DNA of 64,000 nt. Origin: Chryseolinea sp. H1M3-3 (GTDB lineage: Bacteria > Bacteroidota > Bacteroidia > Cytophagales > Cyclobacteriaceae). The notes under the pieces are model-generated. The model was not told the DNA's origin, made no database searches, and was given only the letters and a program-made list of their open reading frames with translations. The stretch spans positions 886,431 through 950,430 of the forward strand of contig NZ_JARKMY010000010.1 of the NCBI RefSeq assembly GCF_029360725.1, read 5' to 3'. The first letter of the stretch is position 1. Each line of letters starts with the position of its first letter. Below, in pieces: positions 1 through 64,000 of this stretch. The translations under genes were made by a program, and so were the position numbers.

Positions 1-355
1 CTTCATTTCTTTTTCTTACGTTCTGGATGGAAACACCATTTCTAAAATCCTCCACTAAGGACAATGTGCCATAAATAAGACCAGTTCCATCTCCACCGTG
101 AATTGTTATCTTTTTCCCTTCGGGCAAAAGTTCATAGGACTCTTTTCCCAAGCCCTCTTTCACCACCAGCACAATGCTATAGTCGGGGGTTGATTCATTT
201 AAAATATAACCGCGAGTTAATACAGATTTCTTCAATGCATCTGCCGCGTAGGATGCCTGCAAGGAAGATTTATCATATTCAATTTTCACGCGTTGCGCGA
301 CGCCTAAAGTGCTGATGAGAAACAAGGCGAAAAAAATAAAGACTAACTTTTTCAT
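1..355 (-). CDS. Secreted glycan-hydrolase-type protein, N-terminal fragment
   Basis: Only the first 118 codons lie in the window; the gene continues past base 1. The protein opens with a signal peptide (KKLVFIFFALFLISTLGVAQ), followed by an alpha/beta segment ending in GGDGTGLIYGTLSLVEDF. That last motif is typical of the small N-terminal domain shared by family 67 alpha-glucuronidases and family 20 hexosaminidase-like enzymes (the 'GH20b/GH67N' fold), where it precedes a catalytic barrel. The catalytic part is not visible, so the substrate cannot be named. The gene lies 170 bp downstream of another hydrolase-like gene on the same strand, which suggests a shared glycan-use role. The ATG at 355 is the natural start because the signal peptide begins there. 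Sure of a secreted hydrolase-type N-domain, unsure of family. Confidence 0.6.
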   Translation of the reverse strand, partial: MKKLVFIFFALFLISTLGVAQRVKIEYDKSSLQASYAADALKKSVLTRGYILNESTPDYSIVLVVKEGLGKESYELLPEGKKITIHGGDGTGLIYGTLSLVEDFRNGVSIQNVRKRNE

Positions 356-525
356 AAAGGCTGTTGCGGTATAAATCTGTACGGAATAAAATTATGAGTT
401 TACATTTGAATGGCCAACTGTCATTTCGTTCGTTTGATATTTCAAAAGGCAGATCACCGCTTTCAATTTGATCGATAGGTTAGCCGGATTTTTACCGTGC
501 AGATTTCCCTAAACCGCGACAGCAA

Positions 526-2760
526 TCACATGGTGGTAAGTGAAACCGAGGAGAAATCTTCCAATTTCTTTACCTCGACTTCCACAACGCCATTCCTGTC
601 AACCACAGACGATTCTCCATTTGAACGAAGGACTTTGTAGTTGGTCAACTTTTTACCCAAGGATAACTTCACCGAAATGTTGTAAACCGGCAATAAGCTT
701 CGAAGGGGTCGTACCGGACCGGAGGTCGTGTTCACTAAAGAGAAGATATATTCATTTGGATTTTGAATAGATTGCGTAAGTCCCACATGAACGCTTTCCG
801 GCGCCGTGGTTTCCAATATCAAAGAATTGCCGGCTAGGTATTTTATACTTCTTGCCAGAAGATTTCGAACGTCAGGATGCGCGAATTCAAAAGAGATCAA
901 ATCAGGTTGATTGGAGAAATAAATGACCTTCCCTTTTTTATATACATTTTCTAAAACGGTAGGAAATTCTTTCGCCCATTCGTTGGTCCACGCCTTTTCG
1001 GGCGGCTGATTATGAACAATCGGATTATAGGTACAAATCTTTTTTGCCCGGGGAAAAGCTTTGCATAACAGGGTATACCCGGCATTAATTAACAAGGCTG
1101 TTTCATTGCTATCAGGTTTAACAATAAAATGATCCGGATCAGCAATCACCTGATAAAAGTCTTTGCGGGTGTTCACTTTTTCGCCGGTATAACTGCATCC
1201 AAAAACTTCCGTTAATCCAAAGTCTTTGCGCTTCGTACCATCCTCTGTATACAGGCTCGTTTCATAAGTCGCAACCAAATTTCCTCCGTTCCCTACATAT
1301 TCCGAAAGCAGCGCAACTTCCTTTTGTGAAAGGCACCTAACGTTGGCAAGAATAATGACTTTATACTTTGATAATCGTTCTTTGCTTATCTGATCATCGG
1401 CAACGAAATCGTGTAAAATATGATTTTCAATTAACACTGTCTCCGTGCCTTTTATAAAGGCTTCAAAGGGATCGCCTTCTTCAGACTTATTTCGAAATGA
1501 CAAACGTGTAGCCCTCGAGTAATATACAGCGACATCTGCCACTGCAGCCTGCTGCCTCAATTCCTTTTCATGGGCTTTTACAAATTGATAGGTGTCGCTT
1601 TGATGGAAGGCTGTTCTCCGATCGTAAGTAGCGCCAGGATGCATGCCCGTAAAGCTACAATTCCAAAACCTGCCGCCAGCTGCGAGTGCCTGCCATAACC
1701 ATACCTTAAGATCAACAGGCGGATCCATAACGTAGCGGTGTGAAGTTCCATTGCCACCATACAAAATGATAGCCTCCTTTTCAGGCGCCATTGATTTTAA
1801 AAACTTTATGATGGTGTTGGCGTAATTCAGATCGGCGTAGTGTATGTGCTCCGAGTTTTCAGTAAGGAAGGCAACACTTACTAAAAAATCAAAATGATCG
1901 CGGGCCATGTAGAGGTCTATTCCATCATTTATTCGACTACCCGCTTCAAACATGCTGAACACTTCCGCCGTATAGACTTTATCCTCACCAAAAGACTTTA
2001 CGGTTTGTTTCATTTTCTCCATGTGCTTTTCTGCCATCTGCGACTTCCACTTCATATAGTTATCGAGCTGCACCGTATCAGCATCAGGAGAAGGAATATT
2101 CTCCCCCGCTATTTGCCTGAAAGATTCCTGGCACTGTTTACAATAACAAATACCCTGGACACCGATGCTATTATGCCAGATGCCATCGATGTTGTAAGTG
2201 GAAATGATGTGCTTTATAAACGCCTGCGCATGTTCATTGCGATGGTAACCCGTATAACAAGATGCATAAAGCTGTGGACGTGTATACAGTAACTGTTTTG
2301 GTTTTTGCTGCTGATCCACACTAAACCATTGAGGATGTTGTTGAAATATCTTTTCCTCTACACCTCTAAAATCAACGCGAGCAATAACCCGTATGCTTGC
2401 TGCATGACAAGCGTCCGTTATTTCTTTAAGAATATCCCGCTTGCCCATGAAAGAATTAATGTTGGCAGCTGGAAGGGGATTTTGGAAAAAATCCACAATA
2501 CCCCCACCGTTCACAATCAGCGTATTGCACCCAGTTTTTTCCATGTAGGCCACTACCGACTTGGCATCATAGTTAACAGCGTCGGGTTCACGCAATACGG
2601 TTTGAAGTATGCGAAGTGGTTCCTGGAACCAGTAGGCTTTACGTTGCAACTGCTGACTGCCCATAGCGGCTTGATAGAGTGTAGGTGATAAGATGACTCC
2701 TCCACTTAGCGCAGCGGTATATCGAATAAATTTTCTACGGTTGAGATGGGATGGCTGCAT
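526..2760 (-). CDS. Putative glycosyl hydrolase, Tat-exported, GHL6-like with GH42M-like domain
   Basis: 744 residues. The N-terminus has a twin-arginine signal (NRRKFIRYTAALSGG) followed by a hydrophobic stretch, so export folded through Tat is likely. Residues about 60-230 resemble the 'hypothetical glycosyl hydrolase 6' barrel: a nested pattern CNTLIVNGGG, then IRVIARVDFRG, HPQWFSVD and IDGIWHNSIG, as in beta-galactosidase-like TIM barrels. Residues about 400-600 look like the beta-galactosidase trimerisation fold (YKVIILANVRCLSQKEVALL). No catalytic acid/base pair can be assigned with confidence, and the substrate is unknown. The downstream neighbour also looks like a glycan hydrolase. 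Inference: periplasmic or outer-surface glycosidase. Function at family level only. Confidence 0.65.
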   Translation of the reverse strand: MQPSHLNRRKFIRYTAALSGGVILSPTLYQAAMGSQQLQRKAYWFQEPLRILQTVLREPDAVNYDAKSVVAYMEKTGCNTLIVNGGGIVDFFQNPLPAANINSFMGKRDILKEITDACHAASIRVIARVDFRGVEEKIFQQHPQWFSVDQQQKPKQLLYTRPQLYASCYTGYHRNEHAQAFIKHIISTYNIDGIWHNSIGVQGICYCKQCQESFRQIAGENIPSPDADTVQLDNYMKWKSQMAEKHMEKMKQTVKSFGEDKVYTAEVFSMFEAGSRINDGIDLYMARDHFDFLVSVAFLTENSEHIHYADLNYANTIIKFLKSMAPEKEAIILYGGNGTSHRYVMDPPVDLKVWLWQALAAGGRFWNCSFTGMHPGATYDRRTAFHQSDTYQFVKAHEKELRQQAAVADVAVYYSRATRLSFRNKSEEGDPFEAFIKGTETVLIENHILHDFVADDQISKERLSKYKVIILANVRCLSQKEVALLSEYVGNGGNLVATYETSLYTEDGTKRKDFGLTEVFGCSYTGEKVNTRKDFYQVIADPDHFIVKPDSNETALLINAGYTLLCKAFPRAKKICTYNPIVHNQPPEKAWTNEWAKEFPTVLENVYKKGKVIYFSNQPDLISFEFAHPDVRNLLARSIKYLAGNSLILETTAPESVHVGLTQSIQNPNEYIFSLVNTTSGPVRPLRSLLPVYNISVKLSLGKKLTNYKVLRSNGESSVVDRNGVVEVEVKKLEDFSSVSLTTM

Positions 2761-2913
2761 GATTTGAATATGATGAGCAAATCAAATCTAATACTTTATA
2801 CATCATACCAAAGCGAAAATGTTATAAGCTAACTGTGGGGTTCTACGGAAGGGGAAAGACTTCTATCTACTTGGAAATCGTCAGGCGTTTAACAACAAGA
2901 CCTCGTATGTCCG

Positions 2914-4173
2914 CTATCCTACTGCTATTTCGACAAAACTATCTTCTTGAAAATATCGGTTGGCAACTTCCAGCAATTCTTCTGCCGTAATAGCGCCGAC
3001 ACGGGAAATCATGTTTTGGTAATATTGGGGCGACAAACTAAAAAGAACCATATTTTTTATTTTATCGGCATGCGCAAATGAAGTTGTGATCTCAAGTTGT
3101 AGACTACCGATAAAATGATTGCGCGCGATATCCAGTTCTTCCTCTCCAATTTTCTCGGTTCTCACACGTTTCAACTCCTTCGCAATTTCGTCAAATGTAA
3201 GTTCTACATTTTCATTATTTACATCTGCACCGATAACCAGATAGCCGTCGTGCTTCAACGAATGCAGCGATGACGATATACCATATGACAACCCTTTGTC
3301 TTCGCGAATGTTTTTCATTAGCCGGGACCCGAAATACCCTCCCAGAATGTGGTTTAAAAATAGGGCATCGGCATAGTCAGGACGTGTTTTTGAAATCGCT
3401 CTTTTAGCAAGTCGTATGGAAGATTGTACACTGCCTTCCTTCGCCACAACGTGGCGCGTATAGTTTAAATCTTTGTTCGTAAAATCTATTCGGTCAATCT
3501 TATTAAACTCAAATGACGAGAAGGCATTCTCAATAATGCGTTGATTTTTTTCAGATACTTTTCCCGACACAAGTATGGTTGCTTTCTTAAAGAACTCGTT
3601 ATAATGTTCAAGAAGCGAATCACGATCAACTTTTTCAACGTCAGCCTCATCCAGTTCCTTACCATACGGATGACCTTCTCCAAAAAGATTTTTTCTAACC
3701 AGTCTGGACGCCTGAAAACTGGTCTTCTCGTAATTTACTTTCAGATTTTGGAGATAAATTGATTTCAACAAATCTATTTCCGGTTGCACTAAAACAGATT
3801 CAGTAAGCAGTTCTAAGAAGAGCGAAATTGCCGGCTCAAAATTTTTATTTAATAAATAGATTGAAACAGAAATATGATCCAAACCTGGATGAATTTCCAG
3901 ATGGGCGCCGTACAAATCGAGCAAATGGGCAATCTCAAAACTTGTTTTTTTCTTTGTGCCTTTAGACAAAAGATTCGATGCAAAATATGCTGCGCCCCAT
4001 ACCTTTTCTACCCATCGGCCGGCTGGAAAAATAATTTCAACTTTGCTGACCTCCTGGGTACCACCCAAAACAAAATATGCTTCGGCCCCGCTCTTTAGCG
4101 TCTTCTTTTCAGGTTGAATTAATTCAAAGGAAGTACTCCTTTGAAATGGCGGTGCAATCGTTCTATCAAGCAT
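2914..4173 (-). CDS. M16-family peptidase-like protein, zinc motif lost
   Basis: 419 residues with the two-lobed M16 (pitrilysin/processing-peptidase) layout. The segment around residues 60-73 aligns with the usual HxxEH region (GLAHFLEHMLFKGT in active members), but here it reads GAAYFASNLLSKGT. Both zinc histidines and the catalytic glutamate are therefore gone. The C-terminal lobe keeps the substrate-pocket signature (DKGLSYGISSSLHS). In Bacteroidota, inactive M16 proteins normally pair with an active partner encoded next door; none is present here. Its ATG overlaps the porV stop by one base (TAATG), so it is translationally coupled to porV and probably co-transcribed with porU-porV. Role unknown; a periplasmic or chaperone-like subunit is possible. 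Confidence 0.8.
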   Translation of the reverse strand: MLDRTIAPPFQRSTSFELIQPEKKTLKSGAEAYFVLGGTQEVSKVEIIFPAGRWVEKVWGAAYFASNLLSKGTKKKTSFEIAHLLDLYGAHLEIHPGLDHISVSIYLLNKNFEPAISLFLELLTESVLVQPEIDLLKSIYLQNLKVNYEKTSFQASRLVRKNLFGEGHPYGKELDEADVEKVDRDSLLEHYNEFFKKATILVSGKVSEKNQRIIENAFSSFEFNKIDRIDFTNKDLNYTRHVVAKEGSVQSSIRLAKRAISKTRPDYADALFLNHILGGYFGSRLMKNIREDKGLSYGISSSLHSLKHDGYLVIGADVNNENVELTFDEIAKELKRVRTEKIGEEELDIARNHFIGSLQLEITTSFAHADKIKNMVLFSLSPQYYQNMISRVGAITAEELLEVANRYFQEDSFVEIAVG

Positions 4174-5366
4174 TAGGGATTGTCAGTAACAGATTCTTCG
4201 GCAGCAGGATTTTCATTAATATTAAAATGCAACGTAAAACGCAACGTCTCCGCTAATGGGTGCTCGCGCTTTGCCGTTGGAACTAAGTAGGCAATATCAA
4301 TCCCAAACCTATCCTTATTAAATCCTAGACCGATGGTCATGTATTTTCGATTGCCTTTACTACGCGCCTCATTGAAATATCCGAGACGGGCCGCAAATGT
4401 TTTGTTGTACCAATATTCAATTCCAACTGAAGTCATCACCTCCTGGAACTCTTCACTTGCACCGTTAGGCGCATCTGTAAAAGAACTGAACATAGCATTT
4501 AGCAAGGAACGGTTTGGATCTCTGCCCGAGATAATTACACCGCTTGTATCATTTCTTATGGGTGGACTTGGAACCATTAGTTTGTTAAAATCCAACACAA
4601 ACGTAATGGTGTTGTATGGATCTAATTCTGTTGTAAGTGCGGTTCCCACGCGAAAATTCGTGGGCAAAAAATCTTCGTTATTATTATCGGTATAAGTTAG
4701 CTTTGCACCGATATTAGAAATAGACGCACCCAATGAAAGGGTTGACAACCTTCTCCATTGAAGCGGCTTGGTGTAATATATTCCAACGTCAGCTGCAACA
4801 CTTTTGCCAGGCTTCGCGTCGATGGTTGCACTTGTTCCGGTAAGGTTAGAATAGATGTAACGGCCGGATAGACCGATCCCGAGATTTTCCGACAACATTC
4901 TTGAGTATGTAGCATCGAAAGAAAAATCACGAGGATTATATTCCCCGCTGATGTCGCTGATAAGCGGACCTTCACGAAACGTAATATCACCCATGTCAAA
5001 ATACTTTAAAGCAATTGACACGGCTTGTTCGCGTGTAATTTTGTAGAAGCCCGTAAGATATGAGATCGACATATCGTTCACGATCTTGCCTAACCATGGC
5101 GTATAGGATGCTGACGCACCGTATTTATTTTGAATGAACACCAACTTACCAGCATTCCAATAAGCCGAGTTGGCATCAGGCGACGTGGCTACGCCGGCAT
5201 CTCCCAGGGCAGCATGCCGCGCATCCGGAGATATTGCTAAAAAGGGTACTGCTGTAGTAATGGCAACTTCCTGACCTAGTACATTTTGTGAGAAAGCTTG
5301 CTGAGTGGCTGCTCCTCCAAGTATCAATAACAGAATTACGCGATAATACATCAATGTGTTTTTCAA
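4173..5366 (-). CDS. porV: Type IX secretion outer-membrane protein PorV
   Basis: 397 residues with a signal peptide (AATQQAFSQN cleavage area) and a FadL-like 14-strand barrel pattern of alternating aromatic strands. PorV signature segments are visible: GDAGVATSPDANSAYWNAGK near the N-terminus, and the YWNAG/PWLGKIVNDM strand region. PorV is the outer-membrane shuttle of the type IX secretion system: it takes cargo with a C-terminal sorting domain from the translocon to the PorU sortase. It lies 14 bp downstream of porU, the same order as in Porphyromonas, and overlaps the following M16 gene. No -7 promoter is obvious between porU and porV. Confident. Confidence 0.93.
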   Translation of the reverse strand: MKNTLMYYRVILLLILGGAATQQAFSQNVLGQEVAITTAVPFLAISPDARHAALGDAGVATSPDANSAYWNAGKLVFIQNKYGASASYTPWLGKIVNDMSISYLTGFYKITREQAVSIALKYFDMGDITFREGPLISDISGEYNPRDFSFDATYSRMLSENLGIGLSGRYIYSNLTGTSATIDAKPGKSVAADVGIYYTKPLQWRRLSTLSLGASISNIGAKLTYTDNNNEDFLPTNFRVGTALTTELDPYNTITFVLDFNKLMVPSPPIRNDTSGVIISGRDPNRSLLNAMFSSFTDAPNGASEEFQEVMTSVGIEYWYNKTFAARLGYFNEARSKGNRKYMTIGLGFNKDRFGIDIAYLVPTAKREHPLAETLRFTLHFNINENPAAEESVTDNP

Positions 5367-5380
5367 AGGCTCAAAGATAA

Positions 5381-8300
5381 TTAATTCACAACAATTAGTT
5401 TTGTAACACGCTCATTTTTAGAGCCATTCGTTAATGAACGAACAGCCAAACGTGCTAAGTATATGCCCGCCGGGAGTTTTTTTCCAAAATCATACAGATT
5501 ATTAATCTGCCCCAAATCTACATGATAAGCGCTCTCGGGCAGATCAAATTCGTAGGTTTTTAATTGTACACCGCTTGCACCATAAATAACCAACTGTGCG
5601 TGAAGGTCATCGCCCGAACGATTGTGTGTAAAAAAAACAGAAGTTTCAGACTGAAAAGGGTTTGGGAAATTAGCCAAGGTCTCAATCACCAAATTATCAT
5701 CGGCGGTAACGACAAATTCAATGGTAGCCTGGCCAGGATTGTTGTGAATATCCCAGGCTTTTACAGTAATAGAGTGCTTTCCAGGAGACAATCCCCTTAT
5801 TGGAAAATGTACATATCCCCTTTTAAAATCATCCATGTAAGCTTCATAGTAATCATTTAAAATATAAGCTTGTTTGTCATCGTCCAGGTAAGCTACCAAT
5901 GCACTTCCGATACTATAACCAGAAATATTGATACCACTATCATCACTCAAGTGTGCAATAAGGGTACCGTTAGTACCCACCAGCCCACCTGAAATGAAAG
6001 ATGTGTCATTCATGAACAACTGTAATGTAGGTGATGCGTTATCTGAGAGAAAAGTTGTTTCTGTGCCTCCTACGTTGAAGGATAAAAATGAACCGCTTGC
6101 ATCGCGCGAATGGGTTGGATCAAAAGCATACAAACTCAACTTCCCGGGACCAATTTTGTAGTCAACATTTTTTGTAAGGACAAATTGAAATTCAAATGTT
6201 CCATTGATGACCGATGCCTTACCCCGGTATAACGCGTTATGCCATTCATTAAACTTAAAAGGAGGGTTATTTTTTCCTATGGTCACAAAATCGACTTCTT
6301 TATCAAATAGCGTAAATTCCAATATGCCATTAAAGTCCTCCATTACCTCACCCGATTCATTGTGAATTTCTCCTTTTAAACTTACAGTAGATAATGCTTT
6401 TAAAGTGTCTGAACCTGTAATGGTTTTTAACTCCGTTACCTCGATCGATTCCGTGGCCATCGCCAACGTCATGGAAGGATCGCCCAGCAACGAAAAATTT
6501 CGGTTTGCCACGCCACTCATACTGTTGTTCTTTGTATCTCGAAACACTTTACCAAGTGTGTTGTATCGCGAAGAATGCTTTTGAAAAAGAGCCGCGTAGA
6601 ACTGTTGATTTAATACAAAGTTTGTCCCAGCATTTACTGGGCGTGCCGTTGTAACCAATCCGATGGCACCTCCACTATTCTGAAGCACACTAAGTTCAGC
6701 ACCGGAAACAACGGTTGGGTCATCCTGCCGCCCAAATTCGCAGGTAGCGGTTACCAAGAACGGATAGAGTTTGTTCTCCAGTTCTTCGATTTCCAAATTT
6801 GAAAATATCTTTTCGTCAGCCCATTGTTTTTCATTGCCGTGTCCTGTAAAATTGATGATGAGCGAGCCCTTATCAAAACGCCTTACAATATCTTCGTTCA
6901 CCGCAGGTATAGTCTCTCCGTTAGGACGGACGGTCTTTTCGTATTTACCCAGAAATATTTTTTTTGTATCAAAGGCAGGTTCTGAAGATTCAATGGATTC
7001 CGCTATAGAATTTGCTTGCGATTGGTGACTGCTTGTAAAATTGTCGGCATTGTTTCCATCATCACCCACGAACACAATATTTTTTCGCCAATGGCCGTAT
7101 GTCTTTTTGTAATTATCGTAGTGAATGATCTTATCGACTACCACTTTCGCCTCTTCGATTGTTTTAACGGGTAATCGCCCAACTCCAATGTCCAGGGTGT
7201 GGTTTTGAATCGGAGACTCGCCCCAATCCCCCTCGTTATTTTCGAGGAAAGCGAAATAGTCATCTGAAGAATAGGTGGCTAGGGGAGATAATGAGTTGCG
7301 CGATTCATAGGTAGGAACAAAATTCGTGTTGTTTCTGATACGGTCTTTGTAATCATACGATGCCTTTCCAAAAAAAAGGACTGCTTTCAGGGTTTCAGGA
7401 TTTTTATCATACAAATGTTTAATAAAATCCCGTATGGCCGTGACATCCTGTCGACCCGAAGAGAACTCCACGAAAATTTCTTCGGGGGTTACGACAGCAG
7501 TAGTCATTGCGTTATGAGCTGCTCGATGCCCGGCTAAGCGTTGCGCTTCGGCACGAAAATCCTGATGCGTGATGATGATCAGGTTGGGCGTTGTTAATCC
7601 CCGAAGATTTTGGTTTTCAACCTTTCCGATCAATTCAGGCGACGGGACTTCATGATCAAAAATAATATACTCCTGCAGTTGATCGCTTTTGTCAGAAAAT
7701 ATCGCAAAACTATTTTGGAGCTGAAAATTTTGCTGCACAGGGGTAGAAGGATCGCTGATATTCCATATCAAGCATTTGTCTGTAACATCGGCAATCTCAA
7801 ATGACGATGTGGCTTGAGACAGGCTTTCGCGCGATCGAAAAAGCGTTTGATGACCAGATAATTTCAAAGCGCGTTTTATGTTAATAAGAAAAAAATCAAG
7901 GTACGTTGAGGATGCGCCCGTAGCGGCTTTATTGAATTGATATCTTAGCGATTGCGAAGTTGTGGATGATGCGCCGACGACGTCAGCATTTAGTTGGATA
8001 GTATCTTTTTTATGAGCACCCTTGATTCCGTACTGGGTGTTTGGAATGATCGGCAGCGTCTGTGTTGCTATCGCTGCATTATTCCACGATAGGTTGATTG
8101 ATGACGTTCCGAAAGATTGACTTACAACATCAGATACAATTTTAATAGTGGAACTAGGCATGATATCGCTGATGTCGAATGTAAAAGTACGGTCGGGGTT
8201 GATACCGAATCGTTCACCAAACCATTCGCGGCCGGAGCTTAAAATATTATGGTCGTCCAACTCATGGTAGATGTAGTCATCATACTGACGGATTACCGGA

Positions 8301-8839
8301 AAACTACCATCAGAATTTGGTCTATTGGAAATTCTTTTGCCATCCGTATCGCCTACCGTAATAAAACAGAAATTCTTCTGGCTGTATAAATTACTTTCGT
8401 ACGCAAAGATTTCCCTCCGAACATCGTATACAACACGGTCTGCGCCTTCAGCATAAAACAAAATGTAGTCCCCTTTGTCAAAGCTTCCATCATTTTCACC
8501 GGAAATATAAATTGCATTTTCAACGAGATCAATCGGTCTGCTGGTTTCATTGGCCTGAGGAAGCATTCCTCCGACGTTCCCAAAAACTTTTATTTTTCGC
8601 GGATCAGACGTCGCATCAAACCCCATTTTTTTAAACTGATTGTACGTGATTTTATAAACACCACGTCTCTCAATACCCAGCTTATACCACACCCCCGATT
8701 GCAAGACAGAGGATTGACCAAATGCATGGAATACCGTCAGCAGCAGCAGACCGCAAATGAAAGATCGTATGGTGAAATAGGAATACACGTAAAAATTCAA
8801 CTTCGAAAATAGCGCCTTATTTTTGAAACATCCGGACAC
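5381..8839 (-). CDS. porU: Type IX secretion sortase PorU (gingipain-like C25 protease)
   Basis: 1152 residues. Order: N-terminal hydrophobic signal (about 25-42), beta-rich domain, C25 gingipain-like caspase fold (about 415-780) with the catalytic dyad His667 (NFTGHGNE) and Cys700 (VTATCEFGRQDD), an Ig-like region, and a type IX C-terminal domain beginning near the FPNPF motif and ending in a basic strand. PorU removes the C-terminal domain of type IX cargo and attaches anionic lipopolysaccharide to it. PorU itself carries an uncleaved sorting domain, as seen here. Start overlaps the end of pssA by 23 bp, so the start codon is a little uncertain, but no other in-frame ATG precedes the signal peptide. 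Next gene is porV. Confidence 0.94.
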   Translation of the reverse strand: MSGCFKNKALFSKLNFYVYSYFTIRSFICGLLLLTVFHAFGQSSVLQSGVWYKLGIERRGVYKITYNQFKKMGFDATSDPRKIKVFGNVGGMLPQANETSRPIDLVENAIYISGENDGSFDKGDYILFYAEGADRVVYDVRREIFAYESNLYSQKNFCFITVGDTDGKRISNRPNSDGSFPVIRQYDDYIYHELDDHNILSSGREWFGERFGINPDRTFTFDISDIMPSSTIKIVSDVVSQSFGTSSINLSWNNAAIATQTLPIIPNTQYGIKGAHKKDTIQLNADVVGASSTTSQSLRYQFNKAATGASSTYLDFFLINIKRALKLSGHQTLFRSRESLSQATSSFEIADVTDKCLIWNISDPSTPVQQNFQLQNSFAIFSDKSDQLQEYIIFDHEVPSPELIGKVENQNLRGLTTPNLIIITHQDFRAEAQRLAGHRAAHNAMTTAVVTPEEIFVEFSSGRQDVTAIRDFIKHLYDKNPETLKAVLFFGKASYDYKDRIRNNTNFVPTYESRNSLSPLATYSSDDYFAFLENNEGDWGESPIQNHTLDIGVGRLPVKTIEEAKVVVDKIIHYDNYKKTYGHWRKNIVFVGDDGNNADNFTSSHQSQANSIAESIESSEPAFDTKKIFLGKYEKTVRPNGETIPAVNEDIVRRFDKGSLIINFTGHGNEKQWADEKIFSNLEIEELENKLYPFLVTATCEFGRQDDPTVVSGAELSVLQNSGGAIGLVTTARPVNAGTNFVLNQQFYAALFQKHSSRYNTLGKVFRDTKNNSMSGVANRNFSLLGDPSMTLAMATESIEVTELKTITGSDTLKALSTVSLKGEIHNESGEVMEDFNGILEFTLFDKEVDFVTIGKNNPPFKFNEWHNALYRGKASVINGTFEFQFVLTKNVDYKIGPGKLSLYAFDPTHSRDASGSFLSFNVGGTETTFLSDNASPTLQLFMNDTSFISGGLVGTNGTLIAHLSDDSGINISGYSIGSALVAYLDDDKQAYILNDYYEAYMDDFKRGYVHFPIRGLSPGKHSITVKAWDIHNNPGQATIEFVVTADDNLVIETLANFPNPFQSETSVFFTHNRSGDDLHAQLVIYGASGVQLKTYEFDLPESAYHVDLGQINNLYDFGKKLPAGIYLARLAVRSLTNGSKNERVTKLIVVN

Positions 8840-9491
8840 CTAACGAAAGTGCGATGTATGAAAGTATAATAAAAGGAAAAGCAGCCAGTTTTAAAGCTAC
8901 TATCAGTAATACAGCCAAACCCAGGAAAGTAAACCTGGTTTTATTATCCGCCCAGCCGAAGTTTTTGAATTTCAATGCAAAAAGATCGATTCTTGAAACC
9001 AACAGCAATGAAAACACAACCACGATCACACTCAGCACCAGCGGGCTAAACACGAAATCCAAAATTGGGGATTCTAAAAATGGCAATGCTGTGATAAAAA
9101 AAGCATTGGCCGGCGTGGGCAATCCTTTAAAGGAATCGGATTGAGATTCGTCGAGATTAAAGATGGCCAATCTCAACGCCGAACAAACAGCAATGAGAAT
9201 TGCGATGTAGGGTATATAGGAAAAAGGCGATTCCAAGGAAAGCGATACATACATGTATAAAGAAGGGACCATACCAAAGCTGACCATATCAGCGAGGGAA
9301 TCCAGTTCTTTTCCAAGTGGAGAAGATATCTTTAATAATCGCGCAGCAAATCCATCGAAAAAATCGAAAATTCCAGCCGCCCACACAAAATATGCAATCG
9401 GTATATTCCATCCTTCTAACAAACCAATAACTCCCAGGCAGCCACATATCAAGTTACAACAGGTTAAAAAATTCGGAATGTGTTTAAGCAT
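8817..9491 (-). CDS. pssA: CDP-diacylglycerol-serine O-phosphatidyltransferase
   Basis: 224 residues from the ATG at 9491; a longer in-frame ATG at 9515 would overlap the upstream gene, and MLKHIPNFLTCCNLICG is the usual family start. It makes phosphatidylserine from CDP-diacylglycerol and serine, the first step toward phosphatidylethanolamine. The CDP-alcohol phosphotransferase signature is complete: DGFAAR, eight residues, then G-x3-D-x3-D (GKELDSLAD). About seven hydrophobic helices give an integral inner-membrane protein. It follows the metallo-hydrolase gene by two bases and overlaps porU, so it sits in the same minus-strand unit. Confidence 0.92.
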   Translation of the reverse strand: MLKHIPNFLTCCNLICGCLGVIGLLEGWNIPIAYFVWAAGIFDFFDGFAARLLKISSPLGKELDSLADMVSFGMVPSLYMYVSLSLESPFSYIPYIAILIAVCSALRLAIFNLDESQSDSFKGLPTPANAFFITALPFLESPILDFVFSPLVLSVIVVVFSLLLVSRIDLFALKFKNFGWADNKTRFTFLGLAVLLIVALKLAAFPFIILSYIALSLGVRMFQK

Positions 9492-9493
9492 AT

Positions 9494-10144
9494 TTAACGT
9501 ATAGTAAGGGCGCAAAATGGATTTGTTCTTTTTTCTACGCCAATTGTCGTCTCCGGGCCATGACCAGGATACACGGTAACATCATCTGGCAATGTGAAAA
9601 GCTTTTGATGAATGCTATTGATTAAGGTGTTATAATTTCCACCGGGCAAATCTGCTCTTCCTATGCTGCTTTTGAACAGCACATCGCCGGCAATAACGGT
9701 TCTTTCTTTCTCATTATAAAATGCAACGTGCCCAGGTGAGTGGCCCGGGACAAAAAGAACAGAAAATTTTTGTTCTCCAAATTGCATCACGTCGCCTTCC
9801 TTTAATAAGGCATCGGGCGTAGCTTCCTGGTAAAGATGAAACCCATAGTGAGAGGCCAGTATTTTTTGAGCGTGCAACACAAATTCTTCTGTAGGATGAA
9901 CATAAAGCTTGACGTTATATTTTCGTTTTACAAAGTCGTTGCCCAGAACATGATCAATATGACAATGTGTGTTCCATAGCATGCCCACGCTGAGTTGATT
10001 ATTGGAAATGTAGTCGTCCAATTCTTTTCTCTCGCGTTCATCATAACAACCGGGGTCCACGACAACGCATTCTTTTGTATGATCGGAAATCACATAGGTG
10101 TTCTCCTGAAATGCATTAAAAACAAATGTGTGAATCTTAATCAC
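9494..10144 (-). CDS. Metallo-beta-lactamase-fold hydrolase, glyoxalase II-like
   Basis: 216 residues counted from a GTG at 10144 (VIKIHTFVFNAFQENTYVI). The longer frame reaching 10291 would run through the divergent promoter region and into the neighbouring plus-strand gene, and family members start at the IKIHTF strand. Zinc-ligand motif THCHIDH is intact, with the later ligands at PGHSPGH, AGDVLF and PGHGPET. The family hydrolyses thioesters such as S-lactoylglutathione or related small thiol esters; the real substrate is not evident, since Bacteroidota usually lack glutathione. First gene of the tight unit with pssA, porU, porV and the M16 protein. Confidence 0.85.
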   Translation of the reverse strand: MIKIHTFVFNAFQENTYVISDHTKECVVVDPGCYDERERKELDDYISNNQLSVGMLWNTHCHIDHVLGNDFVKRKYNVKLYVHPTEEFVLHAQKILASHYGFHLYQEATPDALLKEGDVMQFGEQKFSVLFVPGHSPGHVAFYNEKERTVIAGDVLFKSSIGRADLPGGNYNTLINSIHQKLFTLPDDVTVYPGHGPETTIGVEKRTNPFCALTIR

Positions 10145-10265
10145 GTTGATGTTGATTGGTTGATTTATCCGGACCAAATTACTACGCAAAAACCGAAATC
10201 CCGAAAGCCAAGAAAAACTGACGGATGCAAACTCGGATCCAGAAACTATTTGACTAGGTTGCATT

Positions 10266-11351
10266 TTGAGAATGCTAGGAAAAAAACACATCGATTACGT
10301 CATCGTCGGTCAGGGATTAGCCGGATCAGCTGTGGCTTTGCAATTGCTGAAGCGTCAAAAAAAAATCCTTGTTATAGACCGACCTTGTGCAAATTCCTCA
10401 TCCCGGGTTGCCGCTGGGTTATTTAATCCAGTGACGGGAAGGAACTTAGTTAAAACATGGATGGCCGACCAATTATTTCCTTATTTCCAGAAATTCTATC
10501 AGGCTGCCGAAGCACTTACACGACAAAAATTTTTCCACCAGATGCCGCTTTATCGGCCTTTTGGATCAATCGAGGAACAAAATGAATGGATGGCAAAAAG
10601 TGCGGATCCGATTTATCAGGGCTATGTTCGAGAGATCTACACCCATCCAACCCATAAAAATGTTAAAGACGTTTTTGGGGGATTGATGTTAAATCAATGC
10701 GGCTATTTGGATACCATACCCTACCTAGAGGCTGTCAGAACTTTTATTAAATCCAATGCCCTTTTCCTTGAAGAAAGTCTTGATGATGATTTGTTGGAAA
10801 TCGGCGAAAATTCGATTCGGTATAAAGGTCACGAAGCATCAAACCTTATTTTTTGCCAGGGAATCGAAAGCAATCAATGGTTTAAATGGGTGCCGATATT
10901 ACCCTTAAAAGGAGAAACCATCCGGATAGAAAGTCACCGCTCAGAAAATATTATTATTAATCGGGGCGTTTATGCAGTGCCAGTAAACCAAAAAGGAACC
11001 TGGCGTGTTGGTGCTACATACTCTTTGACAGACAACGTAAAGGACATTACGGACCAGGCACGTGCCGAATTGACTTCAAAAATGGATGAATTGGTTAGTT
11101 TTCCTTATACTGTTGTGGACCAGGAATGGGGTATTCGTCCGACTACGCACGACAGGAAACCGGTATTAGGACAACATCCTGAGCATAAGGTTTTGTATAT
11201 TTTCAATGGCCTGGGTCCGAAAGGCGTGAGCCTGGCTCCATATTTTTCAGAAATTTTGGTCCAATCAATTGAAAATCACCAATCCTTAAACAAAGAGGTG
11301 AATATTGAACGTTATAAATTATTATATTGGTCTCCCTCAACAAGAATATGA
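10266..11351 (+). CDS. FAD-dependent amino-acid oxidase-like oxidoreductase (DAO family)
   Basis: 361 residues. The Rossmann FAD site is at the N-terminus (DYVIVGQGLAGSAVALQLL, then an acidic residue closing the second strand in ILVIDRP). The C-terminal motif GIRPTTHDRKPVLGQHP with NGLGPKGVSLAPY is the usual FAD-contacting end of D-amino-acid-oxidase/glycine-oxidase-type proteins. Substrate is not predictable from sequence. A second ATG two codons in (10272) could be the true start. Divergent from the metallo-hydrolase, and its stop overlaps the next gene's start as ATGA (11348-11351), so the two are translationally coupled. Confidence 0.82.
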   Translation: MRMLGKKHIDYVIVGQGLAGSAVALQLLKRQKKILVIDRPCANSSSRVAAGLFNPVTGRNLVKTWMADQLFPYFQKFYQAAEALTRQKFFHQMPLYRPFGSIEEQNEWMAKSADPIYQGYVREIYTHPTHKNVKDVFGGLMLNQCGYLDTIPYLEAVRTFIKSNALFLEESLDDDLLEIGENSIRYKGHEASNLIFCQGIESNQWFKWVPILPLKGETIRIESHRSENIIINRGVYAVPVNQKGTWRVGATYSLTDNVKDITDQARAELTSKMDELVSFPYTVVDQEWGIRPTTHDRKPVLGQHPEHKVLYIFNGLGPKGVSLAPYFSEILVQSIENHQSLNKEVNIERYKLLYWSPSTRI

Positions 11352-14300
11352 ATTTGCGCAGCGGAATTTTATTACCACTTATTCTTTTACTCGTTAGTTC
11401 CTCGTCGATATACGCACAGCAATCGCGGGAAGTATTCGGTAAAAACAGAATCCAATATCGCCAGTTTGACTGGGTCTACCTAAGTGGCGAAAACTTTGAC
11501 GTGTATTATTACGATGCGCGCAAAGGAATGGCACAAGAAGCTCTCGAATTTCTGGAGGGCGAATTTGATCGCATCACAGATCTTATTGGATATCCACCAT
11601 ATTTTAAAACAAAGGTTTTTATCTACAACTCCCTCAGCGATCTCCGGCAAAGCAATGTGGGCCTCAATCATAATGTATTTAACGTTGGTGGTGAGACGGA
11701 ATTTATAAAACCCTATGTTGAAGTAGCACACCTGGGAACTGCACAAGAATTTAAAGACGAATTGCTGTACCAGATTTCAGATTTGATGATCAACGAAATG
11801 ATGTTCGGCGGAAATCTTAAAGATATGTTTCAAAGTTCTATCCTGATGAACCTTCCGGACTGGTTTGTTGATGGTGCATCACGATATGTTGCAAAGGGAT
11901 GGAGCATGGATATGGACGATTACATTCGGCAGCTGATGGCTACACGCAAGGCCCGAAGAGCCACCAAACTGGGCGGCAAAGATGCCGAACTGGTTGGCCA
12001 GTCGATATGGAATTTTATAGCCGAAAAATATGGTAAAAGCAGTGTTGCCAACATTTTAAATTACACTCGAGTTACCCGTAACGAAGAAAAAAGCATTCTA
12101 ATAACCCTCGGCATTAACTTTCGCCAGTTGCTTACAGAATGGCAGAAATTCTATACTGACATGAGCGCGCAAGTTGGAAAGTCATATGTGAACGCAGCAG
12201 ACAGCGCCTCTTTCACCCGGCAGCATAATAGGACGACAGAATTTCCTACCGTTAAATTAAGTCCGGATGGTCGTAACATAGCATACGCTGAAAACGACCG
12301 TGGCCGATACATCATTAAGGTACGCTCCCTCGAGACAGGGAAAGAAAAACGCATCATATCCGGTGGCAGTAAAGTAATAAAGCAACGTGTTGACTACCGG
12401 CTTCCGCTGATCGCCTGGGCCGATGCCAATACCCTTGGTGTGATTGGTGTGAACAAGGGAGAATACATTTTTTGGCTCTACGACTTTAATACCAAAACTA
12501 AAATTCCCCGCGAGCTGGAACGTTTCAGCAACATCCGCAGCTTCGATTTCTCGGGAAACGGAAGGCTGGTTATTTTAAGTGCCGATTTTGAAGGCCGGAG
12601 TGACCTGTTTTTACTGAGCGCAAAACGCGACCGTATCAGGCGGCTTACCAACGATATGTATGATGATCTGGATCCAAGCTTCATCCCCAATACCAATCAG
12701 ATTGTTTTCAGTTCGAACAGAACAACTGATACGTTGCGCGCAAATACCAAACCGCAGTTCGATCAGCTCAGCAATAATTACAATCTTTTTATTTATGATT
12801 TAGACAGCACGAAATTTTTGTTAACCCGACTAACAAACACCATCAGCAAAGATCAATCTCCAAAAGCATTAGATGCAAATCATTTCTATTACCTAAGTGA
12901 TCAGAGAGGTATTGTAAATCTTTTCAAATTCAACCGTAGTAACGGCATCTATACGCAGGTAACAAACTATTCGTCAAGTATTAAATACTACGATCTGAAT
13001 TTCAACACCAACACATTGTCCATGGTGATGACAAAGAACATGAAAGAAAACATCTTTGTTGAGCGTGGATTTAATATTGACCGCCAGATTTTCACACCTG
13101 CAACCCGCAGAAAAGACTTGCAGCAAGCACGTGTTATCCGTGAGCGACGTAAGACAGAAGAAAATAAAAACATGAGCATCAAAGATCTGCTCAATGCGCG
13201 ACTAAAGGAGGCACAACCTCAACGCGATACCGTCAAAACAGATTCAACTATTACTACTCCGTCCGATTCTCTGACTTTAAACCAATCTGTTCCTGACTCG
13301 GCAGTAGTTAACGATTCAACGGGACGGGCTGCTATTGATTCCGCGCAACTTCAAACCACCGCCCAACAGGATTCTGCCAATGCGGTAACTGCAAAGCCAA
13401 ATGTGATTAACACCGATAATTATGTTTTCGAAGACGAAGTTGTAAAACAAAATCAGCCGAGCGAAACTTTCTTAACGCGATACAGAAAAGCGCGGGAGAA
13501 AAGCCGAATTACCGGACCGTTCCCCTACGAGTCAAAGTTCAGCTCTAATAACCTCGTTACATCACTGGTCGTAGATCCTATTCGCGGACTTGGTATCTCC
13601 ATTGAAACGCAAATGAATGATATGCTCGAGAATTACCGGTTCTTTGGTGGTTTAATGACGAGTGTTGATCTGCGTAACGGAGATTTCTTTGGAGAATTTC
13701 AGTATTTGAAATCGCTGATCGATTTCAGTGCAAGATTTGATCGCAAGGGCATTCGCTGGCCAGCGCCAGAGGATGTGAATGAGCCTCAGCGGAACCTCTA
13801 CCATTATTCATTGAATCGTTTTGAAATAGGCGCATCGTTGCCAGTCTCAGACAGGATACGATTCACGGTAAAACCTTTTGCAGCGTTGGCAAGATCTGTT
13901 GATTTAACCCAGGAAGATTATCCTTCTGCTCCTCCCACGGCGGCACCTATAAACAACTTCTATGCTGGTGTTAAATCGGAGATTGTGTATGACAATTCGG
14001 TTTCTACCGGACTTAATCTTATCGAAGGTACCCGTGGAAAGATTTCCTTTCAACATTACCAAGGGCTGGAAAACAAAGAGCTTAGCTTCAGCCAGGCAAG
14101 CATCGATGTACGGCACTATCAGAAAATTTACAAAGAAATTGTGTTTGCCGTCCGTGGATTTGCAGGAACATTCTTTGGCAATTCTCCAAAAAAATATCTC
14201 CTCGGTGGTATGGACAATTGGTTGTTTAACAAAACGAAAACAACTGGAAGAACCAGCGAAGGTGAATTCAATCCCCTTGGCTATCCGGCAGAAACCCAAG

Positions 14301-14731
14301 ATATTCTCTTTGTCGAATTTGCAACCACGCTTCGTGGATTTGACTACGCAAACATTTTTGGGAACAGTGTAATGCTGGCGAATGCTGAATTGCGAGTTCC
14401 TTTGATCCGGGCACTATCAAGTGGGCCGATCTCTTCCAATTTTCTTCGCAATATGCAGTTCATTGCATTCTATGATATTGGTACGAGCTGGTCTGGTAAA
14501 CCACCCTTTAGCTCTGAGAACAGCGTGAGCTACGAAGAAATTAACACCGGCCCGAATAAACACTTCAATATAAAAATTAAGAATTACTTAAATCCCTGGC
14601 TATACAGCTACGGTTTGGGTATGCGTACCGTTATGCTAGGATACTATATGAAGTTTGACGTGGCGTGGCCTGTCGAAAATTATGAAGTAGCCAAACCTAG
14701 ACTTCACGTAACACTTGGTTTCGATTTCTAA
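11348..14731 (+). CDS. TolB-like propeller fused to Omp85/surface-antigen-like barrel
   Basis: 1127 residues from the ATG at 11348, which forms an ATGA overlap with the preceding gene and gives a clean signal peptide (SGILLPLILLLVSSSSIYAQ). Domain order: a peptidase-MA-like N-terminal domain (about 25-280) in which the usual HExxH is replaced by DLMINEM and the LPDWFVDGASRY motif remains; a WD40/TolB-type propeller (about 300-600; repeats such as FPTVKLSPDGRNIAYAEND and DLDPSFIPNTNQIVFSSNR); a low-complexity Ser/Thr/Asp linker (about 630-720); and a C-terminal outer-membrane barrel (about 760-1127) ending in aromatic VTLGFDF. Likely an outer-membrane protein with a periplasmic propeller. Function unknown; the lost metal motif suggests a binding role. 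Confidence 0.75.
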   Translation: MNLRSGILLPLILLLVSSSSIYAQQSREVFGKNRIQYRQFDWVYLSGENFDVYYYDARKGMAQEALEFLEGEFDRITDLIGYPPYFKTKVFIYNSLSDLRQSNVGLNHNVFNVGGETEFIKPYVEVAHLGTAQEFKDELLYQISDLMINEMMFGGNLKDMFQSSILMNLPDWFVDGASRYVAKGWSMDMDDYIRQLMATRKARRATKLGGKDAELVGQSIWNFIAEKYGKSSVANILNYTRVTRNEEKSILITLGINFRQLLTEWQKFYTDMSAQVGKSYVNAADSASFTRQHNRTTEFPTVKLSPDGRNIAYAENDRGRYIIKVRSLETGKEKRIISGGSKVIKQRVDYRLPLIAWADANTLGVIGVNKGEYIFWLYDFNTKTKIPRELERFSNIRSFDFSGNGRLVILSADFEGRSDLFLLSAKRDRIRRLTNDMYDDLDPSFIPNTNQIVFSSNRTTDTLRANTKPQFDQLSNNYNLFIYDLDSTKFLLTRLTNTISKDQSPKALDANHFYYLSDQRGIVNLFKFNRSNGIYTQVTNYSSSIKYYDLNFNTNTLSMVMTKNMKENIFVERGFNIDRQIFTPATRRKDLQQARVIRERRKTEENKNMSIKDLLNARLKEAQPQRDTVKTDSTITTPSDSLTLNQSVPDSAVVNDSTGRAAIDSAQLQTTAQQDSANAVTAKPNVINTDNYVFEDEVVKQNQPSETFLTRYRKAREKSRITGPFPYESKFSSNNLVTSLVVDPIRGLGISIETQMNDMLENYRFFGGLMTSVDLRNGDFFGEFQYLKSLIDFSARFDRKGIRWPAPEDVNEPQRNLYHYSLNRFEIGASLPVSDRIRFTVKPFAALARSVDLTQEDYPSAPPTAAPINNFYAGVKSEIVYDNSVSTGLNLIEGTRGKISFQHYQGLENKELSFSQASIDVRHYQKIYKEIVFAVRGFAGTFFGNSPKKYLLGGMDNWLFNKTKTTGRTSEGEFNPLGYPAETQDILFVEFATTLRGFDYANIFGNSVMLANAELRVPLIRALSSGPISSNFLRNMQFIAFYDIGTSWSGKPPFSSENSVSYEEINTGPNKHFNIKIKNYLNPWLYSYGLGMRTVMLGYYMKFDVAWPVENYEVAKPRLHVTLGFDF

Positions 14732-14819
14732 TACGTCGCCCATAAACAATTAGGTAAAGTGTTCATGTGCAAAATATGTTTTGTATTTTGCACCAATTCC
14801 ACACTACAATTTATCATGC

Positions 14820-15698
14820 ATGATTAAATCCATGACAGGCTTCGGCCAAAGCATTTTGGATGATGGGAAAATTCAAATTACCGTAGAAGTCAAAAGCCTG
14901 AATTCCAAATTTCTGGATCTTAACATTCGCTTACCCAAAACTTTTTCAGACAAAGAAATCGAAGTACGGAACCTCATCAGCGAAAAACTTGAACGGGGTA
15001 AGGTTTCAATCTCCATAGAGTATCAGCGATATGGTGAAGAGGATGTTAAGCAATCATACAACGAAAAATTGTTCATCGCTTATTATGCTGAATTGAAAAA
15101 ATTAGCGGATAAAGTCGTGGCTCCTTATGATCAGCTTTTTGAGCTTGCACTGAATTCGCCGGAAGTAATTCAAGCTAAATTGAAAGACAACAATAGCGAC
15201 GAAGAGTGGGTCAATGTTAAATCGTGTGTTTCTGAGGCCCTTGATAAATGTGAACAATTCAGAAAAGCAGAAGGGAAGGTCTTAGAAAAAATGCTGAAAG
15301 ATTGTTGTACGGTAATTTATCAGGCGCTGAAAAACGTTGATGAACTTGATCCGAAAAGAGTCGACAAGATTCGCGAAAAATTGAAAGGAAACGTAACGAC
15401 ATTTTTTGGTGAAGAAGGCTACGACACCAATCGACTTGAACAAGAAATTATTTTTTACATAGAAAAGCTGGACATCAATGAAGAAAAGGTGCGATTGAAA
15501 TCACACCTTGATTATTTTATGGGTGTATTGAATGAAGTACAGGGTAACGGAAAAAAATTAGGTTTCATTGCGCAGGAAATCGGACGAGAGATTAACACGA
15601 TCGGCTCCAAGGCCAACGATGCCGGTATTCAAAAACATGTTGTTGTTATGAAAGAGGAACTTGAAAAAATCAAAGAGCAGTTGAACAACGTCGTCTAA
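14820..15698 (+). CDS. YicC/YloC-family endoribonuclease
   Basis: 292 residues from the ATG at 14820; this gives the invariant family start MIKSMTGFGQS, so the longer frame from 14781 is rejected. The N-terminal YicC domain and the C-terminal DUF1732 domain (EIIFYIEKLDINEEKVRLKSHL ... FIAQEIGREINTIGSKAND) are both complete. YicC proteins in enterobacteria act as endoribonucleases in small-RNA decay; the catalytic role in Bacteroidota is less clear. In many genomes this gene precedes gmk; here it is followed by a convergent gene instead. A TATTTTGC element lies about 25 bp upstream and resembles a -7 box with one base missing. Confidence 0.9.
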   Translation: MIKSMTGFGQSILDDGKIQITVEVKSLNSKFLDLNIRLPKTFSDKEIEVRNLISEKLERGKVSISIEYQRYGEEDVKQSYNEKLFIAYYAELKKLADKVVAPYDQLFELALNSPEVIQAKLKDNNSDEEWVNVKSCVSEALDKCEQFRKAEGKVLEKMLKDCCTVIYQALKNVDELDPKRVDKIREKLKGNVTTFFGEEGYDTNRLEQEIIFYIEKLDINEEKVRLKSHLDYFMGVLNEVQGNGKKLGFIAQEIGREINTIGSKANDAGIQKHVVVMKEELEKIKEQLNNVV

Positions 15699-15713
15699 GC
15701 TTTGTCAAGCACT

Positions 15714-16874
15714 TCAAAGTAGTTTAGCGAGCGTACTGATGTAACGATCAGGCACTTCACCTTTAACGGCTGTCTGGTAGTCGCTGTAACTGCAAGGCAC
15801 AATGCTATTTCTTGAATATTTTTCTTTTCCATTCTGATAAGGAATTTCCATCCACCACTTTTCACTGAATTTACTTTTATAAAAAGAAATGACTTCTGGT
15901 TCCACAGGCATGGAAACAGAGTATTTCATAAAATCGTTACTCTTAAAATTCTGTTCGTTCTTGCGGTTGTAATACCCTTCGATAAAGTACCAAATCATCG
16001 TAGCGATGACCGAAGCTGTTTTCTTATGAGCATCGTCATAGGAAGGATTGTACTCATAAAAACCAATAGAGCTTAGTTTTTCATTAAGTCCGGCGTACCA
16101 GCAAATCTGACACGCCTCCTCCCCTGTTAACCCGAAAGGTTGTGCATTTGCATTACCAGGAGCATCAGCCGACCGAATGGCTGTAATGTCAAAAGCAACC
16201 ATGTCAGCATTCCTTACCACCGGTTCAATCTCCTGAATATTAGTACGAATCTGCCCAACACGAAACGCTTCAAAGTATAACTTTTCCAAAATAGAAACAG
16301 ACTGCGGATCAATTAGATACGACTGATACGCCAAATGCGTGTAGCTGAACAGGTAGTTCGGTTCATGCAACAAGATTTTATGGATGTGATGTCTATTTTC
16401 TGGCGACTCGCTTTTCTCTTCTAAGTCCAAATAGGCATCAATGTTTAATAAACTAACAAGCTTCTCCATGGTTTCGTACGCACAATACTGACCATAGTCG
16501 AGATCATGCGAGCCTCCGATAATGATTGGTAGAACGTTATGTTCTAAAAGCATGCGGCAAACCTCGCTGACACGCACATAAGACTCACTCACGTCGTGCC
16601 CAATATTTAAGTTTCCAAGATCGACAATGCGATATGCACCCAAACCCTTTTTTAGATGATACAGCTTCTTCCTAATCTCGTCGGGTCCCGAAGCAGTGCC
16701 TTTATTATTGTGAGAACCACGTTCTTCCTTGATACCGAAAATAGCGATATGAGCACCGCGGTAATCAGGCATTTTTTCGGTGAACGCATGGATGCTTCGG
16801 AAAAAACTTGAGGGAGCGCCTAGACCCGCGTAAAGTGATTCATCAATGGGTGAAAAAAGAATAGTAAGATCCAT
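15714..16874 (-). CDS. Arginase/formimidoylglutamase-family protein with altered metal site
   Basis: 386 residues of the ureohydrolase fold. The first manganese motif GGSHDLDYG is present, but the second canonical motif (DAHxD) reads DAYLD, and the third (S-x-D-x-D-x-x-D-P) reads VAFDITAIRSADAP. Two or more metal ligands are therefore changed. Proteins of this type are often labelled formimidoylglutamase in Bacteroidota annotations, but hut neighbours are absent here, so that name is doubtful. It ends 15 bp from the convergent yicC-like gene and starts 187 bp from the divergent histidine kinase. Possibly catalytically reduced or using a different metal arrangement. Confidence 0.75.
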   Translation of the reverse strand: MDLTILFSPIDESLYAGLGAPSSFFRSIHAFTEKMPDYRGAHIAIFGIKEERGSHNNKGTASGPDEIRKKLYHLKKGLGAYRIVDLGNLNIGHDVSESYVRVSEVCRMLLEHNVLPIIIGGSHDLDYGQYCAYETMEKLVSLLNIDAYLDLEEKSESPENRHHIHKILLHEPNYLFSYTHLAYQSYLIDPQSVSILEKLYFEAFRVGQIRTNIQEIEPVVRNADMVAFDITAIRSADAPGNANAQPFGLTGEEACQICWYAGLNEKLSSIGFYEYNPSYDDAHKKTASVIATMIWYFIEGYYNRKNEQNFKSNDFMKYSVSMPVEPEVISFYKSKFSEKWWMEIPYQNGKEKYSRNSIVPCSYSDYQTAVKGEVPDRYISTLAKLL

Positions 16875-17061
16875 ACAAATAAAAATCTGGGTGAATATAA
16901 TACAAAGGTGAGATCAAAAAATGGTAATGGTGTATTGAAAGATTCATCCATTCAACCCCCGAAAAGAGCTGGCCACGGTGCATTTTTAAGACATAGAGGT
17001 TTGTCGCTGGATTTGAGCCTCCAAGTCTATGTATATTGAGTTGAGAATGAGTTAATTAATT

Positions 17062-18771
17062 TTGAATCTAAAATTTCCGCTTAAATACAGTCTTGATTTT
17101 AAAATCATTTTAGTAGCCTCGTTGTATTATCTCGCAGCAAGGTTAGGGTTCTTCTTTGCCTTTGAAAATAGTTCCTCTCTCCCAACCTGGCCTCCTTCCG
17201 GAGTCGCCTTCGCTTTAGTCATTTTACTCGGCCGACAAACATGGCCGGGGATTACTATTGGTGCTCTTGTGGCCAATATCATGGCACATTGGAATAATCC
17301 GGATCTTCCTGCCCAAACAGTCATCATACTGAGTAGTCTCATTGCAGCCTCTCATACAATGGAGGCCGTGGTAGGAAATTATCTGATAAAAAACTGGATC
17401 AAATCTGATTACCCATTTAAAAGTACTAAGAACGCCTACCGGTTTCTTTTCGTTTCTCTAACAATGTCTTTGTGTGGTGCAACGCTAGGGACATTGGGAC
17501 TTTTTATTAATAAATTAATTGATACATCGCAGGTCCTGCGCACTGGCTTCTCCTGGTGGATCGGCAATGTGGTAGGCATTCTGTTATTCACACCATTTCT
17601 CCTGGCATGTGCTGAAAAATTTGGTTTCAAAATTTCTTCCAAAAAATCATTCGAGGTTGGAATTTTTCTATTGACCGTTGTATCAATATATCTTTTGTTG
17701 CAGGTCGATCTTGTACCAACGTTAGAGCACTCGCTTCCTTTTCTGGCCCTTCCCTTCTTATTATGGCTTGCATTTCGTTTTGATTTAATCGTATCCGTCA
17801 CCGGTATTTTAATCGCTTCATTTGTTTCTCTTTATGTAACTATTCTAGGCAAAGGTCCCTTCATCCTCGACGATCCGTATAATTCAATGTTGCTTTTACA
17901 AATCTTCATTGGCGTAATGAGCATTTCAACAATTGTTCTATCCGCCACTGTGAAAGAACGTTTGGAAGTACAACACAAATTACTCCTGTTTAATGAGAAT
18001 CTTGAAACCATGGTTCTTGAAAGAACCCAAGCGTTAAATGAGGAAATTACAACACGAAAAAAAGCGGAAGAAAAACTTCAAGGTACTAACAGGGAACTGA
18101 GCAAGCGTAATACAGAACTTGACAATTTTGTGTATAGCGTATCGCATGATCTACGTGCACCCATCGCATCGGTGCTTGGGTTAATCAATCTTGCAAAAAA
18201 AGATATTGACGTGCACATGAAAGACATGTACTTAGACATGATCTACAAAAGTGCCATGCAGCAGGATCATTTTATTAAAGAAATTCTCGACCAATCCAGA
18301 AATTCCAGGTTAGAGGTGACAAGGGAAGAAATACAATTTAAATCTTTAATTGAAGAAACTTTCCTCCAATTGAAAAATGCAACCAATACAGGTGTTGTCG
18401 AAAAGGTTATTAAAATTAATCAAGACGAACCATTCTTCTCTGATCGCTGGCGACTAAAAGTAATCCTGAACAATATTATATCGAACTCCATAAGGTATCG
18501 AAACGGTCATGATCCCATAATTAAGGTGAACGTAAATATTTCTAAAAGTTCAGCGACGCTGGCAATCGAGGACAATGGTAAGGGAATAGAAAAAGATCAT
18601 CTGCCCAATATTTATAAGATGTTTTATCGGGCAACAGACGATGGAGCAGGCTCTGGGCTTGGACTTTACATTGTAAAGGAGGCTATCGAAAAATTGAATG
18701 GCCACATCAACATCGAATCCGAAGTAGGAAAAGGAACAACTGTAAAATTAGAAATTCCTACACTGGGTTAA
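17062..18771 (+). CDS. MASE1-domain sensor histidine kinase
   Basis: 569 residues from a TTG start at 17062; the nearest upstream ATG (17047) hits a stop after two codons, and the next internal ATG would delete the first two membrane helices. Residues about 10-295 form a MASE1-type sensory region of eight or so helices (PTWPPSGVAFALVILLG is characteristic). A short coiled coil (about 300-355) leads to the HisKA dimerisation helix with phospho-acceptor His362 (SVSHDLRAPIAS), then the HATPase domain with N box (NNIISNSIRYR), G1 (DNGKGI) and G2 (GSGLGLYIVK). No receiver domain and no response regulator gene next to it, so it is an orphan kinase here. Ligand unknown. Confidence 0.88.
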   Translation: MNLKFPLKYSLDFKIILVASLYYLAARLGFFFAFENSSSLPTWPPSGVAFALVILLGRQTWPGITIGALVANIMAHWNNPDLPAQTVIILSSLIAASHTMEAVVGNYLIKNWIKSDYPFKSTKNAYRFLFVSLTMSLCGATLGTLGLFINKLIDTSQVLRTGFSWWIGNVVGILLFTPFLLACAEKFGFKISSKKSFEVGIFLLTVVSIYLLLQVDLVPTLEHSLPFLALPFLLWLAFRFDLIVSVTGILIASFVSLYVTILGKGPFILDDPYNSMLLLQIFIGVMSISTIVLSATVKERLEVQHKLLLFNENLETMVLERTQALNEEITTRKKAEEKLQGTNRELSKRNTELDNFVYSVSHDLRAPIASVLGLINLAKKDIDVHMKDMYLDMIYKSAMQQDHFIKEILDQSRNSRLEVTREEIQFKSLIEETFLQLKNATNTGVVEKVIKINQDEPFFSDRWRLKVILNNIISNSIRYRNGHDPIIKVNVNISKSSATLAIEDNGKGIEKDHLPNIYKMFYRATDDGAGSGLGLYIVKEAIEKLNGHINIESEVGKGTTVKLEIPTLG

Positions 18772-18777
18772 AAAAAT

Positions 18778-18802
18778 GTGAGCCGACAACATGCCGGCTC
18801 AC
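18778..18802 (-). terminator. Intrinsic terminator after the 18.8-19.9 kb outer-membrane protein gene
   Basis: Arms GTGAGCCG (18778-18785) and CGGCTCAC (18795-18802) form a perfect 8 bp stem. Read on the minus strand it is followed by a run of seven T (plus-strand A at 18770-18776), so it ends transcription of the minus gene. Read on the plus strand it has no U tract, so it is a weaker stop for the histidine kinase. Confidence 0.75.
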
Positions 18803-18831
18803 GAAAAACTTCACTTTCAATCCGGATGGTT

Positions 18832-19941
18832 TTACCTTGCCAAACGATAAGCATAGGTAATTGACAGTAACCAATCGGCGAACGCAGCATCACCAATCTG
18901 GTAAGCTCCGGATATCTTTGTTCTTTCTTTGTCAATTGTATTTTGAACCCTGTTACGGTATAAAGCAATGGGTACATTAACGGCCAGCGTATGTTTGCCA
19001 GTGCTATATACAATGGATGGTTCTAACGACATGATATATCCAGGTCTTCTCCAGCCTTCACTTTTGCCAATGAGGTCTTCAGAAGGAATGCCTTCGTATC
19101 GTCCGCCCAACGCGAACTGAAAACGGTCAACGGTATACCGCGCACCAAGTCTGAAAACATATTGATCCACAACTGAAAACTCATTTGAGTTAGGAATTCC
19201 TTCAGTAAGGTTATCACTTCTTTTTATACCGTTTGTGTTTCTGGGATTAGACATGTAAAGGCCAGTCCCGTAAATTGAAAATCTGTGGTTGATATGATAC
19301 GCCGCATCAAACTCCAATATGATACCAAGGCCTCCATCCCCTAGTTGAATAGATTGATCCACGACACGATATACCAGCGTATCCTGACCTTCAGAATTTT
19401 TCTTATGGAAGTGATCCTTGGTTTCATAATTACCCGTAGGCAACTTAACGCCTAGCCCAACAGATAAACTTATTTTTTCTTTTTGTAAGGCATTATAATA
19501 TCCGCTGATTCTAACATCTCCTAACCCCCGCGCCTGCGTATGAAATCTTGGGTTGATGGTTGGATTGGAAGCAGTAGGGTTACCGTAATGCTCATACAAA
19601 GAAGACCTGTCAATATCCAAGTAAGGAAGGATGGCAGAAACAGACCAGCGCTTGTTAAGTATATATGAAATGCCAAATAGAAGTGAATTATCATTATTAA
19701 TAACCTCAGTACCTTGTTCAACACGATGTGTCTCCTCATGGCTAGCTCTGAAATGTTTGTAGGAACGAAAGTATCTGTAGTTTAATGAAAACTGCCATGC
19801 TTTGGTTTGAACACTGTCAGAGCCCAACGACCATGACGACATGTTACGAACTGCGACACAACCCTGCGCCTTAGTATCGAGGTGAGAGCCGATGACAAGT
19901 GCAAACATTAAAATTATAGTATAGTAAAAACGTGATTTCAT
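18832..19941 (-). CDS. Predicted outer-membrane beta-barrel protein
   Basis: 369 residues. A signal peptide (FYYTIILMFALVIGSHLDTKAQ) is followed by GCVAVRNMSS and then a succession of amphipathic strands typical of a transport-type barrel (LLFGISYILNKRWSVSAILPY, LSVGLGVKLPTGNYETKDHF). Ends in an aromatic/arginine strand. It resembles the broad 'outer-membrane transporter, phenol-pathway-like' group, but no substrate can be named. Upstream by 138 bp on the same strand is a small single-pass protein of the same character; the pair may act together. A terminator lies just downstream. Confidence 0.65.
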   Translation of the reverse strand: MKSRFYYTIILMFALVIGSHLDTKAQGCVAVRNMSSWSLGSDSVQTKAWQFSLNYRYFRSYKHFRASHEETHRVEQGTEVINNDNSLLFGISYILNKRWSVSAILPYLDIDRSSLYEHYGNPTASNPTINPRFHTQARGLGDVRISGYYNALQKEKISLSVGLGVKLPTGNYETKDHFHKKNSEGQDTLVYRVVDQSIQLGDGGLGIILEFDAAYHINHRFSIYGTGLYMSNPRNTNGIKRSDNLTEGIPNSNEFSVVDQYVFRLGARYTVDRFQFALGGRYEGIPSEDLIGKSEGWRRPGYIMSLEPSIVYSTGKHTLAVNVPIALYRNRVQNTIDKERTKISGAYQIGDAAFADWLLSITYAYRLAR

Positions 19942-20079
19942 AGAATGTATTTAGCGTTTAAAAAGGGTATAAGAAAACGATCGAATGGCTGACGCTTCAT
20001 TCCATTTTGGAATACTGAACAAAGCGAATTCAATCCTTTAAATTTGAAAATACAGGGAGCGAGTGTCCGAAAAAAAAAA

Positions 20080-20622
20080 CTAAGCAAGTTCGGGAGGAGG
20101 GGAATCAATCGAAAGGGAACGCTGGTTAATAGAAAATTCTCTTGATTGGAAAAGTATATCAAATTCCAGGATCCAGCTAGCGGTGGGCGTAATGGAACCC
20201 GTTGTCAAAAAATCTTTAAAGAGATGATCCAACAGGTTCAAATTTTGTTTTGTGTTCGCCGGGAGGGCTTGCGTGAGTGAGGTATACTTCTCCATTGAGG
20301 ATTGAAGTCGCGTTTGTTCCTGATCCTTTACGCAAATCATGAACAACGTATCGTTTTCAATCTTTTGTTTTACTAAATGATAGAATTCTCCCTTGTGTTC
20401 CACTTCACCAATCGCCCTTTCGTATTCAGGATTATGAATCGAATAGGGTAGCGTGACGGGCAATGTTAAGATTACGACTTCTTCGGAAGAATACGCATCT
20501 GCGTCCAAGCGATGCAAAAGATCATTTTTCGCTTGAACTTTGAGAGCGACAAAAATCAAATGATATCCTCCCACGTTGAACAGGAATATTACCAAAAAAA
20601 ATATGGCAATAGTTTTTTTCAA
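20080..20622 (-). CDS. Small conserved membrane-anchored protein, unknown function
   Basis: 180 residues from the TTG at 20622 (KKTIAIFFLVIFLFNVGGYHLIF). The frame is open up to another TTG at 20655, but the lysine-rich start at 20622 fits a membrane anchor better; there is no in-frame ATG. One N-terminal helix, then a periplasmic domain with RLDADAYSSEEVVIL, LPYSIHNPEYERAIGEVEH and LFMICVKDQEQ. Small Bacteroidota proteins of this shape (GxYHL helix, RLD...Y..EE pattern) are often found beside outer-membrane receptors, but I cannot assign a function. C-terminal LSIDSPPPELA is proline-rich. Confidence 0.6.
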   Translation of the reverse strand: MKKTIAIFFLVIFLFNVGGYHLIFVALKVQAKNDLLHRLDADAYSSEEVVILTLPVTLPYSIHNPEYERAIGEVEHKGEFYHLVKQKIENDTLFMICVKDQEQTRLQSSMEKYTSLTQALPANTKQNLNLLDHLFKDFLTTGSITPTASWILEFDILFQSREFSINQRSLSIDSPPPELA

Positions 20623-20704
20623 GGGTTGAGGTTTATTGGATACCCTAGGTAGCAAAAATTTCAGAAATACACAAGAATCGATTAATCAACGCTCCTCGGG
20701 TGGG

Positions 20705-21997
20705 CTATCCACCAAAGTCGTCAAACCTAATATTTTCCTTTGGAATACCCATCTCATCCAGCATTTTAAGGACAGCGGCGTTCATGAGTGGAGGTCCGCA
20801 CAGGTAATATTCCACATCCTCAGGACTTGGATGCGTTTTGAGATAATTGTCGAACAGACATTGGTGAATAAAACCTATATATCCATCTGCAGTTCGATCT
20901 TCCAGGCTTTTCTTAACCTTCCAGTTGTCTTCCGGGAGCGGTTCAGACAAGCCAATGTTAAACTGAAAATTAGGGAATTCTTTTTCAATTTTCCTAAAGT
21001 GATCAACATAGAAGAGCTCCTTCTTGGAACGGCCACCGTACCAGTAAGAAACTTTACGATTAGTCTTTTCAGTATGGAATAAGTGGAAGATTTGAGCCCG
21101 CAATGGCGCCATCCCCGCTCCACCACCGATGTAGATCATTTCGCGCTGGGTCGGATTAATGTGGAACTCGCCGTATGGACCTGAAATGGTTACTTTATCA
21201 CCCGGTTTACGACCAAAAATGTATGAAGAACAGATGCCAGGATTAACATCCATCCATTTATTGTTCGCACGGTCCCACGGCGGCGTAGCTACCCGGATAT
21301 TAAGCATTACAATGTTTCCTTCTGCAGGATGATTGGCCATGGAATAGGCCCTGAAAATAGGCTCATCGTTCTTCATTTTCAAATCCCAAAGCTTGAACTT
21401 GTCCCAGTCAGATTTGAAAACATCAGGTTTATGACCAAGTTCAGGATGAGGAGTTATGTCGATGGTTTTGTAATCCACGGTAGTAACAGGGACATCGATT
21501 TGAATATATCCACCTGCTTCAAATTTCAGCGTCTCGCCAGGAGGCAGCTTAACAACAAATTCTTTAATGAAGGTCGAAACATTATAGTTAGAAACTACCT
21601 CACATTCCCATTTCTTGATCCCGAAAATTTCCTCAGGGATACGAATTACCAAATCCTGCTTTACCTTCACCTGACAGCCCAGGCGCACATGTTCTTTTTT
21701 TTCTTGTCTCGTCAAGTGTCCTAATTCAGTAGGAAGCACATCGCCACCGCCAGATTCTACAACGCATTTGCACATGGCGCAAGTACCTCCTCCACCACAG
21801 GCAGAAGGCAGGAATATTTTTTCGTTGGCTAAAGTCGATAGCAAAGAACTACCTGCGGAAACGGTCAAAGTCTTCTCGCCATTGATCACAATCTTCACCG
21901 GACCTGACTGAACCAATTTCTTCTGCGCAAAAAGCAACATGAACACCAATAACAAAATGATTATGGTAAATGCTGCAATGGAGGATATAATGACCAT
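20705..21997 (-). CDS. nqrF: Na+-translocating NADH:quinone reductase subunit F
   Basis: 430 residues from the ATG at 21997, which places the N-terminal membrane helix ([20 protein letters not shown]) at the start as in the family. Then a 2Fe-2S ferredoxin domain with cysteines in [12 protein letters not shown] and LGCQ, an FAD domain (RAYSMANHP) and an NAD(H) domain ([22 protein letters not shown] near the C-terminus). NqrF accepts electrons from NADH and passes them into the Nqr sodium pump. Unusually, the partner genes nqrA-E are not beside it: upstream is hom, downstream are small membrane proteins. It may be an orphan component of a split nqr set, or a related NADH oxidoreductase. Confidence 0.88.
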
Positions 21998-22123
21998 CTC
22001 AATTTGGATTTTAACTGCTACAAATATATTGAGCACCCGTTACAAACGGCAGAAAATATCCAGATTTTTAAAGCCCTTCATCAACCAAGCATGTGCTTTT
22101 TGAGGCATTTTTTATAAAAAAAA

Positions 22124-23395
22124 TTATGCGAATGCGAACGATTCCTCGGAGGTAGATTTTTTCTCTGGCGTAAAGACAGCTCCCGGAGCCAAAATGATCC
22201 CGACACCATCAAGCAAAGACCACTCGTGGAGCTTCGAAAGGCTCACTTTACCGACCATATACTGTTTTCCGTGCGATGCGTACCCGGATTCAAAGTGTGC
22301 AAAATCACTGATGGAGATATTAATACCTTTATCAAAACTTACGAATGCCTCCACCAACAAATGATTTGAAAATTGAAGATCGTTTAATTGATGTAATTTT
22401 TTGTACTCGTATTGATATTGATAGGTGAGGGCAGAAATATCGGAGAGCACTGCTGATCCGGTCGGATAGCTACCAGCACCCTTACCAACAAAAAGTTGTT
22501 TCTCTGCAAATGCACTTTCGAGTTGTACAGCATTGTATTCGTTGCGAACGGCGTAAAGCGGATGCGTAGATTCTATGAACTGTGGACAGACAAAACCATA
22601 AACCCGGTTCTTAATTTTGAAGGCTCTCGCTACAAGCTTGATCGCATAATGATTGTCGTAAGCAAATTTTAAATCAAGCTCCGATATTTTATCAATACCG
22701 ATGTTGATAACATCTTCCGGTTTTACGAATACTCCGAAGGTATGGGCAATTGCAATCACTAATTTGAATTTGGGGTCAAAGCCTTTAACATCCAGACTCG
22801 GATCTGATTCTGCAAACCCTAATTCCTGCGCTTGTTGTAAAGCATCCGAATAATTCTTTTTCTCTTCGAAAACTTTCGTCAGAATGTAGTTTGTGGACCC
22901 GTTAAAAATACCTTCAATACCGGTTAACAAGTCGTTGTCGTAATATTCTTCGAGATTTCTAATGATCGGAATACTTCCGCAAACTGACCCTTCGTATAAA
23001 ACTGGCTTTCCATACTGACGCTGGAGATGATAGATTTCTTCGAGATGTTCTGCCAGCATTTTTTTATTTGCCGTGACGACGGCTTTACCTTTTTGCAAGG
23101 CTTCCTTCACGATTTCGAAAGCTGCATTTGAATCATCAATCAATTCAACAACAACATCAATTTCAGGGTCATTTAATATTTCTTCTTTATCGAATGTGAA
23201 TAATTTTTCAGGGAGCAAGCGAGATTTGTTTTTATCTTTTACGCAAATCTTTTTAATGTCTGCTTTGATTCCTGGTGTTTCATTTAACACATGATAAAGT
23301 CCCTGGCCTACACATCCAAATCCAAATACACCTAGGGTGAGATGGCGATGATTAGTTGTATTAGATTGATGCGGTACCTTATTTTCCAAACTCAT
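22124..23395 (-). CDS. hom: Homoserine dehydrogenase
   Basis: 423 residues from the ATG at 23395 (MSLENKVPHQ); the longer frame would begin inside metX. Reduces aspartate semialdehyde to homoserine. NAD(P)-binding glycine motif GVFGFGCVGQG, then the catalytic domain with GIFNGSTNYILTKV, DPSLDVKGFDPKFKLVIA and the active-site lysine region. No C-terminal ACT domain, so feedback control through that domain is absent. Starts 16 bp after metX, in the order metY-metX-hom, which supplies homoserine for O-acetylation and sulfhydrylation to homocysteine. Confidence 0.92.
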   Translation of the reverse strand: MSLENKVPHQSNTTNHRHLTLGVFGFGCVGQGLYHVLNETPGIKADIKKICVKDKNKSRLLPEKLFTFDKEEILNDPEIDVVVELIDDSNAAFEIVKEALQKGKAVVTANKKMLAEHLEEIYHLQRQYGKPVLYEGSVCGSIPIIRNLEEYYDNDLLTGIEGIFNGSTNYILTKVFEEKKNYSDALQQAQELGFAESDPSLDVKGFDPKFKLVIAIAHTFGVFVKPEDVINIGIDKISELDLKFAYDNHYAIKLVARAFKIKNRVYGFVCPQFIESTHPLYAVRNEYNAVQLESAFAEKQLFVGKGAGSYPTGSAVLSDISALTYQYQYEYKKLHQLNDLQFSNHLLVEAFVSFDKGINISISDFAHFESGYASHGKQYMVGKVSLSKLHEWSLLDGVGIILAPGAVFTPEKKSTSEESFAFA

Positions 23396-23411
23396 GATAT
23401 ACAATTTTAGT

Positions 23412-24461
23412 TTATGCGCTTGCTCTCGCTGAAATGTGATCTTGCGCAAAGAAATTTTTAATATGACTACTCAATTGTTCAAACTCAACCAAAAATCCGT
23501 CGTGACCGTAAAGTGAAGACATCACTTCAAGCCTTGCATCAGGAATATGTTCTGCTAGAAACTTCTGTTCCTGAAGAGGGAATAAGATATCGCTGTCAAT
23601 CCCCACGACCAATGTTCTGGCTTTAATCTTTTTTAAAGCATCTGCAACGCTTGGCCTATTCCGACCTACGTTGTGTGTATCCATCATGATGGACAGGCCC
23701 CAATAAGTAAATGCATTAAAACGATTTGCAAGCTTCTGACCTTGATAACGCTGATAGGTAGCAGCTCGAAAGTCCCGAAGCGTTTCATTGCTTTTCTCCG
23801 CTTGGGTGTGCTGATACGTTTCATAGTACCGGTATGAAATCATTCCGATGGCACGGGCAGCTTTCAATCCTTCTAACCCTGCACGCGGATGATTCTCTTT
23901 CCATGTTGGATCAGTTTCAATGGCCATGCGCTGCGCCTCGTTAAAAGCAATTCCCCACGGTGAATGATTGGCGTTGGTAGCAATTGGAATGATATGTTGA
24001 AACACATCGGGTTGTTGAATGGCCCACTCCAAAACCTGCTGGCCACCCAACGAGCCACCAATAAGGGTGTGAATATTCTCCAGTCGAAGTTCTTTTCGCA
24101 GCAGGTCAAATGCATGCACCACGTCACGGTTGGTAACCGGTGGAAAGTTATGATAATATGGTTTGCTTGTCTTTGGATCTATTGAAAGCGGACCTGTGGA
24201 TCCATAGCATCCACCCAACACGTTAGCACAGACGATGAAGTAATGACGCGGATCAAAAAATCTTCCTTCATCAAAAAGCCCACTCCACCAGTCAGTGAAA
24301 TCAGAACTTCCGGTCAACGCGTGACAGATCCAGACAACATTACTGCGGTCAGCATTAAGCTTACCAAGCGTGGTGTATTTAAGTTGAAATCCAGACAAGG
24401 TTGACCCCGACTCCAGCGAAAAATCCTGCTTGTAGTGAAATGTATGATCGTATTTCTCCAT
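23412..24461 (-). CDS. metX: Homoserine O-acetyltransferase
   Basis: 349 residues, alpha/beta-hydrolase fold. Nucleophile Ser137 in GGSLGGQQVLEWA; acid in GIDSDILFP; histidine in YGHDGFLVE near the C-terminus; oxyanion region NVVWICHALTGSSD. Transfers acetyl from acetyl-CoA to homoserine. It lies between metY and hom on the same strand. A long 15 bp stem-loop separates it from metY (24526-24562), so expression of metX-hom relative to metY could be reduced there. Confidence 0.94.
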   Translation of the reverse strand: MEKYDHTFHYKQDFSLESGSTLSGFQLKYTTLGKLNADRSNVVWICHALTGSSDFTDWWSGLFDEGRFFDPRHYFIVCANVLGGCYGSTGPLSIDPKTSKPYYHNFPPVTNRDVVHAFDLLRKELRLENIHTLIGGSLGGQQVLEWAIQQPDVFQHIIPIATNANHSPWGIAFNEAQRMAIETDPTWKENHPRAGLEGLKAARAIGMISYRYYETYQHTQAEKSNETLRDFRAATYQRYQGQKLANRFNAFTYWGLSIMMDTHNVGRNRPSVADALKKIKARTLVVGIDSDILFPLQEQKFLAEHIPDARLEVMSSLYGHDGFLVEFEQLSSHIKNFFAQDHISARASA

Positions 24462-24525
24462 ATTATTTTCCCTGCGCTACTACTAAAAAAGAAAAGCGCA
24501 AGACCGTTTTAATTCAATTTTATAA

Positions 24526-24562
24526 ATCTCTAACGCTCTCTTTTTTTGAGAGCGTTAGAGAT
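24526..24562. terminator. Perfect 15 bp stem-loop between metY and metX
   Basis: Arms ATCTCTAACGCTCTC (24526-24540) and GAGAGCGTTAGAGAT (24548-24562) are perfectly complementary with a seven-T loop. On the minus strand it is followed by an AT-rich tail (TTATAAAATT) but not a clean U run. It may be a partial terminator or an mRNA-stability element that sets the metY to metX-hom ratio. Confidence 0.6.
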
Positions 24563-24568
24563 AAGATT

Positions 24569-25912
<1,344 letters not shown>

Positions 25913-25930
25913 TTAGATGTATTGTGTAAT

Positions 25931-25985
25931 CAAAATTATATAGCCGTAACCAGCTTGCCTGTCACTGGGCAGGGTCATAGGCTAT
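25931..25985 (-). terminator. Terminator-like attenuator structure ahead of metY
   Basis: On the minus strand, outer arms ATAGCC (25985-25980) and GGCTAT (25945-25940) enclose an inner stem CCTGCC (25973-25968) with GGCAAG (25959-25954), loop eight bases, then ATAATTTTG. This is a plausible transcription terminator 40 nt before the metY start. Inference: readthrough could be controlled by the upstream leader. The U run is short, so translation-level control is also possible. Confidence 0.5.
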
Positions 25986-26022
25986 TTGTTGCTGAAAGGA
26001 GCTACTCACTGATCAGCAACAA
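25986..26022 (-). promoter_or_regulatory. Hairpin overlapping the cysteine codons of the metY leader
   Basis: Ten-base perfect inverted repeat: TTGTTGCTGA (minus 26022-26013, containing the last Cys codons and the stop of the leader ORF) pairs with TCAGCAACAA (25995-25986), spacer 17 bases. The first copy of the TTGTTG repeat in the Cys-codon run could pair with the same 3' arm. A ribosome stalled on the cysteine codons would block or shift this pairing, as expected in ribosome-mediated attenuation. Confidence 0.6.
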
Positions 26023-26153
26023 CGGCAACAACAACACATGCACGCATTGGAAATGCTAGACATGTCATCAATAAAATTAAGGAAGCTTTTGAAGTAAGCA
26101 CGCAAACGTACGTTGCTTGTTCCTGTGATGAGGCTGATGATGATTTTTTTCAT
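26013..26153 (-). CDS. 46-residue cysteine-rich leader peptide upstream of metY
   Basis: ATG at 26153 to TGA at 26013. The peptide begins MKKIIISLITG and ends ACMCCCCRCC: seven cysteines in the last nine residues, all near the stop. It lies between a SAM-I riboswitch and a hairpin plus terminator-like structure ahead of metY. Poly-cysteine leader ORFs that act as cysteine-sensing attenuators are established in mycobacteria. By analogy, slow decoding of the Cys codons when cysteine is scarce would change leader folding and raise metY expression. The non-cysteine part is basic and unremarkable. Too short to be recognised by homology; the call rests on the codon run and context. Confidence 0.7.
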   Translation of the reverse strand: MKKIIISLITGTSNVRLRAYFKSFLNFIDDMSSISNACMCCCCRCC

Positions 26154-26164
26154 TTTTTAACCGG

Positions 26165-26268
26165 TTTATAGTTCCCCCACCATCGGTGGGAAGTCAGGAT
26201 TTAGCACCTTTCATATTTAGGAGGTTGCTAGCGTTTCATTGAGCCTGTCTCTCCGCGCTTCTTTATAA
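26165..26268 (-). ncRNA. SAM-I (S-box) riboswitch controlling metY-metX-hom
   Basis: Minus strand. Conserved core elements occur in order: GGAGAGA, CAGGCTCAATGAAACG, CTAGCAACCT, AAGGTGCTAAATCCTGA, then a P4 hairpin (CCCACC/GGTGGG). A closing P1 stem is possible between TTTATA near 26267 and TATAAA at 26170-26165. This matches the S-box consensus. Binding S-adenosylmethionine should lower expression. Its 3' end lies 12 bases before the start codon of the cysteine-rich leader ORF, so SAM binding may act on leader translation as well as on transcription. Confidence 0.9.
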
Positions 26269-26307
26269 ATCGATTAAGCGGAAGTGCTTATTCGACTTTT
26301 GTGAATA

Positions 26308-26338
26308 CAAACGTAGGGCTTGAAAGGAATGTTTGCAA
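26308..26338 (-). promoter_or_regulatory. Bacteroidota promoter of the metY operon
   Basis: On the minus strand, -33 element TTG (26338-26336), spacer 20 bases, then -7 element TACGTTTG (26315-26308), a perfect TAnnTTTG. A start near 26301 would give a leader of about 410 nt before metY, holding the riboswitch, the leader ORF and the hairpins. Confidence 0.65.
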
Positions 26339-26419
26339 GCCGATGTAAATCTTTTTTTGTGGGATTACTCACAGGTGTTAGGGAGACTTGAAATTTCACC
26401 ATTGAGCACACAACCACTT

Positions 26420-26869
26420 TTAGCTTTTTTTAATGAGTGAAATTTGTCCTGTATGGTATACATCATGGTGAATTATGCCGTGCAGCAAAGTATAAAACGT
26501 GTATTCACCGGATCCTTGTGGCACAACCTCAAATAGTCTGGACGCGGGAAAGGATGTCAGCAAACGAAGAAGTTGTTCCTGGCTTTTATACAATTCCATC
26601 ACAACTTTTGGCCAATTCATTGCTGCCGGAAAATTCAATTCATCGGTAATGGTAAATTGATTATCACCTTCCAACCGTTTAATAACAAATAATCGCCACG
26701 ATGTCATATGAGCGACCAACTCGATGATGCTATGCGTGTGCCCAAGCCGTTTTGATGCCCACTCCGGTTGAATATCACTCAACACTTCTTTCACCGATGG
26801 TCCATACCATGGATTCTTTTCAAAGGTGCTATTCAAAAGCGAAACAATGTGTTCGATCTCGCCGGCCAT
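26420..26869 (-). CDS. DinB-family protein
   Basis: 149 residues, four-helix DinB/YfiT fold. Likely metal histidines at HSIIELVAHMTSW and at HGIIHHDVYHTGQI, the usual three-His arrangement. Family members include thiol-dependent S-transferases (bacillithiol-type), but many have unknown roles. It lies downstream of fabG by 40 bp on the same strand; the metY promoter starts just past its end. No specific function can be assigned. Confidence 0.8.
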   Translation of the reverse strand: MAGEIEHIVSLLNSTFEKNPWYGPSVKEVLSDIQPEWASKRLGHTHSIIELVAHMTSWRLFVIKRLEGDNQFTITDELNFPAAMNWPKVVMELYKSQEQLLRLLTSFPASRLFEVVPQGSGEYTFYTLLHGIIHHDVYHTGQISLIKKS

Positions 26870-26909
26870 GTTTTCTTTGAATGTTCTTCGCGAAAATTTT
26901 TTAGTTCAT

Positions 26910-27656
26910 CTATGTTAACATTCCGCCATCTACCTGAATAACCTGTCCTGAAATATATGATGCCATATCAGATCCGAGGAAGACACAAGCATCCGCGACA
27001 TCCTGTGGTTTTCCACCACGTTTCAAGGGAATTGCGTCTCTCCAGGATTGAACTGTTTTTTCATCCAATTTATCCGTCATCTCAGTTTCAATGAACCCGG
27101 GTGCAATTGCATTTGAGCGTATACCTCTTGAGCCCAACTCCAGGGCCACTGATTTAGTGAATCCGATGATGCCGGCTTTGGACGCTGCATAATTTGCTTG
27201 TCCTGCATTACCCTTCAACCCCACGACTGAAGTCATGTTGATGATAGCGCCGCCTTTTTGTTTCATCATTTGCTTAGTAACAGCTTTCACCGTATTAAAA
27301 CAGGACTTTAAATTTACATTAATTACTTTATCCCACATCTGTTCCGTCATGCGAAGCAACAAGGTATCCTGTGTTATTCCAGCATTGTTTACAAGAATAT
27401 CCAATGATCCAAAATCTGCGATGACTGCATTAACCAAACTTTCTGCCTGCAAAAAATCGGATGCATCAGATCTGTAGCCCTTCGCTTTTACGCCTTTTGA
27501 TTTCAACTCCTGTTCCAATGCCTCACCTTGTTCCACACTTGATAAGTAGGTAAAGGCGACGTTTGCACCTTCTTCTGCATAACGATAGGCAATGGCTTTA
27601 CCTATTCCTTTCGATGCACCGGTGATCAATGCGGTTTTTCCTTGTAATAAATTCAT
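26910..27656 (-). CDS. fabG: 3-oxoacyl-ACP reductase
   Basis: 248 residues from the ATG at 27656 (MNLLQGKTALITGASKGIG), the normal FabG start; the longer frame adds a basic tail without support. Classical short-chain reductase: cofactor motif TGASKGIG, NNAG, catalytic Ser in NMTSVVG, Tyr/Lys in YAASKAG, and C-terminal GQVIQVDGGM. Reduces 3-oxoacyl-ACP in fatty-acid elongation. It stands apart from other fab genes here, so a paralogue role is possible, but the sequence is a standard FabG. Confidence 0.9.
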   Translation of the reverse strand: MNLLQGKTALITGASKGIGKAIAYRYAEEGANVAFTYLSSVEQGEALEQELKSKGVKAKGYRSDASDFLQAESLVNAVIADFGSLDILVNNAGITQDTLLLRMTEQMWDKVINVNLKSCFNTVKAVTKQMMKQKGGAIINMTSVVGLKGNAGQANYAASKAGIIGFTKSVALELGSRGIRSNAIAPGFIETEMTDKLDEKTVQSWRDAIPLKRGGKPQDVADACVFLGSDMASYISGQVIQVDGGMLT

Positions 27657-27818
27657 ACTAAAATTAACCAGTCCACGGTCGACTGACAACGCTTTAAGTT
27701 CTTCCGTTACTTTTCAAAAGTAGCCGAATTCTATCAAAATACATCGAATGAATAACAATTCCTGCTTATTGAAGGTGCATCGGAACTCTCAATCTGTCGC
27801 ATTTAAATGCTAAACTTT

Positions 27819-27847
27819 TTGAAAGAGCCGTCAGGAGTTTATCTTTG
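27819..27847 (+). promoter_or_regulatory. Promoter of the first dihydrolipoyl dehydrogenase gene
   Basis: -33 TTG (27819-27821, inside a TTTTTG run), spacer 18 bases, -7 TATCTTTG (27840-27847). It leaves a leader of about 20 nt before ATG 27872 and overlaps the longer ORF start at 27845, so that longer start is rejected. Confidence 0.6.
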
Positions 27848-27871
27848 GCAGCGAATTTTAAATCTAATACA

Positions 27872-29263
27872 ATGTCAAAATATGATCTTATCGTGATCGG
27901 AAGTGGCCCAGGCGGTTATGTCGCTGCTATCCGGGCCTCTCAGCTTGGAATGAAAGTAGGCGTCGTTGAGAAAGCCGAGTTAGGAGGTATCTGCCTAAAC
28001 TGGGGCTGCATACCTACTAAGGCATTATTGAAAAGTGCCAACGTATTTGAATATATCAAGCACGCGAAAGATTATGGTATCGAAGTAAAAGATGCTAAAG
28101 CTGATATAGGCGGAATGGTTAAACGCAGCCGTGATGTAGCTAACAGCATGAGTAAAGGTGTTCAATTCCTTTTCAAAAAAAATAAAATTGATCAAATAGT
28201 CGGTTTCGGAAAGCTTAAAAAAGGATCCAAGGTTGAGGTCACTGATGCATCAGGAAAAAAGACTGACTACGAAGCCAAACACATAATTGTCGCAACAGGT
28301 GGACGTTCGCGCGAGCTTCCAAATCTAAAAATCGATGGCAAGAAAATAATCGGTTACCGTGAAGCTATGGTGCTTGAAGAACAACCCAAAAAATTGTTGG
28401 TGGTCGGCTCGGGTGCTATCGGCGTGGAGTTCGCTTATTTCTACAACTCTATCGGCACAGAAGTTACGATAGTAGAATTTTTACCAAGAATCGTTCCTGT
28501 GGAAGACGAAGAAGTCTCCAAAACATTAGACCGTTCTTTCAAAAAAGCGGGAATGAAAATTTATACCAATTCAGAAGTTACCAAGGTGGATACTTCGGGG
28601 AAGAGCTGCATTGCCACTGTTAAAACCCCTGAAGGCGAAATTAAAATTGAGACCGATGTGGTGCTATCCGCAGTAGGTATTGCCACAAACCTGGAAGGTA
28701 TTGGCCTTGAAGAGACCGGTGTGAAGACAGATAAAGGCAAAGTAATTGTAGACGATTTTTATAAGACAAATATTTCCGGCGTATATGCAATAGGTGATAT
28801 TGTGAAAGGGCCGGCTTTAGCCCACGTAGCCTCTGCGGAAGGAATTATTTGTGTCGAAAAAATCGCCGGCCATAACCCCCAGCCATTAAATTATAACAAT
28901 ATACCAGGTTGCACCTACTGCTCCCCTGAAATTGCTTCTGTCGGATTTACAGAAGAAGCCGCTAAAAAAGCTGGCTATGAGATTAAAGTAGGGAAATTTC
29001 CTTTCACAGCGTCAGGAAAAGCAAAGGCCGGGGGCAATGCAGACGGTTTTGTGAAAGTGATTTTTGATGCGAAATATGGTGAATGGTTAGGCGCTCACTT
29101 CATTGGCGCGAATGTCACTGAGATGATTGCTGAAGTTGTAGTCGCTCGTAACTTGGAAACCACAGGGCATGAAATCATTAAGTCAGTGCATCCTCACCCT
29201 ACAATGAGTGAAGCTATTATGGAAGCAGCCGCTGCCGCTTACGGCGAGGTAATCCATATCTAA
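27872..29263 (+). CDS. lpdA: Dihydrolipoyl dehydrogenase, paralogue 1
   Basis: 463 residues. FAD site IVIGSGPGGYVAA; redox cysteines Cys41 and Cys46 in GGICLNWGCIPTK (the CLNWGC variant); NAD site VVGSGAIGVEFAY; C-terminal active-site base in HPHPTMSEAIMEAA. It reoxidises the dihydrolipoyl arm of 2-oxoacid dehydrogenases. Convergent with a second, clearly different paralogue that sits with sucAB, so this copy probably serves pyruvate or branched-chain dehydrogenase, or glycine cleavage; the CLNWGC type suggests the pyruvate complex. Ends in a strong terminator. Confidence 0.92.
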   Translation: MSKYDLIVIGSGPGGYVAAIRASQLGMKVGVVEKAELGGICLNWGCIPTKALLKSANVFEYIKHAKDYGIEVKDAKADIGGMVKRSRDVANSMSKGVQFLFKKNKIDQIVGFGKLKKGSKVEVTDASGKKTDYEAKHIIVATGGRSRELPNLKIDGKKIIGYREAMVLEEQPKKLLVVGSGAIGVEFAYFYNSIGTEVTIVEFLPRIVPVEDEEVSKTLDRSFKKAGMKIYTNSEVTKVDTSGKSCIATVKTPEGEIKIETDVVLSAVGIATNLEGIGLEETGVKTDKGKVIVDDFYKTNISGVYAIGDIVKGPALAHVASAEGIICVEKIAGHNPQPLNYNNIPGCTYCSPEIASVGFTEEAAKKAGYEIKVGKFPFTASGKAKAGGNADGFVKVIFDAKYGEWLGAHFIGANVTEMIAEVVVARNLETTGHEIIKSVHPHPTMSEAIMEAAAAAYGEVIHI

Positions 29264-29290
29264 GAAAAAACCATCTTGATTGAAACATAT

Positions 29291-29318
29291 GGACGGATGA
29301 CGGATCCGTCCTTTTTTT
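29291..29318 (+). terminator. Terminator after lpdA paralogue 1
   Basis: GGACGGAT (29291-29298) pairs with ATCCGTCC (29304-29311), loop five, followed by seven T (29312-29318). A textbook intrinsic terminator, just touching the stop of the convergent gene. Confidence 0.85.
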
Positions 29319-30714
29319 ATATGTGAAGGGGACGGTTAGCGGTTGCAGCAAGACACGCCTCTTTAACGGCCTCCATATACGTCGGGTGAGCATGCGACAT
29401 GCGCGCAACGTCCTCAGCTGACGCACGGAATTCCATCGCTGTAACACCTGCGGCAATCATATCAGCTGCCCGCGCACCAACGATGTGCACACCAAGAATT
29501 TCATCTGTTTGTTTATCTGCCAGAATTTTGACCAAACCATCGGTATCCATGCTGGCACGCGCGCGGCCCAATGCTTTGTAAGGAAAAGTTCCGGTTTTGT
29601 AAGCACGCCCCTGATTTTTTAACTGTTCTTCAGTATAACCTACGCTGGCTACTTCGGGCCAGGTGTATACAACGCCTGGGATAAGCAAATAATTTATATG
29701 TGGCTTCTGTCCCGCCATTTGTTCTGCAACGAATACACCCTCTTCTTCGGCCTTGTGAGCAAGCATCGCGCCTCGGACAACATCGCCTATAGCGTAAATA
29801 TTATCAACGTTTGTTTTCAAATGATCATCTACTGGGATTTGACCTTTGACTGTTTCAATCCCAACTTTATCAAGACCAAGTCCGTCTGTATAGGGCTTTC
29901 TTCCTATGCTCACCAAACAATAATCACCCTTCAATTCTAAAACCTTACCATCTTTTGCCTCAGCTTTTAGAACAACTTCTTTTCCTTTGTTTTCAACTGC
30001 CGTTACCTTATGACCGAGGTAAATATCCATTCCCATTTTTTTTGCAACTTTCTGGAGTTCTTTGCCCATGGTGCCGTCCATCGTCGGAATGAGGCTGTCG
30101 AGAAACTCAACTACTGTTACTTTAGAACCCAGTCTTGCATACACCGAACCCAATTCCATACCAATGACGCCGCCGCCGATCACAATAAGATGAGAAGGGA
30201 TTTCGGTAAGCGTGAGTGCTTCAGTACTGGAGATTATTCTTTTTTTGTCAAAAGGCGCAAATGGGAGTGGCGTTGGTTTCGATCCTGTCGCGATAATTAC
30301 CTTGTCTGTTGTGACTTGAGTTTCTTTGCCGTCCGAAGATGTAACCTTGATGGTATTTTTATCAATAAATGAACCTGTGCCTTTTAAAACATCGATCTTA
30401 TTTTTTTTCATCAGGAATGCGATCCCGTCGACGTTGGATTTCACAACATCTTCCTTCCGCTTAATCATCTGTTTGATATTAACCTTGGGGGCCGGTATAT
30501 CAATGCCATGTTCCTTAAAATGTTCTTTCGCGTTGATGAAATGTTCAGACGAATCAAGCAAGGCTTTGGATGGAATGCATCCTACATTTAAACATGTGCC
30601 TCCTAAGGTATCATACTTTTCAATGATGGCAGTTTTAAATCCTAGTTGCGCACAGCGAATCGCTGCTACATAACCACCAGGACCAGAACCAATAACCGTG
30701 ACGTTGTATTGCAT
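29317..30714 (-). CDS. lpdA: Dihydrolipoyl dehydrogenase, paralogue 2 (with sucAB)
   Basis: 465 residues. FAD site VIGSGPGGYVAA, redox pair Cys41/Cys46 in GGTCLNVGCIPSK (the mitochondrial/alpha-proteobacterial-like form), NAD site VIGGGVIGMELGSVY, active-site base in HAHPTYMEAVKEA. It follows sucB by 42 bp on the same strand, so it is most likely the E3 of the 2-oxoglutarate dehydrogenase complex. Differs clearly from the convergent paralogue in the cysteine motif. Confidence 0.93.
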   Translation of the reverse strand: MQYNVTVIGSGPGGYVAAIRCAQLGFKTAIIEKYDTLGGTCLNVGCIPSKALLDSSEHFINAKEHFKEHGIDIPAPKVNIKQMIKRKEDVVKSNVDGIAFLMKKNKIDVLKGTGSFIDKNTIKVTSSDGKETQVTTDKVIIATGSKPTPLPFAPFDKKRIISSTEALTLTEIPSHLIVIGGGVIGMELGSVYARLGSKVTVVEFLDSLIPTMDGTMGKELQKVAKKMGMDIYLGHKVTAVENKGKEVVLKAEAKDGKVLELKGDYCLVSIGRKPYTDGLGLDKVGIETVKGQIPVDDHLKTNVDNIYAIGDVVRGAMLAHKAEEEGVFVAEQMAGQKPHINYLLIPGVVYTWPEVASVGYTEEQLKNQGRAYKTGTFPYKALGRARASMDTDGLVKILADKQTDEILGVHIVGARAADMIAAGVTAMEFRASAEDVARMSHAHPTYMEAVKEACLAATANRPLHI

Positions 30715-30756
30715 GGAGAGAAAAAATGAATTGGATATTAAATAAAAAATAAACGT

Positions 30757-32286
30757 TTAAACACCGAGGATCAATCTTCCGGGATCTTCCAACATCTCTT
30801 TAACTCTCACCAGGAAACTTACTGATTCGCGTCCATCTACGATTCTATGATCGTATGACAACGCGAGATACATAATAGGACGAACAACAATTTCCCCGTT
30901 TTTAACAACAGGGCGTTCTACAATATTATGCATTCCTAAAATGGCAGATTGTGGTGGATTAAGTATTGGCGTAGAAAGCATTGACCCAAAGACGCCGCCG
31001 TTTGTAATGGAAAACGTCCCTCCCGTCATTTCTTCAATAGAAAGTTTACCATCCCGACCTTTAGTGGCCAGACGCACAACCTCTCCTTCTATCTGGTTAA
31101 AAGATAACAGTTCAGCATTGCGAATTACTGGTACTACCAGTCCTCGAGGCGTTGATACCGCGATGGATATATCACAATAATCATGATAGACAATCTCATC
31201 ACCTTCGACAGATGCATTCACTGCCGGAAAGTCTTTTAGGGCAGCACAAACTGCTTTGGTGAAGAAGGACATAAAACCCAACCCGACACCATATTTTTCC
31301 TTAAACTGATCTTTATACTTTGAACGCATGTCCATGATCGGCTTCATGTCTACCTCATTAAAAGTAGTGAGCATAGCCGTTTCATTTTTTACCGATACGA
31401 GCCGTTTTGCTATCGTCTTTCGCAACGATGTCATTTTCTCCTTGCGTATATTTCTGGATCCACCAGAAGAAATCACAGGTGCTGCCTGCGAAGGTTGCGC
31501 CTTTGTCTCCGCAGGTTTTGTTGTCGATGGCTGCGCCTTCACGGCATCCTCTTTCGTTATTCTTCCACCAACACCATTACCTTGTACCTGATTTGCAGGA
31601 ATGCCTTTCTCACTTAATATTTTTGCTGCGGCCGGCGAGGGATGGCCCGCCGCGTACGATTTGTCGCTTCCTCCACTCGAGGCGCTAACCGCTGTTTCCT
31701 TTTTTTCCTGCGGTTCTGTCACAGGTGATTCCCCAGTTATTTCAATTTTACAAATCAACCCTCCGATTGGCAACGTCTCTTTTTCTTTTGCTACAATATG
31801 CAAAATACCAGTCGCCTCAGCGGGTAGCTCAAAGGTTGCTTTATCAGACTCAACTTCTGCAATAACCTCATCAAGCTTTACAAAATCGCCCTCTTTTTTA
31901 AGCCAGGTGGAAATTGTTACCTCGGTAATAGACTCACCTACCGCAGGCACCTTCATTTCCTTAATACCACCACTTACTTTTGACTCAGTTTTCTGAGGCT
32001 GTGGTGTACTGGCGGTGGCGGGCGCTTTGGGAGGCTGTGGTGCTTGCGCTGCTCCGGGCTCGATTTCACAAATGGTTTCCCCAATGGGTACTGTTGTACC
32101 CTGTTGCTTGAGTATCTTTAAAACACCGTCACTTTGAGCAGTCAACTCGAAGGTTGCTTTGTCCGATTCCAGTTCTGCAATAACTTCGTCCAGTTTAACG
32201 ACATCGCCATCCTTCTTTAGCCAATTTGCAATTGTAACTTCAGAAATAGATTCTCCAACTGTAGGTACTTTTATTTGTATAGCCAT
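30757..32286 (-). CDS. sucB: 2-oxoglutarate dehydrogenase E2, two lipoyl domains
   Basis: 509 residues. Two tandem lipoyl domains: lipoyl-lysine 43 ([11 protein letters not shown]) and lipoyl-lysine 149 ([11 protein letters not shown]), each followed by an Ala/Pro-rich linker. Then an E3-binding segment (about 215-250, [14 protein letters not shown]) and the trimer-forming catalytic domain with His480 in DHRIVDG. Transfers succinyl from the lipoyl arm to CoA. Most SucB proteins have one lipoyl domain; two is a variant. Lies 38 bp downstream of sucA and upstream of lpdA. Confidence 0.92.
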
Positions 32287-32324
32287 TCAGTGATTTGTTA
32301 AATTATTAGAGGGTTTAAAAGACG

Positions 32325-35045
32325 TTATATCTCAAACGCTTTATTCACTATTTTGTCTTGTTCAACTTTATGGATCTTTGAATAACCCGTAGCCGGCGAA
32401 GCACTTGCCTTGCGTGATACAAATTCCAGGTCATACTTGGGCATCATTCGAAGGATATAACTTAAGGCTCCCATGTTAGATGGTTCTTCTTGCGTCCATA
32501 CCAATTTGGCATCTTTATATTTCTTTAGAACACCTTTGAGTTGCTTTTCAGGAAAAGGATGAAGCTGTTCCAGTCGCACAATAGCAGTATCCTTTATTTT
32601 TTTCTTTTGTTGAACTTCGGCCAGGTCGTAATAAATCTTTCCCGAACATAGAATAACACGCTTTACATCTTTTACGGAAACATTCGGGTCATCGAGTATT
32701 TCACTAAAGGTTCCTGACGTGAATTCTTTGATAGGAGAAACAACGGCCGGATGACGTAGCAGTGATTTCGGAGAAAATACAACACAGGGTTTACGGAACG
32801 GCCATGCTACCTGTCTCCTCAACAAATGGAAGAAGTTTGCGGGCGTAGTAGGATTTGCAACAATCATGTTATACTCAGCTGATTGTTGTAAGAATCTTTC
32901 AGGCCTGCAACTTGAGTGTTCTGGCCCCTGACCTTCGTACCCATGAGGCAATAACATTACCAGCCCATTCATCCGTTGCCATTTGGATTCTGCGCTGGAG
33001 ATAAATTGGTCAATAATTACCTGGGCGCCATTTGCAAAATCTCCAAACTGAGCTTCCCACAAAACCAATGCACTTGGAGAGGACATGGCATAACCATATT
33101 CAAAACCAAGCACTCCGAACTCGGACAGCAACGAATTGTAAATACTGAATTTTGTCTGATTCTTTTCAATGTTATTTAAGCCACAATACGGTTCGTTCGT
33201 GTTTGCATCAAAAAAGTACGCATGACGGTGTGAAAATGTACCTCGCTTCACGTCTTGGCCGGACATTCGAACAGGGGTTTTATCAAGCAATAAGGAGCCA
33301 TACGCCAATAGCTCTGCATCTGCCCATCCTAATATTTTGCTTTCAAAGAAAGCATTGGTGCGATCTTTCAAAAGTTTTTCAATTTGCTTAAGGGGTTTAA
33401 ATCCTTCTGGGATTGACGTCAGTGCTTTTCCCACTTTCTCGATTACGCTTTCTTTAATTCCAGTCTCCGGTGACTTATCAAAATCTTCTGGCTTTGCCCA
33501 CCGCATTTCCTCCCATTCCGCTTCCATTTTCTGCGGCTTGTAAGGCAATGGTTTTTGCTTCACTTCATTCAACCGGTCCTGCAGTTGGTTTCTGAAATTT
33601 TTATCCATCTCATCTGCCAATGCCGCATCCACATCACCTCTTTCGATCAATTTCTTAACATAAATTTCCCGCGGGTTTTCATGTTTAGCAATGAGGTTAT
33701 ATAATTTTGGTTGGGTGAATTTTGGTTCGTCCGCCTCATTGTGTCCGTGTCTGCGATAGCAGAGCAGGTCAATAAAAATATCTTTTCCAAATTTTTGCCG
33801 GTATTCAACGGCCAGGTTAGACACAAAGCTCACCGCCTCCGCATCATCGCCATTCACATGTAGTACTGGCGCATCGACAATCTTGGCAAGATCGGTACAG
33901 TATATACTTGTTCTGGCGTCATCATAATCAGTTGTAAAACCAACTTGATTATTAATTACAAAGTGTATTGTACCCCCTGTGGTATAGCCTGGCAGGCCTG
34001 ACATCTGAACAACTTCATATACGATTCCTTGTCCAGCCAAAGCCGCATCGCCATGAATTAAGATGGCCATACCTTTAGAAAGGTCACCTTTGTACTCATC
34101 ATCAATTTGACCTCGTGTATAACCGATTACCAATGGGTCGACCGCTTCTAAGTGGGAAGGATTGGGCGTGAGCTTTAAATAGATCTTTTTACCAGATGGT
34201 GTATTGACATGACTGGAATATCCCAGGTGATATTTCACATCGCCATCACCCATCGTCTGTTCAGGATTTACGTTACCTTCAAACTCCGTAAAAATCTGTT
34301 CATAGGTTTTACCCAAGATATTTGAAAGAACATTTAGTCGTCCACGATGTGCCATGCCGATAACGACTTCTTTTACATCAAGCGCAGCTGCCTTGTTGAT
34401 TATGGTTTGCAGCGCTGGAATTGTAGTCTCACCACCCTCAAGAGAGAATCGTTTTTGTCCTAGGAATTTTGTGTGAAGAAAATTTTCGAATACCACCGCT
34501 TCATTCAGCTTCGTCAGGATTCTTTTCTTTTCATCTATTGACGGCGTATAAACAAAATATTCCTGTTCACATTTTTGAAAAAACCATTGACGTATCTCAT
34601 CATTATGGATGAAGTTATACTCGAAGCCAATTGGCCCAAGATAGACGGCCTTTAACTTTTCAATGATCTTTCGTAATGTCGCACGACCCATTCCTATCTC
34701 TGACCCGACATCAAATTCCGTATCAAGATCTCCATCGGATAAGCCGACGCTTTTGTGATCGAAATTCACATTGTGATTTCTGCGGGGTCTTACAGGATTA
34801 GTCTTTGAAGTAAGGTGTCCAAAAGAACGATAAGTGAAAATCAGGTTTCTCACCTGCGTTTCTTTGATTGATAATGATTCATCGGCAGTAGCTTTGTGTC
34901 CGTTTGCTGCCTTTGAAGAAAAATCATATCCCTCGAAAAATTTTTGCCAGGTCGGATCTACTGAATTTGGATCTTTTTTGTAATCCTGATAAAGCCGGTC
35001 TATATAACCTACTTCAGCATTTGATATATACGAATATGTGCTCAT
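32325..35045 (-). CDS. sucA: 2-oxoglutarate dehydrogenase E1
   Basis: 906 residues from the ATG at 35045 (MSTYSYISNAEVGYIDRLY); the longer frame to 35087 would start upstream of the -7 element at 35063-35070. Thiamine-diphosphate enzyme that decarboxylates 2-oxoglutarate and passes succinyl to E2. Cofactor motif GDAALAGQGIVYEV with INNQVGFTT, and the pyrimidine-domain region GFEYGYAMSSPSALVLWEAQFGDF are clear. N-terminal E2-binding helix (YIDRLYQDYKKDP) present. First gene of sucA-sucB-lpdA. Confidence 0.94.
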   Translation of the reverse strand: MSTYSYISNAEVGYIDRLYQDYKKDPNSVDPTWQKFFEGYDFSSKAANGHKATADESLSIKETQVRNLIFTYRSFGHLTSKTNPVRPRRNHNVNFDHKSVGLSDGDLDTEFDVGSEIGMGRATLRKIIEKLKAVYLGPIGFEYNFIHNDEIRQWFFQKCEQEYFVYTPSIDEKKRILTKLNEAVVFENFLHTKFLGQKRFSLEGGETTIPALQTIINKAAALDVKEVVIGMAHRGRLNVLSNILGKTYEQIFTEFEGNVNPEQTMGDGDVKYHLGYSSHVNTPSGKKIYLKLTPNPSHLEAVDPLVIGYTRGQIDDEYKGDLSKGMAILIHGDAALAGQGIVYEVVQMSGLPGYTTGGTIHFVINNQVGFTTDYDDARTSIYCTDLAKIVDAPVLHVNGDDAEAVSFVSNLAVEYRQKFGKDIFIDLLCYRRHGHNEADEPKFTQPKLYNLIAKHENPREIYVKKLIERGDVDAALADEMDKNFRNQLQDRLNEVKQKPLPYKPQKMEAEWEEMRWAKPEDFDKSPETGIKESVIEKVGKALTSIPEGFKPLKQIEKLLKDRTNAFFESKILGWADAELLAYGSLLLDKTPVRMSGQDVKRGTFSHRHAYFFDANTNEPYCGLNNIEKNQTKFSIYNSLLSEFGVLGFEYGYAMSSPSALVLWEAQFGDFANGAQVIIDQFISSAESKWQRMNGLVMLLPHGYEGQGPEHSSCRPERFLQQSAEYNMIVANPTTPANFFHLLRRQVAWPFRKPCVVFSPKSLLRHPAVVSPIKEFTSGTFSEILDDPNVSVKDVKRVILCSGKIYYDLAEVQQKKKIKDTAIVRLEQLHPFPEKQLKGVLKKYKDAKLVWTQEEPSNMGALSYILRMMPKYDLEFVSRKASASPATGYSKIHKVEQDKIVNKAFEI

Positions 35046-35062
35046 GTATACGATTGAAAGCC

Positions 35063-35070
35063 CAAATGTA
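35063..35070 (-). promoter_or_regulatory. -7 element of sucA
   Basis: TACATTTG on the minus strand, an exact TAnnTTTG, 18 bases before the preferred sucA start. No clear -33 TTG at the right distance. Confidence 0.5.
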
Positions 35071-35234
35071 GAGAAGCCATATAACATTAAAAAATTGAGT
35101 ACTCGCGTACACGAATATAATGAAATTACTTATCGGCTTTTGGTTTTTGTCACGCATATAGACACCGGTGGCTCCTTTGCGCATCTTTTGTAAAATTCCT
35201 TTTTTGGACGTTAATCAGAAGAGAAAAAATCCAT

Positions 35235-35242
35235 TATCTTTG
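35235..35242 (+). promoter_or_regulatory. -7 element of rpsP
   Basis: TATCTTTG followed by CGGCC, an exact TAnnTTTG, giving a leader of about 40 nt to the rpsP ATG. No good -33 element at standard spacing. Confidence 0.5.
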
Positions 35243-35286
35243 CGGCCTTATAAAGGACGCGTTCCACATTAAAACCTAAAAAAGTA

Positions 35287-35817
35287 ATGGTTAAAATCAG
35301 ATTGGCCAGAAGAGGCCGCAAAAAACTAGCATTATACGATGTAGTCGTAGCCGATGCCAGGTCCCCACGTGATGGGCGATTTATTGAAAAAATCGGGACT
35401 TATAATCCCCTAACAGTCCCTGCCACTGTTGAGCTTAATGATGAAAAGGCTTTTAAATGGTTGATGAATGGCGCACAGCCGAGTGATACCGTAAAAGCGT
35501 TGCTTTCCACCCGCGGAATAATGTTGAAAAAACATTTGCAAATCGGTGTTATCAAGGGTGCTTTAACACAGGACCAGGCTGATAGCAAGTTACAGGATTG
35601 GCTTAAATCTAAAACCACGAAGTTGGAATCAACCCGCGATAAGCTTTCTCAATCCAAGGAAGCTGTTGCGAAGGCTCGTAAAGAAGCTGAAACTAAAATA
35701 AAAGAAGCTCGTGCTGAAGCCATTCGAAAGAAAGCTCAAGTACAAGAAGCTGCTGCTCCTGAACAGCCTGCAGAGGGTGAAGCCCCAGCTACTGAGACTC
35801 AGGAAGCTCAGGCTTAA
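35287..35817 (+). CDS. rpsP: Ribosomal protein S16, long form
   Basis: 176 residues. Residues 1-80 are the canonical S16 domain ([33 protein letters not shown]). It is followed by a coiled-coil, lysine/glutamate/alanine-rich extension ([20 protein letters not shown]) and a Pro/Glu/Ala tail; S16 elsewhere is often about 80-90 residues. This extended form is usual in Bacteroidota. First gene of the pair rpsP-rimM; the promoter lies 50 bp upstream. Confidence 0.95.
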
Positions 35818-35875
35818 TTATCAAAAGACTACTTTAAATGCCAATGCAGATTATGCGTTGGCATTTTTTATTATC

Positions 35876-36391
35876 ATGGAACTAGACGCGTGTTATAAAA
35901 TGGGTTGGATTGTAAAGCCCCATGGCCTAAAGGGTGAGGTGACAATCATGCTTGAAGATGACGCTCCTGCAGATTTATCCTCGATAGAATCTGTTTTTCT
36001 CGAACAAAATAGCCGGTTAGTGCCCTATTTTATAGAAGCAATTTCTGCTCAGGACAGAAAAGCATTTATAAAATTTGAAGATGTGGACACCTCAGAGCAA
36101 GCGAAAAAAATTTCTAAACAATCCATATATATTTCTAAATCACACCGACCAAAGGCAGATCGCGGCGAATTTTATGATGATGAGGTGGTGGGGTTTGAAG
36201 TTCATGATGAAGTGAATGGCTTATTAGGGGAAGTTCGAGAAGTGATGCAAGCCGGTCCTAACCGATTGTTAGTCGTCCAGCATGTTGATAAGGAAGTATT
36301 GATCCCCGTTAATGGTCCTTTTATTACTAGTATTAATAAGGTAAAAAAGAGCATCATAGTTGACCTGCCAGAGGGTTTTCTAGAACTATAA
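35876..36391 (+). CDS. rimM: Ribosome maturation factor RimM
   Basis: 171 residues from the ATG at 35876; the longer frame runs back inside rpsP and is rejected. RimM domain at the N-terminus (MGWIVKPHGLKGEVTIML) and PRC-barrel at the C-terminus (EFYDDEVVGFEVHDEVNGLLGEV ... LIPVNGPFITSIN). Assists 16S head maturation in 30S assembly by binding S19. It follows rpsP by 58 bp; its stop lies two bases from the convergent 935-residue gene. Confidence 0.93.
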   Translation: MELDACYKMGWIVKPHGLKGEVTIMLEDDAPADLSSIESVFLEQNSRLVPYFIEAISAQDRKAFIKFEDVDTSEQAKKISKQSIYISKSHRPKADRGEFYDDEVVGFEVHDEVNGLLGEVREVMQAGPNRLLVVQHVDKEVLIPVNGPFITSINKVKKSIIVDLPEGFLEL

Positions 36392-36393
36392 TG

Positions 36394-39201
36394 TTATCGC
36401 GCCTCTTTAATAGCAATAAGTTTTTCACCGCGAACTGGTTTCCCGTCCCTTGTTGTTCCTTCAACAACAATTCTATATTGAGTAGGGAGATCCGCAGCAT
36501 AAAACGAAACCTGGGCGATATTATTACCATCAGTTTTGACATTGGGATTCCAATATATCGTTGATCTATAATCAGCCCGTTCACTGCCATCGTTGGTAAG
36601 ATTGGAATGATTAGGCATCAAGAATTTTTTTGAGCTCGAGAAACCCGCAATTTGGATTTCCTCAAATCGCGCTTTTTCATTTTCGAATGAACTACCGCTA
36701 GACTGACGCGTTGTGATCAAGATCACCCCATTAGCCCCCCTGGATCCGTAAGACGCACCACTCGAATATTTTAAAACCTCTACTTTCTCAATTTCATCCG
36801 GACTGAGTTGGGAAAGCCGATCAACAAGGCTCTCAAATGACTCCATCGAATTTACTGGAACCCCATCAATGAGTACAAGGGGCTCAGCACTAGAATGCAC
36901 TGAACCTCCTGGTTGCGACGGGCCAAATGAAGTTGGGGGGCCGAGCAGCAATGTTCCATTAGCAACACGTAGCCCAGGAACCCTTCCTTGTAATGATGTG
37001 AGAATATTTGTCGAATTTGTAGCACGCAGCCACTCTCCTGTAATAGCAAAATCCGGAGAAATTATATTACCAGAATTTCCCTCTTTTAAACCGCGGATGG
37101 TTACTTCTTCGAGCATACGTGCCTCTCCCATTTGATAAAGTGAATTGTATTTTGATGGATTAGATTCTTTCACCACTTCTATCTTTAATGGATCTCTTAA
37201 TTTAACGCGAGGCGAAAGTCGTTTAACTGAATCCAATATCACTTTCCCCGGACGGCCTTTAATAGTTTTAGCAAGAATTGAAAGTTTTGAAGAATCATAA
37301 AGTTTTAGATTATTGAAAAAGAATTGTCCGTCTTCTTCTGTCGTGATGATAAAAACTTGTGCGTTCTTTTCCTGCGCGACGGTAATAATTCCTTGACTTT
37401 CTTTCCCCCGCTTTGTCACAAATTTTCCTTTAAAGTCAATACCTCGCTGTATGGTGTGCACGACTTGTACAGGAAACGAATCTTGCAATACAATAGAAGG
37501 TATACTAAAATCTGTTAAAATATTGGTTTCATTTATAGCTGGGACAGCTTGCTCGGTGTCAGTTACAGATACCGAAAAATTCGCAGGAATAAAGTTTTCA
37601 AGAAAATCTTTGGTGCCCAGCTTGACAGTTACAAGTTCTCGCATTTCAAAAGTATCCTTAGGCACCTCAATGGTAATTGTCATCACAGAATCGATAACGT
37701 TTAAGCTATCTGTTGTTTTACCGACTTCACTGTAATCAAGAATTTTAAGTGGTTTCACATATATTAACGTTGAATCAAAATTTAACATCCAGCGGGTATA
37801 GGCTCTTAAGAAATAATCCCCGCTCTCCACCGTTGGCGAAACGCTTAAATTACCCTCGACGCTTGCATTAGTGATGGGAAATATGCTGCTGGCCATAATA
37901 TTTTGAGAAGAATCAATAAGATCTACATACAGCACACTGCTTAGCGAATCTTTATAAACAGGCGTTATATAATTCATGTAGCCCCGAAACCATATAGTTT
38001 CGTTCGGGTAATAATATGATTTATCGGTATGCAAATAGGGCCGCTCTAGCAAATATGTTAAAGCATTTATTGGCTTCTCTCTATTGACTTGCCTGGTGGG
38101 AAATAAACTCTTCTTTGGAGAAGAAGGCATAAAATCATATGGAAGGAACTCTGCAATTCGGGCTTTGCTTATACTTCCGGATAACACCATATCGTAAGGA
38201 TTCAAAACGACACCTTGGGAGTTTATAATCAGATATGGCTTATCAACTTCAATCCAGCTGATGGGGTTCGAAACATTCCGATAAACCTTTGGATCATCAG
38301 CTTTGTTTAAGTAATGAACCTCCATCCTGGAGGGAATTTGAATTTTATACTGCGCAGGCATGGCCTCATCATGCGTGCGATCGACAATGTCATATTCCGA
38401 TATTTCTTTTCCAACATTACTATAAAAATTAGCTAATCGAATAATGTCATCCAGACCCGTGTTGTCCTTAAATAACTCAAATCCTTCACTCTTGGAATTT
38501 CGGCCTGCAATAGCCTTAAATAAATGCCGGCTTGAGCCAAAATAAACATCCTCTCGGTTCTTTCTCCATTGATTCCCCGTAGCAGAATCTGAGGTCTCCA
38601 TTAATTTATACCGGACATTGCCGTGAATAAAAAATTCCTCCGACCCGACGGAAAAGATCTTAATCTCATAGTACAATGTGTAACCTAAACTATAATTTTC
38701 TATTTGTAAAACATCCGATGCAGTCGCCTTAAAAAATCCACGATTATTATTTTCAAATTCTAAAATCCATGGATTCACAATCTCGCAACGCCTGGCATGA
38801 ATACTTGTTCCGAGAAATAAGGTCTTGAATTTCTCATAATCTCGCTGCCAGTTCTTATCTCTTTTTGAATGGATTTTTACCTCACGGAGTTCTTTCGAGT
38901 GTAATCTGATCGTAATGGTGATCGCCGCAGTATCTTTAATTGTGATTTTCGCTTGATAAAAATGGTGACCTATAAATGTCACAATCAGCTCATGTTGTCC
39001 TAAAGGAACATTTTTTAAGATAAATTCACCTTTTTCATCCGCGCTAGTACCCAATGTTGTATGATTGATAAAGGCTGAAGCATAGGGGAGCCGTTCATAT
39101 GTTCTGCTATTAATGACAACGCCCTTTATTGTACCAGTTTGCGCTAGTCCCTGTATTACAATAAGGGATAAAATCCAAACAACTATAAATTTCTTTATCA
39201 T
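36394..39201 (-). CDS. Carboxypeptidase-regulatory/MG2/TonB-plug composite protein, no barrel
   Basis: 935 residues with signal peptide (VWILSLIVIQGLAQ). Order: carboxypeptidase-regulatory-like beta-sandwich (about 23-105, GVVINSRTYERLPYASAFI); a long central part with an alpha-2-macroglobulin MG2-like segment (LHTDKSYYYPNETIWFRGY, SGDYFLRAYTRWM); and a TonB-receptor plug-like end (RVPGLRVANGT, LVLIDGVPVNSME, IEKVEVLKYSSGASYGSRG). No beta barrel follows the plug, so it is not a complete receptor. Such composites occur in Bacteroidota; role unknown, perhaps outer-membrane sensing or scaffold. It is inserted, in opposite orientation, between rimM and trmD. Confidence 0.72.
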   Translation of the reverse strand: MIKKFIVVWILSLIVIQGLAQTGTIKGVVINSRTYERLPYASAFINHTTLGTSADEKGEFILKNVPLGQHELIVTFIGHHFYQAKITIKDTAAITITIRLHSKELREVKIHSKRDKNWQRDYEKFKTLFLGTSIHARRCEIVNPWILEFENNNRGFFKATASDVLQIENYSLGYTLYYEIKIFSVGSEEFFIHGNVRYKLMETSDSATGNQWRKNREDVYFGSSRHLFKAIAGRNSKSEGFELFKDNTGLDDIIRLANFYSNVGKEISEYDIVDRTHDEAMPAQYKIQIPSRMEVHYLNKADDPKVYRNVSNPISWIEVDKPYLIINSQGVVLNPYDMVLSGSISKARIAEFLPYDFMPSSPKKSLFPTRQVNREKPINALTYLLERPYLHTDKSYYYPNETIWFRGYMNYITPVYKDSLSSVLYVDLIDSSQNIMASSIFPITNASVEGNLSVSPTVESGDYFLRAYTRWMLNFDSTLIYVKPLKILDYSEVGKTTDSLNVIDSVMTITIEVPKDTFEMRELVTVKLGTKDFLENFIPANFSVSVTDTEQAVPAINETNILTDFSIPSIVLQDSFPVQVVHTIQRGIDFKGKFVTKRGKESQGIITVAQEKNAQVFIITTEEDGQFFFNNLKLYDSSKLSILAKTIKGRPGKVILDSVKRLSPRVKLRDPLKIEVVKESNPSKYNSLYQMGEARMLEEVTIRGLKEGNSGNIISPDFAITGEWLRATNSTNILTSLQGRVPGLRVANGTLLLGPPTSFGPSQPGGSVHSSAEPLVLIDGVPVNSMESFESLVDRLSQLSPDEIEKVEVLKYSSGASYGSRGANGVILITTRQSSGSSFENEKARFEEIQIAGFSSSKKFLMPNHSNLTNDGSERADYRSTIYWNPNVKTDGNNIAQVSFYAADLPTQYRIVVEGTTRDGKPVRGEKLIAIKEAR

Positions 39202-39248
39202 AGCACCTAGTTTATAAATTTACTTACATTTTTTACAAACCGGTAATC

Positions 39249-39929
39249 ATGCACATCGATATAATCACATGTCTTCCCAAACTTATTGAAAGTCCTTTTT
39301 CAGATTCGATTTTAAAACGGGCCCAAAACAAAGGACTCGTCACCGTTAATATCATAGATTTAAGAAGTTATTCTATAGATAAGCACAAGTCAATTGATGA
39401 TTATTCTTTCGGTGGAGGCGCGGGTATGGTTATGATGATTGAGCCCATAGACCGTTGTCTTGAGGACTTGAAAACCAAGAGAACTTATGATGACATCATA
39501 TATATGAGCCCGGATGGCCAACTGCTGACACAACCGGTGGCCAATGAATTAAGCCTGAAAAATAATCTGATTTTGCTTTGTGGCCATTATAAGGGCGTTG
39601 ATGAACGAGTTCGTGAACATCTTGTCACCCGCGAAATCAGCATAGGAAACTACGTGCTATCGGGTGGCGAATTAGCCGCTGCAGTATTAGCTGATGCGGT
39701 GATCAGACTTGTACCCGGTGTGCTTTCCGACGAAACCTCGGCTTTGAGCGATTCTTTTCAGGATAATTTAATTGCTCCACCCGTGTATACACGTCCCGCT
39801 TCATATAAAGGATGGGACGTGCCCTCCGTTTTATTATCCGGCCACCAGGCGAAAATTGAAGAATGGAGGCATGAAAAGGCTGTTGAACGAACTAAGACAA
39901 GGAGGCCAAACCTTCTTTCTAATACCTAG
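39249..39929 (+). CDS. trmD: tRNA (guanine-N1)-methyltransferase
   Basis: 226 residues, trefoil-knot SPOUT enzyme. SAM-binding knot motifs [13 protein letters not shown] and [14 protein letters not shown] are complete; N-terminal [20 protein letters not shown] is typical. Methylates G37 of tRNAs to prevent +1 slippage. Normally directly after rimM; here an opposite-strand gene intervenes. Its own promoter is likely between 39202 and 39248. Followed by rplS at 91 bp. Confidence 0.95.
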
Positions 39930-39984
39930 AACATCATTTTCTTAAACATTCTAGGTCCATCTTCCAAAAATTCAATTCTTTCCC

Positions 39985-39992
39985 TACCTTTG
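39985..39992 (+). promoter_or_regulatory. -7 element of rplS
   Basis: TACCTTTG followed by CAGTCC, an exact TAnnTTTG about 29 bases before the rplS ATG; the same TACCTTTGCAGTCC string precedes rplU on the other strand (46815-46802), a repeated ribosomal-protein promoter signature. Confidence 0.6.
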
Positions 39993-40020
39993 CAGTCCAA
40001 TTTTCAAAAACCATCGAGTC

Positions 40021-40374
40021 ATGGCCGATCTGATTAAATTAGTTGAGCAGGAATACGCAAAGGTTCGCGAGAAGTTCCCTGCATTTAAACCTGGCGACAC
40101 TATTAACGTACACGTTAAGATTAAAGAAGGTAATAAAGAAAGAGTTCAGCAATTCCAAGGCACTGTAATTCAGCGCAAAAGCCCTGGAACCAATGGTGAA
40201 AGCTTTACCGTAAGAAAAATTTCAAATGGTGTAGGTGTAGAACGGATATTTCCTATCGTTTCACCCACTATTGATAAAATCGAGTTAATAAAAGAAGGCA
40301 AGGTTCGCAGAGCGAAACTTTACTATCTAAAAGGAAGACAAGGCAAAGCAGCCCGCATTAAAGAGAAAATTTAA
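40021..40374 (+). CDS. rplS: Ribosomal protein L19
   Basis: 117 residues, the usual length. Diagnostic stretches: [53 protein letters not shown] and [20 protein letters not shown]. Located at the 30S-50S interface. Ends in a hairpin terminator. Has its own promoter, fitting the split operon. Confidence 0.96.
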
Positions 40375-40393
40375 TTTCTGTAATAGATCTTAG

Positions 40394-40422
40394 AAAGCCA
40401 TTCTGAACAAGGATGGCTTTTT
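40394..40422 (+). terminator. Terminator after rplS
   Basis: AAAGCCAT (40394-40401) pairs with ATGGCTTT (40413-40420), stem extendable by two pairs, loop about seven, followed by TT. A typical intrinsic terminator with a short U run. Confidence 0.7.
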
Positions 40423-40514
40423 GATTTTATGGAGAGAAAAGCTCAAAAATTCGCCTGGTTAGCATACTATTAAATAATTAATAACTTTGTCCTCGTTTTT
40501 TAAGAGCAAAACCA

Positions 40515-41585
40515 ATGGCAAGAAATATCCAGGACGTTTTAGGGAAAGACGCAGATTACCTGCTGAAGCACCAAAGCAAAACCATTTTAAAAGACCAGCT
40601 TCATACACCAAGCCCTGATTTTGTTGACCGGATTTTCGCACAAACCAATCGTAATACCCAGGTTTTGCGCAGCTTACAATCATTGTTTGGCAACGGGCGT
40701 CTGGCCAATACAGGATTTCTTTCCATACTTCCAATTGATCAGGGCATTGAGCATAGCGCCGGTGCGTCCTTTGCCAAGAATCCCGCGTATTTCGATCCCG
40801 AAAATATAGTTAAGTTAGCTATTGAAGGCGGATGCAACGGAGTGGCTACAACTTTTGGTGCACTGGCCATGATGTCGAGAAAGTATGCTCACAGAATACC
40901 CTTCATAGTAAAGATCAACCATAACGAACTGCTGACCTATCCTAATAAACATGATCAGATCATGTTTGGCTCCATTAAAGATGCCTGGAATCTGGGCGCC
41001 GCCGCTGTTGGTGCTACGATTTATTTTGGATCGGATCATGCTACCCGGCAAATTGTTGAAGTAGCGGAAGCTTTCGAACGCGCGCACGATTTGGGAATGG
41101 CAACGATTCTTTGGTGTTATACCCGGAACAATGCTTTTAAAAGAGATGGTGTTGATTATCATGTGTCAGCAGACCTGACCGGTCAAGCTAATCATCTGGG
41201 AGTTACTATTCAGGCAGATATTATCAAACAAAAACTAGCCGAAAATAACGGCGGATACAGGGCCCTAAATACAGGCGGCAGCAGCTACGGAAAATTGGAT
41301 GAACGAATTTATACCGAACTTACGTCGGATCACCCGATTGATCTTTGCCGCTATCAGGTTGCTAATTGTTATATGGGGCGCGCCGGGCTGATAAGCTCGG
41401 GCGGAGAATCGAAAGGGGCAAGTGATCTTGCTGACGCGGTTCGTACAGCCGTGATCAATAAACGTGCTGGAGGTATGGGATTGATATCTGGACGGAAATC
41501 ATTTCAACGCCCTTTGAAGGAAGGCGTGGAGATTTTGAATGCCATCCAGGATGTTTATCTGGATAAGTCAATTACGCTTGCTTAA
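40515..41585 (+). CDS. fbaB: Class I fructose-bisphosphate aldolase (DhnA type)
   Basis: 356 residues. TIM-barrel archaeal/bacterial class I aldolase: [15 protein letters not shown] near residue 80, [13 protein letters not shown] (Schiff-base area), [20 protein letters not shown], and a C-terminal [12 protein letters not shown]-like phosphate site ([16 protein letters not shown]). Cleaves fructose-1,6-bisphosphate without a metal ion. Stands alone between rplS and accD; no -7 box picked out. Confidence 0.85.
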
Positions 41586-41651
41586 AAATCTTTATTGAAC
41601 AATTGCAAAGGTTTTGTTTAGCTGGCTATATTTTATTAAAGTTTCAAACTT

Positions 41652-42494
41652 ATGTCTTGGTTCAAACGCAGCGATAAAGGAATCTTAACTCCCACAGAAT
41701 CAAAACGTGAGGTGCCTGATGGGCTTTGGTTTAAATCGCCCGCAGGAAAAATTGTTCATACGCGGGAGTTGAAAAACAATGCCTATGTGGTACCTGATGA
41801 AGATTATCATGTTCGCATCGGCTCAGAAGAATACTTCGAAGTGCTGTTTGATGAAAATAAGTTTACGGAGTTGGATGTCAATATGGAATCGGCCGATCCC
41901 TTAAAATTCAAGGACACCAAGCCCTATCCTAAAAGGATCAAAGAGACTCAGGAAAAAACCGATTTAAAAGATGCTGTCCGCACGGCTTACGGCAAAATGA
42001 ATGGTCTCGACATCACCATTGCCTGTATGGATTTCAGTTTTATCGGAGGGTCTATGGGTTCTGTTGTAGGCGAAAAAATTGCACGGGCTATGGACTACAG
42101 TATCAAACACAAAATTCCGTTTTTAATGATCTCAAGATCAGGAGGCGCCAGGATGATGGAAGCTGGGCTTTCTCTTATGCAGATGGCAAAAACCGCCGCT
42201 AAGATTGCACAAATGGACGAAGCAAAAGTACCTTATATTTCCCTGCTCACGGATCCTACAACGGGGGGTGTAACGGCCTCGTATGCGATGTTGGGTGATT
42301 TTAATATTGCAGAGCCAAAAGCGCTGATTGGTTTTGCCGGACCACGCGTGATCCGGGAAACCATTGGAAAAGATTTACCAAAAGGATTTCAAAGCGCCGA
42401 ATTTGTTCTAGATCATGGGTTCCTGGATTTCATCATCGATCGTAGAAATTTAAAAAGTCGACTCTCAACACTCTTAAGAATGCTCCGGAATTAA
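41652..42494 (+). CDS. accD: Acetyl-CoA carboxylase carboxyltransferase beta subunit, zinc ribbon cysteines absent
   Basis: 280 residues. Carboxyltransferase motifs are complete: [52 protein letters not shown] and [13 protein letters not shown]. The N-terminal zinc ribbon, usually four cysteines (KCxxCG ... VCPKCDHH), is present in shape ([32 protein letters not shown]) but has no cysteine at any of the four positions. The start is good ([11 protein letters not shown] is the family N-terminus), so the loss is not due to a wrong start. Pairs with AccA, not in this window, to make malonyl-CoA. Confidence 0.93.
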
Positions 42495-42612
42495 TGACCG
42501 CATGCGCACAGGTTTTCCTTCTTTCGGACACCTCGATTCAATAATTCATCAATTAAAACACTATTTCTATGGCACAAGGATTGACTGACGTGAAGTTAGC
42601 CCCGTAAAACCT

Positions 42613-45060
42613 ATGCTTAGAAATTATTTCAAAATAGCGCTTCGAAGCCTTATTAAACAAAAAGTCTATACCACCATTAATGTCCTTGGGCTATCCATTG
42701 GTATTGCGAGTTGCCTGCTTATCACGCTCTTTGTGAGCCACGAATTTTCTTACGACAAGTTTCACAATAACTCCCAAAACATTTATAAGATTGCCCTCGA
42801 GCGAAAATATCCCAACCACATTACGAACTATGCAGTGATACCGCATTCATTTGCTGATGTAATGCGTCGGGATTTTCCGGAAGTCTCAGCTGTATTAAAA
42901 ATCGGCGGCCCCATCAACAATGTGATTGTCAGCTATAAAAATGATCGCGATGAGGTTAAGCGGTTTGAGGAGAATTTTATCCTGGCTGCAGATTCAAACT
43001 TCTTTGAATTTTTCACTTTTAAGTTGATTAAGGGCGACTCAAAAAAATCTTTATCCAATATCAACGATGTTATCGTAACAGAAGAGACGGCAAGACGGTA
43101 TTTTGGAAATGACGAGCCGCTTGGTAAGGTGATAAGGATTTTTAATAGAGATTTTACCGTTACTGGTGTATGCGAAAACGTACCAACGCAATCACACATT
43201 AAGTTTGATTTCTTAACCAAGTGGGACGAAGAGTTTTTTGCAAATGGACTTGAAGTAAACTTCACCACATTCACTGCCCACGTTTACCTGCAACTGTTTC
43301 CTGGCAGCGATGCCAAAATGCTGGAAGATAAATTTCCTGCAATGGTCGATACATATGCATCGGCACAAATTGAGCAAGACCTTGGAAAATCCTGGGAAGA
43401 CTATAAAAAAGAAGGCAATGGTTACCGTTATTTTCTTCAGCCTCTAACCAGCATTCACCTTGATCCTTTAAATATTGAAGCCGAGATGCTGCCTGGTGGG
43501 AATCTGAACTATGTATATTTCTTAACGTGTATTGCTGCCCTTATCATTGCTATAGCCTGCATTAACTTCATGAATCTTGCTACCGCGCGTTCAGCGGAAA
43601 GAGCACGCGAGGTAGGTGTCCGTAAAACGATGGGATCCCTCAAAAGTCAATTGGTTTCACAATTCCTGGTTGAATCTGTTCTACTAAGTGTATTTGCAAC
43701 CCTGATTGCAGTTGTACTCGCGGAAATCACGCTTCCATATTTTAACTCCCTCTCGAATAAGCAACTGGATTTTACGTTTTCACCTGTTGTAGTTCTCGGC
43801 CTGCTAACTGTTGCTGTCGTCGTTGGTTTCATGGCGGGAAGTTATCCCGCGTTTGCGCTATCGTCTTTCAATCCGATTTTGATAATGAAAGGAAATTTTT
43901 CAGCCAATGCCAAAGGCGTGTGGCTTAGGAACGGTTTAGTTGTGTTTCAGTTTTTTATCTCTATGGTATTGATAGTGGGAACCCTAACCGTTGGAAAACA
44001 AATGCAATACATGCAAAACAAATCATTGGGATATGACAAGGAAAAGGTACTGGTAGTTGAACGCGTTTTTGCGCTGGATAATAAATCACAAACGTTTATT
44101 GACGAATTAAAAAGACTTCCCGGTGTTAGAAATGCTGCCGGGTCATTCTCGCTTTTGGGGAGGCAGGGCGATTTTTTTGGAGCACAGTTTTTACCTGAGG
44201 GTTCGTCAGAAATTCTTACCACCAAGACAATGGTTATTGATGATGACTTCGCCGCCACAATAGGTTTTGAATTTGTGGAAGGAAAAGGGTATTCCAACGA
44301 AACCAACGATTCACTTTCTATTATCTTGAACGAGTCAGCTGTAAAAACCATGGGGCTTACTGATCCCGTGGGTAAAAAAGTCAATCAAATTCAACGCGGG
44401 CCGAATGGAAATGTGACGGTATCGTATACCATCATGGGAGTCATCAAAGATTTTAATTTTCAATCTTTACGAGATCCAATTACGCCGCTAACGATTCAGA
44501 GCACTGAATCTTTTGGAGGAGCAGCCGGGTATGTCATCGCACGAATTCAAACCGAAAACGTAAATGCAGTAATAACGGCTGTTGAAGCAAAATGGAAAGA
44601 ACTGGCACCCGAGCAACCATTCAAATTTGTATTTCTGGATGAGAACTTAAATGCGCAGTACGCCAACGAAAAAAAGGCTAGTCAATTATTTGGTATTTTT
44701 TCAGCCCTGGCGATAATTATTGCTTGTATCGGACTCTTCGGACTTGCTGCGTATACCGCCAATCTGCGAACAAAGGAGATCGGTGTTAGGAAAGTGATGG
44801 GTGCGTCCATTGCGAGCGTTGTTATCTTATTAACAAAGGACTTCACAAAGTTAATTCTGATGGCATTCATCCTCTCTGTACCACTGTCTTATTACGTAAT
44901 GGATTTATGGCTGGAGGGATTTGCTTACCGCATCGAAATGGGTCCAGGAGTTTTTATTGCAGCAGGGCTCATAACCCTTTTTATTTCATGGATTACGGTG
45001 AGTTATCAATCAATAAAGGCCGCTATTGTTAATCCTATTAAATCACTTCGAAGCGAATGA
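42613..45060 (+). CDS. ABC transporter permease, FtsX/MacB type
   Basis: 815 residues. N-terminal transmembrane helix ([16 protein letters not shown]) followed by a MacB-like periplasmic core domain, three helices with the FtsX signature ([24 protein letters not shown]), a second periplasmic domain, and a second FtsX segment ([21 protein letters not shown]) with three helices. This duplicated layout is common in Bacteroidota, where such permeases work with a separate ATPase, often in resistance or lipoprotein-type export. No ATPase gene is adjacent, so it is likely an orphan permease. Its last 18 bp overlap the convergent hemE. Confidence 0.9.
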
Positions 45061-46086
45061 TTTTGACACGCTATATTCTTTAATGGTATCGATAAAACAC
45101 TTCACCTTATCCACTTCGGTATCGGGATACAACCCATGACCCAAATTCGCGATGTGTTTATATGGACCAAAGCCCTCAAGCATTTTGATGGTTTCACGTT
45201 TAACGTCATGAAGAGAACCGTAGAGGGCACAAGGGTCGAGATTTCCCTGCAAAACTTTGTCCGGGAGAAGCGCCCTTGATTCGTTGATACCCATGTTCCA
45301 ATCCAGTCCGACCACGTCACATTTGATTGCATTTAGTTCCGCACGTGCGAAAAAGGCTCCTTTAGCAAAAACAATTTTCGGAGTTTGCGAAATGGCATCG
45401 CATATTTTCGAAATGTATTTCAAGGAAAACTCGCTGTATTGAGCAGGGCTCAAAATTCCTGCCCAAGAATCGAAAATCTGAATTACATCTGCCCCTGCCT
45501 GAATCTGACCTTTCAAATAATGAATGGTGCTCTGCGTGATCATTTCCAATAATTGATGAGAAAACTCAGGCTGTGTGTACAACATTTTCTTGGCAGCGCT
45601 AAAAGTTTTGCTCCCTTTCCCTTCAATCATATAAGAAAAGATCGTCCATGGCGCGCCGGCAAATCCAATCAATGGCACTTTTCCGTTAAGCTCTTTTTTG
45701 GTAAGCGTTATGGCATCCAAAACATATTGAAGTTCCTCAGCCGCGGCAACGTGCAAACCGTTTAAATCCTTAGCGGACGAAATTTTTTTCGGAAACACCG
45801 GGCCTTTGTTTTCCTCCATCTCATAATTAAGACCCATCGCTTCAGGAATCACCAGGATATCTGAAAAGATGATGGCGGCATCCACACCCAGTATGTTAAC
45901 AGGCTGTATAGTGACCTCTGTTGCAAGCTCAGGGGTCTTGACCAAGGTTTTGAAATCCTTGGCGATTTCCCTAACCTTTCGGTATTCCGGCAAGATTCTT
46001 CCGGCTTGACGCATGAGCCAAACAGGGGTACGAGGAGTATGTTCTGCCTTAGCGGCCTGAATGAAGAGGTGATTTTGCATGCCCAA
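45043..46086 (-). CDS. hemE: Uroporphyrinogen decarboxylase
   Basis: 347 residues, TIM barrel. Family signatures [17 protein letters not shown] (N-terminal substrate-binding segment), [20 protein letters not shown] and GLDWNMG. Converts uroporphyrinogen III to coproporphyrinogen III in haem synthesis. Convergent and overlapping the permease end by 18 bp. Downstream of the rplU-rpmA terminator by about 50 bp, so it needs its own promoter. Confidence 0.95.
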
Positions 46087-46136
46087 AATTAGAAAAGGAA
46101 CGACGGGAATTATTAGACGTAAAAATTATTTGTCAT

Positions 46137-46170
46137 AAAAAAAGCCGCCTCAAAGATTGAGACGGCTTTT
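46137..46170 (-). terminator. Terminator of rplU-rpmA
   Basis: Arms AAAGCCGCCTCAA (46141-46153) and TTGAGACGGCTTT (46157-46169) form a stem of 13 positions with one mismatch, loop three. Followed on the minus strand by a run of seven T (plus A at 46137-46143, partly in the stem). Confidence 0.8.
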
Positions 46171-46189
46171 AGAATGCCATTATCTTAAC

Positions 46190-46453
46190 TTAAGCTTCTG
46201 CAATTGGTTCAACAGAAACAAAGGACTTGCCTTCTCTTCTTTTCTTAAAGACAACGATCCCATTTGTTAATGCGAATAAGGTATGATCTTTACCGATACC
46301 TACATTTTTACTAGGATGATGCTTTGTTCCCCGTTGGCGAACAATAATGTTTCCTGCAATTACTTTCTGGCCTCCGTATACCTTAATCCCTAATCGTTTG
46401 CTTTCTGATTCGCGGCCGTTTTTTACTTTACCTTCACCTTTTTTATGTGCCAT
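46190..46453 (-). CDS. rpmA: Ribosomal protein L27
   Basis: 87 residues. N-terminal [28 protein letters not shown], then [26 protein letters not shown]. Sits in the peptidyl-transferase region of the 50S subunit. It follows rplU by 25 bp. The N-terminus lacks a cleaved extension. Ends before the terminator at 46137-46170. Confidence 0.96.
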
Positions 46454-46478
46454 GGCTTTCCTTTATCCGTTATGAGAA

Positions 46479-46787
46479 TTAACCTATGCTTTCGATTTGA
46501 ACTTTTGTGAACTGTTGGCGATGTCCGTTCTTAACGGCATATCCTTTTCTTCTTTTTTTCTTGAACACAAGAACTTTGTTGCCCTTTACGTGCTCTACGA
46601 TTTTACCTGCGACCGCTACACCACTTAATACCGGAACACCGATATCTATTGATCCTCCGTTATCCACTAACAGGACTTTATCGAAGCTTACAGCTGAGCC
46701 AGCTTCACCTTCAAGCTTTGGAGCATAAATGTATTGGTCCTTAGCTACTTTAAACTGTTTACCGGCGATTTCTACTATTGCGTACAT
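46479..46787 (-). CDS. rplU: Ribosomal protein L21
   Basis: 102 residues from the ATG at 46787 (MYAIVEIAGKQFKVAKDQ); the longer frame would begin upstream of the TACCTTTG promoter at 46808-46815. Typical L21: VLLVDNGGSIDIGVPVLSG, HVKGNKVLVFKKKRRKGY. Basic C-terminus for 23S rRNA binding. First gene of the rplU-rpmA unit, divergent from nrdBA. Confidence 0.96.
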   Translation of the reverse strand: MYAIVEIAGKQFKVAKDQYIYAPKLEGEAGSAVSFDKVLLVDNGGSIDIGVPVLSGVAVAGKIVEHVKGNKVLVFKKKRRKGYAVKNGHRQQFTKVQIESIG

Positions 46788-46807
46788 AGCTTTTGAAAAT
46801 TGGACTG

Positions 46808-46815
46808 CAAAGGTA
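46808..46815 (-). promoter_or_regulatory. -7 element of rplU
   Basis: TACCTTTG on the minus strand followed by CAGTCC, an exact match to TAnnTTTG, 21 bases before the preferred rplU ATG. Shares 14 bases with the rplS promoter. Confidence 0.6.
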
Positions 46816-46970
46816 TAAAAAGAATCAAGAAATGTTAAGTTGAAAGCCAATATCTTGAAATAAAAACCATAAATGATCTGAAAAAAAAATTAAAAAAACT
46901 TTTCAACGGCTTTAATCTTAAAGATAACGCTAAGAACTGGAGATTAAGCGACTATTGTACAGCAACTTAT

Positions 46971-47001
46971 CTTTCCACAAAATATTCACAAGTTATCCAC
47001 A
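46971..47001 (+). promoter_or_regulatory. Three helically phased DnaA-like boxes upstream of nrdBA
   Basis: Box starts at 46971 (CTTTCCACA), 46982 (ATATTCACA) and 46993 (TTATCCACA, exact DnaA consensus) are 11 bp apart and in the same orientation; the others carry two and one mismatches. In enterobacteria DnaA regulates nrdAB through boxes upstream of its promoter. Binding here is inferred from sequence only. Confidence 0.5.
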
Positions 47002-47129
47002 ATCGTTGCCAGTGAGCTCCAAACGCAGTTTTGATTTTTAGAATCATTCTAGTTCATTTGTACACTTGATACGGATAGGTTTATTCATTCAGTATCACCA
47101 AACAAAAATTTACTATTTAAGAACTTATC

Positions 47130-47153
47130 GGGTGTCAGCCGAGGCTGGTACCC
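47130..47153 (+). promoter_or_regulatory. GC-rich inverted repeat before nrdB
   Basis: GGGTGTCAGCC (47130-47140) pairs with GGCTGGTACCC (47143-47153), 11 positions with two G-T wobbles. If transcribed it resembles an attenuator followed by a U-rich tail; if the -7 element is at 47160-47167 it would instead be a double-stranded operator just upstream of it. No known regulator site matched. Confidence 0.4.
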
Positions 47154-47193
47154 CTTTAATATTTTTGGTTAAACCCTCAAAACCCACTTACCA

Positions 47194-48183
47194 ATGAGCC
47201 AGGTAATACACGAAGAACCCATTTTGAAGGAAAACAAAGATCGCTTTGTACTCTTTCCCATTCACCAACACGACATTTGGAAATTCTATAAACAAGCTGA
47301 AGCAAGTTTCTGGACGGCTGAAGAAATTGACCTGAGTCAGGATTTACGTGATTGGGTAAATTTAAACGATGGTGAAAGACATTTCATTACTCACGTACTG
47401 GCATTTTTTGCTGCAAGCGATGGTATTGTGAATGAAAATCTGGCTGAACATTTTATTTCTGAAGTTCAGTACACGGAAGCCAAGTTCTTTTATGGTTTTC
47501 AGATCGCCATTGAAAACATCCACTCAGAAACCTATTCGCTTTTGATCGATACTTATGTAAAAGATCCGAAGGAAAAAGATAAACTTTTCCATGCTGTTGA
47601 AACCATGGATTGTGTTAAGAAAAAAGCCGACTGGGCACTCCGTTGGATCAGCAAGGGAAATTTTCAGGAACGCCTTATTGCTTTTGCCGCTGTGGAGGGA
47701 ATTTTCTTTTCCGGTTCCTTCTGCTCGATTTTTTGGTTGAAGAAACGTGGCCTTATGCCGGGCCTAAGTTTTTCTAACGAATTAATTTCTCGAGATGAAG
47801 GATTGCATTGCGATTTTGCCTGCCATCTTTACACGAAACACGTCGTTAATAAATTACCTGAACAAACAGTTATCGACATCATTAAAGATGCTGTGGAAAT
47901 TGAAAAGGAATTTGTAACGGACGCGCTGCCTGTAAACCTAATCGGTATGAACGCTGTTCAAATGAGACAGTATATCGAATTTGTTGCTGATCGTTTATTG
48001 AATGAGCTTGTCGGAAGAAAAATTTTCAATGCTACGAATCCTTTTGATTTCATGGATATGATATCGTTGCGTGGAAAAACAAATTTCTTTGAAAAGCGTG
48101 TTGCTGAATATCAGAAAGCCGGTGTCATGAAAAGCACGGAAAAAGAAACCTCAGCGAAGTTTTCACTGAACGAAGATTTTTAA
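47194..48183 (+). CDS. nrdB: Class I ribonucleotide reductase small subunit R2
   Basis: 329 residues, ferritin-like. Metal ligands visible in [17 protein letters not shown] (Glu and His) and in the [16 protein letters not shown] region; the radical tyrosine of the eukaryote-like R2 corresponds to the Tyr of FYGFQ. This eukaryote-like R2 form (FYGFQIAxENIHSE) differs from the enterobacterial NrdB sequence. Supplies the tyrosyl radical to R1. Precedes nrdA by 48 bp, which together make the aerobic ribonucleotide reductase. Confidence 0.94.
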
Positions 48184-48231
48184 TTACATTAAATCACTTT
48201 TTAGACTCTCAAACAACCCCCATTTTCTAAA

Positions 48232-50688
48232 ATGCTAGTATTAAAACGTGACGGACGCAGAGAAACAGTTAAGTTTGACAAAATCACCGCACGAATTGAA
48301 AAACTCTGTTATGGATTAGATCCAAAGTTCGTCAATCCTGTAGAAGTGGCCATGAAGGTGATCAATGGTCTCTATGATGGTGTATCAACGCAGGAGCTAG
48401 ATAACCTGGCTGCTGAAATTTCTGCAACACTTACAACGAAACACCCTGACTTTGCTAAGCTTGCAGCACGCATCGCTGTTTCTAATTTACATAAGGTAAC
48501 AAGCAAATCATTTTCAAATACCATGAAACGGCTCTACACTTATGTAGATCCAAAAAATGGTCAAAATGCTCCATTAATTTCGAAAGAGACCTATAAAGTT
48601 ATCAAGGAACATGCGGCTGAATTGGATGAAGCCATCATTTATGACCGCGACTTCAGCTATGATTATTTCGGGTTTAAAACCCTTGAGCGTTCCTATCTGA
48701 TGAAAATCGATGGAAAAGTTGTTGAAAGACCTCAGCACTTACTCATGCGCGTAGCCGTAGGGATACACGGTGAGGACATTCCATCAGCAATTGAAACCTA
48801 TAATCTTTTATCGGAAAAGTGGTTTACACATGCTACACCCACGCTCTTCAACGCAGGTACGCCAAAACCACAATTATCTTCATGTTTCTTATTGACCATG
48901 AAAGATGATAGTATCGATGGCATTTACGATACCTTAAAACAATGTGCAAAAATTTCGCAGTCAGCAGGCGGTATCGGCCTTAGCATCCATAATGTCAGAG
49001 GTAAAGGTTCTTACATCAAAGGAACAGGCGGAACTTCCAATGGCATCGTTCCCATGCTGAGGAACTTTGATATGACTGCCCGCTACGTCGATCAAGGTGG
49101 AGGAAAACGCAAAGGCAGTTTTGCTATCTATCTTGAACCATGGCATTCAGATGTTTTTGAATTCCTAGACCTGAAGAAAAATCATGGTAAAGAAGAATTG
49201 AGAGCCCGTGATTTGTTCTTTGCATTGTGGATTCCAGACTTGTTCATGAAACGGGTTGAAAGCAACGAGATGTGGTCGTTGTTCTGTCCAAATGAAGCTC
49301 CGGGTTTGGCAGAAGTCTGGGGAGAAGAATTTGAACGGTTATATGAAAAATATGAACGTGAGGGAAAATTCCGTAAACAAATAAAAGCACAAGACCTTTG
49401 GTTTGAAATTCTTGAATCGCAGATCGAAACCGGAACACCTTATATTTTATATAAGGACGCAGCAAACAGAAAGTCAAATCAGAAAAACTTAGGTACAATA
49501 AAATCCAGTAACCTTTGTACTGAAATTATTGAATACACGTCACCCGATGAAGTGGCTGTCTGCAACTTGGCTTCGATTGCATTACCAAAGTTTATTAATG
49601 CAGAAGGCAAATTTGATCATCAAAAATTATATGAGATCACGAAAGTTGTCACACGTAATCTCAATAAGGTAATTGATGTCAATTATTATCCTGTTGTAGA
49701 AGCGCGTAACTCAAACTTAAAACATCGTCCGATCGGAATCGGTGTACAAGGATTGGCGGACGCCTTTATTTTACTTCGCATGCCTTTTGATTCTCCGGAA
49801 GCTCGCAGGTTAAATGAAGATATTTTCGAAACCATTTATTTCGGCGCCATGGAGTCTTCTATGGAAATAGCGAAAGAACTTGGTCCTTATGAAACTTTCA
49901 AAGGTTCACCGGTATCAAAAGGAATTTTCCAATTTGACATGTGGAACGTTACTCCAAAGAGTGGTCGCTGGAATTGGGATCAACTAAAACGCGACGTAAA
50001 GCAATTCGGTGTCCGCAATTCGCTTTTGCTCGCGCCGATGCCGACAGCTTCTACATCTCAAATTCTAGGTAATAACGAATGCTTTGAGCCATATACTTCC
50101 AATATCTATACACGAAGAACGCTTTCAGGAGAGTTCATTATTGCAAACAAGCATTTAATGAAGGATCTGATGAGTCTAGGTCTATGGAGTGAAAACATGC
50201 GACAAAAGCTGATTGGAGCGAATGGTTCTGTCCAACCTATTGCAGAAATCCCACAGCACATTAAAGATATTTATAAGACGGTTTGGGAAATTTCACAAAA
50301 GGCAATCATCGATATGTCTGCAGATCGTGGCGCATACATTTGCCAATCTCAAAGTCTGAATATACACCTTACTAATCCAAACTTCGGAAAGTTGACTTCC
50401 ATGCATTTTTATGCCTGGAAAAAAGGATTAAAGACTGGCATGTATTATCTCCGCTCAACAGCAGCAGCTGATGCCATTAAATTTACACTCGATAAATCTG
50501 CGGCGGCTCAACCATTTGTCGCTGCAGCACCCGCAGCTATCGAAGTAGCAGATCCCGTTGCATCTTATGCAATTGCTGAGAACCAACAAAGTATTCCGTA
50601 TGAGCAACCTCTAGGGTATGATCAAAAGCGTGCTGACATGACTTGTTCACTTGATAATCCAGATGCATGTGAAGCATGTGGCAGCTGA
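48232..50688 (+). CDS. nrdA: Class I ribonucleotide reductase large subunit R1
   Basis: 818 residues. N-terminal ATP-cone (about 1-90, [21 protein letters not shown]) for overall activity control. Catalytic cysteines in [12 protein letters not shown], the radical-relay NLCTEII motif, and [12 protein letters not shown]-terminal redox-active cysteines in DACEACGS pass electrons from thioredoxin. Converts ribonucleoside diphosphates to deoxyribonucleotides. Ends in a strong bidirectional terminator. Confidence 0.95.
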
Positions 50689-50707
50689 GAGTAGATAAAT
50701 AAATCAT

Positions 50708-50740
50708 AAAAAAGGCCTGTTTAATCGACAGGCCTTTTTT
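50708..50740 (+). terminator. Terminator after nrdA, also usable from the opposite strand
   Basis: AAAAAAGGCCTGT (50708-50720) pairs with ACAGGCCTTTTTT (50728-50740), loop seven. T run follows on plus, A run precedes on plus (T on minus), so it acts on both strands and separates nrdA from the convergent TonB receptor. Confidence 0.85.
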
Positions 50741-50831
50741 ATTCTTTCAACGCCAACAAAATTTAGGTGTAAGTGCAGCGTAACTTAGCTAACTCAGCAG
50801 TGCATATTGATGTGCAAATTTTATCGGTAGG

Positions 50832-53315
50832 TTATTCCTCTAAAACCTTTTTTACTTGCTTAGCCTGTTTAATCCGGTAATTAAAAGTCAAGTTGAATTG
50901 CCTTACCCTGGGTTGGAAGTTTGAGTCAGTGTAAAAGTTGATCCCTTCTGAAATTGAACGTAACCGCCGCGTATTGAATACATCCAAAACATTGAATGTA
51001 AGGGTTCCCCTGCCTTTCAGAATATCTTTACTCATCGACAAATCAGCATAATAAAGGGATTTACGTTTGCCTTGCGCCGTCTTCTGTGGAGCCTCGTAAT
51101 TTCCGCGAACTTGGACATCTAAACCTTTCGGCAATGTAAACCGGGAAGTCTGGCGGGCAAACCAGCTATAGGTAGTTGCTTTATAAGTTTCAACGATATT
51201 ACTGCCATCAATATCGGCGTGGAAAAAGTTGAAATTGAAATCCAACTTCCACCAGTTGGTTGGAGAATAATTGCTGCTGAACTCGACCCCCATTGCTTTT
51301 TCTGACAACAGATTCTGCGGTTTAGTATTAGACAGCCCTTTGTCATCAACAAGTCTGATTCTATCTATTTTATCTTTGGTGTCACGATAATATATTGAAG
51401 ATGAAAACGATCCTTTATCAAAATATTTAATATGACCAATTTCATAAACGTTGCTAAACTCAGGATTTAAATCAGGATTACCACTAAAATAATTTCTACT
51501 GTCCGAAAAAGTCATAAATGGGCTCAGGTCATTATAGAAGGGGCGTCTAACCCTACGGCTATAGCTCACTTGGATGGCGTTTTCCTTTGGTAAATCTAAC
51601 GTAAGGTGAGCGCTGGGAAATAAATTTGCATACTTCCGCGGATTCTCCTCGTTTGTTTCCTTTAGTGTTGTAGTGACGTCAGTCCATTCTGCACGAAGCC
51701 CTGCCTGATAAGAAAATTTCTTGGTCTTGTTGCCCAGGATACCATACACAGCTTGAATGTTTTCATCGTATTCAAAGACATTATCTAAATCAATACCCTG
51801 CAAATCCGTGATGGGTTCGAATTCACCTTGCTCGTTTTTTCGGGTTACCAGGTAATCGTTCACCATATCCCGAAAGCTGGCACGCGCGCCCAATTCAACT
51901 TTACCGTCCTTGCCCAGTGGCTTAATGTAATCAACCTGAAATAGCCACTGTTTCTCGAATTCGTCATTTAGTGATCTTTCAAGCCTTGATAATTGTGGTG
52001 TCCCATCGGGTGTAAATACATCGTGCATGAACCATTGATCTGAACTTTCCCAGTTATCTAAAAATTTTATTTCCCCTGTTAATTCATGACCCTTTTGTTC
52101 ATAGGATTTTTTATAAATCAATGAGTATTCTGAATTAGGTTCAACTTCATCTTCGTCCTGCCGTCTTTTGGTAAATCCTGTCATATTGGAATCATTAAAC
52201 AGATAATCATCATATCGAATATCTGTTATCCTGGAAGCGTTGCTTCTTCGGTATAAATATGAAACAGTGAGTATATTCTTTTCATTGAAATAAAAATCGA
52301 GTCCACCGCGAATGTTCGTATTAAATCCTGTTATTAAAGCATTAGTATTTTGTTTTAAAATAGTGGTTGAATCACCCCTGTACACACTTTCATCTTCCAA
52401 TGTATCCAGATCATATACTTCCTGATACAGTCTTCCGTCGCCCGGCTGCTCGCGAAATGCAATGCTATAGTTGATGAAAAAATTGATTTTCTTGTGTCTG
52501 TAATTAAGGTTCGCTGCGCCGCCCAAGTTTGTCGGATGCCCGGTGATTACTTCGAACGAGCCATTGAAGCCCTGGTTTCTTTCCTTCTTTAAAACAATAT
52601 TGATAATACCGGCCATCCCTTCAGCTTCGTAACGGGCAGAAGGATTAGTAATAACTTCAACACGCTCAATCATACTTGCCTGAAGTTGTTGCAGGCCACT
52701 TCCACCTTTAAAACTCACCAAGCCTGAAGGTTTTCCATCAATCAGGATACGCACATTATCACTTCCTCTCAGCTTTACGGTTCCTTCGGGATCAACTGAC
52801 ACGGAAGGAATATTCATCAAAATATCATTGGCAGACCCCCCAGCATTTGCCAAATCTTTACCCACGTTGAAGACTTTTTTATCAAGTGATAATTCCATGG
52901 TACTTTTTTCTGCCTGGACAACAACTTCATCGAGGGTGCTGACAGAAGTTGCAAGCTTCACGGTCCCTAAATCGTGAACCGGGTTATCACTGGATACTAT
53001 AAAAACTTTTGTTTTTTGCGACTCATATCCCATGAAATCTATCTCGGCATAATATTTTCCAAACGGCACATCAAGGGAGAAATCACCGGCTTCATGCGAA
53101 ATATCACCATCAATTAATTTTTTTTCTTCGCTTGAAAAAACTCTGATGGTGGCAAAGCTCACTGGGGTCGTAGAAACTGAATCAATGATCTTTCCTTTAA
53201 TGACGCCTGGCTGTTGAGCGAAAACTTGCGTGCTTCCTGCAACCAGTAATAAGAGTGCAAAAAATCCCAGATGTCCGATTCTCAGACGCGTTAAAGAATT
53301 GCGATTTTTAAGCAT
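50832..53315 (-). CDS. TonB-dependent outer-membrane receptor-type protein
   Basis: 827 residues from the ATG at 53315, giving a clean signal peptide (GFFALLLLVAGSTQVFAQ); the longer frame starting at 53357 adds an unusual leader. Carboxypeptidase-regulatory-like domain (about 35-110), then a TonB plug (VSVDPEGTVKLRGSDNVRILIDGKPSGLV) and a 22-strand-type barrel, ending LTFNYRIKQ. Belongs to the 'outer-membrane beta-barrel' receptor group of Bacteroidota. Substrate unknown; no SusD partner is adjacent, so it is not a SusCD pair. Confidence 0.85.
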   Translation of the reverse strand: MLKNRNSLTRLRIGHLGFFALLLLVAGSTQVFAQQPGVIKGKIIDSVSTTPVSFATIRVFSSEEKKLIDGDISHEAGDFSLDVPFGKYYAEIDFMGYESQKTKVFIVSSDNPVHDLGTVKLATSVSTLDEVVVQAEKSTMELSLDKKVFNVGKDLANAGGSANDILMNIPSVSVDPEGTVKLRGSDNVRILIDGKPSGLVSFKGGSGLQQLQASMIERVEVITNPSARYEAEGMAGIINIVLKKERNQGFNGSFEVITGHPTNLGGAANLNYRHKKINFFINYSIAFREQPGDGRLYQEVYDLDTLEDESVYRGDSTTILKQNTNALITGFNTNIRGGLDFYFNEKNILTVSYLYRRSNASRITDIRYDDYLFNDSNMTGFTKRRQDEDEVEPNSEYSLIYKKSYEQKGHELTGEIKFLDNWESSDQWFMHDVFTPDGTPQLSRLERSLNDEFEKQWLFQVDYIKPLGKDGKVELGARASFRDMVNDYLVTRKNEQGEFEPITDLQGIDLDNVFEYDENIQAVYGILGNKTKKFSYQAGLRAEWTDVTTTLKETNEENPRKYANLFPSAHLTLDLPKENAIQVSYSRRVRRPFYNDLSPFMTFSDSRNYFSGNPDLNPEFSNVYEIGHIKYFDKGSFSSSIYYRDTKDKIDRIRLVDDKGLSNTKPQNLLSEKAMGVEFSSNYSPTNWWKLDFNFNFFHADIDGSNIVETYKATTYSWFARQTSRFTLPKGLDVQVRGNYEAPQKTAQGKRKSLYYADLSMSKDILKGRGTLTFNVLDVFNTRRLRSISEGINFYTDSNFQPRVRQFNLTFNYRIKQAKQVKKVLEE

Positions 53316-53496
53316 AAACCATCGAATACGGCAGACGAAATAAGTTTCCATGATCACGAAAGTAGGGGAAAAAATTCAAGCTGGACGTTGGAATTCCTTG
53401 TAGTCTACGAATTTCCTTTGAGCGGCGAATTCCGATTATCGTTTCACAAAATCCTGAGAATTTCTTAAGTTCAAGATACATGCACCTGGAAAGCTT

Positions 53497-54204
53497 ATGA
53501 ATCGAAGGTTTTTGCCGCTATTCTTTATAACCGTTTTACTTTGTGCCTGCTCGGATGATGAAGTAGGCAAAAGGCTAACGGCCTATGATGAGCAAGTAAT
53601 CCAATATTTCCAAGAAATTGCACTAGGTTTTGAATACGGTGGCGCTACTGAAGTAACCCGGAAATGGGTTACCGACATGAAGATTTTTGTAGGCGGGAAT
53701 AAAACTCCTGAATTAATGAATGAACTTCAGGCGATCATCAACGAGATTAATAGTTTGGCCAACGACGGTTTTAAGATTAGCATCGTTACAGATACTTTAC
53801 AATCAAATTATTACGTTTTTCTGGGCGCGGGCGCCACTTATGCTGAAAGATTTCCCTCGCTGGCTACGCTCGTGGCAGATAATTGGGGATTGTTCAGCGT
53901 GTATTGGGATGCAACAGAACAAATTTACAGGGGCCACATGTATGTGGATATAGAACGTGCCAACCCTGCCGAAGAAAAACACCTTCTTCGAGAAGAGCTG
54001 ACACAATCACTTGGTTTGGCTAAAGATTCGAACTCTGATTTGTATCTCAATAGTATTTTTCAAGCGAAGTGGACGACAACAACTGCATATGATGAGATAG
54101 ACAAAGATCTAATCAGGTTATTGTATCATCCTGACATGCAAATTGGATTGAACCGCGAGCAAGTTGAAGAACTATTGAGAGAAGTCTTGCTAAGTGAAAA
54201 ATAA
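53497..54204 (+). CDS. DUF2927-type lipoprotein
   Basis: 235 residues. Lipobox LCACSDDE at the N-terminus (acylated Cys about residue 18), no membrane segment after. Central and C-terminal region resembles the DUF2927 domain (IYRGHMYVDIERANPAEEKHLLREELTQSLGLAKDSN), where EE..Q stands where zinc-protease folds have HExxH. Possibly an inactive metalloprotease-fold lipoprotein. Function unknown. Divergent from the TonB receptor and convergent with the next small membrane protein. Confidence 0.7.
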   Translation: MNRRFLPLFFITVLLCACSDDEVGKRLTAYDEQVIQYFQEIALGFEYGGATEVTRKWVTDMKIFVGGNKTPELMNELQAIINEINSLANDGFKISIVTDTLQSNYYVFLGAGATYAERFPSLATLVADNWGLFSVYWDATEQIYRGHMYVDIERANPAEEKHLLREELTQSLGLAKDSNSDLYLNSIFQAKWTTTTAYDEIDKDLIRLLYHPDMQIGLNREQVEELLREVLLSEK

Positions 54205-54221
54205 CTATGCAGACAGGTTAG

Positions 54222-54704
54222 TTACAGCGTCTGATTTTTACTCATCAGTAAACCCACTAGCAGACTTAGCATACCGGCGCAAATAAACACACCTCTATAC
54301 TTCATATAATCTAACCATTGGACTCTGATTTCGTCCCAATTAACGCTTTTATCGCCTGGGCTATACGTATGCATCAAGGCATTCAGTGGCATACTTCCTT
54401 TGGTTGCTATCGCGAGGTCTACTGCGAGACAAACCAGGGCCATTGCGACAGATATGAAGAATGCGGTGGCTGGATTTTTGGCTGCGAGTGCCACCACAAC
54501 GAGGGATAATGCAAGACACGAGTAATACATTGCCTTAAAACGACCGATCATCAATGAGTCAATTACTTTTCGAAGCTCAAAGAATGTGTCGAGGGAGACT
54601 ACCTTTAAGGAGTCGCCGAGAATAAACAAATAGAAAAGCACTTGTGATGTGACCAGTACATAGCTTAGAAGATGAAGTAGACGGACTGTGTTAATTACTG
54701 TCAT
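54222..54704 (-). CDS. Small integral membrane protein, DUF1772-like
   Basis: 160 residues from the ATG at 54704; the longer frame starts inside the promoter of the divergent regulator. Four hydrophobic helices (VRLLHLLSYVLVTSQVLFYLF, AMYYSCLALSLVVVALAA, ATAFFISVAMALVCLAVDLAI, GVFICAGMLSLLVGLLM) and a soluble segment NWDEIRVQWLDYMKYRG before the last helix, as in DUF1772 proteins. Divergent to the Crp-type regulator, which probably controls it. Function unknown. Confidence 0.6.
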   Translation of the reverse strand: MTVINTVRLLHLLSYVLVTSQVLFYLFILGDSLKVVSLDTFFELRKVIDSLMIGRFKAMYYSCLALSLVVVALAAKNPATAFFISVAMALVCLAVDLAIATKGSMPLNALMHTYSPGDKSVNWDEIRVQWLDYMKYRGVFICAGMLSLLVGLLMSKNQTL

Positions 54705-54804
54705 ATTTTTATTTATTTTAGATTTCACGCAAAACAATCAACCTTCAACATCTTAATTCTTGAGGTAAGTCAAGATTTTCTTAGATGCCAAAAACACCAC
54801 TTCT

Positions 54805-55374
54805 ATGGGAGAAGAACTAAGAGACTTTTTCGAAAAACAAGTGCCGCTGGAGGACGAGGCGTGGGAGGATCTTCAGAAGATCATTTCGTTAAAAGATCTA
54901 AAAAAAAAACAACATTTTCTACGGCAAGGAGAAATTTGTAGACAATTAGGCTTTATTGTTTGTGGATATGTTCGTTTATACTATTTGAAAGATGGAGAAG
55001 AAATTACCAAGGACTTCAATTTTGAAAATTCATTTTGCGGATCCTACGCGAGCTTCAGTTTAGGCCAGCCTTCACGATTCAATGTAATCGCTATGGAGAA
55101 AGTAAAGTTATATGCGATCGGCAGAGATGAACTATTCAGACTGTTTGATAAATACTCAAGCTTACAAAAACTAGGAAGATTAAGCATGGAGCATATGTTC
55201 ATCAGAAAGGAAATGCGTGAGTCATCATTCCTACTTGATTCTGCTGAACAGCGTTATAAAGATTTGTTATCGCAGTATCCTCAAATTCAACAAAGGGTCC
55301 CTTTGAAATATTTAGCTTCTTACTTAGGAATGACAGCGGAAACCCTAAGCCGGATTCGTGGAAACAAAACATGA
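54805..55374 (+). CDS. Crp/Fnr-family transcriptional regulator
   Basis: 189 residues. N-terminal cyclic-nucleotide-like beta-roll (QHFLRQGEICRQLGFIVCGYVRLYYLKDGEEITKDF) with no clear Arg/Ser phosphate-binding pair, so it probably does not bind cAMP. C-terminal helix-turn-helix in VPLKYLASYLGMTAETLSRIR. Typical of the small Bacteroidota Crp-like regulators. It lies divergent from the membrane protein at 54222 with a shared 100 bp region; that protein is its most likely target. Confidence 0.85.
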   Translation: MGEELRDFFEKQVPLEDEAWEDLQKIISLKDLKKKQHFLRQGEICRQLGFIVCGYVRLYYLKDGEEITKDFNFENSFCGSYASFSLGQPSRFNVIAMEKVKLYAIGRDELFRLFDKYSSLQKLGRLSMEHMFIRKEMRESSFLLDSAEQRYKDLLSQYPQIQQRVPLKYLASYLGMTAETLSRIRGNKT

Positions 55375-55387
55375 CTACTACCCTTCG

Positions 55388-55435
55388 CCAAGCCAACCCG
55401 GAATATCGTTTGATAAACCGGGTTGTCTGGCTTGG
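55388..55435 (+). terminator. Inverted repeat downstream of the Crp-like regulator
   Basis: CCAAGCCAACCCGG (55388-55401) pairs with CCGGGTT (55418-55424), a three-base bulge, and TGGCTTGG (55428-55435), loop 16. GC-rich, no U run. It may be a transcription stop or an RNA stability element. Confidence 0.4.
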
Positions 55436-55516
55436 TTAGGCTCCACGGTAATGCTACTTGCGTATAACAAGATCACGATGAGTTTGACCTAGACAAACCC
55501 CTATTTATTAGTAGTC

Positions 55517-56278
55517 TTAAACTCCAGCTACCCGTTTTTTATATTCTGTCAGCGCATCCTCTAGTCTTTGCTTTGCAGTGGTATCACCTGGAACGTTGTG
55601 AGAGGGATGTATAAAAAGTTTTACGCCTCTGTCGGCCAATATTTCTGCTACTGTTGTAACGGTCATCCACACACAAGTCACAAAAGCCATGGTAGAAACC
55701 GGCCCCACCTTGTCCTGATGATTTTTCAAATCCACAGAAGCGTCAACGATAGGTGCGCATGAGTCGACAACAATGTCCGCTACATCAAAGATTGTTTTGC
55801 CAGTAGAATGGCGTGAAGTTTTTCCCTTAGCTGCGGCAGCCGATCCGTAAGCGATTACTTTCATGCCACGTTTCTTTGCTTCCAACGCTACGTCTATGTT
55901 CACGTTATTAATACCGGTATGTGAGAATAGCCACATGGTATCCTTTGGGTCGAAATTATATCCTTTCATGATTTCCACCCCATATCCTTCAACGCGTTCA
56001 AGGAAGACGAATTGATGCACGCCCATCTCGCCAGTTATCCTGGTAAAAAAAGTAAGCGGTAGTTCTATAATTGGATGAAACCCTACAAACCCACCGATGC
56101 GCGGATACATTTCCTCCACAGGAATAGTGGCATGACCGCATCCAAAAGTGTGCACCCATCTTCCGGCCTCAATGCTATCAGCCATCACTTCAGCTGCCTT
56201 CCGGATATTTTCCATTTGTGTTTCTTCGATTTGAGACATGACATCCCGTGCATTTTTAAGCCATTGTGTTGCGAGCAT
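55517..56278 (-). CDS. SIS-domain sugar phosphate isomerase/etherase-like protein
   Basis: 253 residues, UPF0309-type SIS fold. Phosphosugar-binding segments HTFGCGHATIPVEEMY near the N-terminus and LFSHTGINNVNIDVALEAKKRG and PSHNVPGDTTA later. SIS proteins act on phosphorylated aminosugars and related substrates. Last gene of the GH9-deacetylase-kinase-MFS operon, so it likely acts on the phosphate made by the ROK kinase. Exact reaction not assignable. Confidence 0.75.
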   Translation of the reverse strand: MLATQWLKNARDVMSQIEETQMENIRKAAEVMADSIEAGRWVHTFGCGHATIPVEEMYPRIGGFVGFHPIIELPLTFFTRITGEMGVHQFVFLERVEGYGVEIMKGYNFDPKDTMWLFSHTGINNVNIDVALEAKKRGMKVIAYGSAAAAKGKTSRHSTGKTIFDVADIVVDSCAPIVDASVDLKNHQDKVGPVSTMAFVTCVWMTVTTVAEILADRGVKLFIHPSHNVPGDTTAKQRLEDALTEYKKRVAGV

Positions 56279-56284
56279 ATTCAG

Positions 56285-57442
56285 TTATTTAAGATTTAAT
56301 TTTTTTATTATTAACAAGGAAAAGAGGAGCATAAAAGTTGTTAGTAAAAATCCCATCGTAACAAGATGAGCTATGCCATATTTGTCTACAATAAATCCCA
56401 TCAGATAATTGACCGCCATGCTTCCTATCAATCCAATGGAAATCACAATGCTAAAGGCTGTGCCCGAAACGGTCTCATATCTTTCACCAACAAACCCTAA
56501 AGTAACCGGGAAACCAGCTGCTAATCCGGCACCCAGCACCACAAGACCAAGAATAGATAAAGGATATGAAGACGCTGTAAGTAACGAACATCCGATACCC
56601 AGCAAAACGATTGAATACAATAATACAGTTCGCGAAGAAACATGCTTAAGAACATTTCCCAAGATTATTCTCATCACCGCCATTCCTACGACATACATAG
56701 ACAACGCATATAATGCCTCACTAATTGAAATTGAATTTTTTTCAAGAAGGAAAGTAGTGGTCCAATTATTTATGATTGCTTCAAAACTGCTTTGACAAAA
56801 AAGAAAAAAACCAACCAGTATAAGAACGTCGTCCCTTAGTAATTTCAATACCTCAAAAAAAGATATGCCACACGTTTGCTTAGCAACGGGGAACCTAGTG
56901 ACTACAAATAACGCAGCGGCCAAGAGTGCGAGATATCCCACACTCGAGACGATAATTTCAAACGAAAATTCTTTTTGAAGGACTGCAAGAACAAAAGGCA
57001 TCCCTAATGCACCTATAGCAAAGAAAACTCCTAATACACTTAGATTGGCACTTTTATTCGTTTGGCTTATGTCCGAAACAACTGCGTTGGTGGCACCATT
57101 GATAGCACCTCCACCCAAACCAAAAAGGAATACACACATTTTTAAAACAGCCAAGTCAGTACTATAGGCGATGCCTTGAAATCCCGCAAACATGGATAAA
57201 CCTGCTGATGTCATTATTATCTTGTAGCCATATCGGTCAGCAAATGGACCAAAGAGTAGAGAGCCGGATAAAATTCCGAACGGCAGAATCGAAACGATCA
57301 TTCCAAAAGAAATGGAATCAAGCATGAATTTCGATTGCAACCCAGTGGCTACTGATCCAAGAGTAATGAGAGACATTCCAAAGAGCAGCATGCCTAGACA
57401 GGCTGAAAGGAATATTGCGCGCGTACGTTGCTTTCCTTTCAT
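56285..57442 (-). CDS. MFS sugar transporter
   Basis: 385 residues, about 12 helices. MFS A-motif-like GPFADRYGYK between helices 2 and 3; GLGGGAINGATNAVVSD in helix 4/5; second half VTLGFVGERYETVSGTAFS. Resembles Bacteroidota FucP/NagP-type sugar permeases in spirit, but the specific substrate is not readable. Overlaps the ROK kinase by four bases (ATGA) and is six bases from the SIS gene, so the operon couples uptake to phosphorylation. Confidence 0.8.
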   Translation of the reverse strand: MKGKQRTRAIFLSACLGMLLFGMSLITLGSVATGLQSKFMLDSISFGMIVSILPFGILSGSLLFGPFADRYGYKIIMTSAGLSMFAGFQGIAYSTDLAVLKMCVFLFGLGGGAINGATNAVVSDISQTNKSANLSVLGVFFAIGALGMPFVLAVLQKEFSFEIIVSSVGYLALLAAALFVVTRFPVAKQTCGISFFEVLKLLRDDVLILVGFFLFCQSSFEAIINNWTTTFLLEKNSISISEALYALSMYVVGMAVMRIILGNVLKHVSSRTVLLYSIVLLGIGCSLLTASSYPLSILGLVVLGAGLAAGFPVTLGFVGERYETVSGTAFSIVISIGLIGSMAVNYLMGFIVDKYGIAHLVTMGFLLTTFMLLFSLLIIKKLNLK

Positions 57443-58377
57443 TTGTTGAGCGCTTGATTTTTAAAAGCCAGGAATCCTGCACCATATACCGAAGCATCAG
57501 CCCCCAGTAAAGCATTTTCAAAACTCACCTGAGTTATGCTAATGGGTTGTGCCCACTTGGTCGCTGCTGCCTTGATGTCATTTATGAATTTTGAAGCAGG
57601 CCCGAAGATTCCGCCTCCAAAAATTATCTTCTCAGGATTCAAAATGCTGACGAGATTGGCTGCGGCCATTCCCCAGAAGGAAATACATTCCCGTATGATT
57701 GTATGAGCCAAAGGATCTTGTTCATCAAAGGCCTCAAATACATGACGGGCGGATAGGTCATCTGGCGGATAAATTCTCAACACCGACGCGGTGGAATCTG
57801 CTGACAAAACTTCGCGTGCAAGTTTCGGAATACCGGTTCCCGAGGCATAGAATTCAAAGCACCCACAACTTTTATATTTATTTTCAAATGGCTTTGTCAA
57901 TGCCATCCAGCCAATTGCTCCGGCTATATCGTGAGCTCCACGAAGCACGTTCCCATCCACTAAAATACCGGCGCCAATACCCGTTCCTACAGCGATGAAG
58001 ATAGCATCTTTACAACCCTTCGCACTACCACACCATTGCTCTCCTAAAATACTGCAAGCGCGATCGCTGTCAATTGTGACCGGCGCTCCATCGGCGACCT
58101 CTTCTATCTTTTCTTTTAACGGATAGTCGTCCCAGCCTTCAATATTGGGTGCCCATACAGTACCCGTTGCATGACGGCTTATGCCAGGAACCGCTACCCC
58201 GATGGATCTTATTCCTTTTGGAAGATGATCTTTGACAAGCATTTGAATTAACGCACCGACTTCACTGCCTTTTCTCCCATCCAGCGGAACAGCAGTTTTG
58301 GATAAAAGTAAACCGGACTCTGAAAAAAGCGCTACAGCAACTTTAGTTCCCCCTAAGTCAATTCCGAGTACGGGCAT
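57439..58377 (-). CDS. ROK-family sugar kinase, altered zinc site
   Basis: 312 residues. ATP-binding GIDLGGTKVAVALF at the N-terminus; second phosphate motif FIAVGTGIGAGILVDG; substrate region VPGISRHATGTVWAPNIEGWDD with the catalytic Asp near DDYPL. The ROK zinc centre is degenerate: IGHM-type histidine is replaced by Trp (AGAIGWM) and the CxCGxxGC pattern reads SCGCFEF. Likely phosphorylates glucose, glucosamine or N-acetylglucosamine released by the GH9/deacetylase enzyme. Directly after the deacetylase by 12 bp. Confidence 0.8.
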   Translation of the reverse strand: MPVLGIDLGGTKVAVALFSESGLLLSKTAVPLDGRKGSEVGALIQMLVKDHLPKGIRSIGVAVPGISRHATGTVWAPNIEGWDDYPLKEKIEEVADGAPVTIDSDRACSILGEQWCGSAKGCKDAIFIAVGTGIGAGILVDGNVLRGAHDIAGAIGWMALTKPFENKYKSCGCFEFYASGTGIPKLAREVLSADSTASVLRIYPPDDLSARHVFEAFDEQDPLAHTIIRECISFWGMAAANLVSILNPEKIIFGGGIFGPASKFINDIKAAATKWAQPISITQVSFENALLGADASVYGAGFLAFKNQALNK

Positions 58378-58389
58378 CTTTTTGGTCAG

Positions 58390-59088
58390 TTAGTTTAACA
58401 ATTCGTCGATTCTAACAAAAGCATAACCCAAGGATTTCAACTCCTCAATTAATGCGTTAAGGCGGACATAAAATTTATCTGTCCGCCTTTCGTCCGTGCC
58501 TATATGCGTCAGCAGAATAAATCCGTTGAGGCCATTTGGATCTTCTTGTTCATACTTTAAAATGGACTGATAGATTTCCTCAGATGATTTATATCCAGGC
58601 AGACCTGGATATGTGTAGTCAGCAGCAGATCGCGTTCCTGGAGAAAAATTCACCAGTTGAAGCCCCAGGCTAATCGTCCAGTCCGAGATTGTTTTATTAT
58701 ACCATTCAAAGGGCGGAAGAAAATATACCGCATCGGTCTTTCTGATTTTGAAAGATTTCATGCGTTTATAATTTTGACGGAGATCTTTTTTAAATTCTTT
58801 TTCAGACACCAGCAAACTGTCGCGTTTGGTCCAGTCAGTGTACAACAAATGCCTGTCCGAGTGAGCAGCGAGGTAATGGCCATTGGCTTTTAACCTTGCA
58901 ATAAGGGATTTGAATGCAGGGTTCTTATAAAAATTCCCAGTCAAGAAAAATGATGCTTTAATACTATTCATTTCTAACGCATCGGCGATTGTTTTTCCAC
59001 CATCTGCAAATTCATCGCCGGTAAAGACCAATGCAATTTGTTTTTTGTCGAGATCCCCTCTGATAATTGCGCCATGGACATCAACTAC
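58390..59088 (-). CDS. NodB-type polysaccharide deacetylase, probably -1 frameshift extension of the GH9 gene
   Basis: Deacetylase motifs: TGDE (start of motif 1), HSDRH (metal histidines, motif 2), LPPFEWY (motif 3), LLTHIGTDE (final motif). The only in-frame start codon is a TTG at 59031, which would remove the strand before motif 1 and leave no signal peptide. The conserved reading continues upstream (VVDVHGAIIRGDLDKKQIAL) to the junction at 59088, with no ATG, GTG or TTG back to the stop near 59184. So either it is made by -1 slippage from GH9 at A AAA AAG (giving about 832 residues together), or the assembly lost one A. Probably deacetylates a sugar released or bound by the GH9 part. Confidence 0.75.
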   Translation of the reverse strand, partial: VVDVHGAIIRGDLDKKQIALVFTGDEFADGGKTIADALEMNSIKASFFLTGNFYKNPAFKSLIARLKANGHYLAAHSDRHLLYTDWTKRDSLLVSEKEFKKDLRQNYKRMKSFKIRKTDAVYFLPPFEWYNKTISDWTISLGLQLVNFSPGTRSAADYTYPGLPGYKSSEEIYQSILKYEQEDPNGLNGFILLTHIGTDERRTDKFYVRLNALIEELKSLGYAFVRIDELLN

Positions 59089-60887
59089 TTTTTTCTGCTT
59101 CCACTCTCCCGGGAATCCGTTTCTTTTGCGGCTAACAAATAAATTAAGGCGGCGGTCCCATCCATTGTAGGTTCGTTTGTGCTATAGTCGCCATGGTCAT
59201 CGTGATACACTGCTAGCGTTGACTGGAATGCAGCGTATTCATCTTCGTCGACTAATGTAAGTCCTAAGAGACTGTTATAAATATGACCGGAAACCGGACC
59301 ATCGACCAAGCCTCCATCTAACGGATACTTATGGAGTACCGTGAAAGACGAGTGCGGATCCACTGGGGTATCGCCTTTTGAGGGCAACCCGAACACCATG
59401 CTAGTACCCCAAGGGTTGCATCCGAATAACCAGTCGAAGCAGGCTTGTTCAAGTTGGATGAAACTATTGTCGCCGCTAAGTTTTCTATAGAGATAACATT
59501 GAATTGCAAAGGAGGTCGTCAGATTATTGGAACACCAGATGAAAGGAACACCACGGTAAAAAGCATTTCCGTTTGCCTTCTTCCACACCTTTTCAATTCC
59601 ATCCCTATAATACTTGAGAAGTTGTGAGCGCGCTGTTTTATCTCCAGAGACAGCCAGCTCGTAATGACCGAAGTTGTGAAAGGGATACCACTGATAATGA
59701 ACAGCTGTATCAGCGCCAATCCAAGGTGTTATCTTTTCCTGCTCACTAAATTCTAAGGCCTGTGTAAAATATGTTTTTTCTTTCGTAAGCTGGAAGATCG
59801 ATGCTGCCGCTAATTCCATATCATCAACCCAATTATCCTCTTCATAAAAATACCGGGCTTTCATTGGCGCAGTTTGTGCCACACCAGGTTTTGCTTGTCC
59901 AAACCTGTAAGCTGAAAGTGATTTAAGCTTCAGTTTTTCTGATAGACTGGGGTCTGTTTTTTTAAGAACCTGCGATCCCAACGCAAAAGCACTGGCAAAT
60001 TTGCCTGCAGTAGATGCGGCGCCCGTCGCTCTGTTTTTATGCTTGCCTAATCCTTGTACTTCGCCTGAGATAAAATATACGGGCCTTCCGTTTCCTTTCC
60101 CATAGCCATAATCGGCAGGGTCATTCACCGGCAAACGAAATCCGATGTGGTCGCGATCGTCTGCAAGTTGGTTAAACATCCAATCGTCTTTGGGATGCAT
60201 TTTCAATAGCCATTGCAACCCCCAAACTGCTTCATCTAAAACATCAGCTGTGTTATTTTTACCATCCAGTCCATTCGCCAGGTGCGAATCAGAAAATGCA
60301 TTTGGAAAATCCCGATAAGCGGCAAGTAGGTGGTACGTTGCGTTAGCGGAGGTGGTGGAATATTGCAGGTAGTCCGTTGCGTCATGCCACCCGCCAGAAA
60401 CGTCTACATACGTGCCATCCGGCATGGGGCCATAAATGGTGTATCCATCCTTTGTGTGACAAGAGTCTTTCAAGAAAGGATTATAGCCACTCCGCTGCTG
60501 ACGCATGTAACGCAATGCAAAATCTGCCGATCCATTGTAAACCTCCTTTGATATTGTGAAAATTGAGGAGCGAATGTCACCGACTTTTAAATAGAAATCG
60601 CCTCCAGCTGTGTAATCTGAAAAATCCAATCGATAGGAGGTCACAAACGGACCGTAAGCTCCGAAGTTCTTGCCTGGTTTTCGCTTTAGAACACTTCGGG
60701 AAGTTTTTGCTTCTACTAACTCGAAATAAGGTGGTTCAATATTCTCCTTGGATACCAACACGGCAACCTTAAGGCCCGAAGTTGAATAGCCCAATTGATT
60801 AATTCGTATCCATGAAGATTCGATTGACTGCGTGGAGGCTGAGGTAGCGACCAAGACAAGGAAAATTAATGCATACAAAGTATTCAC
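59085..60887 (-). CDS. GH9 family glycoside hydrolase with N-terminal Ig-like domain
   Basis: 600 residues. Signal peptide (LYALIFLVLVATSASTQ), Ig-like CelD-N domain (about 25-115, WIRINQLGYSTSGLKVAVLV), then the (alpha/alpha)6 barrel. Catalytic base region Asp169/Asp172 (GGWHDATDY, usually DAGD), substrate segment FGCNPWGTSMVFGLP with PHSSF, and catalytic acid Glu572 in STNEPTMDG. GH9 includes endoglucanases and exo-glucosaminidases; the deacetylase and ROK neighbours make an amino-sugar oligosaccharide substrate plausible but not proven. First gene of the minus-strand operon, its frame ends at a slippery site. Confidence 0.88.
   Translation of the reverse strand: MNTLYALIFLVLVATSASTQSIESSWIRINQLGYSTSGLKVAVLVSKENIEPPYFELVEAKTSRSVLKRKPGKNFGAYGPFVTSYRLDFSDYTAGGDFYLKVGDIRSSIFTISKEVYNGSADFALRYMRQQRSGYNPFLKDSCHTKDGYTIYGPMPDGTYVDVSGGWHDATDYLQYSTTSANATYHLLAAYRDFPNAFSDSHLANGLDGKNNTADVLDEAVWGLQWLLKMHPKDDWMFNQLADDRDHIGFRLPVNDPADYGYGKGNGRPVYFISGEVQGLGKHKNRATGAASTAGKFASAFALGSQVLKKTDPSLSEKLKLKSLSAYRFGQAKPGVAQTAPMKARYFYEEDNWVDDMELAAASIFQLTKEKTYFTQALEFSEQEKITPWIGADTAVHYQWYPFHNFGHYELAVSGDKTARSQLLKYYRDGIEKVWKKANGNAFYRGVPFIWCSNNLTTSFAIQCYLYRKLSGDNSFIQLEQACFDWLFGCNPWGTSMVFGLPSKGDTPVDPHSSFTVLHKYPLDGGLVDGPVSGHIYNSLLGLTLVDEDEYAAFQSTLAVYHDDHGDYSTNEPTMDGTAALIYLLAAKETDSRESGSRKK
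59088..59094 (-). other. Slippery heptamer A AAA AAG at the GH9 stop
   Basis: On the minus strand the last GH9 codons are AGA AAA AAG TAG, so A AAA AAG sits in frame immediately before the stop, identical to the E. coli dnaX slippery site. Slipping back one base gives AAA AAA then GTA GTT GAT, the deacetylase frame. A GGGAG lies 11 bases upstream, a spacing near that of the stimulatory Shine-Dalgarno-like element in dnaX. No convincing downstream stem-loop was found by eye. Confidence 0.6.
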
Positions 60888-60932
60888 GGGATGCGTCTTT
60901 TTGCTGTTCGAACATTAAAGTAAATATTATTC

Positions 60933-60950
60933 CGCATAAAACAGCATAAA
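60933..60950 (+). promoter_or_regulatory. Candidate DeoR operator, GH9 side
   Basis: CGCATAAAACAGCATAAA: two GCATAAA half-sites repeated with a 10 bp period. It lies 46 bp upstream of the GH9 start codon, and a closely matching element sits at the deoR start. Confidence 0.5.
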
Positions 60951-61047
60951 TTGTCATTATTTATTGCTAATTCATTTATTTTAGCTTTGGGATTCATTTA
61001 AAAGCGTGCAGAATTCAATATAAATGATAGGAGCAATAAAACGAGAA

Positions 61048-61065
61048 CGCATAAAAACGCATATT
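61048..61065 (+). promoter_or_regulatory. Candidate DeoR operator, regulator side
   Basis: CGCATAAAAACGCATATT: GCATA half-sites repeated with a 10 bp period, ending one base before the deoR ATG, which would suit autorepression. It matches the site at 60933-60950 in sequence and half-site spacing. Confidence 0.5.
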
Positions 61066-61066
61066 G

Positions 61067-61810
61067 ATGCTACAAGAAGAACGACATAACTATATCATTC
61101 AACAGATTCATACAAACAATAAGGTCATTGCTGCAGAACTGTGCAAACAACTTAAGGTTTCGTTGGACACTATCAGACGAGATATAAAAGAACTTGAAAA
61201 AAGAGGTAAAGTTGTGAAAGTGCATGGGGGTGCAATTTCGCCGCATTTCCATCAACCGTTTCAACCGCAAGAGGTTTACGCCCGAGAGGAAAAAAAAGAG
61301 ATTGCGAAAAAAGCACTCTCCTTAATCAAAGATGGCATGACTTTGTTGACCGGTGGAGGTACCGTCATGCTGGAACTTGCCCGGATGCTCCCTGAGCGGC
61401 TCAGCGGCGTTCTGTTTACAGTTAGCCCCCTCGTTGCGTTGGAGGCTGCACAACGTTCGACTGTAGAAGTGATTTTATTGGGGGGCAAATTATCCAGTAA
61501 TTCTTATATCTGTACCGGTGCATCGGTGTCCAATGCCATATCCGAACTCCACGTAGATCTTTGCTTGCTGGGTACCAACGGATTGTCTTTGGAGGATGGC
61601 ATAACAGATTTCGATTGGGAAGTTGCTCAGGTCAAGAAAGCAATTCTTAAGGCTTCCGACCAAAAAGCCTTTTTAAGTATTTCGGAGAAACTGGGAAGTT
61701 CACAAAAGATGCAAGTCTGTAAGCTCAATGCCATTGACTATTTGATTACTGAATTAAATTCTAGCGACGAAAAATTTGATCTATACCGAAAGGCTTGCAA
61801 AGTTTTATAA
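61067..61810 (+). CDS. DeoR/GlpR-family transcriptional regulator
   Basis: 247 residues from the ATG at 61067; the frame also opens at a TTG one codon earlier. N-terminal winged helix-turn-helix with the family signature AAELCKQLKVSLDTIRRDIKELEKRG and VVKVHGGAI. C-terminal sugar-phosphate-binding ISOCOT-type domain (TLLTGGGTVMLELAR, LLGTNGLSLEDGITDFDWEVAQVKKAIL). Divergent from the GH9 operon by 179 bp with paired direct repeats between. Probably represses the operon and itself, relieved by a phosphosugar. Confidence 0.9.
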   Translation: MLQEERHNYIIQQIHTNNKVIAAELCKQLKVSLDTIRRDIKELEKRGKVVKVHGGAISPHFHQPFQPQEVYAREEKKEIAKKALSLIKDGMTLLTGGGTVMLELARMLPERLSGVLFTVSPLVALEAAQRSTVEVILLGGKLSSNSYICTGASVSNAISELHVDLCLLGTNGLSLEDGITDFDWEVAQVKKAILKASDQKAFLSISEKLGSSQKMQVCKLNAIDYLITELNSSDEKFDLYRKACKVL

Positions 61811-61928
61811 CGTTACAATTTCGCTATAATTTCGTGCGGGAAGGAGATACCAAGGTATCAGACAATCCATAAGTCAGCGGTTATAAAAAGAAAGACGAGC
61901 AGCATAGCAATAATTTTTTAACGCTGCT

Positions 61929-61936
61929 TATATTTG
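61929..61936 (+). promoter_or_regulatory. -7 element of lysC
   Basis: TATATTTG followed by CCC, an exact TAnnTTTG 22 bases before the lysC ATG. The expected -33 TTG is not evident. Confidence 0.5.
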
Positions 61937-61958
61937 CCCGTTTTTAAAAATTCAATTT

Positions 61959-63284
61959 ATGGTGGTGTTAAAATTTGGCGGTACCTCTGTAGGGAAACCC
62001 GAACGGATGAAAAAGATTGCCGAACTTGTGTTAGGCACTCCAGGAAAAAAAATCGTAGTACTTTCTGCTTTGTCTGGAACGACTAATGCATTGGTAGCGA
62101 TAGGAGATAATCTTTTAGCAGGACAAAAGGCAAAAGCCGAGGAAGAAACTGTTGCACTCGAAAAACACTATCAGACTTTCATCAAGGAATTATACGGTAG
62201 CGAGTCATTTCACGCCATCGGCCAGGAAATTGTTAGTCGATTTTTCATTTTTATCAGGATGCTGGCGGCGGGCAAATTTGATAACAAGGGCTATAGAGAG
62301 TTACTCGCTCAAGGCGAATTGATTTCAACAGAATTATTTTATCAGCATTTGCAAGAGCGTAAGATTAGTGCACGCCTTTTACCAGCGCTGTATTTTATGT
62401 CTATTGATGAAAACGATGAACCCGAGTTAGAAAAAATTTCCGAGCGCCTGAAGCCGCTGGTGAATTCTCTTACCAATGTTGATATCATTATAACCCAAGG
62501 TTATATCTGTAGAAATAACCGAAATGAAATCGATAATTTAAAACGCGGAGGCAGTGATTACACCGCATCACTTATTGGTGCTGCCATCCGTGCGCAGGAG
62601 ATTCAGATATGGACTGACATTGACGGCATGCACAACAATGACCCACGCATCGTCAAGAAAACAGTCCCTATTTCAGAGCTTACATTCGACGAAGCCTCTG
62701 AGCTCGCTTATTTCGGTGCGAAAATTTTACATCCTTCTACCATTGTTCCTGCTCAAAAGTATAATGTTCCGGTGCGGCTCAAAAATACCATGGATGAAAA
62801 AGCTCCGGGTACAATCATTACCGGCAAAGGTTCATCGATAGGTTCATTCAAAGCTATCGCAGCGAAAGATGGAATTACTGCTATCAACATACGATCATCA
62901 CGCATGCTCATGGCCTATGGTTTTTTACGCAGGGTGTTTGAAGTTTTTGAGAATCATAAGACCTCCATTGATATGATTACCACATCAGAGGTTGCAGTCT
63001 CCTTAACAATTGATAATTCAACTCATCTTACATCCATTGAAAACGAATTAAACAAATTCGGAACTATCGAAGTGGATAAGGATCAAACTATTATTTGTAT
63101 TGTGGGGCAAAAAATAACAGAGCAAAAAGGTGTTCTTAAACAGATATTCGATTCCCTTAGTGAAATTCCTGTTCGCATGGTTTCATGCGGCGGAAGCACA
63201 AACAATGTGTCTGTACTGGTAGAAAAACAATACAAAGAAAAAGCGCTAAATGCCTTAAATGAAGGCCTGTTTGGCTTAAAGTAA
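61959..63284 (+). CDS. lysC: Aspartate kinase
   Basis: 441 residues. N-terminal amino-acid-kinase domain: VLKFGGTSVGKPERM, LKRGGSDYTASLIGAAI, WTDIDGMHNNDPRIV. C-terminal tandem ACT region (AINIRSSRMLMAYGFLRRVFEVFENHKTSIDMITTSEVAVSL, then IICIVGQK) for feedback control. Monofunctional, without a fused homoserine dehydrogenase, consistent with the separate hom gene. Starts lysine/threonine/methionine synthesis from aspartate. The short leader after the promoter leaves no room for a lysine riboswitch. Confidence 0.95.
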   Translation: MVVLKFGGTSVGKPERMKKIAELVLGTPGKKIVVLSALSGTTNALVAIGDNLLAGQKAKAEEETVALEKHYQTFIKELYGSESFHAIGQEIVSRFFIFIRMLAAGKFDNKGYRELLAQGELISTELFYQHLQERKISARLLPALYFMSIDENDEPELEKISERLKPLVNSLTNVDIIITQGYICRNNRNEIDNLKRGGSDYTASLIGAAIRAQEIQIWTDIDGMHNNDPRIVKKTVPISELTFDEASELAYFGAKILHPSTIVPAQKYNVPVRLKNTMDEKAPGTIITGKGSSIGSFKAIAAKDGITAINIRSSRMLMAYGFLRRVFEVFENHKTSIDMITTSEVAVSLTIDNSTHLTSIENELNKFGTIEVDKDQTIICIVGQKITEQKGVLKQIFDSLSEIPVRMVSCGGSTNNVSVLVEKQYKEKALNALNEGLFGLK

Positions 63285-63415
63285 GAAAACACTGCTTCCG
63301 TAGATTATTTTTTTTACCGCCGTTCATGTAGTAATCATTATCTTTTCATGACGATTACTAGAATTATCTTTTTCATAAAAGAAAAAATTTTCATCTTTCA
63401 CGCGATTGTGAAATT

Positions 63416-64000
63416 ATGGAAGCTTCAGTCATTGTCATCTTCATCATTGGCTATCTGCTCATTGCCTTTGAACATCCCGTTAAGATCAACAAATCAGCAA
63501 CAGCAATTGTAACGGGGGTGCTATGCTGGACTATTTATGCCTTGGCTTCCAGCCAGTCGCCTGAACACATAACACATCAGCTAGCAGAACACTTCGGAGA
63601 AATCTCAGCTATTTTATTTTTTCTTTTAGGTGCGATGACCATTGTGGAATTGGTGGATGCATATCAAGGATTCAGAATTATAACAGATCGAATTACCACA
63701 AAGAATCCTAAATCTTTATTGTGGGTTATTTGCTGGGTTACCTTTTTTCTTTCCGCGCTGCTTGATAATCTTACCACTGCCATTGTAATGGTTTCACTTA
63801 TCCGCAAATTGGTTCCTAACAAGAATATGCGTTTATTCTTTGCGGGCATGATTGTAATTGCAGCCAATGCAGGTGGAGCGTGGTCACCTATTGGTGATGT
63901 TACAACCACCATGCTTTGGATTGGCGGACAGATTACTGCTGTTAACATTATCAAGACTTTAATATTACCGAGCATTGTTTGTATGGTCATACCGTTGCTT
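63416..64000 (+). CDS. nhaD: NhaD-type sodium/proton antiporter, N-terminal part
   Basis: 195 codons before the window ends; the gene continues past base 64000. Starts at ATG 63416 (MEASVIVIFIIGYLLIAFEH). Ion-transporter segments: LDNLTTAIVMVSLIRKLV and AANAGGAWSPIGDVTTTMLW, which match NhaD antiporters. At least five hydrophobic helices are visible. Exchanges Na+ for H+ at the inner membrane. The stop and C-terminus are not in view. Confidence 0.85.
   Translation, partial: MEASVIVIFIIGYLLIAFEHPVKINKSATAIVTGVLCWTIYALASSQSPEHITHQLAEHFGEISAILFFLLGAMTIVELVDAYQGFRIITDRITTKNPKSLLWVICWVTFFLSALLDNLTTAIVMVSLIRKLVPNKNMRLFFAGMIVIAANAGGAWSPIGDVTTTMLWIGGQITAVNIIKTLILPSIVCMVIPLL

Follow-up and report, generated by a model that had tools for sequence, protein, structure and literature searches.

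Upstream of the metY-metX-hom genes of Chryseolinea sp. H1M3-3 lies a leader in which a SAM-I riboswitch (S-box) is followed by a short open reading frame (ORF) ending in cysteine codons, and this raises the question of whether the two elements are real and whether they act side by side or one under the other. The original prediction, made for the stretch of 64,000 nucleotides analysed here (the window), had described a promoter, a SAM-I core, a 46-codon ORF with seven cysteines among its last nine residues, a 10-bp hairpin including the last Cys codons and a terminator-like structure ahead of metY-metX-hom, and had proposed a logic gate on SAM and cysteine. The analysis confirmed that an S-box and a poly-Cys leader ORF are present upstream of these genes. 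The parts of the locus, all on the reverse strand, are the following:

26308..26338 (-): putative promoter, with TTG at 26338-26336 and the -7 box TACGTTTG at 26315-26308
26267..26298 (-): hairpin 5' of the aptamer (anti-P1 hairpin), 12 bp in the MFE fold
26163..26271 (-): SAM-I (S-box) aptamer, RF00162, 67 bits (gathering score 44.4)
26157..26170 (-): 3' strand of P1 with its extension GGTTAA, which can pair with 26277-26264
26013..26153 (-): leader ORF of 46 codons ending in CMCCCCRCC, translation MKKIIISLITGTSNVRLRAYFKSFLNFIDDMSSISNACMCCCCRCC
26016..26042 (-): putative regulatory codon run Cys-Met-Cys4-Arg-Cys2 abutting the stop, from the sequence
25986..26022 (-): 10-bp hairpin, exact pairing of the last Cys codons and stop TTGTTGCTGA (26022-26013) with the anti-Cys arm TCAGCAACAA (25995-25986)
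25940..25985 (-): second hairpin ATAGCC...GGCTAT, whose inner part contains a conserved GTGAC, from fold and alignment
24569..25891 (-): metY, O-acetylhomoserine sulfhydrylase (TIGR01326, 680 bits, cut-off 495.1)
23412..24461 (-): metX-like homoserine O-acyltransferase (best match TIGR01392, 353 bits, under the cut-off of 500)
22124..23449 (-): hom, homoserine dehydrogenase (NF004976, PRK06349; 315.4 bits, cut-off 205), whose true start is probably the ATG near 23395

The SAM-I core, the ORF with its seven terminal cysteines, the exact 10-bp hairpin and the three downstream genes were all recovered, the metX assignment being a below-cut-off match, and the predicted promoter was borne out as a putative one by its TTG and a -7 box matching the Bacteroidota consensus TAnnTTTG, which is given for Flavobacterium (PMC9723704). 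The aptamer scored above the RF00162 gathering cut-off and stands ahead of Met/SAM or sulfur genes, as expected of an S-box. The closest named relatives of the window MetY are those of Chryseolinea lacunae and C. serpens (93 and 92%).

The leader ORF starts 9 nt beyond the last helix of the aptamer, Cys makes up 7 of its final 9 residues, and its peptide had no Pfam or NCBIfam match at E<=0.1. It does not appear to be a leaderless ORF, as the putative -7 box is some 155 nt upstream of it and the aptamer comes in between. A Cys T-box was rejected, since no T-box match was found in the window at the gathering threshold or in 25850-26420 up to E=5. A tandem of two aptamers was likewise not found: the window gave a single Rfam match at the gathering threshold, and SAM-I was the sole credible aptamer in the leader up to E=5.

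Occurrence of the Cys leader and the genes that carry it

S-boxes were searched in 59 genomes of the window's order, its own genome included; 52 had a match, and all 126 S-box loci listed from them were read. A Cys leader was counted where an ORF starting between -10 and +80 of the S-box end carried at least 3 Cys in 8 residues. By this rule, 56 of the 126 S-boxes had a Cys leader ORF, whereas dinucleotide shuffles gave 1.62 and the antisense strand 2, and these 56 leaders were spread over 35 of the 52 S-box-bearing genomes and 29 genera. A second set comprised 80 metY loci from named genomes, picked by protein and not by S-box, and it overlaps the first in that some genomes are common to both. 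In this named set, a Cys ORF was present within 330 nt upstream of metY in 54 of 80 loci (shuffles, 2.25; antisense strand, 3; a control region further upstream, 3), and an S-box was found in 72, in 52 of which the Cys ORF directly adjoined it. Extending the scan to 700 nt gave 58 Cys ORFs, a few distant ones probably being due to chance. From a phylum sample of 118 genomes, 110 further S-box loci among the matches listed were read (30 search matches and 80 regions); a Cys ORF accompanied 1 of the 9 S-boxes of the same family, 2 of the 37 elsewhere in the class and none of the 64 in other classes.

The named metY loci with a Cys leader came from Chryseolinea, Chryseosolibacter, Parachryseolinea, Cesiribacter, Imperialibacter, Mongoliibacter, Pararhodonellum, Bernardetia, Solitalea and Mucilaginibacter, and also from bins assigned to Cytophagales, Chitinophagaceae and Saprospiraceae, with a single one from Flavobacteriales. 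The check set beforehand on the prediction was whether the ORF and the Cys run are conserved in relatives with an S-box, and both were kept widely, the short ORF following 56 of the 126 S-boxes in Cytophagales. The exception was Algoriphagus and its relatives, which keep the S-box and the AUG without the Cys run: ten leaders of Algoriphagus, Belliella, Aquiflexum and Cognataquiflexum had an S-box and an ATG at +8/+9 with no Cys run by the rule. An Algoriphagus-type natural loss series is provided by loci L310, L318, L325, L328, L331, L334, L335, L337, L344 and L345; the L337 locus also has an Rfam DUF805 RNA match (L337:195-262) near metY.

The pattern TGYTGYTGYTGY occurred 61 times in the own genome, as compared with 26 times for the reversed control pattern, and 30 of these sites were fetched and read, sites spanned by a frame of more than 150 codons being set aside. 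Among the 30, short frames with the run at most 10 codons from the stop were the two S-box leaders (L143, and L150/L151, which are one place) and L140, an intergenic site whose frame has no ATG.

None of the 38 metH S-boxes had a Cys leader, as compared with 56 of the 88 other S-boxes (Fisher p 7e-13, uncorrected for relatedness); the metH group counts 38 by motif and 40 by protein cluster. The largest group with the leader was that of metY/metB-type PLP enzymes (34 of 55 by the rule used for the gene groups, the other 21 having no Cys leader). Smaller groups, identified from one representative each, were OsmC-like proteins, sulfatases, PhyH-type oxygenases, TonB receptors, sulfite/nitrite reductases, an antiporter-family protein, an ATP-grasp protein and unknown proteins. 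The OsmC-like gene is followed by metY in two named loci (L276 and L301), and several of the genes preceded by a Cys leader lack a known sulfur role. The 32 of 88 non-metH S-boxes without a Cys leader by the rule include that of a PAPS-reductase gene (L070), whose leader ends with two Cys only. MetH methylates homocysteine. Since Cys leaders occur outside the metH group and at none of its 38 S-boxes, genes of sulfur uptake and fixing often bear both sensors, and metH bears SAM sensing alone. In the own genome, no Cys ORF was found ahead of the cystathionine beta-synthase (CBS)-like (L356) or cysM-like (L355) genes, and one ORF ahead of the other sulfhydrylase-like gene (L349) passed a loose rule with no terminal Cys run.

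P1, the leader start and the hairpin upstream of the aptamer

The start of the leader ORF lies at a nearly fixed distance from the aptamer. An ATG at +6 to +11 after the S-box was found in 47 of the 56 Cys leaders (4.6 expected) and in 22 of the 32 other non-metH leaders (2.8 expected), as compared with 0 of 38 metH leaders (2.9 expected). Since the AUG was kept in 11 of 13 adjacent named leaders that had lost the Cys run, translation of the leader may matter even where cysteine is not sensed. In the window, 26157-26170 and 26277-26264 can form 13 pairs around one mismatch, and the pairing stops 3 nt short of the leader ATG. Such an extension of P1 toward the ATG was also detected in the Cys class, with a mean of 2.88 as compared with 2.04 in permutations (sd 0.19) at 50 of the 56 loci, those with the ATG at -3 to +16, and gave no signal at the 38 metH loci (0.74 vs 0.82 permuted).

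The region 5' of the aptamer showed a second regularity. Its fold ranked in the best 5% of shuffles at 33 of the 56 Cys loci and at 39 of 51 loci of the named set, five of which have a remote S-box (L303, L307, L308, L312, L343), as well as at 14 of 31 other non-metH leaders (of 32) and at 3 of 38 metH leaders. Pairing of this upstream arm with the P1 5' strand of the same locus gave -7.06 as compared with -4.94 in permutations (sd 0.27) for the 56 loci, and -9.34 as compared with -6.02 (sd 0.31) for the 51 named ones. After de-duplication to one locus per distinct P1 9-mer, which left 66 of 101 loci from the overlapping sets and omitted the five with a remote S-box, 5000 permutations were run: the P1 5' strand gave -7.70 vs -4.91 (sd 0.26; best permutation -5.96) with the upstream arm and -7.65 vs -5.07 (sd 0.26; best permutation -6.16) with the 3' strand and linker, these tests being optimistic because the loci are related. 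The P1 5' strand thus covaries with two partners, namely the strand that runs toward the leader AUG and the hairpin 5' of the aptamer. There was no such signal for the upstream arm in metH (-3.59 vs -3.38 permuted, sd 0.24), and the anti-P1 signal was not seen in some Cys loci, e.g., L001.

In the window, the 3' arm of the anti-P1 hairpin overlaps the P1 5' strand and the extension of that strand. The predicted ligand-free ensemble contained the upstream hairpin pair 26295:26270 at 99.7% and a P1 pair at 0.5%, and the folds with the upstream hairpin and with P1 had energies of -36.6 and -30.9 kcal/mol, respectively, a gap of 5.7 kcal/mol that SAM binding would have to pay. Positions 26170-26154 were predicted to be unpaired at a mean of 0.69 without ligand and of 0.24 with P1; the predicted opening is only partial, because 26164-26159 stay mostly paired elsewhere in the ligand-free state and the leader AUG is 30-49% unpaired with or without P1. 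The promoter positions fit such a hairpin: TANNTTTG was found within 120 nt upstream of 34 of the 56 Cys-type S-boxes (3.9 expected), mostly at 28-53 nt, a distance that leaves room for it, and in 16 of 38 cases (3.7 expected) for the metH S-boxes, where most boxes lay 11-14 nt upstream.

As is characteristic of a riboswitch-controlled uORF, the helix adjoins the uORF start and, as judged from comparison and prediction, would be able to cover it. Because P1 comes close to the AUG and the 5' hairpin competes for P1, the S-box most likely gates the translation of the Cys sensor, and from the covariation and the predicted folds we infer a translational gate on the leader ORF with a competing hairpin 5' of the aptamer. 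The proposed tandem stood in that both elements are present; their independence did not, given that P1 reaches within a few nucleotides of the leader AUG and the 5' hairpin competes for the P1 5' strand.

The metH S-boxes may use a different platform, probably a translational one. By eye, a second downstream GATAAG copy could pair with the P1 5' strand, for example in L012, L071, L075 and L080, and in some metH S-boxes a CTCTTTC stretch could pair with the region near the metH start.

The Cys run and the sequence downstream of it

Analysis of the 56 leader peptides revealed that Cys accounts for 44.2% of the last 12 residues (n=672) as compared with 1.5% of the bodies (n=1375), and Met for 6.4 and 1.5%, respectively. 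The runs mostly comprise 3-7 Cys codons just before the stop. Where an ATG lay at +6 to +11 after the S-box, the first TGYTGYTGY run within 200 nt was in frame with it and open in 43 of 43 and 46 of 46 leaders of the two overlapping sets. Gaps in 13 leader pairs were all multiples of 3 save in a single case (12, 2 and 1, together 15), and in 7 of the 13 the position of the Cys codons counted from the stop differed. The runs are interrupted in frame by Met, Arg, Ala or Tyr codons, and the peptides vary from 15 to 54 aa, their bodies having no visible common sequence beyond close relatives. The leader thus has the short ORF with a codon run for the sensed amino acid that is expected of an attenuator; by analogy with known attenuators, a terminal codon run in an otherwise free peptide would point to sensing of charged tRNA by the ribosome.

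Some leaders depart from this pattern. That of L213, with an ATG at +8 after the S-box and a tail rich in both Met and Cys (MCSPSMRMRMPMSCFSYMCA), is perhaps a Met-sensing variant. Upstream of metY in L303, L306, L307, L308, L312 and L343, Chitinophagaceae-type Cys leaders end with ...CMP at the stop, several with CICCxCCMP, and the loop of a hairpin UAUGCC-GUAA-GGCAUA (shorter in L306) holds the stop codon; the S-box lies more than 300 nt upstream, none being found for L306, and the ORF start seems close behind a promoter-like box. In L338, which had no S-box match, an ORF with the internal run CCMCCC is located about 260-60 nt before metY; between the two stands a strong hairpin that, with its U-rich tail, is by eye an intrinsic terminator. 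Mostly in one family of another class (L157-L168, L179-L184), ATGs were found inside the S-box 3' end, with short frames that open MMYA, MMVC or MVVC in many loci; these may represent a further leader ORF or simply part of the S-box.

Downstream of the stop, the window was aligned with 17 named loci whose MetY is 85-93% identical (the Chryseolinea group). The CAAC of the anti-Cys arm was invariant in 18 of 18 leaders and can pair with the Cys codons at two pairs in all 18, which, being invariant, say little on covariation. The consensus fold, which was weak (-4.5 kcal/mol, covariation term -0.11), pairs this arm with the first Cys codons, whereas the window's own fold pairs it with the last ones. 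In the second hairpin (25985-25940), one pair was changed on both sides in 5 of 18 sequences. Class-wide, pairing between the Cys codons and a downstream arm reached the 5% rank or better in 10 of 56 leaders (mean z -0.77); a universal pairing of this kind was rejected as weak across the class and conserved in sequence only in the Chryseolinea group. No general third pairing was found by eye among the Cys leaders, and in L001 and L083 the UGY repeat faces an ACAACA just before the ATG of the next gene.

The terminator-like structure of the prediction survived in part: the second hairpin is present in the window, but it is followed by UAUAAUUUUG instead of a clean U-tract, and by eye none of the 17 aligned relatives has a clean U-tract directly after it. 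As a general feature of the class, an intrinsic terminator was rejected, since a hairpin with U-tract at -8 kcal/mol or better was found in 21 of 56 Cys leaders against 15.3 expected, in a scan that passed over regions under 40 nt; the L338 terminator is a clear one by eye. The U-tract terminator of a classical attenuator is thus not clearly enriched among the Cys leaders, and the hairpin of the window leader lacks a clean U-tract. C-rich, G-poor sequence after the stop was considered as a sign of Rho and rejected as diagnostic because it is present in leaders without a Cys ORF too. The own genome has a rho gene, and the leader output is possibly exerted by Rho-dependent termination or by translational control.

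The proposed serial arrangement, its alternatives and known systems

Taken together, we consider it probable that this is a serial two-input RNA leader, in which SAM gates the translation of the leader ORF and the Cys run then tests Cys-tRNA. Without SAM, the hairpin just 5' of the aptamer would hold the P1 5' strand, a step for which there is comparative support, and P1 would not form before the leader AUG. With SAM, P1 would form and its extension would end about 3 nt short of the AUG, so that ribosomes would be expected not to bind. A ribosome translating the leader would meet the Cys codons before the stop, passing them if Cys-tRNA is charged and stalling if cysteine is short; here comparison of the leaders supports the sensor, and the mechanism is proposed. 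In the step that is the least secure of the three, a stalled ribosome would cover the Cys-codon strand that otherwise pairs with the anti-Cys arm, the downstream hairpins would change and metY-metX-hom would be expressed. With no ribosome on the Cys codons the leader would be off, via Rho-dependent termination or another route. Full expression would then be predicted only when SAM and Cys are both low. Such a logic would make sense in view of the own genome, which encodes a CBS-like protein (TIGR01137, 504.5 bits, below the cut-off of 510.25) and a cystathionine gamma-synthase/lyase-like protein, by which sulfur could move between Met and Cys. The two-input control by SAM and Cys that had been proposed remains plausible, the leader being widely conserved and the Cys run being the conserved part of its peptide.

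It was also considered that the S-box, with its own expression platform, and the Cys ORF, as a separate attenuator, are two independent devices in tandem. The modules are indeed separable, as some Cys ORFs had no S-box match in the locus read (L306, L311, L338, L342) and others lie over 300 nt downstream of theirs (L303, L307, L308, L312, L343). However, in 47 of the 56 Cys loci a gap of just 6-11 nt from P1 to the ATG leaves little room for a separate 3' platform, and covariation of both the P1 extension and the anti-P1 pairing was seen in the adjacent class but was absent from metH, so that this arrangement appears unlikely. Control by SAM alone through leader translation (by Rho shielding or RNA opening), with the Cys run having a minor role or none in sensing, would agree with the ten Algoriphagus-type leaders that keep the ATG at +8/+9 without a Cys run, and has a precedent in M. 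tuberculosis, where a riboswitch controls a uORF and Rho acts as the terminator (PMC12810186); the approximately 30-fold enrichment of Cys at the C-terminus over unrelated bodies and a run kept in frame in 43 of 43 and 46 of 46 leaders make it quite improbable.

The two remaining possibilities concern the nature of the run itself. The long Cys-rich tails and conserved translation signals would suit a functional microprotein, i.e., a metal or redox peptide rather than a cis-acting sensor, but bodies with no common sequence seen, lengths from 15 to 54 aa, the lack of a family match for the window peptide and the fixed place between riboswitch and gene speak strongly against such a product. We give equally little credence to the idea that the UGY repeats are an RNA pairing element whose open frame is incidental: the UGUUG strand can pair with the CAAC arm in 18 of 18 leaders, at two pairs and within one group, and the repeat of L001 and L083 faces ACAACA before the next ATG, yet the frame with the ATG was kept in every locus tested and the interruptions by Met, Arg, Ala or Tyr codons are in frame.

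The separate parts of the serial leader have precedents. A 2005 study predicted poly-Cys leaders that lack obvious terminators in Actinobacteria (PMC1262725), and mycobacterial ones were reported to be cysteine-responsive according to papers citing Canestrari 2020; they resemble the present leader in the short ORF with Cys codons near the stop, the sulfur genes next to it and the lack of an obvious intrinsic terminator, and differ in phylum and in that these accounts describe no riboswitch in front. The mycobacterial ORFs are called leaderless, whereas the window's ORF starts directly after a SAM-I aptamer. The uORFC-8-2 motif ahead of cysS in Rhodobacterales contains a Cys uORF whose tandem Cys codons lie inside the first of two stems (PMC8632094); as described there, unlike the present leader, it has a U-run terminator, usually two Cys codons, control of cysS and no riboswitch mentioned. 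In the Mbox-uORF and B12 riboswitch-uORF leaders of M. tuberculosis (PMC12810186, PMC11260477), a riboswitch is combined with a small upstream ORF, which the Mbox (and, by a section title, the ppe2 switch) controls; the aptamers and the phylum are different, and the available text does not describe the uORF as an amino-acid sensor.

SAM-I switches with the ribosome-binding site in the P1 3' strand, reported by Barrick and Breaker (PMC2258182), likewise have a P1 that directly covers a translation start region. As far as that account goes, the site covered there belongs to the regulated gene, whereas here it is the start of an attenuator-like ORF, and the competing hairpin of the window leader lies upstream of the aptamer. 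The SAM-I and AdoCbl tandem riboswitch ahead of B. clausii metE (PMC2258182; review PMC9481103) also joins two signals in one leader; the second sensor of the window would be a translating ribosome nested under the first, and not an aptamer. In Bacteroidota, a Flavobacterium transcriptome study mentions leader-peptide attenuation ahead of amino-acid operons (PMC9723704) and a Bacteroides one short ORFs in long leaders (PMC7366714), neither naming a Cys leader in the text available. A literature search, which covered few subscription papers and no preprints, turned up no account of a Cys leader combined with a SAM riboswitch, nor was the serial arrangement found described in it. On balance we favor, with some reserve, the view that this is a widespread Bacteroidota leader in which a riboswitch licenses a ribosome-based amino-acid sensor, so that SAM and cysteine would be combined in series by an AND-type gate, the competing hairpin lying 5' of the aptamer instead of downstream.

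If true, the leader would be a natural serial RNA logic gate joining a metabolite aptamer to codon-based sensing, and the cell, in many Cytophagales and some related bacteria, would seem to read methionine and then cysteine status in series before more sulfur uptake. About 100 loci (101, from overlapping sets), together with the relatives that have the ATG without the Cys run, offer a direct way to test the mechanism. Since the ORF is short and the window's copy has no family match, it may readily be overlooked by gene callers. The leader separates SAM-only genes (metH) from SAM-plus-Cys genes, and by this split it can suggest sulfur roles for TonB receptors, PhyH oxygenases and unknown proteins of 173-182 aa.

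A second Cys-type S-box was observed in the own genome at C7:72705-72800. Downstream of it lie genes for proteins of 173 and 334 aa without a Pfam match, a TonB receptor and an FAD oxidoreductase, and an Rrf2 regulator is encoded nearby, making this region (L360, C7:66000-72900) a candidate sulfur-scavenging locus.
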